Source: Nesterenkonia lacusekhoensis
Lineage (GTDB): Bacteria > Actinomycetota > Actinomycetes > Actinomycetales > Micrococcaceae
Reading direction: 5' to 3'
DNA: 64,000 nt
Assembly: GCF_017876395.1 (NCBI RefSeq)
Contig: NZ_JAGINX010000001.1
Coordinates: 2,418,001 to 2,482,000 of the forward strand
Under the pieces are notes generated by a model, which was not told where the DNA came from, made no database searches, and saw only the letters and a list, made by a program, of their open reading frames with translations. Shown piece after piece: positions 1-64,000 of the stretch. Both the position numbers and the translations under genes were made by a program. Each line of letters begins with the position of its first letter. The first letter of the stretch is position 1.

Positions 1-1
1 G

Positions 2-901
2 GAGCTCTGGCGCCACGCCCCGGATGAGATCCTGCACTGGCCCGCGGGCACCAGCCTGGAGACCCTGCACGGCGGAGCACCCCGGGGCGCGGTCTCCGCC
101 ATCCGCCGGGGCACCAACCCGGACCTGCCCGCCGGCGGCATCGCCGTCACGGAGAAGTGGGGGCGCACCCAGGACTTCGGCGCCGCCGTGGTGACCTGCC
201 AGTCGTGGCTGCTCTCCTCCCGGATCGACACCCAGGAGGAGCTGTTCACCCCGAACATGTGGACCGCCATCGAGAAGAGCCACTACATGCTCTCCTCGAA
301 GACCTTTGTGATGGTGGACCGGCCGTTCTGGCGCGACATCGACCCGCAGACGGGCAGACCGGTGATGTCGATGACGCTGACCGACCGCCTGCCCCGGGCC
401 ACCTACCTGTTGGATGAGGGCCCGGACAGGCCTGCCTCCATCCTGCTGAGCTACACCTGGAACGACGACGCCCTGAAGTGGCTGGCGCTGGACGCCTCCG
501 AGCGGACGAGGCTGATGCTGCACTCGCTGCACAAGATCTACCCGGGTCTGGACATCGGATCGCATATCGTAGGTGAGCCGATCACTGTCTCTTGGGAGGC
601 CGACCCGAACTTCATGGGTGCCTTCAAGAACAACCTGCCGGGTCACTATCGGTATCAGGAGCGGCTCTTCGGCCACTTCATCCAGAAGGACCAGCCCGAG
701 CACCAGCGCGGCATCTTCCTGGCCGGTGATGACATCTCGTTCACCGCCGGCTGGGCCGAGGGTGCGGTCACCACCGCGCTGAACGCCGTGTGGGGCGTGG
801 TGGACCATCTGGGCGGAGCCACCGACGCCGCCAACCGCGGACCCGGCGACCTGTGGCATGATCTGGCACCTGTGAATCTCGACGCACCGAAGGACCGATG
901 A
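2..901 (+). CDS. Flavin-dependent amine oxidase (tryptophan 2-monooxygenase/L-amino-acid oxidase type), 5' end missing
   Basis: The frame is open from base 2, so only the C-terminal 299 residues are in the window. The closing segment GDDISFTAGWAEGAVTTA is the conserved FAD-binding C-terminal signature of the amine oxidase/monoamine oxidase family, and the upstream part (YTWNDDALKWLALD, GRTQDFGAAVVT) fits bacterial tryptophan monooxygenase-like enzymes that oxidatively deaminate amino acids or amines. The stop lies one base before the start of the YjiH-like gene, so the two are very likely co-transcribed. The substrate cannot be told, and the N-terminal Rossmann motif lies outside the window. 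Confidence 0.8.
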   Translation, partial: ELWRHAPDEILHWPAGTSLETLHGGAPRGAVSAIRRGTNPDLPAGGIAVTEKWGRTQDFGAAVVTCQSWLLSSRIDTQEELFTPNMWTAIEKSHYMLSSKTFVMVDRPFWRDIDPQTGRPVMSMTLTDRLPRATYLLDEGPDRPASILLSYTWNDDALKWLALDASERTRLMLHSLHKIYPGLDIGSHIVGEPITVSWEADPNFMGAFKNNLPGHYRYQERLFGHFIQKDQPEHQRGIFLAGDDISFTAGWAEGAVTTALNAVWGVVDHLGGATDAANRGPGDLWHDLAPVNLDAPKDR

Positions 902-902
902 C

Positions 903-2273
903 ATGACCACGGCACAGCCCCAGCAGCGCGGCGGCAGCACGCTGAAGTTCCTCCTGCCCTCTCTGCTGGGCATCTTCATCTTCATGGTGCCGGTGCCCGA
1001 CGGCGAGGGATCGGTCACCATCCCCATCGCGTGGATGGCCAACAGCCTGGGTGAGCTGATCGGCGATGCCATCCCGTGGATCCTGCTGACGCTGGTGACG
1101 ATCTCCACGGTGGGCACCCTGCTCTACAGCCTGGCCAAGCCGGCGTTCCTTCAGAACCAGCTGGGGCGGACCCTGTTCAAGACGACCCCGCCGTGGGCGG
1201 CGACCCGCGTGGTGGGGCTGGCGTTCGGCGTCGCGATCCTCTTCGAGCTGGGTCCGGAGTGGATCTGGGGTGAGGACACCGGCGGGCTGATCGTGGATCT
1301 GGCCACGCTGCTGATCGTGGTCTTCGCCCTCGCCGGTCTGCTGCTGCCCCTGCTGCTGAACTTCGGGCTGCTGGACTTCGCCGGAGCGCTGATGACCACG
1401 GTGATGCGTCCGCTGTTCAAGGTGCCCGGACGGTCCTCCGTGGTCGGGCTGACCTCGTGGTTGGGCGATGGCACCATCGGCGTGCTGATGACCAACCAGC
1501 AGTACACCCAGGGGCACTACACCAAGCGTGAGGCCGCCGTGCTGGGCACCACCTTCAACATCGTCTCGGTGACGTTCATCGTGGTGATCCTGGGACAGCT
1601 GAACCTGGAGCACATGTTCGGGCCGTTCTATCTGACGATCATCCTGGCCGGACTGGCCGCGGCGATCATCATGCCGCGGATCCCTCCGCTGTCCCGATTC
1701 CCCGATGAGTTCGCCGAGGGCATCACCGAGGACCCGCGCACCGCCTCCCACGCAGTGGTGGATCCGCAGCAGGGCGAGACGTCGCTGCTGGCCCGGGCAT
1801 GGGAGAGCGCCCGACGCCGCGGCGCCTCGGTGCGGCTGGGCGCTGTGGCCCGCAGCGGAGTCTCCAACGCCTTGGAGATGTGGCTGGCGGTCATCCCGAT
1901 CATCCTGGCGGTGGGCACCATCGCGGTGATCATCGCGGAGAACACCGAGCTCTTCACCTGGCTGGGCTACCCCTTCGTCCCGGTGCTGGAGGTGCTGCAG
2001 GTCCCCGAGGCCGCAGAAGCCTCCGAGACGCTGCTGATCGGGTTCGCCGACATGCTGCTGCCGGCGATCATCGGCAGCGGGATCGAATCCGAGATGACCC
2101 GGTTCATCATCGGCGCGCTCTCAGTGACCCAGCTGATCTTCATGTCTGAGACCGGCGGTATGCTGCTGGCCTCCCGGATCCCCGTGAAGTTCCACCACCT
2201 CGTGGCGATCTTCCTGCTGCGGACCCTGATCAGCCTGCCGATCATCATCGGGCTGGCACACCTGTTCTACTGA
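903..2273 (+). CDS. YjiH family membrane protein with nucleoside-recognition (Gate) domains
   Basis: A 456-residue polytopic membrane protein with about ten hydrophobic segments. The segments GRSSVVGLTSWLGDGTIGVL and LLPAIIGSGIESEMTRFIIG resemble the paired Gate (nucleoside recognition) domains of the YjiH family, an uncharacterised group of inner-membrane proteins thought to be transporters. A hydrophilic cytosolic stretch (roughly residues 265-310) separates the two halves. The start is ATG one base after the amine oxidase stop, with AAGGAC upstream. The pairing with an amine oxidase hints at uptake or export of an amino acid or amine, but that is inference. Confidence 0.75.
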   Translation: MTTAQPQQRGGSTLKFLLPSLLGIFIFMVPVPDGEGSVTIPIAWMANSLGELIGDAIPWILLTLVTISTVGTLLYSLAKPAFLQNQLGRTLFKTTPPWAATRVVGLAFGVAILFELGPEWIWGEDTGGLIVDLATLLIVVFALAGLLLPLLLNFGLLDFAGALMTTVMRPLFKVPGRSSVVGLTSWLGDGTIGVLMTNQQYTQGHYTKREAAVLGTTFNIVSVTFIVVILGQLNLEHMFGPFYLTIILAGLAAAIIMPRIPPLSRFPDEFAEGITEDPRTASHAVVDPQQGETSLLARAWESARRRGASVRLGAVARSGVSNALEMWLAVIPIILAVGTIAVIIAENTELFTWLGYPFVPVLEVLQVPEAAEASETLLIGFADMLLPAIIGSGIESEMTRFIIGALSVTQLIFMSETGGMLLASRIPVKFHHLVAIFLLRTLISLPIIIGLAHLFY

Positions 2274-2316
2274 GCGCTGACGTGCCTGCGGCTGATCCTC
2301 AGTCACGCCTGAAGGC

Positions 2317-3879
2317 TCAGCCCCGGCCGTTGAGCCGCTGGGCGGTGAGCTTCTGCAGCAGGGCGCGGGCGCCGTCGGTGCGCAGGGTCTCCAACGCGTC
2401 CAGGTAGGGGCGGGTGAAGGCCTCGTGCTGGACCAGGTCGCCGAAGAGCTCCTCATCGCGGAGGAAGGCCAGCGGGTCCTGATCGTGCTGTGCGGCGGCC
2501 GCCATGACGCGGTCGCGCAGCCGGTCCACCACGGGCCACTGCTCGCCGTTCTCGCCGGTGCCCTCGGCGTACCGGGCCCAGGAGGCGACGATGGCCGCGC
2601 AGACGGTGACGTCGCGGCCGGCGTCGAGGTTCTCGCGGATCACCGGCATCATCCAGGTGGGGATGCGGTCGGAGGACTCGGCGGCCAGGCGGGCCAGCGT
2701 GTCCTTCACATGCTCGTTGGCGAACCGGGCGATCAGCTGATCCTTATAGGCGTCCAGATCGATGCCCGGGACCTCGGGCACGGTGGGAGTGCCCTCGTCG
2801 TCCATGTAGAGGAAGCGGGTGAACGGGGTCAGGTCCGGGTCCGTGCAGGCCTCGTGAGCGTAGGTGTGACCCAGCAGCAGGCCGAAGTAGGCGATGGCCT
2901 GGTGGCTGCAGTTGAGCAGGCGCAGCTTCATCAGCTCGTAGGGCTCCACGTCCTGGACCATCTGCACGCCGACCTCCTCGAAGGCCGGGCGGCCGGCGGG
3001 GAAGTCATCCTCCAGCACCCACTGGATGAAGTCCTCGGAGACCACGGGCCAGGCGTCCTCGATGCCATAGTCCTCGGCGATCATCGCGCGGTCCTCATCT
3101 GAGGTGACCGGGGTGATCCGGTCCACCATGCAGCTGGGGAAGGCCACGTTCTGCTCGATCCAGCCCGCCAGCGGCTCGGCGTGGGTCTGCTCATCCTTGC
3201 GGCGGGCGAAGGCCAGCACCATCTCCTTGGCCAGGTGACCGTTGCCGCGGACGTTGTCGCAGGAGAGCACGGTGAAGGGTGCGACGCCGGCTTCCCGACG
3301 GCGGCGCAGGGCCTCCACCACGTAGCCGAACATGGTCTGCGGGTGCACAGCCTGACCGGCCTGCGGCGCTGAGCCGTCCTGGCCGAAGTCGGCGTCGAGA
3401 TCTGCGGCCACCGCAGGGGTCTCGTACTGGAACTCTCCGGTGGAGGGGTTGTAGTTGTAGCCGCCCTCGGTCACGGTCAGCGAGACGATCCGCACCGCCG
3501 GGTCCGTCATCCGCGACAGGACCTGCTCCGGGTCATCGGGGGCGAAGAGGTACTCCGCGATGGAGCCGATGACGCTGGCCTCCCGGAGACCGTCGGGGAA
3601 CTTCGCGGCGAAGGTGTAGAGCCCGTCCTGCGCGGTCAGGGCGTCCCGCATGGCAGCGTCTGCCGGCATGAGCCCGACTCCGCAGACTGCCCACTCAGCG
3701 GAGTGGCCGGCGTTGAACAGCCGGTTCAGATAATAGGCCTGGTGGGCGCGGTGGAAGCCGCCCACACCGAAGTGCACGATGCCGACCTTCCGGCCCTCGA
3801 GACGGTAGTCGGGCACCGAGAGGGCGTCACCGTTGGCCGCTGCGATCTCCGGCAGAGTGGAAGCTGAGAGCAGAGTCAT
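2317..3879 (-). CDS. Mannitol 2-dehydrogenase family protein
   Basis: Long-chain polyol dehydrogenase of 520 residues that would oxidise D-mannitol to fructose with NAD. It shows the N-terminal Rossmann turn GVGGFHRAHQ, the family motif TVTEGGYNYNP, and the catalytic pattern K-x4-N-x2-H in KLRLLNCSHQ. The ATG at 3879 is chosen because homologues begin near this point and a TANNNT -10 box sits 7 nt upstream, suggesting a leaderless transcript; an in-frame upstream start at 3948 would run through the palindromic operator. A PfkB-type sugar kinase at 8030 could use the fructose. Regulation is probably by the SorC-type protein at 4746. Fructuronate reductase is a less likely reading because the mannitol-dehydrogenase motifs fit better. 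Confidence 0.88.
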   Translation of the reverse strand: MTLLSASTLPEIAAANGDALSVPDYRLEGRKVGIVHFGVGGFHRAHQAYYLNRLFNAGHSAEWAVCGVGLMPADAAMRDALTAQDGLYTFAAKFPDGLREASVIGSIAEYLFAPDDPEQVLSRMTDPAVRIVSLTVTEGGYNYNPSTGEFQYETPAVAADLDADFGQDGSAPQAGQAVHPQTMFGYVVEALRRRREAGVAPFTVLSCDNVRGNGHLAKEMVLAFARRKDEQTHAEPLAGWIEQNVAFPSCMVDRITPVTSDEDRAMIAEDYGIEDAWPVVSEDFIQWVLEDDFPAGRPAFEEVGVQMVQDVEPYELMKLRLLNCSHQAIAYFGLLLGHTYAHEACTDPDLTPFTRFLYMDDEGTPTVPEVPGIDLDAYKDQLIARFANEHVKDTLARLAAESSDRIPTWMMPVIRENLDAGRDVTVCAAIVASWARYAEGTGENGEQWPVVDRLRDRVMAAAAQHDQDPLAFLRDEELFGDLVQHEAFTRPYLDALETLRTDGARALLQKLTAQRLNGRG

Positions 3880-3886
3880 GCAGATC

Positions 3887-3892
3887 ACACTA
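3887..3892 (-). promoter_or_regulatory. -10 box of the mannitol dehydrogenase gene
   Basis: Minus-strand TAGTGT followed by 7 nt and then the ATG at 3879. This spacing is typical of actinobacterial leaderless promoters and no Shine-Dalgarno sequence is visible. The palindrome at 3912-3925 would overlap the -35 region. Confidence 0.45.
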
Positions 3893-3911
3893 TCAAACGA
3901 GCGCGTGGCTT

Positions 3912-3925
3912 CGATCATATGATCG
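3912..3925. promoter_or_regulatory. Palindromic operator candidate for the SorC-type regulator
   Basis: Perfect 14-bp palindrome CGATCATATGATCG in the divergent promoter between the mannitol dehydrogenase and deaminase genes. A near-identical site (CGAGCATATATGATCG) lies in the promoter of the SorC regulator gene at 5727-5742. Shared palindromes at a regulator's own promoter and at a neighbouring sugar gene are the usual sign of its operator. Confidence 0.5.
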
Positions 3926-3976
3926 GACGGGAGGGGAGGCGTGCTCAACAGTCTGCCGCCACGCCGAGTCCGCGTG

Positions 3977-3982
3977 TAGCGT
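3977..3982 (+). promoter_or_regulatory. -10 box of the deaminase-ASCH gene
   Basis: TAGCGT ends 7 nt before the ATG at 3990 and no ribosome-binding site is seen, which suggests a leaderless transcript. Confidence 0.4.
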
Positions 3983-3989
3983 TCACACT

Positions 3990-4709
3990 ATGCTCCCCTC
4001 CCACCTCCGAGATCTGACAGACCAGGCGGTCGACTACGCCCGAGCACATCACCACGGCGAGGGGCACACCGTCGCCGCCGCCGTGCTGACGAAGTCCGGG
4101 GCCGTGATCTTCGGCCTGAACGCCTATCACTTCCTCGGCGGCCCCTGCGGCGAGATCGCGGCACTGGCGAACCATGCCGCACAGGCCCCCGATGACCCGA
4201 TCGACGCTGTCGTCGCAGTCCACGGGCCCACCGGCGAGGTCATCGCCCCCTGCGGGAGATGCAGACAGGTTCTCTTCGACAAGGACCCCGAGATCCTCTC
4301 TGTCGTGCGGAGCCAGAGAGGGCTCGAAGCGATGCCGGTGCGGGATCTGCTGCCGCATGCGTTCGACCAGCGGTCCATCGACCAGGAGCAGCGCATCTAC
4401 ATGTGGGAGGGGTACGAGCAGAGCATCCGTGGCGGTTCCAAACGACAGACCGTCCGCGTAGATGATCCGTTCCGCCAAGGCCCCGCACTGCTGGTCTTCG
4501 AGAAGGAGAACGGGGCCGCTGTCTCACTTCCTGCGGACGTGACGGGCGTCGTGCACCTGCGCCGCACAGAACTCACCGAGGAGCACGCCCAGAAGGATGG
4601 ATTCGACTCTTTGGCCGAGCTCCAGGCCGCCCTGGACAGGCACTATCCGAGCCTCCATGCCGATGCCCCTGTGGATGTGGTCTCGTTTCACGTGACGAAC
4701 CGCGTCTGA
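3990..4709 (+). CDS. Cytidine deaminase-like domain fused to an ASCH domain
   Basis: A 239-residue protein with two domains. Residues 1-125 are a cytidine/blasticidin-S deaminase fold: C53-G-E55 and PCGRC (C88, C91) supply the three zinc ligands and the catalytic glutamate, at almost the same positions as in the 136-residue-class CDAs. Residues 130-235 match the ASCH fold: KRQT (K151, T154) corresponds to the Lys/Thr pair of YqfB-type N4-acetylcytidine amidohydrolases, and TEEHAQKDG aligns with the region of YqfB's catalytic Glu, here Asp203. If both halves are active it could deacetylate ac4C and deaminate the resulting cytidine; that is inference. The gene lies between the mannitol dehydrogenase and its regulator, convergent with the latter. 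Blasticidin-type resistance is an alternative role. Confidence 0.75.
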   Translation: MLPSHLRDLTDQAVDYARAHHHGEGHTVAAAVLTKSGAVIFGLNAYHFLGGPCGEIAALANHAAQAPDDPIDAVVAVHGPTGEVIAPCGRCRQVLFDKDPEILSVVRSQRGLEAMPVRDLLPHAFDQRSIDQEQRIYMWEGYEQSIRGGSKRQTVRVDDPFRQGPALLVFEKENGAAVSLPADVTGVVHLRRTELTEEHAQKDGFDSLAELQAALDRHYPSLHADAPVDVVSFHVTNRV

Positions 4710-4745
4710 ATCAGGGGCCAGGGCGCCAGAGCGCAGGCTTTGAAG

Positions 4746-5678
4746 TCAGCCCTCCGACTCCGCCAGGCGGTCGGCCAGCTCAGCCGAGAGCACCAGATCA
4801 TCCACGACGCCGGCCCGGACAGCGGCCAGCACGGCCTCCGGGTATTCCACGGCGGCGGCCACGGCGATCACGTGAGCACGCTTGAGCTGCTCAGGGCGCA
4901 CCCCGATCACTCGATCCTCCATACCGGATTCCGCCACGTTGCCCTCGATGTCCATCAGGATTCCCGAACACTCCGAGACGACTCCTGCGGCACGCGCCCG
5001 CTCCTGCTCCTGCTCACTCATCCGACCCCACAGAGTGGAGGCCCCGGGGCCCCAGCCGCCGATGGCCACCACAGCGACATCCAGGGACGTCGCAGCCTCC
5101 AGGGCGGCGCTGACCTCCTCCAGGGGGCGCAGCGCGGCGGCCACCTCTGGAGAGTCGACGATCAGCGGAGTCGGCAATGGCCAGACCTGGCCGCCGGAGT
5201 AGGAGCCGAGGGTGTGGATCAGGGTGGAGGAGGCCGCCGTCGAGGATCCCGGAGCACTCAGGGGCCCGACCAATTGGACGATGTCCACCCGCGGGAGGGC
5301 GTCGAGGTGCTCGGGAAGGTGCATCAGAGTGCGCGACCAGGCGACGCCGAGCCGGCCGCCGTCGTGCACCCGCTGCGGAAGGATCTGAGCGACCTGCCGG
5401 GCCAGTGCCGAGCGCGTGGTCTCATCTGAGCGCTGCGGGACCACGGTGACTGAGTTGATCCCGAGCCGAGCAGCGAGGTCGCCGCGGCCGCTGCCTGCCT
5501 CAGTGGGGTCCACGATGGTGATCCGCACGACCCCCTCGTCCCGAGCCTGATCCAGCAGGCGGGCCACCTGGAAACGGGAGAGCCCGTGCCGTTTGGCGAT
5601 CTCCACTTTGGAGAGACCCTGCAGGTAGTGCTCATCGGCCATCCTGGCCATGAGCGACAGGTCAGCTTCCTCCGACAT
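4746..5678 (-). CDS. SorC/DeoR-type sugar-responsive transcriptional regulator
   Basis: A 310-residue regulator with an N-terminal helix-turn-helix (SKVEIAKRHGLSRFQVARLL, about residues 22-41) and a SorC sugar-binding domain from about residue 60 (motifs RLGVAWSRTL, VVAIGGWGPG, LMDIEGNVAE). SorC proteins bind phosphorylated sugars. The ATG at 5678 is chosen because GAAGGGGGA sits directly upstream, whereas the longer frame to 5756 would start in the promoter palindrome. It likely controls the mannitol dehydrogenase at 2317 and itself through the palindromes at 3912 and 5727. Confidence 0.85.
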   Translation of the reverse strand: MSEEADLSLMARMADEHYLQGLSKVEIAKRHGLSRFQVARLLDQARDEGVVRITIVDPTEAGSGRGDLAARLGINSVTVVPQRSDETTRSALARQVAQILPQRVHDGGRLGVAWSRTLMHLPEHLDALPRVDIVQLVGPLSAPGSSTAASSTLIHTLGSYSGGQVWPLPTPLIVDSPEVAAALRPLEEVSAALEAATSLDVAVVAIGGWGPGASTLWGRMSEQEQERARAAGVVSECSGILMDIEGNVAESGMEDRVIGVRPEQLKRAHVIAVAAAVEYPEAVLAAVRAGVVDDLVLSAELADRLAESEG

Positions 5679-5726
5679 TCGTCCCCCTTCAGGGAAGCGG
5701 CGCAGCTTCCCGTCGTCACGCTCATA

Positions 5727-5742
5727 CGAGCATATATGATCG
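5727..5742. promoter_or_regulatory. Palindromic autoregulatory operator candidate upstream of the SorC-type gene
   Basis: CGAGCATATATGATCG is a 16-bp palindrome with one mismatch. It has the same half-site as the 14-bp palindrome at 3912 but with the halves 2 bp further apart. It contains a minus-strand TATGCT that could be the -10 box of the regulator gene. Confidence 0.45.
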
Positions 5743-5782
5743 GCGTCACTTCTCACATGAGTGGCCGACGGCTCGTGACCAG

Positions 5783-5856
5783 GCGATTCGAGCGGGGTTT
5801 TAGCCCTTATGGACCGATTTTCGCCTTCATAAGGGCTAAAACCCCGCTCGAATCGC
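5783..5856. repeat. Perfect 28-bp inverted repeat with 18-nt loop
   Basis: Arms 5783-5810 and 5829-5856 are exact reverse complements over 28 bp, around an 18-nt loop. The element begins 11 nt past the stop of the PLDc_N gene (minus strand), so it could end that transcript, but there is no T-run after it and the stem is far longer than a normal terminator. It belongs to a set of large intergenic hairpins in this window (14681, 18115, 21990, 32671, 50974, 51673). Confidence 0.85.
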
Positions 5857-5866
5857 AGTGAGGGGG

Positions 5867-6184
5867 TTACTGGAAGTCCTCAGGAGGCATAGTCTCGGCA
5901 CGGCCTTTGGTGGGGCGCGGATGCGTGCGGCGGTGCCGGATGGTCTCACTGATCAGATAGATCAGCGGGCCGACGATCGGCAGGAACAGCACGACGGCGG
6001 CCCAGGCCATCTTCTGCCCGCTTGAGTGGGAGGTCTGGACGATCACCATGAACGCAGCCACGATCAGGGCGGCGGCCGCGATGCCGCCCACCCGCAGCCA
6101 CCACGGGATCGGCTCACCGGGCTCCAGGCCGAGGACGCTCAGCTGGACCGACCCCGACTCGAAGGCACCCCACAACATCTCCAT
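5867..6184 (-). CDS. PLDc_N domain membrane protein
   Basis: A 105-residue protein with two transmembrane segments (about residues 29-49 and 58-80) joined by the short loop SHSSGQKMAWA, and the segment LFLPIVGPLIYLI, the pattern of the phospholipase D N-terminal membrane anchor (PLDc_N) family. No catalytic HKD motif is present, so it is only the anchor module. It is the last gene of the minus-strand run, 81 nt after the GDPD stop. Function unknown. Confidence 0.65.
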   Translation of the reverse strand: MEMLWGAFESGSVQLSVLGLEPGEPIPWWLRVGGIAAAALIVAAFMVIVQTSHSSGQKMAWAAVVLFLPIVGPLIYLISETIRHRRTHPRPTKGRAETMPPEDFQ

Positions 6185-6265
6185 AGACTCAGGGTAGGAG
6201 CCGGCGTCGTCTCCTCGAAAGGTCTGGTCGTCGCGCAGATGCCGCTCCCAGCGCGAAATCGCCGC

Positions 6266-7105
6266 TCAGCGCTGCGGCCAGACGGCTCCGTCGCGCTCAG
6301 CCATGAACTGGGCCAGCGCCGCGGCGTCATCGGTCATCAGACCGTCCACACCCATGTCCAGCAGTCGGCGCATCTCCTCCGGCTCATCCACCACCCAGAC
6401 ATGGACCTGCAGACCGGCCCGGTGACAGCGGCGGACGAACCCGGGCGTCACCACGCGGATCCGACCCTGGCTGATGGGGACCTGCACGCAGTCGATCTCG
6501 GTGGAGCGCCGACCCAGCCGCTGCATCAGGCCCAACGGCCCCAGCAGCACGATCAGCGCGGTGACCACCCACCCGCCCGACGTGGCAACCCGCCGGCTCA
6601 GCGCCCTGCGCACCCGGTGCCGGCGCGCGTCGTTGAAGCTGGCGGCCAGCACGCGGTCGTGAGCCCCGTGAGCCTCCACCAGCCGGGCGAACTCGTCGAC
6701 CGAGGCGCCGTCTTTGAGGTCCACGTTCAGGTGGACGTCCTCCCACCGGGTCAGCAGCTCCTCGAACCTCAACAGCGGCTCACCGCTGGCGCGCAGCCGC
6801 AGGCCCGCCAGCTGCTGCCAGGTCTTCTCGCTCAGCGGGCCGGTGCCGTCGGTGATCCGCTCCAGCGTCTCATCGTGGAAGACCACCAGCACCCCGTCCG
6901 AGGAGGTGCGCACGTCGATCTCCAGATAGCGGTAGCCCATCGCCACGGCGGCCTCGAAGGCGGCCATCGTATTCTCCCGGGCCGGGTCCCCACCGCGGTG
7001 GACGAAGGCCAGCGGCGAGTGATGGAGGTCCACCGACCCCGCAGCGCCGGGCCGCGAGTTCAGCAGATAGGGGACTGCCCTATAGGGGTGCTCACGGTAG
7101 GGCAC
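6266..7105 (-). CDS. Glycerophosphodiester phosphodiesterase
   Basis: A 279-residue enzyme that would hydrolyse glycerophosphodiesters to glycerol 3-phosphate and an alcohol. The active-site set of the GDPD TIM barrel is visible: HRG (H36-R37), E62 and D64 in LEIDVR, and H77 in VVFHD. The GTG at 7105 is chosen because GGAGG lies 6 nt upstream; it overlaps the HAD phosphatase stop by 14 nt, which indicates translational coupling. The long upstream extension of the frame overlaps that gene and is not credible. Confidence 0.88.
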   Translation of the reverse strand: MPYREHPYRAVPYLLNSRPGAAGSVDLHHSPLAFVHRGGDPARENTMAAFEAAVAMGYRYLEIDVRTSSDGVLVVFHDETLERITDGTGPLSEKTWQQLAGLRLRASGEPLLRFEELLTRWEDVHLNVDLKDGASVDEFARLVEAHGAHDRVLAASFNDARRHRVRRALSRRVATSGGWVVTALIVLLGPLGLMQRLGRRSTEIDCVQVPISQGRIRVVTPGFVRRCHRAGLQVHVWVVDEPEEMRRLLDMGVDGLMTDDAAALAQFMAERDGAVWPQR

Positions 7106-8027
7106 GCGCGCCCTCCAGCAGCTGTTCGATGACCTGGGCGACGCCGTCGTCGTCGCAGTCTGCGGTGACGTGATGGGCGGCCGACTGCGCCATCGGGTGC
7201 GCCGAGCCGACGACCCATGACGTCCCGGCCCACTGCAGCATCTCGATGTCGTTGGGCATATCGCCGAAGGCGACCACGCCCTCCGCCCCCACACCGAACT
7301 CAGCACTGACCCGCTGGAGCGCCGAGGCCTTGTTGACCCCCTTCGCCGAGAGCTCCAGCAGGCTCACCCCCGGGGCCGAATGGGTCACGCTGAGCAGGTG
7401 CCCCACCCGCTCACGCACCTTCTCCAGAAACAGGTCCGCATCCATGGCCGTGGTCTTCACCAGCAGCTTCACCACACGGTCCGCCGCATGCCCGACGCCG
7501 ACCTCCCCGCCCGGCGTGCGGGCGGCGCCCAGGGCGTCACGTTCCAGCGTCTCGTCCAGAGGGCCCAGCCGCAGCGTGTCCTCGGTGACCCCCGCGGCAC
7601 GGCGGCGATCCTCTTCGAAGAAGAGCGAATCCTTCAGGAACTCAGGCTCCGAGTGCAGATGCTCCAGAGTCTCAGCGGCGAAGGAAGCCTGCCGGTCGAT
7701 GTCCAGGATCAGGTCCTTGGCCTCGAAGAGCGCCTCTGCCTCCAACGGGTCCTCCCGCAGCAGCCGATCTTCGGCCAGGTCATAGACCACCGCGCCGTTG
7801 GAGCAGATCACCGGCCCGATGGCACCCAGGGCGTCGCTGACCGGCTTGAGCCACCGCACCGGACGCCCGGTGACCAGCACGATCTGCACTCCTGCCTCAC
7901 GGGCGGCGTGGAAGGCGGCCACGGTGCGGCTGCTCACCGTCCCGGAGACCGCCGAGCGATAGCTCAGGATGGTGCCGTCGATGTCGCTGGCGATGAGCCG
8001 CAGGGTCCGCGCGTCGATCCCAGCCAT
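7092..8027 (-). CDS. Cof-type HAD-IIB phosphatase
   Basis: A 311-residue HAD hydrolase. Motif I is SDIDGTI (nucleophile D15, acid D17), motif II is VTGRP, and motif IV is FGDMPNDIEM; the cap of about 130 residues between motifs II and III is type IIB, as in sugar-phosphate and flavin-phosphate phosphatases. Its start is 3 nt from the stop of the PfkB kinase gene, so the two are one transcript, suggesting a sugar-phosphate substrate (inference). Confidence 0.85.
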   Translation of the reverse strand: MAGIDARTLRLIASDIDGTILSYRSAVSGTVSSRTVAAFHAAREAGVQIVLVTGRPVRWLKPVSDALGAIGPVICSNGAVVYDLAEDRLLREDPLEAEALFEAKDLILDIDRQASFAAETLEHLHSEPEFLKDSLFFEEDRRRAAGVTEDTLRLGPLDETLERDALGAARTPGGEVGVGHAADRVVKLLVKTTAMDADLFLEKVRERVGHLLSVTHSAPGVSLLELSAKGVNKASALQRVSAEFGVGAEGVVAFGDMPNDIEMLQWAGTSWVVGSAHPMAQSAAHHVTADCDDDGVAQVIEQLLEGARALP

Positions 8028-8029
8028 GA

Positions 8030-9028
8030 TCAGCTCTGCGGGGCGGTGCCGGCTGCGCGGTCCGCCTCCACCGCTGCGACCAGCTCGGTCGCCGTCGGGG
8101 GCTGTGCGCCGAAGCGCGAGGAGGTGATCGCCGCGGCACGGGCGGCTGTGCGCAGCACCGTTCTGACCTGGTCCAGGCTCAGGTCATGCAGGGCCTGGCG
8201 CTGGTCCGCCCCCAGCAGCACCATCTCACGCAGCGTGGAGAGTGTGGCGGCCATGAAGGAGTCTCCCGCACCCACTGTGTCAGCGACTTCGATGGGGAAG
8301 GCCGGCTGCTCGGCGAACCCGGAGCGGGCCAGGGCCATCGCCCCGGAGGCGCCGCGGGTGACGGTGATCAGCGCCGGACCCAGATCCAGCCACGCGCGCA
8401 TGGTCTCCTCATGGCTGCGCTCGGGGTAGAGCAGGTCGATGTCATCGGTGGAGGCCTGGACCACATCGGTCAGAGCCAGCATCTCCTCCACCTGGGAGCG
8501 GGCCTCCTCGCGGTTCGGGATGATGGAGGGCCGGTAGTTGGGGTCATAGGAGATCGTGGCGGTCTCCCGGGCGCGGTGGAGCACGCCTTTGACGGTCTCC
8601 GCGCCGGGCTGCATCATCGCACCGATCGAGCCGGTGTGGAGCAGCTCCAGCGCGTCAGCGGAGGTGCCGCGGTCGCGGAGCAGCTCGCAGTACTTCTCCT
8701 CGAGCTCCTCGGCGGAGGGCAGCGTCCAGTCGATGCTGAACTCATAGGTGGCCTGGCCGGTGGGGTCCAGCGTGGCCTCGGCGACGGAGGTGGGGGCGTC
8801 GTCGGCCTCCAGCAGCGGCGTGATGCCCTGGGACCGCAGGCTGCGAGCGATCATCCGTCCGTACTCGTCGTCCCCGCGACGACCGGCGAAGACCACCTCG
8901 TGGTCGAGGCGGGAGAGCCCCACCGCCACGTTGAACGGACTGCCGCCGACGTGCGCCTTGGGGGCAGACGTCTCCGAATGGACGACATCCACCAAGCATT
9001 CGCCGATGACTGCTAGGTATGAACTCAC
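8030..9028 (-). CDS. PfkB-family sugar kinase (fructokinase-like)
   Basis: A 332-residue ribokinase-family enzyme. The N-terminal substrate motif is GGSPFNVAVGLSRL and the C-terminal ATP/anion-hole signature is DTVGAGDSF with the catalytic Asp. Fructose is the most likely substrate given the mannitol dehydrogenase in the window, but PfkB specificity cannot be read from motifs alone. The start is GTG at 9028. It sits 20 nt downstream of the ThiF/MoeB gene, so it may be transcribed with the thiazole genes. Confidence 0.8.
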   Translation of the reverse strand: MSSYLAVIGECLVDVVHSETSAPKAHVGGSPFNVAVGLSRLDHEVVFAGRRGDDEYGRMIARSLRSQGITPLLEADDAPTSVAEATLDPTGQATYEFSIDWTLPSAEELEEKYCELLRDRGTSADALELLHTGSIGAMMQPGAETVKGVLHRARETATISYDPNYRPSIIPNREEARSQVEEMLALTDVVQASTDDIDLLYPERSHEETMRAWLDLGPALITVTRGASGAMALARSGFAEQPAFPIEVADTVGAGDSFMAATLSTLREMVLLGADQRQALHDLSLDQVRTVLRTAARAAAITSSRFGAQPPTATELVAAVEADRAAGTAPQS

Positions 9029-9048
9029 GCCTCTAAACTACCTCACAT

Positions 9049-10304
9049 TCAGCGGCTGACCGGGCCGAAGTGCTGGAACTCGGTGAAGCCGCCGACCGCG
9101 TTGCGCAGCGGCAGCTCCGGGCGGCGGCTGCGCAGCAGGTCCAGCCCCTGCCGCGAGCGCGCACCGATCTTGCAGTACAGCACCAGCGGGCGCTCCTCGG
9201 TGGCGTCCTCGGCGCCCGGGACCTCCACATCGGGGTCGGCCAGCTGATGCAGCGGGACGTTGACTGCGCCCTCGGCATGCCCCATGGCGTACTCCCAGGG
9301 TTCGCGGACGTCGACGACGACGGCGCGCCCCTCCCGGATCCGGCGGTTCAGCTCACCGGGGCTGATGTCGTGCTGGTCGTAGGGAACTCCCACGAAGGGG
9401 TCGATCTCTCCCGGGATCACCGGGATGTCAGGCTGGTCGGCCATCTCGTCCTCGCTCTGCTGCGTGTGTGCCGGCTCGGGGTCGAACCCGCCGAGCCCGG
9501 TCACATCGGCGCCGATCTCGGTCACCGGTTCACGCTCCGGATCCGGCTTCAGCGTGATCTCGCGGAAACTCGCCGCCAAGGCGTCGTAGGAGAGCACCCG
9601 GCCCAGCAAGGGCTTGCCGACGCCGGCCAGGAACTTGATGGTCTCGGTGGCCATGAGCGTGCCGATCACTCCGGGCAGCACTCCGAGGACACCGGCCTCG
9701 GCGCAGGTGGGGACCTCGCCGGCGTCGGGTGGCTCCGGATAGAGGTCCCTGTAGGTGGGGCCGCGGCCGCCGTCGGGCCAATGTTCGGCGCTCGGAGCGG
9801 ACCAGAACAGGCTGACCTGCCCGTCGAATCGCAGGATCGACCCGCTGACCAGGGGCTTCCCAGCGATCTCGCAGGCATCAGAGACCACGTAGCGGGTGGC
9901 GAAGTTATCGCTGCCGTCCACCACGATGTCGGCCGGCTCCACCAGCTGAAGGGCGTTCTGCGGGGTGATGGGCTCGCGGATCTCACGGATCCGGACCTCG
10001 GGGTGCAGCCCGCGCATGACCTCAGCCGCAGACTCGGTCTTGGGCCGACCGATGGATTCCTCCGAGTGGATGACCTGACGGTGGAGGTTGGAGCGGTCGA
10101 CCACGTCATGGTCGATCACGTCGATGCTGCCCACTCCGGCTGCGGCCAGGTAGGTCAGGATGGGCGAGCCGAGGCCTCCGGCACCGACCACCAGGACCCG
10201 GGCGTTCAGCAGGGCGGTCTGGGCCTGGGGGCCGAAGCCGACGAGCGAGAGGTGCCGCTGGAAGCGTTCCAGCTGACTCTGGGAGTACTGGGAGAGGTCG
10301 GTCA

Positions 10305-10305
<1 letters not shown>
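9049..10305 (-). CDS. ThiF/MoeB adenylyltransferase with C-terminal rhodanese domain
   Basis: A 418-residue protein. Residues 10-260 are the E1-like fold: GAGGLGSP nucleotide loop, DNFATRY, and the YPEPPDAGEVPTCAEAGVLG loop. Residues 315-415 are a rhodanese domain with the active-site loop YCKIGARS. It would adenylate the ThiS C-terminus (and possibly MoaD) and pass sulfur to it. It overlaps thiG by one base and follows thiS-thiG, so ThiS is the expected partner. The CxxC zinc pairs of some MoeB proteins are not evident. Confidence 0.88.
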
Positions 10306-11132
<827 letters not shown>

Positions 11133-11372
11133 TCAGCCTCCCTGGACTGCTGTGACGATCTCCAGCTCCTCGCCGCCGCTCAGCTGCGTGGCGGCCCAGC
11201 GGCTGCGGGGGACCACGGCAGAGCCGACTGCGACGGCGACGCCGAGCCGACCGCCGTCGGCGGGGGTGCCGTCGGCGTTGAGCTCGCGCCCGGTCACCTG
11301 AGCGACGGCGTCGACGAGCGTGGCGTCTTCGGGCAGCTTCACGTCTTCTTCATTGATGCTGACAGTGAGCAT
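11133..11372 (-). CDS. thiS: Sulfur carrier protein ThiS
   Basis: A 79-residue ubiquitin-like carrier ending in AVQGG, the terminal Gly-Gly that is adenylated and thiocarboxylated. It starts MLTVSINEED; the ATG at 11372 follows GGAGAAG. It is slightly longer than usual (about 66 residues) because of an internal loop (NADGTPADGG). The larger frame extending to 11888 overlaps thiO and is not the gene. Confidence 0.9.
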   Translation of the reverse strand: MLTVSINEEDVKLPEDATLVDAVAQVTGRELNADGTPADGGRLGVAVAVGSAVVPRSRWAATQLSGGEELEIVTAVQGG

Positions 11373-11400
11373 TCTTCTCCGCTCGGGTCTCAAAGGGGCT

Positions 11401-12696
11401 TCAGGGGGAACGTCTGCTGAGATGAGAATGTTCCACGCGGTCCAGCGCCATCGACTCCAGCATGGCGGCGTCCCGCTCCCCCAGTTTCTCACTGTTGAGC
11501 AGAGCAGCCGAGAGCCTGGCCGCCAGCGGGGCCAGCAGGATGCCGTGGCGCGAGAATCCGGTGGAGACCACGACGCCGGAGTGCCCCGCCAGTGCGCCCA
11601 GATACGGCCGGTCGTCAGGGGTCCCGGGGCGCGCACGGGTGGTGATCTCAACCAGCTCCATGTCCTTGAGCCCCGGCAGTACGGCCACCGCGTCATCCAG
11701 CAGCTCCTGGACCGAACCGGCATGCGTCCCGGCCAGCCCGTCCTCGCGGGAGGAGGCCCCGACCACCACGCCGCCGTCGCCGTCGGTGCTCTCCGGTCCG
11801 CGGGGGACCAGATAGACCGAGCGGCCGCGGACCTTCGCACGGACGGTGGTCTGGACAGTGCCCGGTTCTCCGCGCAGACGCAGGACATCGCCGTAGACCG
11901 GCCGCAGCCGCAGCGGGGCAGCCTCGGGCAGGCCGGCGATCTCCGGATAGCCCAGGCCCGGGGCGATCAGCACCTTCTCCGCGGTGACGGTCTGCCCGTC
12001 CTCGAGAGTGACCGTGTAGGCGGAGGCCGGGGTGCCCACACCGGAGGCGGAGGTGTCCGCGTCAGCGCTCTCGGGCGCTGCGTCCACCCGCACGGCGCGG
12101 GCCTGCACCCAGGTGACCGGCGGGCCGACGTCGGGAAAGTCTGCGGCGAGCGCCGAGCCGCGCCCTGAGGTGCCCAGGTCAGCGTTGAGCGCGGCCATGG
12201 TGCAGCGCAGCAGCTGCCGAGGATCCACCTGGTGGTCCGACGGCACATCCCAGGCTTTGGCCAGGCCGGGTGCCAGGGAGGGCTCGCGGCTGCGCAGCTC
12301 GCGGGAGCTCAGCGGGGCCACCTCCATGCCGTGGGCCTGCTGGACGTCGACCAGGTCGGCGACGGCGTCGCGGTCGGAACGGTCCGCGGCCAGCAGGATG
12401 GTGCCGTTCTCCCGGTAGCCGGTGGGGGTCTCCACGGCCCGCGCCAGCGTAGCCAGGAAACCCGGATACTCAGCCCGGGAGGCGGCCATCAGCGGCCACA
12501 GCTCGTCCTGGCCGTACTGGACCTCGCTGACGGGGGCGAGCATGCCGGCCGCCGCATAGGAGGCGTCCCGGCCGGCGTCGGGCGCGATGACGGTGACCGC
12601 GTGCCCAGCAAGCCGCAGCTGCCAGGCCGAGAGCAGCCCGACGACGCCGGCGCCGATCACCGCAGTGTGGGGACGGTGGTCCGTTGAGGCCGTCAT
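11401..12696 (-). CDS. thiO: Glycine oxidase ThiO
   Basis: A 431-residue FAD-dependent oxidase that makes the dehydroglycine needed by ThiG. The N-terminal dinucleotide fold is VIGAGVVGLLSAW, followed by ASYAAAGMLAP, and the C-terminal FAD segment is GFSRHGILLAP, all typical of ThiO. The start overlaps the stop of the macrolide-kinase-like gene by 4 nt. Use of ThiO rather than ThiH indicates an aerobic thiazole pathway. Confidence 0.93.
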   Translation of the reverse strand: MTASTDHRPHTAVIGAGVVGLLSAWQLRLAGHAVTVIAPDAGRDASYAAAGMLAPVSEVQYGQDELWPLMAASRAEYPGFLATLARAVETPTGYRENGTILLAADRSDRDAVADLVDVQQAHGMEVAPLSSRELRSREPSLAPGLAKAWDVPSDHQVDPRQLLRCTMAALNADLGTSGRGSALAADFPDVGPPVTWVQARAVRVDAAPESADADTSASGVGTPASAYTVTLEDGQTVTAEKVLIAPGLGYPEIAGLPEAAPLRLRPVYGDVLRLRGEPGTVQTTVRAKVRGRSVYLVPRGPESTDGDGGVVVGASSREDGLAGTHAGSVQELLDDAVAVLPGLKDMELVEITTRARPGTPDDRPYLGALAGHSGVVVSTGFSRHGILLAPLAARLSAALLNSEKLGERDAAMLESMALDRVEHSHLSRRSP

Positions 12697-13640
12697 GCCG
12701 GATCACCCCCGTCGGGGTCGGCGGCCAGCTGGGCCGCGGCGGCCTCGTGGTGGGCCTGCTCGCCGGTCTCCAGCGCATAGAGGCCGTAGCCCACCGCGCC
12801 GGCGGACCAGAGCAGCCGGCAGTGCTCCAGCAGGTGCTCGGTCGGCTGACCGCCGGAGTCGGCATAGGCCTCCACCGCCGCGGCGAAGACCTCCTCGCCG
12901 CCGAGGGCATAGGAGAAGACGAGGTCGCGGGCGGGGTCGTCCACCCGAGCAGTGGTCCAATCGATGACTCCGGTGATGGCGCCGGACTCATCCACCAGCA
13001 CGTGACCCGGGTAGATCTCTCCGTGGGTCATCACCGTGCGCTGGGGCCAGTAGGCGTCCTCGGACAGCCAGTGCCGCCACTGGTCGGTGCGCTTGGGGTT
13101 GACCTGAAAATGGGTGGTGACCTTCTCGATGTCCTCACGCCACTGCTGACGGACCTGCTGGGGCGTGCGGACCTCGACGCCGGCGGTCCGGGCCCGCTCG
13201 GCGTCGATGCTGTGCAGCTGCGCGAGCAGCGCGCCGAAGCGCCGCGCGTAGTCGGCGGAGGTGGGGTCCACGGTCCAGTGCGGCTCACCGTCCTGCAGCG
13301 TCATTCCGGCGATCCCGGGCACGGCGGGGTAGGCGATGAGCTCTCCGCTGCGGATGCGCCAATCCGGCACGGCAACCTGCAGATGGGCGCCGACCAGGTT
13401 CAGGACGGCGGCTTCTGCGGCCATCGTCTCCACCACGGAGGCCCGGCGAGGGACCCGCAGCACCCAACGCTGGCCGGCGCCGTCTGCGGCAAGGGCGACC
13501 TGATAGTCCAGCCCGAAGTCCACGAACTCCACTGACTCCTCAGTGAGGTTCAGCCCGTGACGCGTAGCCAGGGCGAGCAGGTCAGCGGGGGTCTCGGGGA
13601 CTGGGTTCACGGCGGGGGCGTCTTCGGCGGCAGGGTCCAC
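12693..13640 (-). CDS. Aminoglycoside/macrolide phosphotransferase-fold protein (Mph-like)
   Basis: About 315 residues. The pattern (HGLNLTEES, WVLRVPRR, LIAYPAVPG, then HGEIYPGHVLVDE and GVIDWTTARVDDPARDL) follows macrolide 2'-phosphotransferases of the Mph family; HGEIYPGH is the catalytic-loop equivalent (HGDLxPGH in Mph) with Glu in place of the usual Asp at the third position, and IDWTTA is the metal-binding segment. The GTG at 13640 has a TATCCT -10 box 6 nt upstream (leaderless); GTG 13610 is an alternative. Whether it phosphorylates macrolides, or anything, is unknown. Its 4-nt overlap with thiO is a context without a clear reason. Confidence 0.75.
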   Translation of the reverse strand: MDPAAEDAPAVNPVPETPADLLALATRHGLNLTEESVEFVDFGLDYQVALAADGAGQRWVLRVPRRASVVETMAAEAAVLNLVGAHLQVAVPDWRIRSGELIAYPAVPGIAGMTLQDGEPHWTVDPTSADYARRFGALLAQLHSIDAERARTAGVEVRTPQQVRQQWREDIEKVTTHFQVNPKRTDQWRHWLSEDAYWPQRTVMTHGEIYPGHVLVDESGAITGVIDWTTARVDDPARDLVFSYALGGEEVFAAAVEAYADSGGQPTEHLLEHCRLLWSAGAVGYGLYALETGEQAHHEAAAAQLAADPDGGDPA

Positions 13641-13646
13641 CCCTGC

Positions 13647-13652
13647 AGGATA
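13647..13652 (-). promoter_or_regulatory. -10 box for the Mph-like gene/thi run
   Basis: Minus-strand TATCCT, 6 nt from the GTG at 13640, with no ribosome-binding site. It would drive a leaderless message that continues into thiO-thiS-thiG. Confidence 0.35.
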
Positions 13653-13767
13653 CCCATGCAGAGGGAGGAGCTTCTGGGAGCGTCTCTGTGAAGGCAGCCC
13701 GATGGTGCGCGCTTCCTGCGCGAGGTGCCGCTCCGGGCAGTGAGCCAGGTAGTGGGCCGGGGACAAC

Positions 13768-13802
13768 GAAGGCCGGACACCTGATCGAGGTGCCCGGCCT
13801 TC
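13768..13802 (-). terminator. Terminator of tRNA-Gly
   Basis: GAAGGCCGG and CACCT pair with AGGTG and CCGGCCTTC around a 5-nt loop, with one A-C mismatch. It lies 9 nt beyond the tRNA-Gly 3' end on the minus strand. Confidence 0.65.
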
Positions 13803-13811
13803 ATGCTGCGG

Positions 13812-13882
13812 AGCGGGCGACGGGAATCGAACCCGCGTCGTCTGCTTGGGAAGCAGAAGCTTTACCATTAAGCTACGCCCGC
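13812..13882 (-). tRNA. tRNA-Gly (anticodon CCC)
   Basis: A 71-nt cloverleaf on the minus strand. The acceptor stem pairs GCGGGCG with CGCCCGC, the discriminator is U73, the D arm is AGCTTAATGGTAAAGCT, and the anticodon arm TCTGC-TTCCCAA-GCAGA gives CCC. The T arm contains GGTTCGATTCC. No CCA is encoded. Confidence 0.95.
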
Positions 13883-13983
13883 TTGGCCGCCGTCCGTGTG
13901 CGAGTGATCCCGCCTCAGGACGACGTGTTGACCATCCTAGCCTTTCAGCAGATCGGCTGGACGTCCACCCTTCAACCTGGAAT

Positions 13984-14640
13984 TCAACCCTGAGTCTGGC
14001 GCTGGCTCTGCTCGGCCTGGGCCGCCTGACCCTGAGCCTGCTGATCCCGGTGCGCCTCACGATAAGCCAGTGCCGCCGCACCCGCGGCCATGACCAGCCG
14101 CGGCGCAGGGACACGCATACGCCGCAGCGCACGCTCAGCCGCATCATCAGCCCACCAGGCGAAGCGCCATGTCCCGTAGGTGAATCCACCGGCCACCAGC
14201 GCCGCCGACGAGCGGGTGACCCAGCTGACCTGCGGGCGGCCCGCTTCTTCGCGTGCCCCTGACTCGCGTGCCTCTGACTCGCGTGCCTCTGACTCACGTG
14301 CCTCTGCGGAGGAGTCCGACGACGCCGATTCCTCCGGATCAGTGTCTCCGCACTTGCTGCCCAGCGCCTTGAGCAGCCCGGACATCGCTCCCGGGGTCAG
14401 CGCCACAGCCGCGACCAATCCGGTGCTGCCCCAGGTCATCCCCTGCTTGAGCCATCCGGGGTACCTCCGGGCGGGAAGGAGGCTGAGGGCACCGACCACA
14501 GCCGCCTGGGAGACGGGGCCCCACCACCGGGGGTTCTCAGCGGCCTCACGCGCGGCCCGCCGACCGGCCCTCGTCTCGGCACTGGAGGGGGCGGCGTCGG
14601 GAACTTCAGGGCGGCCAGGCTCATCGCTGAAGGAACTCAT
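13984..14640 (-). CDS. Hypothetical membrane-associated protein
   Basis: A 218-residue protein without a recognised family. It has hydrophobic stretches at about residues 46-58 and 72-92, a linker of tandem EARES repeats (about 113-127) encoded by 15-bp repeats, a further hydrophobic stretch near residues 145-160, and a Q/A-rich C-terminus. The segments around residues 38-90 and 140-195 look like two related halves (WGPVSQAAVVGAL.. and ..SAALVAGGFTYGTWR). Possibly a small holin-like or channel-like protein, but no function can be assigned. Confidence 0.6.
   Translation of the reverse strand: MSSFSDEPGRPEVPDAAPSSAETRAGRRAAREAAENPRWWGPVSQAAVVGALSLLPARRYPGWLKQGMTWGSTGLVAAVALTPGAMSGLLKALGSKCGDTDPEESASSDSSAEARESEARESEARESGAREEAGRPQVSWVTRSSAALVAGGFTYGTWRFAWWADDAAERALRRMRVPAPRLVMAAGAAALAYREAHRDQQAQGQAAQAEQSQRQTQG
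14251..14310. repeat. 15-bp tandem repeat, four units, inside the hypothetical gene
   Basis: Units of GCGTGCCTCTGACTC at 14251, 14266 and 14281, plus a degenerate unit at 14296. They encode the EARES repeats on the minus strand and are a likely site of length variation. Confidence 0.9.
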
Positions 14641-14680
14641 GCCCCCACCTTAGGCACGCAGCCCTGCCCCAGACACCTGC

Positions 14681-14764
14681 CACCCTCGTTTTACCAAGCA
14701 CTTCTCGGATTACCCTCCCGTATACGGGCAGGTAATCCGGATTCCGCTTGGTAAAACGAGGGTG
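14681..14764. repeat. 84-bp palindromic element, copy 1
   Basis: Outer arms CACCCTCGTTTTACCAAGC (14681-14699) and their exact complement (14746-14764) flank inner arms CGGATTACC/GGTAATCCG and a central palindrome CCCGTATACGGG. A second 84-bp element with the same ends is at 32671-32754. It sits in the divergent promoter region between the hypothetical gene and the nitroreductase gene. It looks like a REP or MITE-type dispersed repeat. Confidence 0.8.
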
Positions 14765-14849
14765 TGGGGTGCGTCACCCGCCGGAAGATCCGAGGGGCCG
14801 TCGGCGTTCGCCATGGTCAGATGCCGTCTATCGAAGGAGTCTGCCGCCC

Positions 14850-15467
14850 ATGAGCGTCACCACCGTCCCCGCCCTCGACAACAAGTCTCTGGACGCCCTG
14901 TTCTCCGGGCGCCACACCACCAACTTCTTCGCCGAGGCCCCGGTGGACCCGGCGCTGGTGCGTGAGTCCTACGAGGACGCCCGCTGGGCACCGACCTCCA
15001 TGAACATCCAGCCGCTGCGCATCACCGTGCTGCAGAAGGGCTCAGTCCGCGACTCCGTCGTCGAACACATGATGAAGGGCAACCAGGCCAAGACTGCCGC
15101 CGCTCCGCTGACCGTGGTGGCCGCCCTGGACCCGAACTGGCATGAGCACATGAACACCCTGTTCCCGGCGGTCCCGGGCCTGCGGGAGAACTTCGCCGAC
15201 CAGCCGGAGAACCGCCTCGCGATGGGCCGGGACAATGCGTTCCTGCAGCTGGGCTACCTGCTGCTCTCCCTGCGCGCCCACGGACTGGAGGTCGGACCGA
15301 TGACCGGGCTGGACGCAGAAGGCATCGACTCGGTGATCCACACAGAGACCGGATGGAAGACCCTTGCCGTGGTGAACGTGGGGCACGGCGCGGACAGCTC
15401 CGTGGACAATGCCCAGCACCCGCGCGGGGCACGGTTCGAGTTCGAGCAGGTCAGCCAGACCCTCTGA
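14850..15467 (+). CDS. Nitroreductase family protein (malonic semialdehyde reductase RutE-like)
   Basis: A 205-residue FMN-dependent oxidoreductase. Segments ARWAPTSMNIQPLRITV and NAFLQLGYLLLSLRAHGLEVGPMTGL are characteristic of the RutE/HadB branch. The ATG at 14850 has GAAGGAG 10 nt upstream; the frame continues upstream but without a start signal. No other pyrimidine-utilisation (rut) gene is nearby, so the substrate is open. Confidence 0.85.
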   Translation: MSVTTVPALDNKSLDALFSGRHTTNFFAEAPVDPALVRESYEDARWAPTSMNIQPLRITVLQKGSVRDSVVEHMMKGNQAKTAAAPLTVVAALDPNWHEHMNTLFPAVPGLRENFADQPENRLAMGRDNAFLQLGYLLLSLRAHGLEVGPMTGLDAEGIDSVIHTETGWKTLAVVNVGHGADSSVDNAQHPRGARFEFEQVSQTL

Positions 15468-15482
15468 GCTTCTGAGCCCCCA

Positions 15483-15510
15483 GGTTCTGAGCCCTCGGAA
15501 CCCCAGAACC
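15483..15510. terminator. Weak hairpin between convergent genes
   Basis: GGTTCTG and CAGAACC pair across a 14-nt loop in the 57-nt gap between the nitroreductase and thiE stops. No T-run follows, so this is only a possible bidirectional terminator. Confidence 0.3.
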
Positions 15511-15524
15511 CTGACGCGCAGCGC

Positions 15525-16247
15525 TCAGGCGGGGAGCTGCTCCCGCAGCGCCGCTGCGGCGGTGCGGGCATCCTCCGCCTGAGTGACGGCGCGCACGACG
15601 ACGACCCGGTCGGCCCCGGCTGCGGTCACCTCGCCGATGGTCTGGGCATCGATGCCGCCGATGGCGAAGAAGGGTTTGGAGGACTCCAGCTCTGCGGCCT
15701 GCTGGGGCAGTGCCAGCCCGACGGCGGCACGCCCAGGTTTGGTCGGGGTCTCCCACACCGGGCCTGTGCAGAAGTAGTCCAGCCCGATGTCCCCGTCGGC
15801 CTCCCGGACCTGGTCGAGAGTGCGGCAGGAGCGTCCGATGACCACATCGTCACCCAGGATGAACCGAGCCTGCTCCGTAGAGAGATCATCCTGACCCACG
15901 TGGAAGACATCCACGTCGGCCAGCAGCGCCAGATCGGCGCGGTCGTTGGCCGCCGAGAGACCACCCTGCTCGTCTGCCACCTGCTTGAGCAGGGAGAGCG
16001 CGGCGAGCTCGGTCTGGGCGGATACCTGCTTGTCACGGATCTGGATGATGTCGACTCTCCCGGCATAGGCCTCGGAGAGGAAGATCCGCAGGGCCTCGAA
16101 GTCCAGCTCCTCCACAGGCCCGGCCTCAGGGCGGGAGATGAACCGCTGCACATCGGTGCAGACGTAGAGCCGGGAGGCGAGCAGCCGCTCGCGGCGGAGC
16201 TCTCCGAGGTGGCTGGGATCCGGGGTGCTGGCCGTCGTATCCGTCAT
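15525..16247 (-). CDS. thiE: Thiamine phosphate synthase ThiE
   Basis: A 240-residue TIM barrel that joins HMP-PP and thiazole phosphate. Motifs: DIIQIRDKQ (pyrophosphate-binding), ANDRADLAL, FHVGQDDLS, IGRSCRTLDQV, DYFCTGPVWETPTKPGR and FFAIGGID. It is longer than usual at the N-terminus, with an inserted segment ISRPEAGPVEELDFEALRIF. It is about 3.6 kb from the thiO-S-G genes and transcribed alone. No TPP riboswitch is seen upstream. Confidence 0.92.
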   Translation of the reverse strand: MTDTTASTPDPSHLGELRRERLLASRLYVCTDVQRFISRPEAGPVEELDFEALRIFLSEAYAGRVDIIQIRDKQVSAQTELAALSLLKQVADEQGGLSAANDRADLALLADVDVFHVGQDDLSTEQARFILGDDVVIGRSCRTLDQVREADGDIGLDYFCTGPVWETPTKPGRAAVGLALPQQAAELESSKPFFAIGGIDAQTIGEVTAAGADRVVVVRAVTQAEDARTAAAALREQLPA

Positions 16248-16351
16248 GCCTCCAGCCTACTCCCGGGACGCCAACCCGCCAGGGGTCCAATCTATGGGAT
16301 GCGGAGGGCCGGCCGTTGACGGCGCCGCCTCCGGGTCCGACGATGTGAACC

Positions 16352-16609
16352 GTGTCCGACTCGTCACCTGCACCTGGATCGGCGCCCACGGCCGCGCCTG
16401 CGGATCAGAGCCCGCGCAGCGCCAAGCTCGCCGTCACCGTCTTCCCTCTGCTGATCATCGGCGGCGCCCTGCTGGCCCTGCTCATGCCGGGGACCTTCGC
16501 CCCGCTGAACGCCGGGGTGACCTACGCGCTGATGATCATCATGTTCGGCATGGGCCTGACCCTGACCCTGCCGGACTTCGCTCTGGTCCTGAAGCGTCCG
16601 ACGAGGTGA
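16352..16609 (+). pseudogene. N-terminal remnant of a BASS-family (bile acid:sodium symporter) transporter
   Basis: The 85-residue frame ends after YALMIIMFGMGLTLTLPDFALVLKRP, which is the well-conserved start of BASS-family symporters, normally about 300 residues. After KRP the similarity stops and the sequence becomes the 3' end of a different gene, so about three quarters of the transporter is deleted. Confidence 0.75.
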
Positions 16610-16743
16610 GCATCGGCGTCGCGGTGCCGTGGGGCAGGCTGGCTCTGATCTGGTGTGCGGCCGCAGGCGCTGCGCTGCTGGCGGCCTGGCTGCCGGCGCG
16701 CAGCTTCGCCCGGACTCCGCCCGCTCAGGGTCTGGCAGGCTGA
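16606..16743 (+). pseudogene. C-terminal remnant of an FtsX/MacB-type ABC transporter permease
   Basis: In a different frame from the BASS remnant, the sequence encodes VSIGVAVPWGRLALIWCAAA..LLAAWLPARSFARTPP, the final membrane helix and PAR-x-A-R tail of FtsX-type permeases. It abuts the BASS remnant with no gap, which is a deletion junction. Confidence 0.65.
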
Positions 16744-16790
16744 GCCGATCCATCCAAGCTGAGCCGAACCGGCGGGAAGGCCGCACGCAG

Positions 16791-16831
16791 ACGTGTGCCC
16801 GCTCCGGAGAGCATCCGGAGCGGGCACACGT
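16791..16831. terminator. Strong bidirectional terminator
   Basis: A perfect 18-bp stem (ACGTGTGCCCGCTCCGGA and its complement at 16814-16831) with a 5-nt loop, between the transporter remnant (plus) and the PfpI gene (minus). Confidence 0.8.
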
Positions 16832-16865
16832 GTCATCTGAGGGTATCGGCGGCTGTCCCCGCTGA

Positions 16866-17414
16866 TCAGGCCTGGGCGACCACCTGGAGGAAGGAGCGGT
16901 TGAAGTCCTCCAGGTCATCCGGGGTGCGAGAGGTGATCAGGCCGTTGCTGACCACGGCGGACTCGTCCACCCACTCGGCGCCTGCGTTGACCAGGTCGGT
17001 CTTCAGGGACGGGTAGCTGGTGACCCGCTGGCCCTCGACGCCGCCGACTTCGGTGAGGATCCAGGGGCCGTGGCAGATCGCGGCGATGGGCTTGCCGGCG
17101 TCCACGAAGCCCTTCACGAACTCGCGGGCCTTCTCATCCACGCGCAGTGTGTCGGCATTGATAGTGCCGCCGGGGAGCACCAGAGCATCGAAGTCCTCGG
17201 AGCTCACGCTGCCCAGCTGGTGGTCGACGTCGAAGTGGTCGGCGTGGTCCCAATCTCCGGTCATCGCCTGCAGCGAGGACTCGTTGGGCGAGACCACCTT
17301 CGCGGCGCCGCCGGCGTCCTGGATGGCGGCCAGCGGCTCGGTCAGCTCAGGCTGCTCCACGCCGTCGGTCACCAAGAGTGCGATGGTCTTTCCTGCGATG
17401 GTCTGATCAGCCAT
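16866..17414 (-). CDS. DJ-1/PfpI family protein (general stress protein 18-like)
   Basis: A 182-residue protein. The nucleophile-elbow motif AICHGPW carries the conserved Cys, with LVTDGVEQPELTEP near the N-terminus supplying the conserved acidic residue, as in the YhbO/PfpI group linked to glyoxal and stress protection. The ATG at 17414 follows AAGGAG. It is divergent from the RDD protein gene, with a 117-nt shared promoter region. Confidence 0.88.
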   Translation of the reverse strand: MADQTIAGKTIALLVTDGVEQPELTEPLAAIQDAGGAAKVVSPNESSLQAMTGDWDHADHFDVDHQLGSVSSEDFDALVLPGGTINADTLRVDEKAREFVKGFVDAGKPIAAICHGPWILTEVGGVEGQRVTSYPSLKTDLVNAGAEWVDESAVVSNGLITSRTPDDLEDFNRSFLQVVAQA

Positions 17415-17531
17415 GATGTGCTCCTTCTGGATCGAAGTGTGACCTTCCACCTGTGGCCAACACATCAGCTGCGCATCTTCTTCCAGGATCAGCGCATGGT
17501 AAGCAGGGAGAAGAGAAGAAGGAGCACCACG

Positions 17532-18080
17532 ATGCCGAAGCCCTCCGCAGAATCCGACCCTCAGGGTCCGCCCAGCCGCCCTGCCATCACACTGCCCGAT
17601 GCCGGCCACCAGCTGCTGGCCGGCGCCGGCGAGCGCGTCTTCGCGCGCCTGCTGGACGGCGTGCTGCTCTTCGCCCTGCTGATGCCGGTGGTGATCGCCG
17701 CGCAGGTCAGCGCCCAGGATCCGGAGTCGGCGTCGCTGAATCTGCCCATCTGGCTGCTCCTGCTGCCGGTGCTGCTCTATGACCCGCTGATGCTGCGCTG
17801 GCGGGGAGCGACCGTCGGCAAGATGATCGTGGGGCTGAAGGTGCTGCGCCTGGACACCGGCCAGGTGCCCCGGATGAACCCGGCCGTGCTGCGCTCGGTG
17901 CTGCTGGTGCTCTTCGGTCTGCCGCTGTGGGCGCTGCCCGACCCCTGGCACCTGCTGGGCCTGCCGGTGGTGGCCGCGCTGGTGGTCAACCTCGTCCAGC
18001 AGCCGCAGCGGCAGGGCTGGCATGACCGGGCGGCGTCGACCGTGGTGGTCAACTCCCGGGAGTCACGCCGGATCCGCTGA
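17532..18080 (+). CDS. RDD family membrane protein
   Basis: A 182-residue protein. RLLDGVLLFAL carries the R-x2-D start of the RDD domain; GATVGKMIVGLKVLR and GWHDRAAST complete the pattern. Three to four hydrophobic segments are seen. The ATG at 17532 has AGAAGGAG upstream. Function of the family is poorly known (some members affect ion transport). Confidence 0.8.
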   Translation: MPKPSAESDPQGPPSRPAITLPDAGHQLLAGAGERVFARLLDGVLLFALLMPVVIAAQVSAQDPESASLNLPIWLLLLPVLLYDPLMLRWRGATVGKMIVGLKVLRLDTGQVPRMNPAVLRSVLLVLFGLPLWALPDPWHLLGLPVVAALVVNLVQQPQRQGWHDRAASTVVVNSRESRRIR

Positions 18081-18114
18081 GCGTGTGGGTGAGCTCTGGG
18101 CCAGCCCCAGCGGA

Positions 18115-18184
18115 AAGTTCTACCCCTCAGACGACATCTCACCCCGGGTACGCCGGCTGAGATGTCGCGAACCAGGTAGAACTT
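18115..18184. repeat. 70-bp imperfect hairpin element
   Basis: Two paired blocks, AAGTTCTACC (18115-18124 with 18175-18184) and CGACATCTCA (18132-18141 with 18158-18167), separated by 7-nt unpaired parts and a 16-nt loop. It lies in the 246-nt gap between the RDD gene and the broken dehydrogenase. Nothing else is recognisable in that gap. Confidence 0.6.
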
Positions 18185-18326
18185 CGCCGTGGCGGGAGCT
18201 GTCGACATCCGAACAGAGCTGGTGGCACCGCGTGAGAGAGCATGGAGTTCAGTGCACAGCTCCTGCATAGGGCCCTCTGTCAGGGCCCGACCCACCGACC
18301 TCAACCGCACCTGAGGAGGAGTACCC

Positions 18327-19273
18327 ATGAAGGCACTTCAGTACGTCACCGTCGGCCAGGCCCCCGAGATCCACGAGGTCCCGCTTCCAGAACCTGGACC
18401 CGGGGAAGTGCGGCTGAAAGTCACCGCTGCCGGGGCATGCCACTCGGACAGCTTTGTCATGGGACTCTCAGAGGAGCAGTACGCCGCCTACGGCTACCCG
18501 CTGCCGATGACTTTGGGACACGAAGGAGTCGGCATCGTCGACGCCCTGGGCGACGGCACCACCGGCATCGATACCGGTGCGGCTGTGGCGGTGTATGGCC
18601 CGCGGGGCTGCGGGCGGTGCCACTCCTGCGCGCAGGGCTTCGAGAACTACTGCCCTCATGCTGCACAGCTGGGCATCGTGCCCCCGGGACTGGGCACCGA
18701 CGGCGCGATGGCGGAATACATGATCGTCTCTGACACGAGGCTGCTGGTCCCAGGAAGCGTCGCCGTGGTGATCGGCGTGGGCGGTTGGGACACATCGCGG
18801 TGCAGCTGCTGCGTCGACTGACCTCAGCCACTGTGGTGGCGCTGGATGTCACCGAGAGCAAACTGGAGTTCGCCCGCGAGGTGGGGGCGCACTACGCCTT
18901 CCATTCCGATGAAGAGGCCGCTGATGCGGTGCGCCGGGAAGTGAGTTCTGAACCGGTGGCCGCAGTGTTCGACTTCGTGACCAACGACGCGGTGATGAAG
19001 ACCGTCGACGCGCTCAGCGGCCCCCGCACCGACATAGTGCTGGTCGGAGCCGGCGCCGTGTCCCGACCGGTCGGCCTGCTGGGTCAGCCCTACGGTTCCC
19101 GCGTGCGCGCACCGTACTGGGGCGCACGCCCGGAACTGATGGAGGTCATTGACCTCGCCCGCACCGGCCAGCTGACTGTGGAGACTGAGCGCTTCAGCCT
19201 CGATGACGCCCCGGAGGCGTACCGCCGCCTGCACGACGGCGAACTGCGCGGTCGCGCCATCATCACACCCTAG
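18327..19273 (+). pseudogene. Zinc alcohol dehydrogenase, broken by an internal deletion and a frameshift
   Basis: The first part encodes a normal MDR N-terminus: GACHSDSFVMG (catalytic Zn), LGHEGVG, and the structural-zinc Cys run CGRCHSCAQGFENYC. After RLLVPGS the sequence jumps straight to VAVVIGVGG, missing about 33 residues found in relatives. Within the nucleotide loop one base is lost near 18785, so GLGHIAVQLL is read in another frame (18785-19273), which then runs to the normal C-terminus. Two lesions make it a pseudogene. RBS GAGGAG is intact. Confidence 0.85.
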
Positions 19274-19319
19274 ACGTGGTGCCGACGGCCGGCCAGCCAA
19301 TCAGGCCCTCAGTTCAGCT

Positions 19320-20966
19320 TCAGGGACAGTCGCCCGGCAGGCTGTCCACCGCATCCATCGTGCAGCGGAACAGGCTCGGGTTGGCCTCGGCCGGGGGCTG
19401 CCAGACGTCGACGGCCTGCTCGAAGGCGTGGGCGTAGCCCAGCAGGTCGGCGTCGGACCATTCGGTGCCCAGGAACATCAGAGCGGCCGGCTGCGTCCCG
19501 GGATCCAGGTAGCCGCTGGGCACACTGACCGTGGGATAGGCGGCCCGCGCCCCAAGTCCCACAGTGGAGCCGTCCGAGACGATGGCGTCCAGGTTCTCCT
19601 CCTCCAGCGTGCCGTCGATGGAGGACCGACTCTGCTCCAGGCCCTGGTCCCGGTCGGCCTCATAAGCGGCGTTCTCCGCCGGGTCGTCCAGGTCGATCCC
19701 GGCAGCCTCCTCCAGCAGCCCCTGGCCGAACTTCAGAGCAGCCTCGGAGTTCTCCTCGTTGTAGGCGATGATCTCCTCCAGCGAGCCCATCGGCGCGTCG
19801 CCGGGCAGCTGCGCGAGGTACTCATCGAGGTCTCGGCCGAACTCCGCCAGCAGGATGTCATCAGCCTCCGTGGAGCCCAGCGGGTCGATCTCCACCAGCT
19901 CAGCACCGTGGTCCTCGAGCACCTGCAGAGCATCCTCATAGACCGCAACGCCGGCCGGGTCGCCGTTCTGCCCGTCCTCATCAGGCTCATGCTGGGAAGG
20001 CAGGTAGCCCAACCGGACGCCCTCCAGGGAGGCACCGTCCACGGCCTCGGTCAGCTCCTCCGGATCCAGCTCAGCGTCCGGATCAGTCATGGCGGAGGCC
20101 AACAGGGCCGCGTCCTCCACCGTGCGGGTCATGGGGCCGGCAGTGTCCTGGGTGGAGGAGACCGGCAGCATGCCCTCCTGGCTGACCAGGCCCACCGTGG
20201 GCTTATGCCCCACCACGGAGTTCGACTCTGCCGGCAGCAGGATGGAGCCGGAGGTCTCCGTCCCCACCGCGGCGGCGGCCAGGCCCACGGCGGCGGCCAC
20301 TCCGGAGCCGGAGCTGGAGCCGCTGGGGGATTCGGTCACGTCATAGGGGTTGAGCGTCTGCCCGCCCAGCGAGCTGTACCCCGCAGGAGCATCCGAGCTC
20401 ATGAAGTAGGCGAATTCGCTGAGATTGGTCTTGCCCAGCACGATCGCCCCGGCCTCCCGCAGGGCCTCCACCAGGGCCGCGTCCTCCTCGGGGACGGAGT
20501 CGGCCAGGGCCGCGGAACCGGCCGTGGTGGGAAGGCCGCCGACGTCGATGTTGTCCTTGATCAGCACCGGAACTCCGTGCAGAGGACCGCGCAGCTCGCC
20601 GTCCTCGCGCTCGGCGTCGAGAGCCTCTGCCTCCTCGACGGCGTCGGGGTTGAGCATGCGCACAGCGTTCAGCGCCGGCCCGCTCTGATCCAGAGCCTCG
20701 ATCCGCTCCGTATAGGCCTCGACCAGCTCCTCGGAGCTGACCTCGCCGTCCTGCAGAGCCTGCGCCACCTCGGTGAGCCCGACGCCGGCCAGATCCAGCT
20801 CCACCTCTTCGTCCACCGGGTGCTGGGCGTAGGTCTGCTGGTGCTCAGTGGTCCCGGAATCCGAGTCTCCGGCGCAGGAGGTCAGGGCCAGGGCGGCCAG
20901 GGCAGCTGCCGCCGTGGCGCCGGCGAGACGGGAGGGGGTCAGGCGCGCGTACGGGTGAGCAGACAT
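19320..20966 (-). CDS. Secreted lipoprotein amidase (amidase-signature family)
   Basis: A 548-residue protein with a lipoprotein signal peptide (lipobox LTSC, Cys31) and an amidase-signature domain from about residue 60. The Ser-cisSer-Lys set is seen as K137 in VLIKDNID, SPSGSSSGS around 213-221, and S241 in GTETSGSI. The residues ESNSVVGHKPTVGLVS follow the usual layout. It would act outside the membrane on an amide of unknown nature. Convergent with the broken dehydrogenase. Confidence 0.88.
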   Translation of the reverse strand: MSAHPYARLTPSRLAGATAAAALAALALTSCAGDSDSGTTEHQQTYAQHPVDEEVELDLAGVGLTEVAQALQDGEVSSEELVEAYTERIEALDQSGPALNAVRMLNPDAVEEAEALDAEREDGELRGPLHGVPVLIKDNIDVGGLPTTAGSAALADSVPEEDAALVEALREAGAIVLGKTNLSEFAYFMSSDAPAGYSSLGGQTLNPYDVTESPSGSSSGSGVAAAVGLAAAAVGTETSGSILLPAESNSVVGHKPTVGLVSQEGMLPVSSTQDTAGPMTRTVEDAALLASAMTDPDAELDPEELTEAVDGASLEGVRLGYLPSQHEPDEDGQNGDPAGVAVYEDALQVLEDHGAELVEIDPLGSTEADDILLAEFGRDLDEYLAQLPGDAPMGSLEEIIAYNEENSEAALKFGQGLLEEAAGIDLDDPAENAAYEADRDQGLEQSRSSIDGTLEEENLDAIVSDGSTVGLGARAAYPTVSVPSGYLDPGTQPAALMFLGTEWSDADLLGYAHAFEQAVDVWQPPAEANPSLFRCTMDAVDSLPGDCP

Positions 20967-21014
20967 CGACGACGGATTTTACCGAGGCTTCCTGACCTGT
21001 TGCTGACCATCGGC

Positions 21015-21878
21015 TCAGCGCCGCCTCCGTGCTTTCGGGGAGGAGGGGCGGCGGCCGGAACGCGCGGGACCGGACGACTTCCCGCGGGGCTTCTGCTGGG
21101 ACGTTCTGCTTGTGGTGCCGCTCTTGGCGCCTGTGTTCTTGGCCGAGCCCTTGCCGGAACCCTTGGGGGCGCCCGTGGCCGCGGGGGTGATGGCGCTGCG
21201 TCCGCTGCCGGGCTTGCGGCCGCGGGCCACCCCGATGAACTCCTGGATGAGGTCGCTGTCCTTCTCCTTGAGCCAACCCAGGCCCACCTCGTAACCGGGG
21301 ATGTCCTCGACCCGGCGGATGACGATGTCCTTGCGCGAGAGCATCCGGGCCACGGAATTCGGCAGGATCAGCAGGCCCGCTCCGGAGGCGACGACTTCCA
21401 GGGCGATGCGCTCGGCACGGGCGAGCTCACCTCCGGCGAGCGGCTCGTGCGGGTCAGGCTCCTGGCCGGGGGTCATCGCCGCCGGTTCCAGGAAGGGCTC
21501 CTCGGCGATCTCCTCCCAGGTCACCGACTCCTCGGCGGCGGCGATCCAGTGATCCTGGGCCGCGCAGACCACCGGTTCCTCGCGGTAGAGCAGCACCCGG
21601 GAGAACTGGTCCTTGTCCAGATCGGGCTCGCCCTCACGCAGCCGGACGTAGCCGACGTCGGCGGTGCCGTGCTGCAGCCGGGCCAGCTGTCCGGCGTCGT
21701 CGTAGTAGTCCACGCTGAGACGAAAGTCCGGATAGCGCTCCCGCCACCGGGAGACCCATTTGTCCGGCGTGGCGCCGGGGATCGCGCCCAGCGTCAGCGC
21801 GCTCTGCGCAGCGTGCTGCGGGCTCTGCGCGGCGTGCTGCGGGTTCTCGCCGCCGTCCTGCTGGTCCTGATCCTCCAT
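21015..21878 (-). CDS. LysR-type substrate-binding domain protein lacking an HTH, with a basic tail
   Basis: A 287-residue protein that begins directly at the effector-binding domain (LTLGAIPGATPDKWVSRWRERYPDFRL). No winged helix precedes it. After residue 225 comes a 60-residue Lys/Arg/Ser-rich tail ending in KARRRR that may bind nucleic acid. Similar HTH-less proteins are common in Micrococcaceae. The N-terminus carries a short repeat (PQHAAQS twice). Function unknown. Confidence 0.7.
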   Translation of the reverse strand: MEDQDQQDGGENPQHAAQSPQHAAQSALTLGAIPGATPDKWVSRWRERYPDFRLSVDYYDDAGQLARLQHGTADVGYVRLREGEPDLDKDQFSRVLLYREEPVVCAAQDHWIAAAEESVTWEEIAEEPFLEPAAMTPGQEPDPHEPLAGGELARAERIALEVVASGAGLLILPNSVARMLSRKDIVIRRVEDIPGYEVGLGWLKEKDSDLIQEFIGVARGRKPGSGRSAITPAATGAPKGSGKGSAKNTGAKSGTTSRTSQQKPRGKSSGPARSGRRPSSPKARRRR

Positions 21879-21909
21879 CCCCTCAGTCTATGAGGAGCAG
21901 AGCCGAGGA

Positions 21910-21989
21910 TCAGTCGTCATCCTCATCCTCGACGTCGTCACCCGGGCCCTCGTAGAAGACCTCGTGGGCGGTTTCGCGGAGGGCCCGCG
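21910..21989 (-). pseudogene. Possible 3' remnant of a gene
   Basis: The minus-strand frame reads RETAHEVFYEGPGDDVEDED and ends at a TGA (21910-21912). Such an acidic tail looks like a protein C-terminus, but upstream the frame runs into the hairpin at 21990 and has no start. It may be a truncated gene or chance. Confidence 0.25.
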
Positions 21990-22052
21990 GATGTGTCGAA
22001 TTCTCGGGAACTGCTCTCCTCAGAGGCCTGGTTCCCAAGAATTCAGCACATC
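21990..22052. repeat. 63-bp hairpin element
   Basis: Arms 21990-22011 (GATGTGTCGAATTCTCGGGA..) and 22031-22052 pair over 22 bp with three mismatches, loop 19 nt. It lies between the LysR-type gene and the dienelactone hydrolase gene, both on the minus strand. Confidence 0.7.
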
Positions 22053-22080
22053 GGAGCCGAGCCCAGTCCGCCCAGGGGCC

Positions 22081-22791
22081 TCAGGCCACCTTCTCCTTGA
22101 GGAAGGTGACGGCACGGTTCCACGCCAGCTCGGCACGCTCGGAGTCATAGGTGCCCATGAGGTTCTCATCGTTGTGGAAGGCGTGGCCGGCGTCGTAGTA
22201 GAAGAACTCCACCTGCGCGCCGGACTCCTCGCGAATCTGCTGCTCTTGCTGATGAGCCTTCTCCGGCGGGTACATCTGGTCCTGATTGGCGTAGTGGCCC
22301 TGCACTGCGGCCTGGACTCCGGTGTAGACCTCCGGGACGGCCTGGCCCACGCCGTAGAAGGGCACGGCGGCCGAGACCTTCTCGCCCTGCTGAGCAGCCA
22401 GAGCGAGCACGAAGCCGCCTCCCATGCAGAAGCCGATGGCACCCACTGTGGAGGAGGTGACCTTCTCGTGCTCGAGCAGGAAGTCGGTGGCGCCAGCCAG
22501 CTGGCGGGCCCCCTCTTCGGCCGGCAGCTTGGACATCATCTCCCCGGCCTCGTCACCGTCGTGGGTGATCCATCCGCCGTAGAGGTCCGGGGCCAGAGCC
22601 ACGAAGCCCTGATCAGCCAACCGGTCGGCGACGTCCTTGATGTGGTCGGTCAGACCCCACCACTCCTGGATCACGATGACTCCGGGGCCGGATCCCGACG
22701 CCGGCAGCGCCAGGTAGCCGTGGCCGGTCTCGGTCACATCGGAGTTCGGAAGCGGGAAGGTGATGTTCTGATGCGGAGTCTTCTCAGCCAT
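22081..22791 (-). CDS. Dienelactone hydrolase family protein
   Basis: A 236-residue alpha/beta hydrolase. The nucleophile Cys122 is in GFCMGG, with E43 in IQEWWGL and the catalytic His in DAGHAFHND; these are the marks of carboxymethylenebutenolidase-type enzymes. No other ring-cleavage genes are near, so the physiological substrate is unknown. Its promoter lies in the 84-nt gap shared with the divergent Mrp operon. Confidence 0.88.
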   Translation of the reverse strand: MAEKTPHQNITFPLPNSDVTETGHGYLALPASGSGPGVIVIQEWWGLTDHIKDVADRLADQGFVALAPDLYGGWITHDGDEAGEMMSKLPAEEGARQLAGATDFLLEHEKVTSSTVGAIGFCMGGGFVLALAAQQGEKVSAAVPFYGVGQAVPEVYTGVQAAVQGHYANQDQMYPPEKAHQQEQQIREESGAQVEFFYYDAGHAFHNDENLMGTYDSERAELAWNRAVTFLKEKVA

Positions 22792-22875
22792 GGCACCGAC
22801 TCTAGTAGCGAACTCTCCTGATAGAAATAGACCAGATCTAGGAGTGCAGAACGCGAAGAGTCAGGGGGTGTCACT

Positions 22876-23232
22876 GTGCCGTCGCACATCATCACCGCGG
22901 TGCTGTCAGTGGTGGTCATCCTCCTGCTGCTGAACCTGGTCGTGGCGCTCATCGTCTTCGCCCGCCGCGGTCTGGCCCGGCACTGGCTGCTGGTGATCCT
23001 GCTGGCCGGCACCAGCGGCGCCGCCCTGGCCGGGATCCTCGGGGTGCTCGCTGAGGACGGCGAGCGCTACGTGGACGTCGCCCTGGTCCTGACCGGCACG
23101 GCCGCCGTGACCGCGGCAGTGCGTGCAGGAGCCCGACGCCGGCGCCTCCCCGCTCAGCCCGCAGACACCTCCGCGCCCCGGGCAGCAGAACAGCCCCAGG
23201 CCAGAGAGCACCGGGCAGGTGAGGGCCCATGA
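22876..23232 (+). CDS. mrpF: Monovalent cation/H+ antiporter subunit F (MrpF/MnhF)
   Basis: A 118-residue protein with three transmembrane helices; DGERYVDVALVLTGTAAVTA is the typical third helix of MrpF. It has an Ala/Arg/Gln-rich C-terminal tail of about 30 residues absent from most relatives. First gene of the eight-gene operon; GTG start with AGGGGGTG upstream. It overlaps mrpG by 4 nt. Confidence 0.85.
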   Translation: MPSHIITAVLSVVVILLLLNLVVALIVFARRGLARHWLLVILLAGTSGAALAGILGVLAEDGERYVDVALVLTGTAAVTAAVRAGARRRRLPAQPADTSAPRAAEQPQAREHRAGEGP

Positions 23233-23570
23233 TCGCAATGCTGCTGGAGACGCTGGGCCTGCTGCTGGTCATCGCCGGAGCGCTGTTCTTCGCCGCCGGC
23301 ACGCTCGCGCTGGTCCGCTTCCCGGGCCTGCGCAACCGTCTGCACGCCCTGACCAAGGCCGACAACCTGGGTCTGGGCCTGATCATGGCCGGCTCCGGGC
23401 TTCTGCTGGGCTCCTGGACTGCCGCCGTCGTGCTGCTGCTCGCCTGGCTGCTGGCTCTGGGCGCAGCGTCGGTCTCGGCTCGCGTTCTGGCTGAGGTGGA
23501 GGTGCACCAGTCGGAGGAGCACACCGATGATCTCGACGCCCCCACCGCGGCCGAGAGCGGGCAGTCATGA
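23229..23570 (+). CDS. mrpG: Monovalent cation/H+ antiporter subunit G (MrpG/MnhG)
   Basis: A 113-residue protein with three helices. GTLALVRFPGLRNRLHALTKADNLGLGLI is the defining MrpG segment (RFPxxxxRLHA). ATGA overlaps exist at both ends of the gene, which indicates tight coupling in the antiporter operon. Confidence 0.9.
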   Translation: MIAMLLETLGLLLVIAGALFFAAGTLALVRFPGLRNRLHALTKADNLGLGLIMAGSGLLLGSWTAAVVLLLAWLLALGAASVSARVLAEVEVHQSEEHTDDLDAPTAAESGQS

Positions 23571-24652
23571 GCGGCCTGCTGCCCGAAGACCTCTCCCAGG
23601 CCGTGCCCGACATCGCTCTGGGGCTGGCCCTGATGGTCGCAGCGGGATGCGCCCTGATCCCGCGGTCTCGTCTGGCGCTGGCCGCCGGGTTCCTGGGACT
23701 GGGCGCGCTGACCTCCCTGGTCTGGCTGCGGCTGGGCAGTGTGGACGTCGGCCTGGCCGAGGCCGGTCTGGGCGGCGGCATCCTGGGCGCACTGCTGGTG
23801 TGGCTGGCCATCCGAAGCCCTGACTCCCCCGCCCCTGACTCAGCTGAGGCACCCTCAGCGCACGCGCCCTCCGCCGACGCCGCGCAGCACGACGGCGGTT
23901 CCGCAGGTTCGGGCTCCTCGCGCTCACGCCTGGCCCGCATCACAGCACGGGCCCGCGTCACAGCACCGGCCCGCATCCTGCTGGGCTGTGCCGCAGGGGC
24001 GGCGATCAGCGTCGGGCTGTGCCTCGCCTGGCTCCAGGTGCTGCCGGCGCTGCCAGCCTGGTCCGGACCCCTTCAGGAACAGATGGAGGGCACCGGAGTC
24101 ACCCACGAGATCACCGGAGTGCTGCTGGCCTTCCGCGCCTATGACACGCTGCTGGAGTCCGCCGTGCTGATGCTGGCCGCGGTGGCGGTCATGACGTTGG
24201 GGCGCGACGCCGGCCTCCACCAGCTGAGCCTGCCTCAGCCTGAGGTGACCTCGCCCCTGCGGTGGCTGGTGAGGCTCTGCGCCCCGGTGCTGCTGCTGGC
24301 CGGACTGTGGCTGCTCTTCGCCGGCAGCTCCGACTCCGGCGGAGCGTTCCAATCCGGGGCCGTGCTCTGCGCCCTGCTGATCCTGCTGCGCATCGTCGAT
24401 GCCCTGCCTTCCCGGGAGCGCACCGAGCCGTGGATCCGTCCGGTGCTGATCGGCGGCGTCGTGGTGTTCATCCTGGCGGGCCTGGTGGGGCCGCTGCTGG
24501 CCGACCCGCTCCTCTCCGAAGCCTGGCTGAGCTGGGATCCGCAGTGGGCCACCGCTGCCGTGCTGACTGTCGAGATCCTCCTGACGGCGGGGATCGCCGT
24601 CGGGCTCTTCCTGATGTACCTGACCCTTGAGAACCCGGAGGGGGTGCAGTGA
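23567..24652 (+). CDS. MbhD/MbhE/MrpB fusion subunit of the cation/H+ antiporter
   Basis: A 361-residue protein that combines pieces found as separate proteins or as the MrpA C-terminus elsewhere. Residues 10-82 are a DUF4040/MbhD-type unit; 85-130 is a polar Ala/Ser/Pro linker; 135-215 contains HEITGVLLAFRAYDTLLESAVLMLAAVAV, the MbhE-like part of MrpA; 228-355 is the MnhB domain (SSDSGGAFQSGAV). The MrpA N-terminal antiporter part is not attached and is probably supplied by one of the large subunits downstream. Confidence 0.75.
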   Translation: MSGLLPEDLSQAVPDIALGLALMVAAGCALIPRSRLALAAGFLGLGALTSLVWLRLGSVDVGLAEAGLGGGILGALLVWLAIRSPDSPAPDSAEAPSAHAPSADAAQHDGGSAGSGSSRSRLARITARARVTAPARILLGCAAGAAISVGLCLAWLQVLPALPAWSGPLQEQMEGTGVTHEITGVLLAFRAYDTLLESAVLMLAAVAVMTLGRDAGLHQLSLPQPEVTSPLRWLVRLCAPVLLLAGLWLLFAGSSDSGGAFQSGAVLCALLILLRIVDALPSRERTEPWIRPVLIGGVVVFILAGLVGPLLADPLLSEAWLSWDPQWATAAVLTVEILLTAGIAVGLFLMYLTLENPEGVQ

Positions 24653-25038
24653 TGGAGTCCCTGACCGGCGAGGACGCAGCGCTCTGGTACCTGCTGCTGG
24701 GCAGCCTCATGGCCGTGGCCGCAACGGTGCGCCTGCTGCTCAGCCGGGATCTGATGGCTCGGCTGGTGGCGATGAACGTGGTGGGAGTCGGATCCCTACT
24801 GGTCCTGCTCTCTCTGGGTGCCCGCTCGGAGGACCCAGCCCCGGATCCGGTGCTCTCGGCACTGGTCATCACCGGGTTGGTGATCACCGTGGCGTTCACG
24901 GGCCTGGGAGCCGTTCTGATCCGGCGGATCGAGGGAATGCGCGACGCCGAACGACCAACTGACAGCGGCGCGGCCGACAGCAGTACGGCGGACAGCGGCG
25001 TGGCCGACAGCAGATCGGACGGGGGCCCGGACGGATGA
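24652..25038 (+). CDS. mrpC: Monovalent cation/H+ antiporter subunit C (MrpC, NuoK-like)
   Basis: About 128 residues with three helices. LLLSRDLMARLVAMNVVGVGSLLVLL and PVLSALVITGLVITVAFTGLGAVL follow the MrpC/NuoK fold. The ATG at 24652 overlaps the preceding TGA. The C-terminus carries four 15-bp tandem repeats (24961-25020) that encode a DSG/DSS acidic tail. Confidence 0.85.
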   Translation: MESLTGEDAALWYLLLGSLMAVAATVRLLLSRDLMARLVAMNVVGVGSLLVLLSLGARSEDPAPDPVLSALVITGLVITVAFTGLGAVLIRRIEGMRDAERPTDSGAADSSTADSGVADSRSDGGPDG

Positions 25039-26687
25039 GCGCTGCCGAATTCTCACTGGGCGGGCTCGTGCTGCTGCCCCTGCTGGCCTCTGCAGCGGCT
25101 GTGCTGCTGGGCGGCCGAGCCCGGGGCGTCGTCGGACTCCTGACCGCCCTGCTGATCTGTGGGCTCTGCGCGCCGGTGCTGGCCCAGGCGGTCGCCGGCT
25201 CCGTCACGGTGCTTCCCCTGGGCGGCTACGAGGCCCCGCTGGGGATCCGGCTGCGTGCCGACGGCCTCTCCGTGCTGTTCCTCTGCTTGGCGGCCGCGGT
25301 GGGGACTGTGGTCTCCCTGCATGCGGCGATCATGCCGGCGAGCACCGGCCAGCGCCTGGTCAGCTCCGCCGGAAAGGCCCACGCCGAACAGGCCGATGCG
25401 GGCCGGGCAGACTCCCCTGCCGTCTGGCAGTCCTCCCATCCCGGGTTCTGGCCGCTGTGGCTGGGCTGCTGGTCCGGGCTGAACGCCGTCTTCGTCTCCG
25501 GGGATCTCTTCAACACCTACGTCGGCCTGGAGCTGGTGGGCCTGACCGCTGTGGCGCTGGTGGCCCTGGGCGGCCGCGACTCCTGGATGCCGGCGCTGCG
25601 CTATCTCTTCGTGGCGGTGTTGGGCTCGCTGCTGTTCCTGGTCGGCGTCGGGCTGATCCTCGCAGCCACCGGGACCCTGGATATGGAGCAGGCCGCCCAA
25701 CAGCTGGCTGAGACCCCGGAGTCCCATGCTGCGGCGGTCTTCGCACTGTGTCTGATGAGTGTGGGCCTGGGGCTGAAGGTCGCGCTGATGCCGATGCACC
25801 GCTGGCTGATCCCCGCCCATGCCGGAGCTCCGGGGGCGGTGTCGCCGCTGCTCTCTGCGCTGGTGATCAAGGCGGCGCTCTTCGTGATCCTGCGCCTGTG
25901 GCTGTGGGTGATGCCGTGGGGCGTCGACCCGAGCCCGGCCGTGACCGCGCTGGCCTGGATGCTGGGCGGGATGGGCGCGCTGGCAGTGATCCTGGGCTCA
26001 GTGATGGCGCTGCGCCAGGACCGCCTCAAACCGCTGGTCGCCTATTCCACAGTGGCCCAGGTGGGCTACTGGTTCCTGTTCCTGCCGCTGCTGCTGGACC
26101 CGGAGGCCGACGCTCTGGAGGGCCAGCCCGGGACCACGCTGGCCGAGGACTCCGTGCTCTCCGGGGCCTTGAGCGGATCTGTGGCCCTCGCGCTGGGACA
26201 CGGAGTGGCCAAGGCCGGACTGTTCCTGGCGGCCGGTCTGCTGAAGGAGCTGTGGGGCACCGATGAGATCGACAGCCTGCGCGGAGCGGGACGGAAGCAC
26301 CCGCTGCTGATCATGGCGATGGGCCTGTGCGCGGTGGGACTGATCGGTCTGCCGGTCTCCCTGGGCTTCACCGGCAAGTGGCATCTGGCCACCTCGGCAG
26401 TGGCCGCCGAACACTGGTGGATCGTCGCCGTGCTGGTGCTGGGCACTCTGCTCAGCGCCGGCTATCTGCTGCGGGCCATCGCCCCGCTGCTGCTGCAGGA
26501 TGCGGAGGATCCTCAGGTGGAGCACGACGCCGGCCCGCAACCTCACGAGGCCGCCGCTGCGGCTGAATCCCCGCGACGGCACCGGCTCGCTGAGGTGCCG
26601 CCCTTCCTCCTGGGCCTGCTGACCGTGCTCACCGGGTTCCTGGGCGTGGGCCTGGACGCCCTGATCGGGGTGGGCGCCCCATGGTGA
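25035..26687 (+). CDS. mrpD: Antiporter-like subunit 1 (MrpD type)
   Basis: A 550-residue membrane protein of the proton-translocating NuoL/M/N-MrpA/D superfamily, about 14 helices. Key segments: DLFNTYVGLELVGLTAVALV (helix with the functional Glu), VALMPMHRWLIPAHAGAPGAVSPLLS (Lys-region and loop) and ALGHGVAKAGLFLAAGLLKE. An unusual hydrophilic loop (about residues 95-135, Ala/Asp/Ser rich) interrupts the N-terminal part. It overlaps its neighbours by 4-7 nt. Confidence 0.85.
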   Translation: MSAAEFSLGGLVLLPLLASAAAVLLGGRARGVVGLLTALLICGLCAPVLAQAVAGSVTVLPLGGYEAPLGIRLRADGLSVLFLCLAAAVGTVVSLHAAIMPASTGQRLVSSAGKAHAEQADAGRADSPAVWQSSHPGFWPLWLGCWSGLNAVFVSGDLFNTYVGLELVGLTAVALVALGGRDSWMPALRYLFVAVLGSLLFLVGVGLILAATGTLDMEQAAQQLAETPESHAAAVFALCLMSVGLGLKVALMPMHRWLIPAHAGAPGAVSPLLSALVIKAALFVILRLWLWVMPWGVDPSPAVTALAWMLGGMGALAVILGSVMALRQDRLKPLVAYSTVAQVGYWFLFLPLLLDPEADALEGQPGTTLAEDSVLSGALSGSVALALGHGVAKAGLFLAAGLLKELWGTDEIDSLRGAGRKHPLLIMAMGLCAVGLIGLPVSLGFTGKWHLATSAVAAEHWWIVAVLVLGTLLSAGYLLRAIAPLLLQDAEDPQVEHDAGPQPHEAAAAAESPRRHRLAEVPPFLLGLLTVLTGFLGVGLDALIGVGAPW

Positions 26688-28261
26688 CCAACCTGCTCCC
26701 CGCGACTGTGCTCGCCTGGATCCCGCTGGTGATGGTGGTGCTCTCCCTGGCGGCGGCCGTCACGATCTTCCCCCTGGGTGAGGACCGGGTGCGCCTGCGC
26801 TCCTGGGTGAACCTGACCGCCGCCGTCGCGAAGGTGCTGCTGGTGGTGCTGCTGGTCCCCGCGGTGGTCGCCGAAGGCACTCGGCCGGAGTTCTCCGTGC
26901 CCTTCCTGCCGCTGGGTGAGGGGGAGAGCATCGATCTGGTGCTGCGGGTGGATCCGCTGGCGCTGTTCTTCGCCGGGCTCTCCGCGCTGCTGTGGCTGCT
27001 GACCACCATCTATGCCATCGGCTATCTGGAGCGCGGGTCGGACCGCAGCCGGTTCTTCGGGTTCTTCAGCCTGTGTGTGACCGCCACGGTGGGCATCTCC
27101 TTCTCCGGGAACCTGATCACCTTCCTGGTCTTCTACGAGATCCTCACGCTGGTGACCTACCCCCTGGTGGCTCACTGGGGCGATGCCGCATCTCTGCGGG
27201 CGGCGCGCAAGTACCTGGGCTACGCGCTCAGCGGCGGGGTGGCCGTGCTGATCGGAGTCATCTGGCTGACCATGTACGCCGGGCCGGTGGACTTCGCCGA
27301 GGAGGGCGGGGCCCAGGGTGTGGCCGAATTGGCCGCCGACTCCCCCGGGGTCGCCGTGGCGATCTTCGCGCTGCTGGTGGGCGGCATGGGGGTCAAGGCG
27401 GCGCTGGTCCCGCTGCACAGCTGGCTGCCTGCGGCGATGGTGGCTCCAGCACCGGTCTCAGCGCTGCTGCATGCGGTGGCAGTGGTCAAGGCCGGTGTCT
27501 TCGGGATCGTGCGGGTGATCGATGACGTCTTCGGCATCGAAGTGGCCGAGGAGCTCGGCGTGCTGGGGCCCCTGCTGGCGGTGGCCTGCGTGACGGTGCT
27601 CTACGGCTCCTACCAGGCGCTGCGCCAGACGGATCTGAAGAAGCGGCTGGCCTTCTCCACGGTCTCCCAGGTCAGCTACGTGGTGCTCGGGGTCTCGATG
27701 GTCAGCGTCCTGGCCACAGCCGGCGGAGTGGTGCACCTGGTCCATCAGGGGATCATGAAGATCACCCTGTTCTTCTGCGCCGGGCTCTTCGCCGAGGTGC
27801 TCAAAGTCCACACGATCGGCGAGCTGCGCGGAGCCGGCCGGTCCATGCCCTGGACCTCGGCGGCCTTCACCGTCGGCGCCCTGGGGATGATCGGGCTGCC
27901 GCCCACTGCGGGCTTCATCACCAAGTGGCAGTTGGGCCTGGGCGCCCTGGAAGCGGGGCAGGGGTGGGTTCTGGCCGTGCTGCTGGGGTCCTCGGTGCTC
28001 AACGCCGCCTACTTCCTGCCGGTGATCTGGACTCTGTGGTTCTCCGAGCCGGAGGGCGGGCCGGAGGGCGCGCCTGAGATTCGACCGGAGGGTGAGGAGT
28101 CGTCCTCCGCGGAGACGCCCCAGACCGTGAAGGAGCCGGGGGCACTGCTGGTGCCGGCAGTGATCACTGCCGCCGCGACGCTGGCCGTGGGGCTGGGCGC
28201 CTCACTCTCCTTCGCGCCGCTGCAGGTCGCTGAAGCCATCGCCGAGGCGGTGTTCCGATGA
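26681..28261 (+). CDS. Antiporter-like subunit 2 (MrpA N-terminal/NuoL type)
   Basis: A 526-residue antiporter-superfamily protein. LITFLVFYEILTLVTYPLVAHW holds the conserved Glu, ALVPLHSWLPAAMVAPAPVSALLHAVAVVKAG is the canonical PLHxWLP-x-SALLHA motif (the most NuoL-like of the three), and LVHQGIMKITLFFCAGL follows. It is the best candidate for replacing the MrpA N-terminal half. Overlaps both neighbours by 4-7 nt. Confidence 0.83.
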   Translation: MVTNLLPATVLAWIPLVMVVLSLAAAVTIFPLGEDRVRLRSWVNLTAAVAKVLLVVLLVPAVVAEGTRPEFSVPFLPLGEGESIDLVLRVDPLALFFAGLSALLWLLTTIYAIGYLERGSDRSRFFGFFSLCVTATVGISFSGNLITFLVFYEILTLVTYPLVAHWGDAASLRAARKYLGYALSGGVAVLIGVIWLTMYAGPVDFAEEGGAQGVAELAADSPGVAVAIFALLVGGMGVKAALVPLHSWLPAAMVAPAPVSALLHAVAVVKAGVFGIVRVIDDVFGIEVAEELGVLGPLLAVACVTVLYGSYQALRQTDLKKRLAFSTVSQVSYVVLGVSMVSVLATAGGVVHLVHQGIMKITLFFCAGLFAEVLKVHTIGELRGAGRSMPWTSAAFTVGALGMIGLPPTAGFITKWQLGLGALEAGQGWVLAVLLGSSVLNAAYFLPVIWTLWFSEPEGGPEGAPEIRPEGEESSSAETPQTVKEPGALLVPAVITAAATLAVGLGASLSFAPLQVAEAIAEAVFR

Positions 28262-30141
28262 GCGCAGTCCTGTTCGTTCTGTCCTTTCTGCTTCCGGTGG
28301 GCTTCGTGGCGCTGATCGCTGGCGCGGGGGTGCTCCCGCCCGGTGTCGCGCACCGGGTGCGGCGCCGCGCCGGTCTGTTCGCGCCTCTGGCCGTGCTGCC
28401 GGCCGGTCTGTCGGCCCTGACGGGCGAGTCTGAGCTGGAGGTGCCGTGGCTGATGCTGGGCTCCACTGTGGCGGTGGACGCTGTCGGGCGGGGCCTGCTG
28501 CTGATCGCGGTGCTTCTCTATGGGGCGGCTCTGTCCTCGATCACCTGGCTGAAGCTGCGGGACGCCGAGCGCGGCTCCGCGGCGCTGCCGGCCTGGCTGC
28601 TGATCTGCTTCTGCGGCACCATCGGCACCTATCTGGCCGCCGATCTGGTGACCTTCTATCTGGCCTTTGCGGTGATGAGCTTCTCCGCGGTGGGGCTGAT
28701 CATCCATCACCGGGATGAGGCCGCCCGGAGGGCCTCGCGGATCTACCTGGTCCTCTCGGTGCTCTCTGAGACGCTGATCCTGGCGGCGGTGGTGCTGCTC
28801 GGTTCGGCACTGGTGGGATCTTCCGAGTCGGTGGACCCGGAGTTCCAGGACGACGCCGCCCCGGACACTCAGGAGGCCCTGCTGCTGGAGCATGTGCCCG
28901 GTGCGGTGATGGACTCCCCACACACCGGGCTCATCCTGGGGCTCCTTCTGCTGGGCTTCGGGGTGAAGGTCGGGACAGTGCCGCTGCACGTCTGGCTTCC
29001 CCTGGCACACCCCGCCGCGCCGCCGGCCGCTTCCGCGGTGCTCTCCGGTGTGATGGTCAAAGTGGGTCTGGTCGGCTGGCTGCGGTTCCTGCCCCTGGGC
29101 GAGGACGGCGACGCCGCATCCCGGGCGGCCGTGGAGATCGCCGCCTGGGCGCTGGTGGCCGCGGCCTTGGCCGGCGCCTTCCTGGCGGTGCTGGTCGGTG
29201 TGCTGCAGCAGGACCCAAAAGTGGTGCTCGCGTATTCGACGATCTCGCAGATGGGATTCATCGCCGTTCTGGTGGGTGTGGGGCTGTTGGAGACGGAGCT
29301 GGCGCCGCTGACCTCCGGGGCGGCTGTGGCCTATGCGGTCCATCATGGACTGGCCAAGGGAGCGCTGTTCCTGGGGGTCCCGGTGGTCAAACACTACGGA
29401 CACGGGCCGACGGGTCTGCTGGTGCTGCTGGGCATGCTGGGCGCCGGCGCGGCAGTGGCCGGAGCTCCGTTCACCTCAGGGGCCTTCGGCAAATACACGT
29501 CCAAGGAGGCCGTGGAGGGCGTCACCGTGCTCGGCGTCGGGCTGGAAAGCATCCTGCCCTGGGTGGCGGCGGGCTCCACACTGCTGCTGCTGCGCTTCGG
29601 CTGGGTGATCTGGCATGCCGACCGGGCTCCGCAGCGCCGGGCCGACGGTGAGCTGTTCGCCTGGCTGGCGGTCTGCGCGGCAGGCATCACCGTCCCCTGG
29701 CTGATCGGGACGCACTGGATGCCGGAGGAGGAGCTGCCCGCCGAGGCGCCCAGCTGGGAGCCGGCAGTCCTGTGGGATGCGACCTGGCCGATCCTGGCCG
29801 GGCTGGTCATCGGCGCTGCGGTGTGGGCGCTGAGGAGACGCGGGTTCCTGCCGGAGCGGGTCTCCCGAGCCGACGGCACGCTGGTGGCTCCGGGGGATCT
29901 GATCGTGGCGGAAGAGTCTCTGGCGATGCGTGCCGCCTCCGGAACTGCCCGTAGCGTGGAATCGGCTCACCGCGGCCTCGAGGACGCGGCGGGGCGCGTC
30001 TCCTCAGCCCTGTTGCGCGCCGGGGGTCGGGCCAGATCCTGGATGGCAGGTGCTGAGACCAAGCTCGCCGCCTGGGAGACCTCTGGGATGGTGCTGCTGC
30101 TGGTGCTGGCCGCGACTGTGCTGCTCTGGTGGTGGAGCTGA
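28258..30141 (+). CDS. Antiporter-like subunit 3, divergent
   Basis: A 627-residue member of the same superfamily, more divergent: LAADLVTFYLAFAVMSFSAVGLI lacks the usual Glu-containing helix form; GVKVGTVPLHVWLPLAHPAAPPAASAVLSGVMVKVG and AYSTISQMGFIAVLVG keep the antiporter core, and HHGLAKGALFLGVPVV follows. A C-terminal extension (about residues 540-627) is charged and ends in a last helix. A third large antiporter subunit is unusual in Mrp operons. There is a 39-nt gap to mrpE. Confidence 0.8.
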   Translation: MSAVLFVLSFLLPVGFVALIAGAGVLPPGVAHRVRRRAGLFAPLAVLPAGLSALTGESELEVPWLMLGSTVAVDAVGRGLLLIAVLLYGAALSSITWLKLRDAERGSAALPAWLLICFCGTIGTYLAADLVTFYLAFAVMSFSAVGLIIHHRDEAARRASRIYLVLSVLSETLILAAVVLLGSALVGSSESVDPEFQDDAAPDTQEALLLEHVPGAVMDSPHTGLILGLLLLGFGVKVGTVPLHVWLPLAHPAAPPAASAVLSGVMVKVGLVGWLRFLPLGEDGDAASRAAVEIAAWALVAAALAGAFLAVLVGVLQQDPKVVLAYSTISQMGFIAVLVGVGLLETELAPLTSGAAVAYAVHHGLAKGALFLGVPVVKHYGHGPTGLLVLLGMLGAGAAVAGAPFTSGAFGKYTSKEAVEGVTVLGVGLESILPWVAAGSTLLLLRFGWVIWHADRAPQRRADGELFAWLAVCAAGITVPWLIGTHWMPEEELPAEAPSWEPAVLWDATWPILAGLVIGAAVWALRRRGFLPERVSRADGTLVAPGDLIVAEESLAMRAASGTARSVESAHRGLEDAAGRVSSALLRAGGRARSWMAGAETKLAAWETSGMVLLLVLAATVLLWWWS

Positions 30142-30180
30142 GGCGACTGAGATGAGACGACAAGCGATGAGGTGGTTGCA

Positions 30181-30711
30181 GTGAAGTGGATCCTTGCTGT
30201 GATCCTGCGAGGCCTGCTGCTGGGGCTGCTCTGGGCTGCCTTCTCCGGGGCTGACCCCCAATATGTGCTCTACGGCGCGGTCTCCGTCTCCTGTTCCGTG
30301 GCGCTGAGCCTGGCCCTGCTCCCTCCCCAGGGTTCGCCTCGCCCCTCCCGGTGGCCGCGCCGCCTGTGGTTCAGCCTGGTGCTCAGCCTCTGGTTCCTCG
30401 GCCAGTCTGTGGTGGGCGGGGTGGATGTGGCACGGCGCGCCCTGCGACGCCGGCCGGACATCGATCCCACTGTGATCCCCGCCCCCGTCCACCTGCCCGA
30501 AGGGCATGCCAGGCAGCTGGCCATGGTACTGATGAACCTGCTGCCCGGCTCCATGATCCAACGCAGCATTCCGGGCGAGGACCCGCACGGGGAGCCGACC
30601 CGCGAGGCGCACCGCGGCGACACCGTTGAGCTGCATACTCTCTCCGCCGCCCTGGACCCGGCGCGACAGTGGTCCCGCCTGCAGCACCGAGTGGCTCAGG
30701 CCGCCCGCTGA
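30181..30711 (+). CDS. mrpE: Monovalent cation/H+ antiporter subunit E (MrpE/MnhE)
   Basis: About 176 residues. The N-terminal helices and the domain around QLAMVLMNLLPGSMIQ and TVELHTLS correspond to MrpE. The GTG at 30181 is chosen because GAGGTGG lies 5 nt upstream; GTG 30172 is in frame. MrpE normally precedes or is within the operon; here it is last. The 3' end overlaps the convergent hypothetical gene by 16 nt. Confidence 0.8.
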   Translation: MKWILAVILRGLLLGLLWAAFSGADPQYVLYGAVSVSCSVALSLALLPPQGSPRPSRWPRRLWFSLVLSLWFLGQSVVGGVDVARRALRRRPDIDPTVIPAPVHLPEGHARQLAMVLMNLLPGSMIQRSIPGEDPHGEPTREAHRGDTVELHTLSAALDPARQWSRLQHRVAQAAR

Positions 30712-31697
30712 GCGGCCCTCCCCTCCGCGGCGCCGGGGTGCTCATCCGCGGCGTCCGGGCCCTGGCCGAAGGTGTAGGAGTCAGCCACCACCAGGCCCCC
30801 GAGCTCCTCCTGGTAGGTAGCCTCGGCCTCCTGCGCGATCTCAGGGCAGGTCACCGCCAGGGCGCCCGGATCACTCTGTCCGTCGGAGGCGGCATGCCAG
30901 CAGTCTGTGTCCCCCAACAGCCGCGCGAAGGCACGCAGCTGCCGAGGGTGTCCGAAGTAGTGACGGCCGCAGCCGGCGTCGAAGGCTGTCCGGTGCAGCA
31001 CCCTGAGCTCTGGGAAGGCGCTCAGCCCGCCGGTGCGGCGGAAGCGCAGTCCTTCCTGATCGAAGCTTCCCAGATAGGAATGGACCACCACTCCCCCGAG
31101 CCGCAGTCTGCGGCCCAGCACGGCGACCTCCTCCGGGCTGACGTACTCAGCACAGCGGATCTCCCGGTATCGGGTGATGGGCACACCGGTGTCCGCTGTG
31201 ACATCGGCATAGGAGTCCACCACCAGGCTGTAGCCCCACTGGGCCAACAGCTGCACGGCCCGAGTGCCGGCGTTGCTCATCGCACGCAGATGCAGCGTCC
31301 CGTCGGGGAACTGCACCAACACCGCAGAGTTCCGCAGGATCGGGGCCTCTGAAGGGAACCATGAGGGCAGTCCGTCCGGGCGCAGGGGCCAGATCTGGTC
31401 GCCGTCGTGGATGACCTCGTACTCCCAATCCAACGATTCCGCGTGCTGCATCTCGATCGTGGCCCGGCGCGGGGACACCCGGCCCGGTCGGTCGCCCGAG
31501 TCCCCCGGCACCGAGTCCCCCGGCCCATCAGCGCCTCGCCACTGATCCATGAAGACCACTGCGGGCTCCGCAGTCCCTGTTCTGCCCCGGTCGGTCTCCC
31601 GACGCTGACCTGCCTGCTGGTCGCGGCCTGTCTCCCGGCCTTGACCTGGCTGCCTGTCCTGACCCGACTGTCCGTGATGTCCTGCTCCGCCGTTCAC
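30696..31697 (-). CDS. Hypothetical protein with Gln/Gly/Arg-rich N-terminus
   Basis: A 333-residue protein of unknown family. Residues 1-45 are low-complexity (GQSGQDRQPGQG-type). From about residue 85 a compact domain follows (WEYEVIHDGDQIWPLRPDGLP, LVVDSYADVTADTG, YREIRCAEYVSPEEV, GCGRHYFGHPRQLRAF). The GTG at 31697 follows AGAGG; an ATG at 31550 would drop the low-complexity part. There is no signal peptide or membrane helix. It is convergent with mrpE and shares 16 nt with it. Confidence 0.65.
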   Translation of the reverse strand: MNGGAGHHGQSGQDRQPGQGRETGRDQQAGQRRETDRGRTGTAEPAVVFMDQWRGADGPGDSVPGDSGDRPGRVSPRRATIEMQHAESLDWEYEVIHDGDQIWPLRPDGLPSWFPSEAPILRNSAVLVQFPDGTLHLRAMSNAGTRAVQLLAQWGYSLVVDSYADVTADTGVPITRYREIRCAEYVSPEEVAVLGRRLRLGGVVVHSYLGSFDQEGLRFRRTGGLSAFPELRVLHRTAFDAGCGRHYFGHPRQLRAFARLLGDTDCWHAASDGQSDPGALAVTCPEIAQEAEATYQEELGGLVVADSYTFGQGPDAADEHPGAAEGRAAQRAA

Positions 31698-31854
31698 GCT
31701 GCACCTCTTCTGTCACGTCCTGCACCCAACTCTCCGCCGCTGCGGCGGCGGCGTGCTGACAGCCTAGGGAGGGGGTCTGACATGACTCCGTGACAGCAGA
31801 GTCCGCCCGACTGAAAGTCCAGGTCAGAGGCGGCAAACCCGACGTCGGGACCGT

Positions 31855-32619
31855 TCAGAGAGTGAGGTCGAGGATTCCGCGGATGATGGCGCCGGCTCCG
31901 CCGAGGCCGGCCAGCGTCATCGCCAGTGTGCGCGCGGCCCCGGCGGAGACCACCCGGGCAGCCAGTCCGCCCAGCACGATCCCCAGCAGGACCACGGCCA
32001 CGATTCCGGCGAAGAGCCCGGCGAGGTTCGGCCCGGCACCGTCGAGCTCCCCCACAGAGTCCAGCGCCAGCTTGGTCACCACGGACGCCGCACCCATCGT
32101 CATGAAGATCGGCTGCATCGTGGCGGCGAAGCTCTGCTGGTTCCAGTTCGAGACCCGGGAGTAGATCACCATGACGGGAGCGGCCACTCCGGAGGTGGTG
32201 TTGAAGAAGCCGCCGATCACCCCGGCCACCCACCCGGGCACGCGGCCCTCCCAGTGCGGCAGCCGCGGCAGTGAGACGGTCAGCAGCAGAGCGAACACCA
32301 CGATGGAGCCCAGGATGATGGACAGCCATGCGGCCGAGAGCTGAGAGACCAGCCATGCTCCAGGGATCGCGCCGACCACGGCCAGCGGCCCCACCAGCCA
32401 GTAGCGTCGCCATTCGATGCGCGACCACACGGCCAGCATGATCAGGAAGCCGGAGACGGTGGTGGTCATATTGGTCACCAGCACGCCGAACGCCGGACCG
32501 ATCACCAGGGACAGGACGGGGGCGACCACCAGGCCGACCCCGCTGCCGGAGACACGCTGCAGAACGGTGCCCACCAGGACCGCGACGCCGATGATCACCA
32601 TTGTTCCGAGGGACTCCAC
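31855..32619 (-). CDS. TauE/SafE family membrane exporter
   Basis: A 254-residue protein with about eight helices. VGTVLQRVSGSGVGLVVAPVL and GGFFNTTSGVAAPVMV are the paired glycine-rich TauE/SafE motifs found in sulfite/organosulfonate exporters. No sulfur-metabolism gene is adjacent. The 157-nt gap downstream to the hypothetical gene holds nothing recognisable. Confidence 0.85.
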   Translation of the reverse strand: MESLGTMVIIGVAVLVGTVLQRVSGSGVGLVVAPVLSLVIGPAFGVLVTNMTTTVSGFLIMLAVWSRIEWRRYWLVGPLAVVGAIPGAWLVSQLSAAWLSIILGSIVVFALLLTVSLPRLPHWEGRVPGWVAGVIGGFFNTTSGVAAPVMVIYSRVSNWNQQSFAATMQPIFMTMGAASVVTKLALDSVGELDGAGPNLAGLFAGIVAVVLLGIVLGGLAARVVSAGAARTLAMTLAGLGGAGAIIRGILDLTL

Positions 32620-32670
32620 AGGAATCCACGGTACAGCGGCTCACCATCCCGACGCCGCACCTCACCTGCC

Positions 32671-32754
32671 CACCCTCGCTTGATCAACGCAGATTCACAT
32701 TCCCCCTGCAGATCCGCAGGGGTTCTCCGAGAAGTGCTTGGTAGAACGAGGGTG
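32671..32754. repeat. 84-bp palindromic element, copy 2
   Basis: On the minus strand it begins CACCCTCGTTCTACCAAGCA, matching the start of copy 1 (14681) at 28 of the first 30 positions, and it has the same total length of 84 bp. The other arm is degenerate (CACCCTCGCTTGATCAACGC), and the inner stem is CCCCTGC/GCAGGGG. A further end fragment, GTAGAACGAGGGTG, follows at 32758-32771. It lies between the TauE and YceI genes. Confidence 0.75.
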
Positions 32755-32796
32755 TCCGTAGAACGAGGGTGGGCCAGCGCAGCTCACCCAGACACG

Positions 32797-32840
32797 CAGA
32801 GGCCCCGCACCGAGCTCATGACGCTGACGCGGGGCCTCTG
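32797..32840 (-). terminator. Terminator of the yceI-like gene
   Basis: CAGAGGCCCCGC and GCGGGGCCTCTG form a 12-bp stem with a 20-nt loop, 22 nt beyond the YceI stop on the minus strand. Confidence 0.65.
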
Positions 32841-32862
32841 TCCTGCAGGGGGCGGGGAGGGA

Positions 32863-33399
32863 TCAGCCCTGGTCGAGAACGTAGGCGACCTCAAGGTCGA
32901 TGGAGACCTTGTCGCCCACCAGGACGCCGCCGGCCTCCAGCGCTGCGTTCCAGGTCAGACCGAACTCCTTGCGGGAGATGGCGGTGGAGGCGGAGAAGCC
33001 GGCGCGGGTCAGACCGAAGGGATCCACGGCCTGGCCGCCGAACTCGGTCTCGAAGGTGACCTCCTTGGTCACGCCGCGGATGGTCAGCTCGCCGGTGAGC
33101 TCAAACTCCTCGCCGGCGGGCTTGAATCCGGTGGCCACGAAGGTCAGCTCGGGGTGGCTCTCGGAATCGAGGAAGTCCTCACCGCGGACGTGGGCGTCGC
33201 GGTCGGCGTTCTTCGAATCGAAGGAGGCGGCCTTGATCTTGGCCTCGACGTCAGCGGTGCCGTCCTCGGCGACCTTCAGGGTGGACTCAGCCTCCTGGAA
33301 GACGGCGCGGACCTTGGAGATGCCGGCGTGACGCACAGTCAGGCCGATCTCAGAGTGGGCGGCGTCCAGGTTCCAGGTGCCGGGGGTCAGAGTTGCCAT
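32863..33399 (-). CDS. YceI family polyisoprenoid-binding protein
   Basis: A 178-residue lipocalin-like beta-barrel: TPGTWNLDAAHSEIGLTVRHAGISKVRAVF, DADRDAHVRGEDFLDSESHPELTF-like segments and the C-terminal DLEVAYV are classic YceI. No signal peptide, so it is cytosolic, as is common in Actinobacteria. The ATG at 33399 is chosen because AAGGAG lies about 10 nt upstream, whereas it is only 1 nt from the other ATG at 33408. Confidence 0.9.
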   Translation of the reverse strand: MATLTPGTWNLDAAHSEIGLTVRHAGISKVRAVFQEAESTLKVAEDGTADVEAKIKAASFDSKNADRDAHVRGEDFLDSESHPELTFVATGFKPAGEEFELTGELTIRGVTKEVTFETEFGGQAVDPFGLTRAGFSASTAISRKEFGLTWNAALEAGGVLVGDKVSIDLEVAYVLDQG

Positions 33400-33478
33400 G
33401 GGAGCCATTCTCCTTCGTAGTGTTCGTGTCGCTTGAGTGCGTGACGCGGTGTACAACACCCAGTGTGCACGCATTTAT

Positions 33479-33490
33479 TTCAAAACTGAA
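33479..33490. promoter_or_regulatory. Candidate MarR-type operator upstream of yceI
   Basis: TTCA-AAAC-TGAA in an A/T-rich block is similar in form to MarR-family boxes that often control yceI genes. The match is short and no MarR gene is in the window. Confidence 0.25.
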
Positions 33491-33652
33491 GTAGTTTCCG
33501 AAGAATTAACTCAGCCGCGTCCCAGGCTAGCCTCCGATGTGGCACTCGCCACTGTCCCCGGGGCCGCGCGCCACCCCGCACCGCCGCCCTCACAGGTGGG
33601 TTCCGGGGGTCTTCCTCCAGGCAGGCCGGCCGATGCTCGAAGTGTCGCAGGC

Positions 33653-33675
33653 CCAAGAGAGTTAGACTCTCTGGG
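33653..33675. promoter_or_regulatory. Palindrome over a possible -10 box of the fhaA operon
   Basis: AGAGAGT-TAG-ACTCTCT with flanking CC/GG gives 10-bp arms with one mismatch. It contains TAGACT, a possible -10 hexamer about 105 nt before fhaA. Confidence 0.4.
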
Positions 33676-33709
33676 AGACTGCCCGAACTGCACCTGCATT
33701 CCTGACCGA

Positions 33710-33730
33710 GATATCCCTGTCAGGGATATC
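33710..33730. promoter_or_regulatory. Perfect palindrome in the fhaA leader
   Basis: GATATCCCTG and CAGGGATATC flank a single T (10-1-10). It is 50 nt before the fhaA start, either an operator or an RNA hairpin in the leader. Confidence 0.45.
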
Positions 33731-33779
33731 CCCGACGGGGATGCGCCGGTCAGCAGTGTGAACTTTGAAGGAGGTGCCG

Positions 33780-34610
33780 GTGGGCCTGCTCGACAATCTG
33801 GAGCGCGGGATCGAAAAAGCCGTCCGCGGCGCCTTCGCCGGACGCGGAGGGAGCCTCGGCCCCGTGGAAATCGCCACTGCAGTACGCCGACATATGGACC
33901 GCGAGTCCTCCACCATGTCGGAGGGGCGCATCGTCGCGCCCAACCTCTATAAGATCCGTCTCTCCGAGGACGACTTCGCCCAGGCCAAGAGCTACGGCGT
34001 CACCCTCGCCGAGGAGCTCTGCGACGAGATCATCCGCCACTCCGAATCCCAGGGCTACACCCTGCTGGGCCCGGTCAAGGCGACGTTCGTGAAGAACACC
34101 GAGCTCAAGCGCGGCCAGCTCAGCGTGGAGTCCCAGTCGGACCGCGACGCCGACGCCGGCCACTCCGCCGCGGCGCGCCCGGCCTCCTCCCCCGCCGCCG
34201 GACCCTCCGCGACGGCCTCAGCGCCGTCGCGTCCCGCAGCAGCGCCCTCGCGCCCTGCCGCGGCACCGCCGCAGCCCGCGTCTGCACCGCCGCGGCCGGC
34301 CGCAGCGGCCGGCGTCGGGGTTCTGGAGGTGGACGGCACCCGTCACACCCTGGCCGAGGGCAGCACCGTCATCGGCCGCTCGGCCTCGGCCGACATCACG
34401 CTTCCGGACACCGGCATCTCCCGGAAGCATGTGGAGGTGGTGCGCAGCGGCAACCGCTACATCGCCCGCGACCTCGGCTCCACCAACGGCACCTCAGTGG
34501 ACGGCGAGCAGCTCTCCGGCACCCATGACGAGGCGCAGCTGCAGCACGGCTCAGTCATCTCGCTGGGCGGCGCGAGGCTGCGCCTGATCCTCGAGGGCGG
34601 GGATCGCTGA
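33780..34610 (+). CDS. fhaA: FhaA-type protein (DUF3662 plus FHA domain)
   Basis: A 276-residue protein. Residues 1-120 are the DUF3662 domain (VGLLDNLERGIEKAVRGAF, VAPNLYKIRLSEDDF), 120-180 a Pro/Ala/Ser linker, and 185-272 an FHA phosphothreonine-binding domain (GRSASADITL, ISRKHVEV, DLGSTNGT). It is the substrate/partner of the PknA/PknB kinases and binds the MviN/FhaA cell-wall complex in relatives. The GTG at 33780 is preceded by AAGGAGG with 5-nt spacing. First gene of the operon. Confidence 0.93.
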   Translation: MGLLDNLERGIEKAVRGAFAGRGGSLGPVEIATAVRRHMDRESSTMSEGRIVAPNLYKIRLSEDDFAQAKSYGVTLAEELCDEIIRHSESQGYTLLGPVKATFVKNTELKRGQLSVESQSDRDADAGHSAAARPASSPAAGPSATASAPSRPAAAPSRPAAAPPQPASAPPRPAAAAGVGVLEVDGTRHTLAEGSTVIGRSASADITLPDTGISRKHVEVVRSGNRYIARDLGSTNGTSVDGEQLSGTHDEAQLQHGSVISLGGARLRLILEGGDR

Positions 34611-34615
34611 ACCCC

Positions 34616-35119
34616 ATGAGTGAGCTTGCCGTCACCGTCCTGCAGTTCGGGCTGCTTCTGCTGCTGTGGATCCTGATCCTCTCCATCATCGGGGCGCAGA
34701 GCCGCGATCTGATGGTCTCCAAGAAGTCCCGCACCCGTGCCGGGGCCTCCGGCTCGCCCAAGCCCAACGGCGCCCGCAACGGTGGTCATCAGGACGGGCA
34801 GAACCAGGCCAGCCAGATGCCTCGCCCCCGGGCCCGTCGGCTGGTCATCAGCGAGGGACCGCTGGCCGGCACAGAGCTGGAGCTGGGCTCGGCCCCCATC
34901 ATGCTCGGCCGTGCTCAGGAGTGCACGCTGGTCCTGGAGGACGACTACGCCTCCGGCAAGCACGCACGCCTGTTCCCGCAGGGCTCCCGCTGGTTCATCG
35001 AGGACCTCGGCTCCACCAACGGCACCTGGCTGGGTGAGGAGCAGCTGACCCGCGCCTCCACTGTGGAGCCGGGCGAGAAGATCCGTATCGGCAAGACCGC
35101 TCTGGAGCTGAGGACCTAG
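34616..35119 (+). CDS. fhaB: FhaB-type FHA domain protein with N-terminal membrane helix
   Basis: A 167-residue protein. Residues 5-27 form a hydrophobic helix, a basic linker follows, and the FHA domain occupies about 75-165 (LGRAQECTLVL, SGKHARLF, DLGSTNGTWLG). Homologues (FipA/FhaB) recruit phosphorylated division proteins. It begins 5 nt after the fhaA stop and ends 3 nt before the phosphatase gene. Confidence 0.9.
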   Translation: MSELAVTVLQFGLLLLLWILILSIIGAQSRDLMVSKKSRTRAGASGSPKPNGARNGGHQDGQNQASQMPRPRARRLVISEGPLAGTELELGSAPIMLGRAQECTLVLEDDYASGKHARLFPQGSRWFIEDLGSTNGTWLGEEQLTRASTVEPGEKIRIGKTALELRT

Positions 35120-35122
35120 CTC

Positions 35123-36949
35123 ATGGCCCTGGTATTCCGCTTCGCCGCGCGGTCCGACGCCGGCGTCGTCCGTTCCAAGAACGACGACTCCGGGTACGCA
35201 GGCCGCTTCTTCGCCTGTGTGGCTGACGGCATGGGCGGCCATGCCGGCGGTGACGTCGCCAGCGCCTCCACTGTGCTGGACCTGGCCCATCTGGACACCC
35301 GCGGCTTCGCCGAGCCGGACACCGTCCTGCCGGATGAGATCCAGACCGCCAATGCCTTCCTCTCCAAGCTGGTCGAGGCCAACCCCAAGCTGGTCGGGAT
35401 GGGCACCACCATCACCGCGATCCTCATCACCGAGGACCGTATGCAGTTCGCCCACATCGGGGACTCCCGGGCCTACCGGCTGAAGAAGAGCCGCTTCCGC
35501 CAGGTCTCCAAGGACCACACCTTCGTCCAGCGCCTGGTCGATGAGGGACGCCTGGACCCCGACCAGGCCGAGTACCACCCGCATAAGAACGTGCTGATGC
35601 GCGTGCTCGGCGACGTGGACGCCTCCCCCGAGCTGGACATCACCTCCTTCCCCGTGGAGGCAGGAGAACGCTGGCTGCTCTGCTCCGACGGCCTGAACGC
35701 CGTGGTCTCGGACCGCCTGATCGAGCAGAAGCTGCGCTCCACGCAGTCCCTGGAGTCCATCGTGGACGACCTGGTGGACCTCACCATCGAGGGCGGGGCA
35801 CCGGACAACGTGACGGTGACCTGCATGGAGGTGGTGGAGGCCGATGAGCAGGACCTGACCCCCGACGACGGCGGCCTGCCGCTCTCCCGCAAGGCTGTGG
35901 CCGCGGCCTCAGGCGGCTACGGCGCCATGCCGGAGACCCCCGACGACGACGCCGAGACCGATGCTGAGGCCGACGCCGAGCGGCCGGCCGAGGAGGCCGG
36001 CTCGCCGGAGGACACGATGCGCCTGGTCCCGGTGGTCAACCCGGAGGCGCTGTCGGGACACACCCCCGACGACGACGAGCTCTCCCCGCTCTCGGCCGCC
36101 ATGCTCGGCCAGGACCACGAGGTCCTGCCGCACAGTTTGGTCGGGGCGGCCGCCTCCGCTGCGGAGACCGGCATGATCCCGATGGTGCCGCGCAACGTGG
36201 ATGAGCACCCGATGGCGGCACTGCTCACCGGCCAGCCGCTGCGCCCGGTCCGCCACACCTACTCCGAGCTGCTGGGCGAATCACCCACCGACGCCGGCGA
36301 TCAGGAGGCCATCGAACCTGCGCCCCACTCTGAGGCCGAGCCGGCCCCCGAAACCACCACCTTCGATGAGGAGGAGCCCGGTGAGGCCCCCGTCCCCGAT
36401 CAGGACGCGGATCCGGAACATCTGGAGGATCCCGAGGTCCTGGAGGACTGGGACGAGGACGAGGTCGCCGAGCTGGGCGCCGCCATCGAGGCGCGCCGCC
36501 GGCGTCGGGCCTGGTTCCTGCCGACGTTTGTCACGCTTCTGGCGATCCTGATCGCCGTCGTCGCCTCCATCGGCTACATCTGGACCCAGACCCAGTACTA
36601 CGTGGGAGAGGACGACGGCGAAGTCGCCATCTACAACGGCGTCTCGCAGTCTCTGGGACCGCTGGCGCTCTCCGAGGTGGATGAGCATATGGAGCTGGCC
36701 ACCGAAGACCTCACGCCGTACCACCGCAGCCGCGTGGCCTCCGGCATCCCGGCCGATGACCGCGCCCACGCTGAGACCATCGTGGAGCAGCTGCGCGACA
36801 CCGTCGAGGAGGCCGCCGAAGAGGACGACGGCGGCAACGGACAGGCAGGCGGCGCCGGCGAGGATGGCGGCGACTCCGGACAGGAAGACGGCGACGCCGC
36901 AGAGGACGAGCACAACGACGACGAGCAGGCGGGTGAGACCAGTGAGTGA
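35123..36949 (+). CDS. pstP: PP2C-family Ser/Thr phosphatase (PstP/Ppp)
   Basis: A 608-residue membrane-anchored phosphatase that opposes PknA/PknB. The catalytic domain (1-250) has VADGMGGHAGGD, GMGTTITAI, HIGDSRAYRL and LLCSDGLNAVV, with the metal-binding aspartates. A long acidic cytosolic linker (about 255-460) follows, much longer than in mycobacterial PstP, then one transmembrane helix (about 463-485) and an extracellular region ending in a D/E/G-rich tail. It overlaps rodA by 8 nt. Confidence 0.92.
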   Translation: MALVFRFAARSDAGVVRSKNDDSGYAGRFFACVADGMGGHAGGDVASASTVLDLAHLDTRGFAEPDTVLPDEIQTANAFLSKLVEANPKLVGMGTTITAILITEDRMQFAHIGDSRAYRLKKSRFRQVSKDHTFVQRLVDEGRLDPDQAEYHPHKNVLMRVLGDVDASPELDITSFPVEAGERWLLCSDGLNAVVSDRLIEQKLRSTQSLESIVDDLVDLTIEGGAPDNVTVTCMEVVEADEQDLTPDDGGLPLSRKAVAAASGGYGAMPETPDDDAETDAEADAERPAEEAGSPEDTMRLVPVVNPEALSGHTPDDDELSPLSAAMLGQDHEVLPHSLVGAAASAAETGMIPMVPRNVDEHPMAALLTGQPLRPVRHTYSELLGESPTDAGDQEAIEPAPHSEAEPAPETTTFDEEEPGEAPVPDQDADPEHLEDPEVLEDWDEDEVAELGAAIEARRRRRAWFLPTFVTLLAILIAVVASIGYIWTQTQYYVGEDDGEVAIYNGVSQSLGPLALSEVDEHMELATEDLTPYHRSRVASGIPADDRAHAETIVEQLRDTVEEAAEEDDGGNGQAGGAGEDGGDSGQEDGDAAEDEHNDDEQAGETSE

Positions 36950-38414
36950 GACCGTACAGGCGGCCCCGAAGCCGCGCCGCAACGTCGAGCTGGTGCTGCT
37001 GCTCGTCGCTCTGATCATCGGGATCGGGGCCCAGTTCCTGGTGGCGGTGTCCATGGATGAGCCGATCACCGAGGATTACTACATCGAGGGCGCGATCTTC
37101 GCGGTCATCGCCCTGGCCTTCCACCTGACGCTGCGCTTCCGCGCGAAGTACGCCGATCCCTTCATCCTGCCCATCGTGATCACGCTCAACGGCCTGGGCA
37201 TCGCCATGATCCACCGCCTGGACTTCACCGCGAGCTTCGACGGTGCCGCGGACCGCCAGCTGGTGTGGACGGTGGTCTCCATCGGCGCGGCCATCGCGCT
37301 GCTGTGGTTCCTGAAGGACCACCGACGACTGCGTCAGCTGACCTATGTCTCGCTGATCGTCAGCGTGCTGCTGCTCTTCCTGCCCATGGTCCCGGGGATC
37401 GGCCAGGAGATCTTCGGCGCCCGCGTGTGGGTCAGCATCTTCGGCATGTCCTTCCAGCCCTCAGAGCTCGCCAAGATCACCTTGGCGGTGTTCTTCGCCG
37501 GCTACCTCGCCAACAACCGTGACCTGATCCTGCTGGCGGGCAAGAAGGTGGGGCCCTTCACGTTCCCGCGGGTCCAGGACCTGGCGCCGATGGGCGTGGC
37601 CTGGGTCGTGGCCCTGGGCGTGCTGATCGTGCAGAACGACCTCGGCAACGCGCTGATGCTCTTCGGCCTGTTCGTCGCGGTGATCTATGTGGCCACCTCC
37701 CGGTTCTCCTGGATCGCCATCGGCGGAGTGTTCATCGCCATCGGCGCCGCATTGGCGTACCAGTTCGTGAACCACTTCCGTGAACGTGTGGAGATCTGGC
37801 TCAACGCCTTCGACCAGGAGATCTACGAACGTGCCTACGGCGGCTCCCACCAGATGGTCCAAGGCATGTTCGGCCTGGCCAACGGCGGCCTGACCGGCAC
37901 CGGATTCGGCAACGGCATGCCCACCCAGACGGCCCTGGCGAACTCCGACATGATCATCGCCGCCTTCGGCGAGGAGCTCGGCTTCATCGGCCTCTCCGCG
38001 ATCCTGGTCCTCTACCTGCTGCTGTTCAGCCGTTACATGCGTGCCGGCATCGGCACCCGCGACCACTTCGGCAAGCTGCTGGCCACCGGCCTGGCCGTGA
38101 TCCTGGTGCTGCAGGTTTTCGTGGTGGTCGGCGGCATCACCCGAGTCATCCCGATGTCCGGCCTGGTCAGCCCGTTCCTGGCGGCCGGCGGCTCGGCCAT
38201 CCTGGCCAACTGGCTGATCGTGGCGATCGTGCTGCTGATCTCCCATTCCGCGCGCCGTCCGGTGGTGGTGGGCCCGATGGTCAACACCTCCGGAGCCGAG
38301 ACCTCCGGCATCGAGGATCGCGGCGGCTCGGCTGAGGACCGGGGCGCCACGCAGGACAGCAGCACAGGCCGCAGCGGCGACGAGGAGACCCAGTTCCAGG
38401 AGGCGGTCCGGTGA
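36942..38414 (+). CDS. rodA: SEDS peptidoglycan polymerase (RodA/FtsW type)
   Basis: A 490-residue protein with about 12 helices. It carries the SEDS motifs: FGARVWVSIFGMSFQPSELAK, QNDLGNALMLFGLF, and AAFGEELGFIGLSAIL. It polymerises lipid II with a class B PBP, here the adjacent PbpA. The GTG at 36942 lies within the end of the phosphatase gene. The C-terminal 50 residues are polar. In this operon the product is normally called RodA, although it resembles FtsW in size. Confidence 0.92.
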   Translation: MSETVQAAPKPRRNVELVLLLVALIIGIGAQFLVAVSMDEPITEDYYIEGAIFAVIALAFHLTLRFRAKYADPFILPIVITLNGLGIAMIHRLDFTASFDGAADRQLVWTVVSIGAAIALLWFLKDHRRLRQLTYVSLIVSVLLLFLPMVPGIGQEIFGARVWVSIFGMSFQPSELAKITLAVFFAGYLANNRDLILLAGKKVGPFTFPRVQDLAPMGVAWVVALGVLIVQNDLGNALMLFGLFVAVIYVATSRFSWIAIGGVFIAIGAALAYQFVNHFRERVEIWLNAFDQEIYERAYGGSHQMVQGMFGLANGGLTGTGFGNGMPTQTALANSDMIIAAFGEELGFIGLSAILVLYLLLFSRYMRAGIGTRDHFGKLLATGLAVILVLQVFVVVGGITRVIPMSGLVSPFLAAGGSAILANWLIVAIVLLISHSARRPVVVGPMVNTSGAETSGIEDRGGSAEDRGATQDSSTGRSGDEETQFQEAVR

Positions 38415-39859
38415 ACAACGCAATCCGTCATACCTGGGTGGTCTCCGTGGCGATGTTCGTGACGCTCTTCGCCGCGCTGAGCATCATCCAGGTCGCTCTC
38501 ACCGAGGATCTCAACAGCGATCCCAACAACGCCCGGCAGATCTACAACGACCGCGGCGCACCCCGCGGCGCGATCACGGTGGACGGCTCGCCGATCGCTG
38601 AATCGGTGCCGGCGGAGAACTCGAACTTCGACTACCAGCGGGTCTATCACGATCCTGAGCTGTACTTCGGCATCACCGGCTTCTATCCGGTGGCCGCCCA
38701 TCCGACCGGCCTGGAGCGGGAGCTCAACGAATACCTGAGCGGCCACTCGGACAGCCAGTTCTTCGACCGCATGACCTCCCTGTTCACCGGGGAGACCCTG
38801 GAGGGCGCCCAGGTGGAGCTCACCCTGGATCCGGACCTGCAGCGCCAGGCCTATGACCTGATCCCCGAGGGCCAGCGCGGCTCCATCGTGGTGCAGGAGG
38901 TGGACACCGGCAACATCGTGTCCATGGCCTCGCGCCCCAGCTACGACACCAACGCGCTGGCCACCCACTCCACCGAGGAGTACAACGCCACCATCGCTGA
39001 GCTGGAGGACTCCGAGGACGTCAGCCCGTATTACTTCCGGCCGATCAACAGCACCATCGCTCCGGGTTCGGTGTTCAAACTGGTGGACCTGGCGGCCATG
39101 CTGGAGTCCGGCGACTACGATCCGGACACCGTCCTGGAGAACCCCAGCGAGCTGGAGCTCCCCGACAGCGACCGGACCCTGCCGAACTTCACCACCGGCA
39201 TCTGCCATCAGCAGACCGAATCGGACCTGACCTGGATCGTGGCCCAGTCCTGCAACACGCCCTTCGGCGAAGCCGCCATGGACCTGGGTGAGGGCCCGCT
39301 GCGCGAGACGGCGGAGGACTTCGGTTGGAACCAGGATCTGGACATCCCGCTGTCCACCTCCACCTCAGCCTTCCCGGAGACCACCTCCCAGGCCGACCTG
39401 GTCTACTCCTCGATCGGGCAGGGCAGCGTCACCGCCACTCCGCTGCAGATCAACATGGTCTCCCAGGCCATCGCCAACGGCGGTACCGTGATGCATCCGA
39501 ACCTGGTCGACTCCATCCGCGGCTCGGACCTGCAGCTGCTGGAGCAGCCGGAGCCGGACGTCCTCGGTGAGGCCGTCTCTGAAGACGTCGCATCAGAGAT
39601 GACCGAGATGATGGAAGCTGTGGTCCAGGAGGGCACCGGCCAGTCCGCACAGAGCTCCTCCTTCGACATCGCGGCCAAGACCGGCACCGCGGAGACCGGA
39701 ACCGAGGGCCGGGTCCACACCTGGATCACCGGTTTCGCGCCGGCGGATGATCCGCAGTACGCGGTGACGGTGGTCTACGAGAACATCGACTATGAGACCG
39801 GCCACTCCATGACCGGACCCCAGATGCGGCAGATGTTGGAGGCGGTGATCGAGCCATGA
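38411..39859 (+). CDS. pbpA: Class B penicillin-binding protein PbpA
   Basis: A 482-residue transpeptidase. An N-terminal helix (10-30) anchors it, followed by the dimerisation domain and the penicillin-binding domain with S220-V-F-K, S280-C-N and K423-T-G. It forms the elongation/division pair with the SEDS protein encoded just upstream (4-nt overlap). GTG start. Confidence 0.94.
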
Positions 39860-41700
39860 GGCCAACTGTGGGCATCACGATGGGCGATCGGTACAAGCTG
39901 ACCGAACGGATCGCCATCGGCGGCATGGGTGAGGTCTGGAAGGCCAACGATGAGGTCCTGGGCCGCACCGTGGCGATCAAGATCCTCAAGGAGGAGTACA
40001 CCGGGGATGAGGCGTTCCTGCGCCGCTTCCGCGCTGAGGCGCGCCATACGGCGCTGCTGAACCATCCCGGCATCGCCGACATCTACGACTACGGCGAGCA
40101 GGCCGGCTCCGGCTACCTGGTCATGGAGCTGGTCCCCGGGCGCCCGCTCAGCGTGATCCTGGAGAAGGACAAGATCCTCTCCTGGGAGAAGACCCTGAGC
40201 ATCATCGCCCAGACCGGCCGTGCCCTGCAGGTGGCCCATGATCAGGGCCTGGTCCACCGCGATGTGAAGCCGGGGAACCTGCTGATCACCCCCACCCGAC
40301 GGGTGAAGATCACCGACTTCGGCATCGCACGCCTGGCCGACCAGGTTCCGCTGACCGCCACCGGGCAGGTCATGGGCACCGTCCAGTACCTCTCTCCGGA
40401 GCAGGCCACCGGTCAGCACGCCACCGGGTCCAGCGACATCTACGCGCTGGGGATCATCGGCTATGAGGCCCTCGTGGGCCACCGTCCCTTCACCGGGGAG
40501 TCACAGATCGCGATCGCCCTGAAGCAGGTCAACGATCCGCCGCCGGAGCTGCCGGACTCGGTTCCGGAGCCGGTGCGCGCGCTGATCATGTCCATGCTGG
40601 CCAAGGACCCCGGCCAGCGTCCGATCAACGCCACGAAGCTGGCCGAGGCCGCCGATGCCCTGCTGCGCCATGACACCGACAGCGCCATCGAGTCGGTGCC
40701 CGCACTGCTGAACCACCTGGACCGCCCGGAGAGCGACCAGGACCAGGACGCCACTCAGGTGATCCCCTCAGCCAGCACCGCACCGACTGCCGTCGTCAGC
40801 TCAGCCGGCGCCGCCGCGCCGTCGGCGCGCACGCCTGAGCAGCCGAGGGAGGAGCGGGCCGCCTATGCCTCCGCTGCGGACTCCGATGCGGATGCGGACT
40901 CCGATGAGGAGAGCACGGGCGGTGGTACGGGAAAATCCGTAGCTTCTGGCGCCGACGAGGCCGCCGGAAGAGGTGAGCACAAGGGTTCCGGCGGCGCATG
41001 GAAGTGGCCGCTGCTGACCCTGGTCGTTCTGGTGGCGCTGGCCCTGCTGGGATCCTGGCTGCTGCCGATGCTCACCGCAGGCGATGATGATGATGCGCCC
41101 GAGCCCACCCCCACGGTCACCGAGACCTTCACCGCGGAACCGGAGATGGTCAACGTGGTCGAGGCTGAGCTGGTCGGACGCCCTGTGGAGGAGGTCCGGG
41201 AGGAGCTCGAGGGCCAGGACCTGACGGTGGAGACCCAGGAGACAGAGTCCACCCAGCCCACCGGGATCGTGCTCGCGGCGGCACCCACCGGAGAGGTCCC
41301 GGAGGGCAGCACCATCACTGTGTCCTACTCCACCGGCACCACTGCTCTGGACCCGGATCCCGCGCCCACCCAGGAGCAGGAGGAGGGCCAGGAGGAGGAC
41401 GAGTCCCCGGCGGAAACTCCTGCGCAGCAGCAGCAGGAGGAGCAGGAGAGTCCTCAGCAGGACGAGGATGATACGCCGACGCCGGCACCCGCTCCGAGCC
41501 CCACACCGACACCCGACACGCCCACGCCTGAACCGGAAGAGGACGAGGAAGACGGCCAGAACGGGCAGAATGAAGGCGGGGACGACGGTGACGGGGAGGA
41601 CGACGAGGATGTGAACGCCGGCTCCCCCTCTCCGACCGCGACGCCGACTGACGACCCCACGGCCAGCGCATTAGGCTGGCAGGGGAGAATGACACGATGA
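39856..41700 (+). CDS. pknA: Membrane Ser/Thr protein kinase PknA
   Basis: A 614-residue kinase. Gly-rich loop [10 protein letters not shown] (20-28), catalytic K42, HRD loop with D136, DFG at 154-156. One transmembrane helix spans about 383-405. Outside is a single PASTA-like domain (about 431-495, [24 protein letters not shown]) and a Pro/Thr/Glu-rich tail of about 110 residues. Mycobacterial PknA lacks PASTA repeats, so the extracellular part differs. Overlaps with pbpA and pknB are ATGA type. Confidence 0.92.
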
Positions 41701-44072
41701 CCGACACCGAAGAACGCATCCTCAACAGCCGCTACCGGATCGAATCGCTGATCGGCCGCGGCGGGATGGCGGACGTCTACCTCGGTCATGACCTGTCCCT
41801 GGACCGGCAGGTGGCAGTGAAGATGCTGCGCCCAGACCTGGCACGGGACCCCCAGTTCCAAGGCCGCTTCCGCCGCGAAGCGCAGTCTTCGGCCTCGCTG
41901 AACCACCGCAACATCGTGGGCGTCTATGACACCGGCCGGGCCGATGTGGAGGACTCGCACCACGACCAGGTCAAGACCCCCTACATCGTCATGGAGTATG
42001 TGGACGGCGTGACGCTGCGTCACATCCTCCACGGCACGCCGTCCTCCGAAGACACGGAAGACGTCGACGAAGGCCCCGATGGTGAAGAGACTGTGGTCTC
42101 CTCACCGCAGAGGGACGCTGAACTCCGCAGCGCCGAGACCCCACCCCCTCCGCCGCCGCTCTCCCGCCGGGATCAGGGCGGACAGAGCGGCGGCGGCAGC
42201 GGTGAGGACGACCCCGACGTTCTGGCCCTGAGCGACACCGGCCGGGTGGATACCGAACACGGCGCCGCCTCCGAAGTCGGTGAGCCGCTGCAGAAGAAGA
42301 TCGATCAGGCCCTGGGCCGGCCGGTCTCCGAGCAGGATGCCGCCCTCTACATGTCCGGAATCCTGGGGGCCCTGCAGTACAGCCACGACAAGGGCATCGT
42401 GCACCGGGACATCAAGCCCTCCAACGTCATGGTCAGCCGGGACGACGAGGTCAAGGTCATGGACTTCGGGATCGCCCGAGCCTTCGCCGACTCCGCCTCC
42501 ACGATGACCCAGACCTCGGCGGTGGTGGGCACTGCTCAGTACCTCTCCCCCGAGCAGGCCCGCGGCGAAGTGGTGGATCATCGCTCAGATCTCTACTCAG
42601 CCGGCTGCGTGCTCTTCGAGCTGCTGACCAACCGTCCGCCCTTCCGCGGTGAGTCCCCGGTCTCCGTGGCCTACCAGCATGTCCGCGAGGAGCCCCCGCA
42701 GGTCTCTGACCTGAACCCGATGGTCTCCCCCGCCATGGAGTCAGTGGTCCATAGGGCTCTGACCAAGGACCCGGCGCGGCGCTTCCAGTCCGCCGAAGAG
42801 TTCGACGCCGCCCTGCAGAACGCTCTGCACGGGGTCGCTGTGGACGCCGCGGAAGCGCCCACCGGAGCCATCACCGCAGTGGGCGCCGGTTCCCCTACGG
42901 GCCGGGACTTCGACGACGTGGTGGGTGCCGGTGCCGCTGGCGTCGGGACTCCGCTGTCTGCTCGCACCCCGGAGGACCCGGACGTCTACGAGCAGCTTGA
43001 GGAGTACGAGGAGCAGCCGCGGCGACGTCGCGGCTTGGCGTGGATCTTCTGGCTTCTGCTGCTGATCGTGCTGCTCGGCGGCGGTGCGTGGGCACTGACG
43101 CAGATGCTCAGCACCGAAGAGGTGGAGGTCCCAGACGTGGAGGGCATGGAACGCAGCGAGGCGATGTCCGAGCTCTCCGAAGTGAACATCGAGGCTGAGG
43201 TCGAGATGGTCACCCATGACGAGATCGAAGATGAGCACGCCGTCGGCACGGATCCGGAGGCGGGCTCCACAGTGGACACGGGTTCCCAGGTGACTCTGCA
43301 TATCTCCTCCGGTCCTGACGAGATCACCGTTCCGGACGGGCTGCAGGGCGAGACTGAGGAGTCGGTGCGTGAAGCCCTGGAGGACGTGGGGCTCGAGGTC
43401 GGTGAGATCTCCGAGGAGAATCACGCCGAAGTCCCCGAAGGTTCCCTGGTCAGCACAGACCCGGAGGCCGGGACCAGCGTCCCTGCCGGCTCGGACGTGG
43501 ATCTTGTCCTCTCGACGGGCCTGCTCACCTTCCCCGGCGTCTTCGGCTCCTGGCATTGGGAGGCGACAGAGACCCTTCAAGCACAGGGCCTGACGGTACA
43601 GATCGACTGGCAGGAGACCACCAGCCACGAGGAGGGCCGTGTGATCGGCCAGTCCGTGGACGGACAGTCGGTCCAGGCCGGCGATGTCGTCCCGCAGGGC
43701 TCCACCGTGGTCCTTGCCGTCGCTTATGAGCCCGAGGAAGAGGCCGGTGAGGATGACGAGGACGAAGACACTGACGACGAAGATGCCGACGAGGGTGGCG
43801 GCGGAGGCGACGGCGGAAACGGCGGAGACGACGGCGGCGGTGACGGTGATGGCGGAGCCCAGGACGAAGACACCGACGAAGGCGACGGCGGAAACGGTAA
43901 CGGCAACAACGGCGGCAACGGCAACGGCGGCAATGGCGACGACGACGGCGGAGACGAGAACTCGGACGACGAGGATACCGACGAGGGCGACAGCGGAAAC
44001 GGAAACGGTAACGGTAACGGCGGAAACGGGAATGGCAACGGCGGCAATGGCAACGGTAACGACGATGAGTAG
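41697..44072 (+). CDS. pknB: Membrane Ser/Thr protein kinase PknB with PASTA repeats and a kinase-domain insertion
   Basis: A 791-residue kinase. Gly loop 20-28, K42, HRD with D238, DFG 256-258, activation loop with [14 protein letters not shown]. Between the hinge ([12 protein letters not shown], 100-111) and [14 protein letters not shown] (210-223) lies an insertion of about 95 polar residues including a Pro run. After a helix at 449-468 come three PASTA domains (about 473-539, 541-607, 610-677), then a tail of about 110 residues made of Asp, Glu, Gly and Asn repeats (43740-44069). It controls peptidoglycan synthesis in response to muropeptides in relatives. It is the last gene before a strong terminator. 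Confidence 0.92.
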
Positions 44073-44104
44073 TCGTCAGCCTCTTCCCGCGCGCTGAGCC
44101 TGCT

Positions 44105-44156
44105 GCTCATAGTTGAGGGCCCGGAGGAACTTTCCTCCGGGCCCTCAACTATGAGC
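44105..44156. terminator. Very strong bidirectional terminator after pknB
   Basis: A perfect 24-bp stem (arms 44105-44128 and 44133-44156, GCTCATAGTTGAGGGCCCGG..) with the 4-nt loop ACTT. It closes the fhaA-pknB operon and the convergent crgA gene. Confidence 0.88.
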
Positions 44157-44187
44157 AACGATCAGAGCCTCGTGATGGCTGGAACGG

Positions 44188-44511
44188 TCACTTCCAACGC
44201 ATCGTCATGAAGAAGCCCACCATCGCAATGCCGAAGCCGATGCCCACGTTCCAGTTGCCGACGGCGCGGATCGGGATCAGGCCGCTGCTGATATAGAAGA
44301 CGATGATCCACAGCAGGCCGAGCAGCAGCAGTCCGAACATCGTGGCGCGGTACCACGTAGGAAGACTGTCATCTTCGAGCTCGAGGTCGTCGAGGCTGAC
44401 CGGGTCGGCGTCGCTCAGCGGGGACGCGGTCCTCTCCTCCTGCGCGGAGGAACGGTCCTTCCGGCTGCGCTTATTGCTCCCGCGGTTCCTGCGATTCTTG
44501 GACTCTGGCAC
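44188..44511 (-). CDS. crgA: Cell division protein CrgA
   Basis: A 107-residue protein with a basic N-terminus (PESKNRRNRGSNKRSRKDRSS) and two transmembrane helices (LPTWYRATMFGLLLLGLLWIIV-type and WNVGIGFGIAMVGFFMTMRWK-type). CrgA couples FtsZ/PBP at the septum in actinobacteria. The GTG at 44511 starts the protein where homologues begin. The relatively long acidic stretch SLDDLELEDD precedes the first helix. Convergent with pknB. Confidence 0.9.
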   Translation of the reverse strand: MPESKNRRNRGSNKRSRKDRSSAQEERTASPLSDADPVSLDDLELEDDSLPTWYRATMFGLLLLGLLWIIVFYISSGLIPIRAVGNWNVGIGFGIAMVGFFMTMRWK

Positions 44512-44533
44512 AGTGCTGACTCGTTCCGTTCGG

Positions 44534-44539
44534 TATCCT
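44534..44539 (+). promoter_or_regulatory. -10 box of the sortase gene
   Basis: TATCCT, with 6 nt to the GTG at 44546 and no ribosome-binding site, indicating a leaderless message. Confidence 0.4.
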
Positions 44540-44545
44540 TGATCT

Positions 44546-45382
44546 GTGCGCCATTCTAACGGTTCTACCCGCTCCAGTCGTCCGCGGGGGAAGAGCGTCG
44601 CCACTCGCCTTCTCGGCGGCATCGGCGAAATCTTCATCACTCTGGGCGTCCTCGGGCTGCTCTTCGTGGCCTGGGAGCTCTGGTGGACCGGCCTGGGCGC
44701 TGACCGGGAGCGCCAAGAGGCGCAGGATGACTTCTACTCCGGCCTCGACCTCCAAGCCGCCCCTGAGGAGGGCGGAGCTGAGTCCGCCTCAGATTCCTCC
44801 CCCGACTTCGAGGTCTGCTACACCCTGGAGGACGGCACTGAGATCGGCTGCGCTCCGCAGATGGAGGCCGCTGCAGACGCCGGCGAGGTCATGGGGATGC
44901 TCTACGCGCCGCGACTGGGTGACGAGTGGGCTGCGCCCATCCGCCACGGCGTCGGGCCTGAACAGCTGGACACCGGCGGTGTGGGGCACTATCCGGACAC
45001 CCAGATGGTCGACGAGGTCGGGAACTTCGCGCTGGCCGGACACCGTCAGACCTATGGCGACATGCTCGGTGATCAGCATCTGCTCCAGGACGGTGACCCG
45101 CTCTATGTGGTCTCCGGGGACGGCATCTACAGCTATGAGATCTACGAATCCCATGTGGTGGATCCGCACCAGACCGAGATGATCGCCCCGGTGCCCAACG
45201 ACCTGGAGGCTGAGCCGGAGACCGGGCATCTGACGCTGACCACCTGTCATCCGATGTACTCCAACACGGAGCGGCTGATCACCCATGCGGAGGTCGTGGA
45301 CTTCCAGCCGTGGGGCGGAGACGTTCCTGAGGACATCTCGCATCACTTCGACGACGCCGACGCCCTGGCAGGAGCCCGCTGA
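44546..45382 (+). CDS. Class E sortase
   Basis: A 278-residue protein. One helix (about 28-48), then an extracellular sortase domain with AGHRQTYG (catalytic His), LTTCHP (catalytic Cys) and NTERLITHAEV (catalytic Arg). Class E sortases occur at this locus in many Actinobacteria and recognise LAxTG-type signals; no such substrate is seen in the window. GTG start, leaderless. Its stop overlaps the next small gene. Confidence 0.9.
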   Translation: MRHSNGSTRSSRPRGKSVATRLLGGIGEIFITLGVLGLLFVAWELWWTGLGADRERQEAQDDFYSGLDLQAAPEEGGAESASDSSPDFEVCYTLEDGTEIGCAPQMEAAADAGEVMGMLYAPRLGDEWAAPIRHGVGPEQLDTGGVGHYPDTQMVDEVGNFALAGHRQTYGDMLGDQHLLQDGDPLYVVSGDGIYSYEIYESHVVDPHQTEMIAPVPNDLEAEPETGHLTLTTCHPMYSNTERLITHAEVVDFQPWGGDVPEDISHHFDDADALAGAR

Positions 45383-45546
45383 TGTACGCCTGGTTCTTCA
45401 ACACCGTGCTGCCGGGGCCGCTGTGGTTCCGGATCATTCTGGCCCTGCTGCTGGTGGCCGGTATCGTGTTTCTGCTGATGGAGTTCGCCTTCCCGTGGCT
45501 GAGCCAGTTCAGCCCGTTCAACGACTCCACCCTCGAAGGGACCTGA
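45382..45546 (+). CDS. Small membrane protein, 54 residues
   Basis: It reads MYAWFFNTVLPGPLWFR then a hydrophobic helix (IILALLLVAGIVFLLMEFAF) and a polar end. The ATG overlaps the sortase stop (TGATG). Small proteins of this form, with a Leu/Pro-Gly-Pro start and a single helix, are kept between the sortase and glutamine amidotransferase genes in related Actinobacteria, so it is a real gene. Function unknown. Confidence 0.75.
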   Translation: MYAWFFNTVLPGPLWFRIILALLLVAGIVFLLMEFAFPWLSQFSPFNDSTLEGT

Positions 45547-45554
45547 GAGAGATC

Positions 45555-46187
45555 ATGACCGCACGCATCCTGGTGATCGACAACTACGACAGCTTCGTCT
45601 ACACGCTGGTCGGTTATCTGCGGGAGCTGGGCGCCGAGGCCACGGTCATCCGCAACGACGACCACACGGTCGAGGAAGCGGTGGAGCTGGCCCAGCAGCA
45701 CGACGGCGTCCTCATCTCCCCCGGCCCCGGCGCGCCTCATGAGGCCGGCGTCTCCGTGGCGCTGACCACGTGGTGCGCCGAGGCGAAGGAACCGATGCTG
45801 GGCGTCTGCCTGGGCCATCAGGGGCTCGGTGAGGCCTTCGGGGCCACCGTCACCCATGCCGAGCAGCTGATGCACGGCAAGACCTCCGAGGTGACCCACA
45901 CCGGTCACGAGTCCTTCGCCGGACTGCCGGAGACCTTCGTAGCCACCCGCTACCACTCCCTGACCGTGGACCCGGAGACGGTCCCGGAGGTCCTGGAGGT
46001 CACGGCGACGACCGCCGACGGCGTCATCATGGGCCTGGCCCACCGGACCGCGCCGCTGTGGGGCATGCAGTACCACCCGGAGTCGGTGCTGACCGAGGGC
46101 GGCTACCGGATGCTGGGCAACTGGCTGGAGTCGCTGGGCCAGAAGGGCGCCGCTGAGAAGGCCGCCGATCTGAACCCCATCCGCTGA
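45555..46187 (+). CDS. pabA: Aminodeoxychorismate/anthranilate synthase glutamine amidotransferase subunit
   Basis: A 210-residue class I amidotransferase. NYDSFVYTLVGYL, the nucleophile elbow GVCLGHQGLGEAFG (Cys), and MQYHPESVLTEGG (His, Glu) define TrpG/PabA. Which pathway it serves cannot be told; the synthase component is not in the window. GAGAGAG precedes the ATG at 45555, and the 54-residue gene ends 8 nt upstream. Confidence 0.88.
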   Translation: MTARILVIDNYDSFVYTLVGYLRELGAEATVIRNDDHTVEEAVELAQQHDGVLISPGPGAPHEAGVSVALTTWCAEAKEPMLGVCLGHQGLGEAFGATVTHAEQLMHGKTSEVTHTGHESFAGLPETFVATRYHSLTVDPETVPEVLEVTATTADGVIMGLAHRTAPLWGMQYHPESVLTEGGYRMLGNWLESLGQKGAAEKAADLNPIR

Positions 46188-46219
46188 GGCCTGACCCTGC
46201 AGGACATGCCCGCAGCGGT

Positions 46220-47014
46220 CTACCGCGGCCGCTTGGCCGCCGTCGTGCGCGCCTGCTCCGTGAGGGTGTCGTCGATCCGCTCCGCCACGGCCTCCGGCGA
46301 GAGATCCTCACCGAAGCGACGCTGCAGGGCGGTGCTGATCAGGAAGTCGGCCACGGCCGGGTTCTTCGGCAGCATCGAGCCGTGGAGGTAGCTGCCCACC
46401 ACGTTCTTATACCGGGCACCCTCGTGGTCGTCCTGCTCGTTGTTGCCCTCACCCTTGGTGACGGTGCCCAGCGGGCGCACACCGGAGCCCAGGTAGGTCT
46501 GGCCGGAGTGGTTCTCGTAGCCGATGATCTCCCCGAACTCCTCTGAGCGCGCCACCACATTGCCGATCAGTCGGTTATCGGTGCCGCGGGTGGTGACATC
46601 CAGAGCGCCGATGCCCTCGATCCGCTGTCCCTCGCGGGTCTCGAAGGAGTGGCCGAAGAGCTGATACAGCCCACAGATCATCAGCATGGGGACCCCGTCC
46701 TCCACCATGGAGCGCAGCCGCTCCCCCTGCTGCAGCAGATCGGCGTGGATCTTGTCCTGGCCGCTGTCCTGCCCGCCGCCACCGATGATGATGTCCACCT
46801 GCTCGGGGAACTCATCGCCGGGGTCATAGGTGTGCATGACCGGCTCATAGCCCAGCCACTCCAGTCGACGCTGGACCACCAGCGCGTTGCCGTAGTCGCC
46901 GTAGATGTTCATATCGCGCGGGTAGAGCTGCAGGACGTGGACCTGTCGGTCTTCTCGTCCCCCGCCATGTCCGCCGGCGCCGGGCGTCTGCTCAGCTGAG
47001 TTCTGGGCGCTCAT
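46220..47014 (-). CDS. gatD: Lipid II glutamine amidotransferase GatD
   Basis: A 264-residue subunit that delivers ammonia from glutamine to MurT to amidate D-Glu in lipid II. QLYPRDMNIYGDYGN, IIGGGGQDSGQDK, MICGLYQLFGHSF (catalytic Cys) and SYLHGSMLPKNP (His) are the family marks. A Gly-rich N-terminal extension of about 22 residues is not typical. It overlaps murT by 4 nt. Confidence 0.93.
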   Translation of the reverse strand: MSAQNSAEQTPGAGGHGGGREDRQVHVLQLYPRDMNIYGDYGNALVVQRRLEWLGYEPVMHTYDPGDEFPEQVDIIIGGGGQDSGQDKIHADLLQQGERLRSMVEDGVPMLMICGLYQLFGHSFETREGQRIEGIGALDVTTRGTDNRLIGNVVARSEEFGEIIGYENHSGQTYLGSGVRPLGTVTKGEGNNEQDDHEGARYKNVVGSYLHGSMLPKNPAVADFLISTALQRRFGEDLSPEAVAERIDDTLTEQARTTAAKRPR

Positions 47015-48279
47015 GCGAAGGCCTCCACTTCGGTGTATTCGCTCAGGTGCTTCCGCAGGGCGAGCATGGCGGTGTACGTGCAGAAGACGCGTTTGGGCTT
47101 CTCAGGCTCCGCCGCGATGAACTCGTCCAGCGCCTTCTTCAGGTCCGGCTCCACGGCGTCGAAGGGGACGGCGTCGTACTTCAGCCGCAGCGCCATGTCA
47201 TAGGCACGCACGCCGGTCACCCTCGTCACCCCCTGCGCCCGCAGGCTCTCGAAGGAGACGTCCCACAGCCAGGACATGTCGCGGCCGTCGGCGTAGTTGT
47301 CATTGATGGCGATCATCGTGGAGACCCCCTCAGCGCTGAAGGAGCTCAGGCCCAGGCGGAAGCCGCTGGGGTTCTTCACCAGCACCAGGTCCAGAGGTTG
47401 GCCGTTGACCTGCAGGCTCTCCCCGCGCCCGAAGGCCGGCGAGACCCGGCTGAGCGCGTCGATCAGCGCCTCCTGGTCCACGCTCTCCCCCAGCGCCTGG
47501 CGCACCACAGCCAGCGCAGCCGCCGAGTTGAAGGTGTTGTAGGCGCCGTTGACGGTCAGCTGAGTGCTGACCTGTTCGCCACCGATGCGGTAGGTGCCCC
47601 CGTCGTCGGTGAGCTCCTCCAGCACGACGCCGGCCTCCGGCAGATCTGCGGCCTGGTTCGCCCCACTCTGGTGGAGATCATCGTCGCTGGGGAAGTGGCT
47701 GCGCAGCTGCTGGCTCAGCCCGAAGAAGCTGACCTCCTGGTCCTCCAGGGAATCAGCGATGGCTCGCACCCGGGCGTCCTCACGGTTCAGAGTCACGCCG
47801 TCGGTGGTGTGCTGAGCGATCGTGCGCAGCAGGCCCGCAGTGGTGTCGATCTCGCCGAAGCGGTCCAACTGATCACGCATGACGTTGAGCAGCAGCGAGT
47901 AGTTGGGCCGGACGGCCTTCACAAAGTGCACTGCGTGAGCCTCATCCAGCTCAAGGACCGCGATGTCGGCGTCGAGCTTGCCGCTCAGAGACACCTCGCC
48001 CAGGATGGAGGCGACCACCCCGCGGGTGAAGTTGCTGCCCGAACGGTTGGTGAAGACCTTCAGCCCCTGACCCTCCAGGAGCTCCACCACCATCTTGGTG
48101 GTGGTGGTCTTGCCGTTGGTTCCGCTGACCACGATGACCCCGCGCGGCAGCCGCCTGAGGGTGCGCGCCAGGAAGTTCTTGTCGAGCTTCTCCACCACCA
48201 GGCCCGGGAAGGCCGAGCCTCCCCCGCCGCGGATCCTGCTGATTCCGCGCGCGGCCTTGCCGATCAGTACCGAAAGCAT
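47011..48279 (-). CDS. murT: Lipid II isoglutaminyl synthase subunit MurT, without the Cys4 ribbon
   Basis: A 422-residue Mur-ligase-type ATPase. SGTNGKTTTTK is the P-loop, NRSGSNFTRG and LELDEAHA follow, and MSWLWDVSFE holds the catalytic Asp of the C-terminal domain. The family usually has a Cys4 zinc ribbon in the middle domain; here that position (LSQQLRSHFPSDDDLHQSG) has no cysteine, and the whole protein has only one, near the C-terminus. It forms one transcript with gatD. Confidence 0.92.
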   Translation of the reverse strand: MLSVLIGKAARGISRIRGGGGSAFPGLVVEKLDKNFLARTLRRLPRGVIVVSGTNGKTTTTKMVVELLEGQGLKVFTNRSGSNFTRGVVASILGEVSLSGKLDADIAVLELDEAHAVHFVKAVRPNYSLLLNVMRDQLDRFGEIDTTAGLLRTIAQHTTDGVTLNREDARVRAIADSLEDQEVSFFGLSQQLRSHFPSDDDLHQSGANQAADLPEAGVVLEELTDDGGTYRIGGEQVSTQLTVNGAYNTFNSAAALAVVRQALGESVDQEALIDALSRVSPAFGRGESLQVNGQPLDLVLVKNPSGFRLGLSSFSAEGVSTMIAINDNYADGRDMSWLWDVSFESLRAQGVTRVTGVRAYDMALRLKYDAVPFDAVEPDLKKALDEFIAAEPEKPKRVFCTYTAMLALRKHLSEYTEVEAFA

Positions 48280-48313
48280 GGGTTCAACGGTATCGCAGGC
48301 TTCTGAGGGCAGA

Positions 48314-48346
48314 AGAAAAGGACCCGCAGGGTGCGGGTCCTTTTCT
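48314..48346. terminator. Terminator between the hypothetical gene and murT
   Basis: A perfect 15-bp stem (AGAAAAGGACCCGCA) with a 3-nt loop; the minus strand continues with TTTTCTTCT, so it ends transcription of the gene at 48370. Confidence 0.85.
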
Positions 48347-48369
48347 CCTGACGCGGGAGCGACGACGTC

Positions 48370-49179
48370 TCAGGTAGCCGGCTTGGGCTCCGGGACGTTC
48401 TTGCTCTTGGCTTCCTCCGCCGGCTGGGCGTTGACGTTCGCAGTGCCGTTCTTGGGCTCTGCGGCCGGCGTCTCAGCGGGCTTGGCCGCCGTGGACTTCG
48501 CCGGAGTCGGTGCGGAGACCGGCTCGGGCTTCTTCCACGGGTCCTCCACCGGCTGAGAGGCGCGCCACGCGGCGACACCGGCCGTCACACCAGCAGCGAC
48601 CAGACCGAAGATCAGCAGGCCCTTCTTGCGGGACTTGGACTTCTGCTGCTTCTTCAGAGCCTTGGAAGCGTCCTTGGCGTACTGCTCGGACTGCTTGCGC
48701 AGCTTCTTGACGATCTTCTTATCGCCGGTGGCCTTGATCAGAGCCTTCTCCACACGGGGATCGACCTCAGCCTTGTGGATCAGCTTGGCCGTCCTGTCCG
48801 CGTAGCCGCCGAGCTTGGCGCTGGCGGCGGGCACGACCTCGTTCTTCACCCGCGTCTGAGTGTGCTCATACTTCTTGCGGGCCTTCTCCACCTCAGCTTT
48901 GGCGCCCTTGGGCAGCTTGTCGTACTGAGCCGCCACGCCGTCACCTGCCAGGGAGGAGAGCTGCTTGATCTTCTCGCCAGCCACAGATGCACCGTCACTC
49001 ACCGCGCCGAAGGCACGGGAAGAGGCATCTTGAACCTTCGGAGCGTTCGTGCGGTAGGCGCCTTCCGCCCAGTCGGCGGCCGCGCCCAGCTTGGGGGCAG
49101 TCCAGTCGCGGGCGGTGTCGACGCCGGCAAGCACTTTGTGCTCCCAACTGTGGCTCGGTTTCTTCTTCTTACCGAACAT
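48370..49179 (-). CDS. Conserved actinobacterial protein with one transmembrane helix
   Basis: A 269-residue protein: a basic start MFGKKKK, a long Ala/Lys-rich probably helical region (20-180), a basic patch KKQQKSKSRKKG, one helix (about 187-206, LLIFGLVAAGVTAGVAAWRA), then VEDPWKKPEP and a Pro/Ala/Lys-rich tail. The membrane segment with DPWKKP is a recurring actinobacterial pattern, but no function is known. ATG at 49179; single gene with its own terminator. Confidence 0.7.
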   Translation of the reverse strand: MFGKKKKPSHSWEHKVLAGVDTARDWTAPKLGAAADWAEGAYRTNAPKVQDASSRAFGAVSDGASVAGEKIKQLSSLAGDGVAAQYDKLPKGAKAEVEKARKKYEHTQTRVKNEVVPAASAKLGGYADRTAKLIHKAEVDPRVEKALIKATGDKKIVKKLRKQSEQYAKDASKALKKQQKSKSRKKGLLIFGLVAAGVTAGVAAWRASQPVEDPWKKPEPVSAPTPAKSTAAKPAETPAAEPKNGTANVNAQPAEEAKSKNVPEPKPAT

Positions 49180-49310
49180 GCGTGTCCTCCGAATCAGGAT
49201 CGTTTGCTCTCCTTAGCCTACGTCTTATGCCCCCTCACCTGCTATGGCACGCCGAGCTGTATTGCATCGGAGCTCTCCACCAGCGGCGTCGGGGGTTCTG
49301 GTGAGGCTGT

Positions 49311-49412
49311 TCCCGCCCGACGTCGGATCCCGCCCGGCGTCGGATCCCGCCCGGCGTCGGATCCCGCCCGGCGTCGGATCCCGCCCGGCGTCGCATCGTG
49401 CCCGGCGTCGGA
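49311..49412. repeat. 17-bp tandem repeat, six units
   Basis: Six head-to-tail copies of TCCCGCCCGGCGTCGGA, the first and the last two slightly changed. It ends a few bases before the ribosome-binding region of ppiA, inside the 259-nt gap between the hypothetical gene and ppiA, so it replaces or displaces part of the ppiA promoter. There are no spacers, so it is not CRISPR. Confidence 0.92.
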
Positions 49413-49438
49413 GGAGGTCTCGTGGAAGAATGGCAGCT

Positions 49439-49972
49439 ATGACTGCTATCGCAACGCATCAGGCAACGATCAAGACCAACCAGGGCGACATCGTCGTCGA
49501 GCTCTACGGCAACCACGCTCCCAAGACTGTGGAGAACTTCGTGGGCCTGGCCACCGGCTCCATCACCTGGAAGCACCCGGAGACCGGCGAGGAGAAGGTG
49601 AACACTCCCCTCTACGACGGCACGGTCTTCCACCGCATCATCAAGGACTTCATGATCCAGGGCGGCGACCCGCTCGGCCTGGGCGTGGGCGGCCCCGGCT
49701 ACCAGTTCGGCGACGAGATCCACCCCGAGCTGGACTTCACCGAGCCGCATAAGCTCGCGATGGCCAACGCCGGCCCGGGCACCAACGGTTCCCAGTTCTT
49801 CATCACCTCGGTGCCCACCACCTGGCTGCAGGGCAAGCACACCATCTTCGGTGCGGTGAAGGACGAGGAGTCCAAGAAGGTCGTGGACGCGCTGAACTCG
49901 GTCAAGACCGACATGCGCGACCGTCCCGCAGAGGACGTGGTCATCTCGACCATCGAGATCACCGAGCTGTGA
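49439..49972 (+). CDS. ppiA: Cytoplasmic peptidyl-prolyl cis-trans isomerase (cyclophilin)
   Basis: A 177-residue cyclophilin: HAPKTVENFVGLA, FHRIIKDFMIQGGDP, NAGPGTNGSQFFIT and HTIFGAV give the active-site Arg, Gln and Phe. No signal peptide. The ATG at 49439 has GGAAGA 9 nt upstream; ATG 49430 is in frame. Catalyses proline isomerisation in folding. Ten nt separate it from the rhomboid gene. Confidence 0.92.
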   Translation: MTAIATHQATIKTNQGDIVVELYGNHAPKTVENFVGLATGSITWKHPETGEEKVNTPLYDGTVFHRIIKDFMIQGGDPLGLGVGGPGYQFGDEIHPELDFTEPHKLAMANAGPGTNGSQFFITSVPTTWLQGKHTIFGAVKDEESKKVVDALNSVKTDMRDRPAEDVVISTIEITEL

Positions 49973-49982
49973 CACTCCCTCT

Positions 49983-50852
49983 GTGAACACCTGCGCGAAC
50001 CACCCGGACAGGCCGGCCCACATCCAGTGCCAACGCTGTGATCGGCCGGTCTGTCCGCAGTGTCAGCAGCAGGCCGCAGTGGGCTTCCACTGCCCCCAAT
50101 GCGTCCAGGAGGCCCGACGACGCCGGCCCGCCTCCCGCACGCAGTTCGGCGCACCGGTCCGCGCCGACCAGCGGCCGCTGGTCACCTGGACCGTGATCGG
50201 ACTCTGCGTGGTGCTCTATGCGCTGCAGATCCTCCCCCAGTACCTGGGCGCCGCCGGTGCACGGCTGCCCGATCTCACGCAATACTTCTCCTACGCACCA
50301 CTGCACACCTCTGAGCACCCGCTCTACCCCGTGGAGCTCTGGCGCATGCTCACCTCAGCGCTGGTGCATTCACCGTCGAACGCCGCACACCTGCTCTTCA
50401 ACATGGTGGCGCTGTGGTTCATCGGACGTGTGCTGGAGCCGGCGATCGGTCGGTGGCGCTACATCGCCCTGCTGGTGCTCTCTGCCTTGGGCGGCTCTGT
50501 GGCGGTCATGTATCTCAGCGACCCGACGGTCCCCACGCTGGGCGCCTCCGGAGCGGTGTTCGGGCTCTTCGGCGCCCTGTTCGTCCTGCTGCGTGCCTCC
50601 GGCAGCCAGAGCGGCGGCGTGATCGTCCTGGTGGGCATCAACATGCTGATCAGCTTCACCGTGCCGAACATCTCCTGGCAGGGCCACCTCGGCGGGCTCG
50701 TGGTCGGCCTGCTGTGCGCACTGGTCATCGCGAAGGTCCCCCGCGGGAAGAACCGCTCTCTGCTGCAGGGCCTCGGCCTGGGCGCCGTCTTCCTGGCCCT
50801 GGTCGCGCTGATCGCAGTGGGCATCCCCCTGGTGGACATCTACGGCTCCTGA
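49983..50852 (+). CDS. Rhomboid intramembrane serine protease with N-terminal zinc-finger-like region
   Basis: A 289-residue protein. The first 45 residues hold four CxxC-type pairs (CANH, CQRC, CPQC, CPQC), a B-box-like zinc finger. The rhomboid core has six helices, with the catalytic Ser in GASGAVFGLFG and His in QGHLGGLVVG. GTG start. This fused form recurs next to ppiA in actinobacteria; its substrates are unknown. Confidence 0.9.
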   Translation: MNTCANHPDRPAHIQCQRCDRPVCPQCQQQAAVGFHCPQCVQEARRRRPASRTQFGAPVRADQRPLVTWTVIGLCVVLYALQILPQYLGAAGARLPDLTQYFSYAPLHTSEHPLYPVELWRMLTSALVHSPSNAAHLLFNMVALWFIGRVLEPAIGRWRYIALLVLSALGGSVAVMYLSDPTVPTLGASGAVFGLFGALFVLLRASGSQSGGVIVLVGINMLISFTVPNISWQGHLGGLVVGLLCALVIAKVPRGKNRSLLQGLGLGAVFLALVALIAVGIPLVDIYGS

Positions 50853-50973
50853 ACGGGTCTGGGCGATGGGCCGATCTGAACTATGAAGACTGAGCGCTGA
50901 AGACTGAGCGCTGAGTGCCTCTCCCCCGCCATCCTGAGTCTCTGACGCCGCAGCCTTGGGCCTCTGTCACCGC

Positions 50974-51042
50974 AGCCTTGATCAGATACGCGCGGTATTC
51001 CGCTGAAATCCAGGCCGATAGCGCGCGCATCTGATCAAGCCT
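50974..51042. repeat. 69-bp hairpin element
   Basis: Arms 50974-50998 and 51018-51042 pair over 25 bp with three mismatches; core CTTGATCAGAT is shared. Not followed by a T-run. Confidence 0.7.
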
Positions 51043-51321
51043 TCGCTCCTGCACCACGGGCAACAGACCTCGCCGTGGAGGCTTCAGCAGACTCCGGTGC
51101 CTGGCGAGCCCATAGCCGCCTTCCAGGCGACGGTATCTGCGGACGCCCGTCCGCACTCTTCCACGTCGCCGCCGGACGACCAGCCCTCCCATCTGCTGTG
51201 CAGTCTCCTCCTCTGACCCCTCTCGGCCACAGGGCCGGGCCGCGGCGACGGTGATCGCCCTGGCTCAGCGCTGGGGGCAAGTCATTGGTCCGCAGGAGCC
51301 CCGTACCGTTTTCCCCAGGGT

Positions 51322-51447
51322 TTATCCACAGTGTGGATAAACAACACATGTGTGTTTCCCAAGGTCAGAGCGATTTCCACAGGTAACTGTGGACTTAAGG
51401 GGGTTCTGGGGATAACAAGGTGTGTAGAACTGTGGAGCTTATTCACA
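51322..51447. other. Cluster of DnaA boxes away from dnaA
   Basis: Exact TTATNCACA boxes: TTATCCACA at 51322-51330 (+), its inverse at 51332-51340 (-), and TTATTCACA at 51439-51447 (+). Degenerate boxes (TTTCCACA near 51374, TGTGGACTT at 51388, TGTGGAG at 51431) lie between. The first two form a back-to-back palindrome. The A/T-richer patch ACACATGTGTG follows. It is about 10 kb from oriC and could be a second origin part, a DnaA reservoir, or a regulatory site. Confidence 0.6.
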
Positions 51448-51672
51448 GGGGGTCGCCGCGGGTCTACGAGCGTAGATCTGCCGTCTTCTCAGTTGGTGTC
51501 ACAGGGCAAGGCTCGTGCCCGCCGTGCGGCGGGGCGTCATGCGGCGCTGTGCGCGGCTAAGCAGCGGGACTGTGCCGTGCGGGGCGGTGCCCCGCCGGGA
51601 CAGGCCGCCGAGGGCGCCGTCGGGACGCCCGGCGTCGGACTGCGGTATGCAGGACTGCGGCCGGTCCCGCTG

Positions 51673-51745
51673 CGTTGTTTGGGCGAAGAGTTGCCGTCTC
51701 AGGCCCCAGAAGCCGCTGAGACGGCAACTCTTCGCCCAAACAACG
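51673..51745. repeat. Perfect 29-bp inverted repeat with 15-nt loop
   Basis: Arms 51673-51701 (CGTTGTTTGGGCGAAGAGTT..) and 51717-51745 are exact reverse complements. The architecture is like the 28-bp element at 5783 but the sequence is unrelated. No T-run follows, and no gene ends near it. Confidence 0.88.
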
Positions 51746-51957
51746 GGGGTTGGGGAGCGCTAGAGGGGCAGCGGGGAGGAGGGGCTGTGAGCGGCTCTCA
51801 GGCTCCGCACACGTACCTCCTGCGGCGTAACAGCCCACACCTTCATCGAGGTCCCCTCTTCAGGCATATCCCGACGCTCAGGAGGCGCTCTCAGGAAGCT
51901 GATATCCCTGAAACGCGGACGCCGATGCAGGGAGGGGAAGAGAAAGGCGCCAGATAC

Positions 51958-51996
51958 AAAGAAGGACCTGCTCCACGGGGGAGCAGGTCCTTCTTT
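51958..51996 (-). terminator. Terminator of tRNA-Ala
   Basis: A 17-bp perfect stem (AAAGAAGGACCTGCTCC) with a 5-nt loop; it begins 9 nt after the tRNA 3' end. Confidence 0.85.
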
Positions 51997-52004
51997 CTTC
52001 TCTG

Positions 52005-52077
52005 TGGAGCCTAGGAGACTCGAACTCCTGACATCCTGCTTGCAAAGCAGGCGCTCTACCAACTGAGCTAAGGCCCC
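52005..52077 (-). tRNA. tRNA-Ala (anticodon TGC)
   Basis: A 73-nt cloverleaf on the minus strand: GGGGCCT pairs with AGGCTCC, including the G3:U70 alanine identity pair. D arm AGCTCAGTTGGTAGAGC, anticodon loop TTTGCAA, T arm GGAGTTCGAGTCTCC. No encoded CCA. Confidence 0.96.
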
Positions 52078-52091
52078 GTGAGGTATTCATT

Positions 52092-52205
52092 CTAGACCGT
52101 GTCAGTCGCCTGAGACCAAATTCCTCGGGTCTCTTCCGCCTTCCGCCATTCGCGGTAGGCCAGAATTCCGGCGACTGTCAGAGCAGCCATGGCGAGACGC
52201 TTCAT
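52092..52205 (-). CDS. DLW-39 family small protein, 37 residues
   Basis: Reads MKRLAMAALTVAGILAYREW then a charged part ending GIWSQATDTV. Length, the hydrophobic start followed by YR and the W-x-x-A-T-D end match the actinobacterial DLW-39 family, usually found between tRNA-Ile and tRNA-Ala downstream of gyrA, as here. The name motif DLW is changed to GIW. GGGAGAAG precedes the ATG. Function unknown. Confidence 0.8.
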   Translation of the reverse strand: MKRLAMAALTVAGILAYREWRKAEETRGIWSQATDTV

Positions 52206-52236
52206 GCTTCTCCCTCCACAGGCTGCCTGTCGGTCG

Positions 52237-52310
52237 TGGGCGTACGAGGACTTGAACCTCGGACCTCATCGTTATCAGCGATGCGCTCTAACCGCCTGAG
52301 CTATACGCCC
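52237..52310 (-). tRNA. tRNA-Ile (anticodon GAT)
   Basis: A 74-nt cloverleaf on the minus strand: GGGCGTA pairs with TACGCCC, A73, anticodon stem CATCG/CGATG with loop CTGATAA, T arm GAGGTTCAAGTCCTC. No encoded CCA. Confidence 0.96.
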
Positions 52311-52402
52311 TCATACCTCTTCAAGGAGTGCCGCGCCTCAGCGCGACCCCTAAACATTACACCGACTGTTCACCCATCAGCAAATCGAGCTCTCAGAACA
52401 GC

Positions 52403-53055
52403 TCAGTCGTCGGTCAGGGTGACACCGATGCCGCCCACCAGGGAGGCCGAGAGGTTGTAGAGCACTGCCCCGAGCATGGAGAGCACGGTCAGCAGCACCA
52501 CGTTGATCACCGCGATGATCGTGGCGAAGGAGGCGATCTGCCCCAGCGTCACCATCTCTTCAACGCGGAAGCCGTCATCGCCCTCAGTGCCGAGGACCTG
52601 GCCGAGCAGGTCGTTGATCTGGGCGAAGATACCGGTCAGATCCATGACGGACCACACCATCACCGCGCAGACCACTGTCATGATGCCCAGCGCCACGGAG
52701 AGCAGGAAGCTCATCTTCAGCACGGACCAGGGGTCCACCTTGGAGACCAGCAGCCGGGCCTTGCGGACCTTCGCCTTCGGCGTCGGACGCACCAATCCCT
52801 GCTGGGACCGTCCTCCGGGCCGGGCGCCGCCCTGGGGACGCGAGGCGCCGGCTTTGGGGCGCGGGCGCGGAGGCTGCCCGCCCGCCGATTTATCCGCACC
52901 TGCGGAGGCCTTGCTCGCCGACGCCGCGTCCTGCCCGCCCTTGGCGGCGGCAGGAGCCTGTCCGCCCTGTGCGCGCGGCCGAGGAGCCGGGAAACGGGTC
53001 TTCTGACCGGACCCGGAGGACTTACCCTCGGGCTTCTCTGCGCCGTTCTTCGCGC

Positions 53056-53059
<4 letters not shown>
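52403..53059 (-). CDS. DUF3566 membrane protein
   Basis: A 218-residue protein. The first 110 residues are a disordered Lys/Gly/Pro/Ala-rich cytosolic segment. The DUF3566 core ([30 protein letters not shown]) follows, with two helices and [10 protein letters not shown] between. Mycobacterial relatives (Rv0007/CwsA-neighbour type) are linked to cell division. It overlaps gyrA by 4 nt. Confidence 0.9.
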
Positions 53060-55734
<2,675 letters not shown>

Positions 55735-55752
55735 GTAGGGATCTCCTGAAGA

Positions 55753-57789
<2,037 letters not shown>

Positions 57790-57986
57790 TGGTTCATCTT
57801 ACCGCGAAAACGCCGGAATCCTGCATTTTCGAGCGGTGTGCAGCCCTTCAGATGCCCCTGGGAGGGCTGAGAAGCCGCCTGGGAGCCGCTCATGCTCCGT
57901 GGGATGAGGCTGGGTTCCACCCACGAGCCTCTATCCCGGCAGATGAGCCGACAGCGGCGCAGCGTTGCCAGCCTCACCCGTGGGGC

Positions 57987-58565
57987 TCAGCCGTAGGTGT
58001 CCCGGGGGCCGCGCCCACGCACGTGGTAGCGGCCCTTCTTCCAGCTGGGGGCCTGCGGGCCGCGGATGTTCAGCCCGGTGACGATCCCTCGGCCGAGCTC
58101 ACGGGTGAACATCTCCATGAGTTGGTTCTGCATGAGCTTCAGGTTGGTGGCCCAGGCGGTGGAGTCGCAGACGACGTCGACCACGCCGTTCTCAAAGCGC
58201 TCCGGCCGGCAGTGTTCGGCGACCTGCTCCCCGACCAGCTGGTCCCACCGGGCGATGACCGAACCGACGGCCACCGGAGAGGACCAGCCACGGGTCGTGA
58301 TGAGCCCGCCGACCACGTTGCCGAGCAGGCTCGGGTCACGCCGGTTCGCTTGAGATCCGGTGCCTGCCGCGCTCCGTCGCTTCTGAGCATCGCTCTGCTG
58401 GGTACGTGGGTTCCCCGCCAACGAGGAGCCCTTGGGCATGCTGCGCAGGCGATGCTCTCCGCGGCCCTCGGCGGCCTTGCGCATCCGGGCGAGCAGGATC
58501 GCGGCGGCATCTTCGCTCTCTCGGACCGAGACGCCGTCGGGACTGGGCTCGACCTCAGGCCGCAT
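57987..58565 (-). CDS. DUF721 (DciA-like) protein
   Basis: A 192-residue protein. The core NVVGGLITTRGWSSPVAVGSVIARWDQLVGEQVAEHCRP and VVDVVCDSTAWATNLKLMQNQLM is DUF721, the KH-like domain of DciA helicase-operating proteins. It lies next to recF, the common location in Actinobacteria. The ATG at 58565 is chosen because GAGGA precedes it and it overlaps recF by 11 nt. Confidence 0.87.
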   Translation of the reverse strand: MRPEVEPSPDGVSVRESEDAAAILLARMRKAAEGRGEHRLRSMPKGSSLAGNPRTQQSDAQKRRSAAGTGSQANRRDPSLLGNVVGGLITTRGWSSPVAVGSVIARWDQLVGEQVAEHCRPERFENGVVDVVCDSTAWATNLKLMQNQLMEMFTRELGRGIVTGLNIRGPQAPSWKKGRYHVRGRGPRDTYG

Positions 58566-59745
58566 CGTGGTCCTCGTTCGGCGGATCCTCATGCACGGGG
58601 TCCCCGTGCAGGGGGCTGACCCGGCTGATCTGCTCCGCGGACTCCACTCTCCACGCATTGGCCAGCAGGGACTCGGGGACGTCGTCGTCGACTGCGGCGG
58701 TGACGATCAGCTGCTCAGCCTCCCCGGCCAGCTCGGCCAGGCGACGCCGACGCCGAGCGTCCAGCTCCGCGAAGACGTCATCGAGGATCAGGATGGGTTG
58801 GGCACCGTCGTCGGGGTCGTCGTCCACCATCACCCGATAGGCCCCCAGGCGCAGAGCCAGAGCATAGGACCAGGTCTCCCCGTGGGAGGCATAGCCTTTC
58901 ACCGGCACATCATCCAGGCTGAACAGGATGTCATCCCGGTGAGGCCCCACCAACGTCATCGCCCGTTCGCGCTCCTGCTTCCGGGCGGCACGCAGACGGT
59001 CCAGCATCAGTTCGGCCAGTGCCTGCTGGTCGGTGGGCGGCTCCTGCTCGAAGGAGCTCTGATACTCCATCCGGGCGGTGCGGACGCTGCCCGACAGCTG
59101 CTGATAGGCCTTCTCCACATGGGGCCTGAGGGCGGAGACCATCTCCAGCCGCGCCCGCAGCAGCCGCGAACCTGCCTCGGAGAGCTGCTGATCCCAGACG
59201 GTCAGCGTGGACTCGTGGGTTTCGGTGAACCCCTCATGTCGAATGGACTTCAGCAGCGCGTTGCGCTGTTTGAGGACCTTCTCATAATCCTGCCGCACCC
59301 GGGCCAGAGCAGGCCGCAGTTGGACAGCCAGATCGTCGAAGAGCCGACGCCGGACGGCGGGTGAGCCTTTGATCAGTTCGAGATCCTCGGGCGCGAAGAG
59401 CACTGTGCGCAGGATCCCGAGGATCTCGGTGGCACGGACCGGGTTCCCCCGATTGATCCGAGCACGGTTGCTGCGGCCCGGGTTGATCTCCACCTCCAGG
59501 AACGCCTCCTGGGTGCCGCGATGTGCCTGGGCACGGATGATCGCCTGAGATTCTCCGTGGCGGACCAGAGGCTGATCGTAGGTGACCCGGTGGGAGCCCA
59601 ACGTGGAGAGGTAGCCCACGGCCTCAGCGATGTTGGTCTTGCCGACGCCGTTGTAGCCCAGCAGCACATTGGGGCCAGGGTGGAGCTCAAGCTGGGACTC
59701 CGCATAGCTGCGGTAGTTGTTCAGGGTGAGCTGGGACAGCCACAT
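58555..59745 (-). CDS. recF: DNA replication/repair protein RecF
   Basis: A 396-residue SMC-like ATPase: Walker A GYNGVGKTN, signature TLVGPHRDDILF and Walker B ILILDDVFAELD. It loads RecA at gaps. It starts 24 nt from the dnaN stop, and its end overlaps the DUF721 gene. Confidence 0.97.
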   Translation of the reverse strand: MWLSQLTLNNYRSYAESQLELHPGPNVLLGYNGVGKTNIAEAVGYLSTLGSHRVTYDQPLVRHGESQAIIRAQAHRGTQEAFLEVEINPGRSNRARINRGNPVRATEILGILRTVLFAPEDLELIKGSPAVRRRLFDDLAVQLRPALARVRQDYEKVLKQRNALLKSIRHEGFTETHESTLTVWDQQLSEAGSRLLRARLEMVSALRPHVEKAYQQLSGSVRTARMEYQSSFEQEPPTDQQALAELMLDRLRAARKQERERAMTLVGPHRDDILFSLDDVPVKGYASHGETWSYALALRLGAYRVMVDDDPDDGAQPILILDDVFAELDARRRRRLAELAGEAEQLIVTAAVDDDVPESLLANAWRVESAEQISRVSPLHGDPVHEDPPNEDHDAA

Positions 59746-59769
59746 AGGCGCAGGACCTGGGGTCTGGGA

Positions 59770-60897
59770 CTACTGGTTGATGAGCCGAACCGGCATCAGC
59801 AGATACCGGAAGTCGGTGCTGTTCTCCCCATCGGGAGTCTGCTGGCCGGTGATCATGGCCGGTTTGGGCGCAGAGACGAATGAGAAGCGCAGGTACTCGC
59901 TGTCGATCACGCTGAGGCCTTCGTTCAGGTAGGCCGGGTTGAAGCCCACGGTGATCGATTCGCCGGTGAGGTCTGCGGAGATGACCTCGGACGCCGCTGC
60001 CGCGTCGTCTGCGCCGGCGTCGAGGGTGACCTGACCGTCCTCGGTGAACTGCAGGCGCACGTGGCCGTTGCGCTCCGAGACCAGGGAGACACGGCGGGCG
60101 GCCTCGATGAGCTCCGAGGTGTTGACCACCGCGTGGATCGGAGTCTCCTCCGGGAAGAGCTGGCGGATCTTGGGGTAGTCCCCATCGACCAGCACGGAGG
60201 TGGTGCGGCGTCCGCCGGAGGAGAAGCCGACCAGCTCAGCAGATTGGGTGAGCGCGATGTTCAGCTCACCGCCGCCGGCGAGCTGCTTGGCGACGTCGTT
60301 GAGGGTCTTGGCCTTGATGAGGGCAGAGGTCGAGATGTTGGGGTCGGCCGGAGACCAGTTGATCTCGCGCATGGCCAGCCGGTAGCGATCCGTGGCCAGG
60401 AAAGTGATGGTGTCGCCCTCGAACTCGACCTTCACACCGGTGAGGATCGGCAGGGTGTCGTCCTTCGAGGCAGCGGTGATGACCTGGCTGACAGCTCGAG
60501 CGAAGGCTGAGCCGTCGACTGTTCCCGCCAGCTCCGGCATCGCGGGCAGCTCCGGATACTCGTCCACCGGCATGGTGGACAGAGTGAAGCGTGATGAGCG
60601 GCAGGTGACGACCGCTTTGGAGTCATCGATCTCGATGGTCACGGGAGCGGCCGGCAGAGCTTTGACGATGTCGTTCAGAAGTCGGCCGGAGACCAGGACC
60701 GTGCCTTCGTCCTCGACGTCGGCCTCGATGTGCAGCTGAGCGGAGATCTCGTGGTCGAAGCTCGAGATGGTGACGGTGTGCTGCTCAGCCTTGATCAGCA
60801 GTCCGGAGAGGACCGGAGCCGGGGGACGGGGGGAGAGAGATCGTGCTGTCCAGGAGACGGCCTCGGACAGAACATCGCGATCCACAGTGAATTTCAC
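59770..60897 (-). CDS. dnaN: DNA polymerase III beta sliding clamp
   Basis: A 375-residue three-domain clamp. KFTVDRDVLSEAVSWTARSL begins domain I, the inter-domain segments SRFTLSTMPVDEYPELP and LLMPVRL (C-terminal cleft) are typical. Reads away from oriC, with GAAAGGGAG before the ATG. Confidence 0.98.
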   Translation of the reverse strand: MKFTVDRDVLSEAVSWTARSLSPRPPAPVLSGLLIKAEQHTVTISSFDHEISAQLHIEADVEDEGTVLVSGRLLNDIVKALPAAPVTIEIDDSKAVVTCRSSRFTLSTMPVDEYPELPAMPELAGTVDGSAFARAVSQVITAASKDDTLPILTGVKVEFEGDTITFLATDRYRLAMREINWSPADPNISTSALIKAKTLNDVAKQLAGGGELNIALTQSAELVGFSSGGRRTTSVLVDGDYPKIRQLFPEETPIHAVVNTSELIEAARRVSLVSERNGHVRLQFTEDGQVTLDAGADDAAAASEVISADLTGESITVGFNPAYLNEGLSVIDSEYLRFSFVSAPKPAMITGQQTPDGENSTDFRYLLMPVRLINQ

Positions 60898-61623
60898 TGA
60901 TCTCCCTTTCTCCGGCGTAGCCCATAGTGCCTGCTAAGTGATCCCTGTTGAAAGTCAAGCTTCTGAGGCGTCGTGTCGAGGCCCGAGCTTACCGGTGCAG
61001 CAGGCACGATGCGAGCCGGTCGTTCAAGGAACGATCGAGGGTGGGCACCAGATGTGCCTGCCGAGGCTCGTCTGGGAGGAATATCTGGGGTCCGGCCGGT
61101 GGAGCGCGTACGGGGCGCGGGCTTTCTTGTTATCTGTCAGATGTATGAGGGGTAAGGAGGTAGAAGTGTTAACAAGTGCTGTGGATTCTGTGGATAACCG
61201 GGTCTTGGGCGCTGATGCCGGGATTTTCGCTGTGCAGTCTTAAGTGAAGTGTCTCGGTATGCGCTGTGGGCTGTCCGTGGAGAGAAGAACCCCGTCGTTT
61301 CGCGGATTCCTCAGGATCCGCTCCGTTCTCCCCAAGCTCCGCGGCTCCGTCCACCGCCTTCTCCACCGGGTTATCCACAGGTGTTAACAGCGACGTGGAA
61401 AAAGTTCACCGCCGCTTGTGGAAATGTGGGGAAAACTGTGGAATTCGATGCTGAGAGCGGTCTCGGATCGTGCTGATGCTGGGGAACTACATGTGTGTGA
61501 CTTGTGGGGAACTGAGTTTTCCACAGCTGTCAGCCATGAGCTTGCACAGGTCTGTCCCCAGGCTGTATCGCACGTGAGGCCGTCAGAGAGTCTGTCGAGG
61601 CTGGTCCCTTCGACGTCGGTCCG
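60898..61623. other. oriC: dnaN-dnaA intergenic region with DnaA boxes
   Basis: A 726-nt non-coding region. Exact boxes: TTATCCACA at 61371-61379 (+) and its inverse at 61189-61197 (-). Near matches include TTTTCCACA (61517-61525), TGTGGAATT (61437), TGTGGATTC (61180) and TTGTGGAAA (61416). Two TGTTAACA palindromes (61167-61174, 61382-61389) accompany them. Position between dnaA and dnaN and box density mark it as the chromosome origin. Confidence 0.85.
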
Positions 61624-63240
61624 TCAGCGCTGCTGCTTGATCTTGTTGGTGAGCTCGGTGACCTGGTTGAAGACCGCGCGGCGCTCGGCCATGAGTTCGC
61701 GGATCTTGCGTTCGGCATAGATGACCGTGGTGTGGTCGCGGCCGCCGAGGGCCTGGCCGATCTTCGGCAACGACATCTCTGTGAGCTCACGCAGCAGGTA
61801 CATGGCGATCTGGCGGGCGGTGACCAGGGTCCGGTTGCGGGACTTGGACATCAGGTCATCCACTGTGAAGTTGTAATACTCCGCGGTGGCATCGATGATC
61901 TGGTCCGCAGTGATCTCCTGCGCGTTGTCATCGGAGATGAGATCCCGCATGACGTGCTCAGCCAGCTGCAGGTCCACCTCCTGCTTGTTCAGCGAGGCAT
62001 AGGCGGTCACACGGATGAGCGCGCCCTCCAGCTCCCGGATGTTGGTGGAGATCTTGGAAGCGATGTACTCCAGCACATCGTCCGGGCAGGAGAAGTTCTC
62101 CGCTGTGGCCTTCTTCCGCAGGATCGCGATGCGCGTCTCGAGGTCCGGCGGCTGGATGTCGGTGATCAGACCCCATTCGAAGCGGGACCGCAGACGCTTC
62201 TCGAAGCCGGAGAGCTGCTTGGGCGGCAGGTCCGAGGTGATCACGACCTGCTTGTTGTTGTTGTAGAGCGTGTTGAAGGTGTGGAAGAACTCCTCCACCG
62301 TGCGCTCTTTGTCCGCCAGGAACTGGATGTCGTCCAGCAGCAGCACGTCCACGTTGCGGTAGAGGTGCTTGAAGCTGGCGCCCTCGTCGTCGCGGATGGA
62401 GTTGATGAAGTCATTGGTGAACTCTTCTGAGTTCACGTACCGCACGCGGATCCCGCTGTAGAGGCGCTGAGCATAGTGCCCGATCGCGTGGAGCAGGTGG
62501 GTCTTGCCCAGTCCGGAGTCCCCGTAGATGAACAGCGGGTTGTAGGCCTTGGCGGGCGCTTCCGCCACGGCATTCGCCGCGGCATGGGCGAAGCGGTTCG
62601 AGGAACCGATCACGAACGTCTCGAAGGTGTAGCGAGGATTCAGCCGCGAGGTCTCGGAGAGGCCGGGGCCCTCGGCCTCCGTCGGGTCCGGGACAGTGGG
62701 CCGCGGGCGCATCTCCTCGCGGTTGAACCGAGCGCTGTAGTCCTCCTGCACGGGCTCGGGCCGGACCGGCTCCTGTCGGGCCGGTTCATGCCGGCTCAGA
62801 TCGGGCCGGTTCAGATCCGGGCGGGACGCGGCCGGGGCCTCATGCGGCGTCGGGCCGGGATACACATCATCGACGGCTGTGGACGAGGCCGAGCTGGCCG
62901 AAGGAGCCGTGGCCGCAGTCGATGTGCCGGCGGACTGCTCGGTGCTGGCCTGCTGCTTCTCGGCCAGATCGGGGTCGATCACATAGGCGCAGAGGATGTC
63001 GCGGCCGAAGACTGACCGCAGCGCTTCGCCGAGCTGGTGCTGAAGTGTGGACTGCATGGTCTGGCGGACCCGCTCGCTGGGAACGGCCAGCAGAAGAGTG
63101 TCGCCGATGAGCTGATCACCCTGCGGAACGGTCCGCCCGACGTCGGTGAGTTTGAGCCCGTTCACACCGTGACGGTCACGCAGTTCGGTCTGCACCTGCT
63201 GCCATTTCTGCAGCACGTTGAGCTCTGACTCAGCAGGCAC
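61624..63240 (-). CDS. dnaA: Chromosomal replication initiator DnaA
   Basis: About 538 residues. Domain I ([13 protein letters not shown]..), a long Ala/Ser/Pro/Glu-rich domain II with [14 protein letters not shown]-type repeats, the AAA+ domain (Walker [10 protein letters not shown], Walker B LLLDDIQF, sensor TSDLPPKQL) and domain IV with [15 protein letters not shown]. The GTG at 63240 is chosen for the preceding GAGGGGAG; a TTG at 63270 would add ten residues without a ribosome-binding site. The gene reads away from rpmH. Confidence 0.96.
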
Positions 63241-63443
63241 GCTGCTCCCCTCGTCGATGGTCACGTCCAATCTGTCGACAAGTATTCCACAGCTGGGGAA
63301 ATCGCCCGAGTGCTGAGGTGTGGGCAGTTATGCACAAGGTTCTGCACAGGTGTTAACTAGTGGGTGCCCGGGATGATCGTCGTCTCGGCGACAGGCCCCT
63401 CCGGTCGGTCCGAGTTGACGACTCGCCGTGTTTTCCCCTAGTG
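63241..63443. promoter_or_regulatory. dnaA promoter/rpmH divergent region with DnaA boxes
   Basis: TTATGCACA at 63328-63336 (exact TTATNCACA), with TATTCCACA at about 63282 and TTCTGCACA at about 63340 as near matches, plus TGTTAACT at 63351. These allow DnaA autoregulation. No gene is present. Confidence 0.6.
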
Positions 63444-63468
63444 TTGACAGGTCGCCCTGCGGTATAAG
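63444..63468 (+). promoter_or_regulatory. Possible rpmH promoter
   Basis: TTGACA at 63444-63449 and TATAAG at 63463-63468. The 13-nt spacing is shorter than the usual 16-18, so one of the boxes may be wrong; TATAAG fits a -10 element for rpmH. Confidence 0.35.
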
Positions 63469-63533
63469 CGTGCCCGCGCATGCTCGTCAGATACCGCCTA
63501 ATGACTTCGAACCATCCATTTTGGGAGTACACA

Positions 63534-63671
63534 GTGAGCAAGCGGACTTTCCAGCCGAGCAACCGCCGTCGCAGCCGCAAGCACGGCTTCCGTTCCCGTA
63601 TGCGCACCCGCGCCGGCCGTTCCATCATCTCGGCCCGCCGCAGCAGCGGACGCAAGAAGCTCTCGGCCTGA
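63534..63671 (+). CDS. rpmH: 50S ribosomal protein L34
   Basis: A 45-residue basic protein: [19 protein letters not shown] then [26 protein letters not shown] start with GGGAG 8 nt upstream. Its place opposite dnaA and before rnpA is the conserved bacterial arrangement. Confidence 0.97.
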
Positions 63672-63696
63672 TACCGGCCACCGGCTGACCTTTCAC

Positions 63697-63729
63697 GACG
63701 GCCCGCGCCCTTTGGGGAGGCGGGCCGTC
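63697..63729 (+). terminator. Hairpin between rpmH and rnpA
   Basis: GACGGCCCGC and GCGGGCCGTC form a 10-bp stem around a 13-nt loop. It may attenuate read-through from rpmH into rnpA. Confidence 0.5.
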
Positions 63730-63784
63730 TCTGTATCGGCTGACGGTCCCGCCTCCGTCAGAGACCAGCTGAGACAGGAGCATC

Positions 63785-64000
63785 GTGCTGCCCCGTGACC
63801 ATCGCCTGACCGCCTCACGCGACTTCGGTGCCGTGATGCGCCGCGGTGCCCGCGCCGGGGGTTCTGCCGTCGTGGTCACGGTGCTGTTCACAGATGCTGC
63901 CCCGGAGAGCGAGCACGACGCCGACTCCGCGCCGTGGCGCGGCGGCTTCATCGTGTCCAAAGCGGTGGGCAACGCCGTGGTCCGGCACCGGACTCAGCGG
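63785..64000 (+). CDS. rnpA: Ribonuclease P protein component, 3' end cut by the window
   Basis: The first 72 residues are present: LPRDHRLTASRDFGAVMRRG, then GFIVSKAVGNAVVRHRTQR, the conserved basic RNR-type motif region of RnpA. GTG at 63785 with AGGAG upstream. The insert APESEHDADSAPWR between strands is a common actinobacterial variation. The frame is open at the window end. Confidence 0.93.
   Translation, partial: MLPRDHRLTASRDFGAVMRRGARAGGSAVVVTVLFTDAAPESEHDADSAPWRGGFIVSKAVGNAVVRHRTQR

Follow-up and report, generated by a model that had tools for sequence, protein, structure and literature searches.

The DnaA-box cluster and its surroundings

The window, i.e. the whole 64,000-nt stretch of the Nesterenkonia lacusekhoensis contig NZ_JAGINX010000001.1 that was analysed (positions 2,418,001 to 2,482,000), contains a cluster of predicted DnaA boxes in a 1.15 kb gap, with a rhomboid gene on one side and tRNA-Ala on the other. 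The features of the locus and of the presumed origin are given below in window coordinates.

44191–44400 (the stretch scanned), − strand: crgA (Pfam PF06781), the second gene that usually flanks the element; here it lies about 7 kb away
49244–49972, + strand: cyclophilin-type peptidyl-prolyl isomerase gene (Pfam PF00160)
49983–50852, + strand: rhomboid gene (Pfam PF01694), the element's usual neighbour
51309–51317, + strand: core box 1, TTTTCCCCA, a degenerate copy where many relatives have TTATCCACA
51322–51330, + strand: core box 2, exact TTATCCACA; most conserved box of the genus
51332–51340, − strand: core box 3, exact TTATCCACA; faces box 2 head-to-head across 1 bp
51342–51358, + strand: accessory palindrome, putative factor site, consensus TNACANNNNTGTNATTC; perfect 10-mer ACACATGTGT here, the rest degenerate
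51359–51372, + strand: genus-conserved tract, consensus CCCAGGTCAGAGCG
51373–51381, + strand: degenerate box ATTTCCACA, offset from box 1 by 64 bp (start to start)
51388–51396, − strand: degenerate box, TGTGGACTT as + strand
51407–51415, − strand: one-mismatch box TTATCCCCA, present too in the closest relative (L043)
51421–51429, − strand: one-mismatch box TTCTACACA, from the box scan
51439–51447, + strand: exact box TTATTCACA, from the box scan
60898–61624, no strand: dnaA–dnaN gap, presumed oriC, apart from the element
61484–61500, − strand: copy of the accessory palindrome in oriC with one mismatch, TCACACACATGTAGTTC

The three exact TTATNCACA boxes (core boxes 2 and 3 and the box at 51439–51447) and the two one-mismatch boxes were located by a box scan of the window, and the three two-mismatch boxes (51309–51317, 51373–51381 and 51388–51396), whose spacings are conserved in the genus, were found by reading the sequence. 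The exact boxes span 126 bp and lie 9.8 kb away from the dnaA–dnaN oriC. The first two of them form a palindrome with 1 base in between, and the core has the order box, 4 nt, box, 1 nt, inverted box. Scan and reading thus confirmed what the earlier note had described at this site, namely three exact boxes, two of them back to back as a palindrome, accompanied by degenerate ones.

Allowing no more than one mismatch, 21 boxes were counted in the window, versus 6.2 (sd 2.2) in shuffled sequences. The genome holds 26 exact TTATNCACA boxes, 25 of them on the main contig. When these 25 were placed uniformly 20,000 times, three boxes fell within 126 bp in a single placement and nine boxes within 52 kb in none, which agrees with the earlier judgement that the grouping is unlikely to be due to chance. 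Nine exact boxes are in fact gathered in four places over about 50 kb: three in the cluster, two between dnaA and dnaN, one upstream of dnaA (accompanied by one near box), and three in another group about 4 kb from dnaB (G000:C1:2519608–2519840, corresponding to L022 7609–7841).

A plasmid search with the sequence of the cluster gap gave no match, Rfam detected the two tRNAs and nothing else, and a 227-aa open reading frame spanning the gap had no Pfam match. Several inverted repeats were observed nearby: an imperfect 28-bp repeat at 50971–51045 (86% complementary), a perfect 30-bp repeat with a 13-nt loop at 51673–51745, which recurs in the genome, with 16 matching places counting its own, and therefore belongs to a palindromic repeat family, and a perfect 17-bp hairpin at 51958–51996 directly 3′ of tRNA-Ala, where transcription of the two tRNAs probably terminates. 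Elsewhere in the genome, a second DnaB-type helicase is encoded on the small contig C2 (G000:C2:34610–35356), perhaps a plasmid or prophage.

Conservation in the genus, family and class

Within Nesterenkonia, at least three boxes (at most one mismatch) per 200 bp were present within 1.5 kb downstream of the rhomboid gene in 26/27 loci, and the maximum upstream of this gene was two boxes per 200 bp at the same threshold. Three genomes (65–82% completeness) gave no rhomboid match and did not enter this count, from which L069, the second fragment of G016, was also dropped. The neighbours of the cluster in the genus are the cyclophilin and rhomboid genes. With the rhomboid gene read forward, the core is oriented as in the window in 6/27 loci and oppositely in the rest where readable. 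In 24 loci the layout was fixed as box, 4 bases, box, 1 base and inverted box, followed by the palindrome, the CCCCAGGTCAG tract and further boxes; L044, L049 and L067, in which the core was found poorly or not at all, were left out, two of them having their boxes close to where the stretch ends. Conservation of a box cluster is not peculiar to the rhomboid site, since the dnaB-side group is conserved as well, with at least three boxes either upstream or past the far end of a luciferase-like monooxygenase gene in 25/29 genus loci.

For the wider comparison, zones were defined as the 500 bp immediately 3′ of rhomboid and of crgA, which make up 6.1% of the sequence in the 31 non-family loci. The family set comprised 87 loci (the best 80 of 571, four of them Nesterenkonia, plus seven more). 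In this set, the densest 300-bp box window was inside the zones in 67/87 loci, with a 7.1-fold enrichment; three control patterns gave enrichments of 3.5, 2.0 and 0.65, and their densest windows fell into the zones in 41, 36 and 10 of 87 loci. Outside the family, 33 loci of the class were fetched (14/22 same-order and 19/56 same-class genomes, mostly the better matches), and L236 and L242, which contain neither rhomboid nor crgA, were dropped. In 25 of the remaining 31 loci the densest window was located in the zones (13.9-fold enrichment), 20 of these windows holding at least three boxes and five holding one or two; in six loci no cluster was found at the rhomboid/crgA ends. The reversed box pattern was enriched 4.1-fold and two scrambled patterns 1.7- and 0.65-fold (densest window in zone in 11, 9 and 4 of 31 loci), the roughly fourfold value of the reversed pattern being a consequence of the zones being gene-poor. 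Conservation of the boxes in relatives, which had been named beforehand as the support to look for, therefore extends far beyond the genus.

The commonest gene order is cyclophilin, rhomboid, cluster and crgA, with rhomboid and crgA convergent; crgA was detected in 118/140 loci. Boxes were observed after the rhomboid gene in three large-genome members of the class, and at the crgA end in three loci in which crgA is distant from rhomboid (L252, L254 and L258). In two further loci without a rhomboid gene in the fetched stretch (L260 and L261), core and palindrome follow the cyclophilin gene at a distance of about 0.5 kb and lie beside crgA. The gene order of these two loci looks mycobacterial, with Rv0009 and Rv0011c taken by us to be the cyclophilin gene and crgA, respectively.

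A less biased test was performed with a sequence-only profile, built from 20 Micrococcaceae cores and searched in 60 class genomes; matches were accepted up to an E of 1 and include weak ones, and other weak ones are lost to the filters. The top match in the own genome was the cluster locus (E 3.8e-15), followed by the opposite strand of the same place (0.027) and oriC (0.19 and 0.20). All 86 family loci matched the profile at E up to 10, the weakest of which do not align as the same core. The non-family result refers to 53 genomes, i.e. the 60 minus the own genome, one family member and five genomes without usable cyclophilin match (G086, G090, G095, G111 and G129). The best match was at most 10 kb from the cyclophilin gene in 39/53, within 3 kb in 33. 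In the other 14 it was on another contig (11 genomes) or 104, 118 and 476 kb off (three genomes), and four of these 14 (G094, G098, G099 and G116) have a second, weaker match at most 10 kb from the cyclophilin gene. Three large genomes of one genus have matches (G099:C1:4406102, G136:C1:4919884 and G119:C3:144671) whose distances from this gene are about 118, 104 and 99 kb, respectively, and which perhaps mark a further DnaA-box cluster. We are confident that the cluster, in terms of its predicted boxes, is a real and conserved DnaA-box element distinct from the origin.

The accessory palindrome

Box 3 is followed, at a distance of one base, by a second conserved motif, TTACANNNNTGTAA and then TTC, of which the cluster in the window holds a degenerate copy. 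In the strict form TTACANNNNTGTARTTC, this palindrome had 35 matches in 40 genomes, and the same pattern written backward had none. Comparison of positions assigned 23 of the 35 matches to the cluster locus, coming from 22/25 family genomes outside Nesterenkonia, and 12 to other places. At the cluster locus of the 15 Nesterenkonia genomes the strict form was absent (0/15), and variants of it occur there. In the non-family class loci, TNACANNNNTGTNATTC with at most one mismatch matched 34 times among 31 loci; 32 of these matches, from 16 loci, were in the zone, and 15 loci lacked the palindrome. The reversed TNACANNNNTGTNATTC pattern gave one match in the 31 loci, outside the zone. These counts are to be read with the provisos that the pattern was drawn up after alignments of some of the same loci and that both strands of one palindrome may count twice.

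The palindrome recurs in the dnaA–dnaN gap of Nesterenkonia, where it was detected in 16/28 loci at one mismatch and in 23/28 at two mismatches, the own genome included; in the other family members, only 2/24 loci had it at one mismatch. The reversed palindrome in the dnaA–dnaN gaps of all 52 loci gave no match at one mismatch and one at two mismatches (L194 and L195, fragments of G016, were not counted). A search with only the palindrome formed by the head-to-head box pair was positive in 20/58 genomes, including the own, and two of the loci found, L001 and L020, are distant from the cyclophilin gene of the respective genome. L020, a locus of a family member whose cyclophilin gene is on a different contig, carries the head-to-head box pair twice (1501–1519 and 1876–1894, one mismatch each, 375 bp apart).

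Possible function of the element

DnaA binding has been mapped in vitro for M. tuberculosis and in vivo for M. smegmatis (PMC7738170). Rv0010c–Rv0011c, a top-five DnaA-binding region of mycobacteria that holds a box cluster and a palindrome, is described there as being of unknown function and without obvious counterpart in other species; a DnaA peak is thereby published at the mycobacterial site syntenic to the cluster. Variants of this region had longer cells, as was the case with dnaA variants, at an unchanged initiation rate (PMC7738170).

We consider it somewhat probable that the cluster is a conserved, non-origin DnaA-control element and the Nesterenkonia counterpart of Rv0010c–Rv0011c, with DARS-like activation as the favoured mode of action. 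DnaA would bind the core, in which one box stands head-to-head against two tandem boxes, and a putative partner protein would bind the palindrome one base from the core; a variant of this palindrome is present in oriC of most Nesterenkonia too. The complex of DnaA and partner might then act on DnaA itself and so tune initiation. As to the sign of such an effect, activation is favoured over passive titration because the boxes have the order of DARS and because cells became elongated, like those of dnaA mutants, when the mycobacterial site was altered. Two points speak against a DARS-like action: the box starts of the cluster (0/10/23) differ from those of E. coli DARS1 and DARS2 (0/14/26, measured on the sequences), and the mycobacterial finding that cells lengthened while the initiation rate stayed the same (PMC7738170) does not agree with the simple loss of an activator. 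The control-element reading as a whole is also weakened by the genomes or loci in which the best profile match is elsewhere (14/53), the cluster is missing from its usual place (6/31) or the palindrome is lacking (15/31), and by the degenerate palindrome of the window.

The main rival, rather unlikely in our estimation, is a passive or datA-like sink, in which the boxes would titrate DnaA or speed ATP hydrolysis and thereby hold back re-initiation; being near oriC, such a cluster would be copied early. Arthrobacter-type loci contain up to 24 boxes (at most one mismatch) per 12.5 kb, as expected for a sink, and Streptomyces clusters are said to restrain initiation. Titration is also among the possibilities named by the authors for the mycobacterial site (PMC7738170). 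A sink requires neither a fixed head-to-head core nor a palindrome, yet both are conserved, and the mycobacterial elongation was likened by the authors to decreased-activity dnaA variants of other bacteria (PMC7738170). The essential boxes of datA, moreover, all point in one direction (PMC5742627), which those of the cluster do not. The datA-like role proposed in the earlier note fits in the wide sense of DnaA regulation outside the origin, but not in the direction of the boxes as reported for datA.

Improbable, in our view, is a chromosome-organising site, at which DnaA and the palindrome partner would fold or position the origin region with DnaA activity unchanged. The proximity to the origin, the independence of orientation, the usual location between convergent genes and the sharing of the palindrome by cluster and oriC in most Nesterenkonia are in line with it, and the unchanged initiation rate of the mycobacterial mutants would fit as well (PMC7738170). 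Against it, the palindrome is not known to be the site of an organising protein.

A DnaA-controlled transcription switch for a neighbour (the tRNAs, gyrA, rhomboid or crgA) was assigned a very low probability. DnaA acts as a transcription factor elsewhere, and in this strain the last box and the start of tRNA-Ala are about 560 bp apart. The cluster, however, is usually located where rhomboid and crgA converge, its orientation flips among species, and tRNA-Ala lies about 3 kb from it in 9/17 other genus loci (outside the fetched stretch in 6), so that the tRNA/gyrA switch put forward in the earlier note is not supported. Expression of Rv0010c and Rv0011c, furthermore, was unaltered in mycobacterial dnaA mutants (PMC7738170).

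The dnaA–dnaN gap has two exact boxes, at 61189 (−) and 61371 (+), just as had been read before, and at least three boxes with at most one mismatch in 52/52 loci (the own and 51 relatives); the number of exact boxes per gap reaches four and is zero in L182 and L217, and the G+C content of the gap ranges over 0.51–0.64. Over the 384 kb examined, cumulative GC skew reaches its minimum at window position 53604, nearer to the cluster than to dnaA–dnaN, and the third-position skew of gyrA (−0.155), gyrB (−0.208) and dnaN (−0.278) falls on the side of lagging-strand genes, as expected if replication started at the cluster, which is not the case for recF (−0.009); leading and lagging genes differ by 0.03–0.07 with an sd of about 0.11, which is too noisy for four genes. 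That the cluster is one part of a split origin, as suggested earlier, or an alternative origin is scarcely credible despite this skew and its local AT-richness (best 50-mer 58% versus 62% in oriC), as the dnaA–dnaN gap carries its own boxes in every locus and a separation of 10 kb far exceeds the roughly 2 kb between the halves of bipartite origins (PMC4285127).

Returning to the DnaA-control element, we tentatively extend this reading to the class: actinomycetes may share an ancient DnaA-control locus, in which a head-to-head core is fused to the site of a dedicated partner protein, with this partner binding oriC too in some lineages. The cryptic mycobacterial site would then be a member, and the palindrome that is reportedly a recurrent target of alteration there may be the partner's site and not DnaA boxes. 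Replication timing in actinobacteria is poorly known, and a control locus widely conserved in the class, with a core and a partner site, would offer a direct entry point and harmless species for studying it. The element would also provide a counterpart for the mycobacterial DnaA site reported to have none in other species.

Comparison with known systems

A literature search, in which subscription journals were mostly not covered, returned no prior report of the class-wide element or of the palindrome and none of DnaA binding in Micrococcaceae. The Streptomyces DnaA-box clusters H69, H24 and D78, reportedly described in 2006 by Smulczyk-Krawczyszyn as lying near oriC and restraining initiation, are similar in being actinobacterial box clusters near the origin.

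E. coli datA resembles the cluster as a non-coding group of DnaA boxes near oriC and differs from it in having its essential boxes in one direction, whereas the two exact boxes of the cluster are head-to-head. With DARS1 and DARS2 of E. coli, the cluster shares a three-box core, one box being opposed to the other two (in DARS, boxes II and III run against box I, which makes a head-to-head contact; PMC5742627), and the presence of one or more extra sites beside the core. It deviates in box spacing, in having the palindrome in place of IHF/Fis sites and in its location within 10 kb of oriC. As it has the box order of DARS but not the spacing, it was not classed as DARS. Further sources cited beside this comparison are PMC4585315, PMC4245941, PMC5835720, PMC13270200, PMC9579286 and PMC3411110.

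In place, the element corresponds to Rv0010c–Rv0011c. In the class sample the element is found by the cyclophilin gene and crgA, as is the mycobacterial site, and in the window it lies beside the cyclophilin–rhomboid pair with crgA about 7 kb off. Both sites have boxes and a palindrome, the mycobacterial one being known here from its published description. DnaA binding was shown in mycobacteria, whereas the Nesterenkonia sites are predicted, and a three-box core with a separate accessory palindrome is not described for the mycobacterial site in the excerpts of PMC7738170. The likeness also applies to the arrangement as a whole: the box groups of Nesterenkonia at oriC, upstream of dnaA, at the rhomboid gene and near dnaB match four of the five mycobacterial DnaA regions by place, and the dnaB-side cluster may correspond to the mycobacterial site upstream of dnaB.
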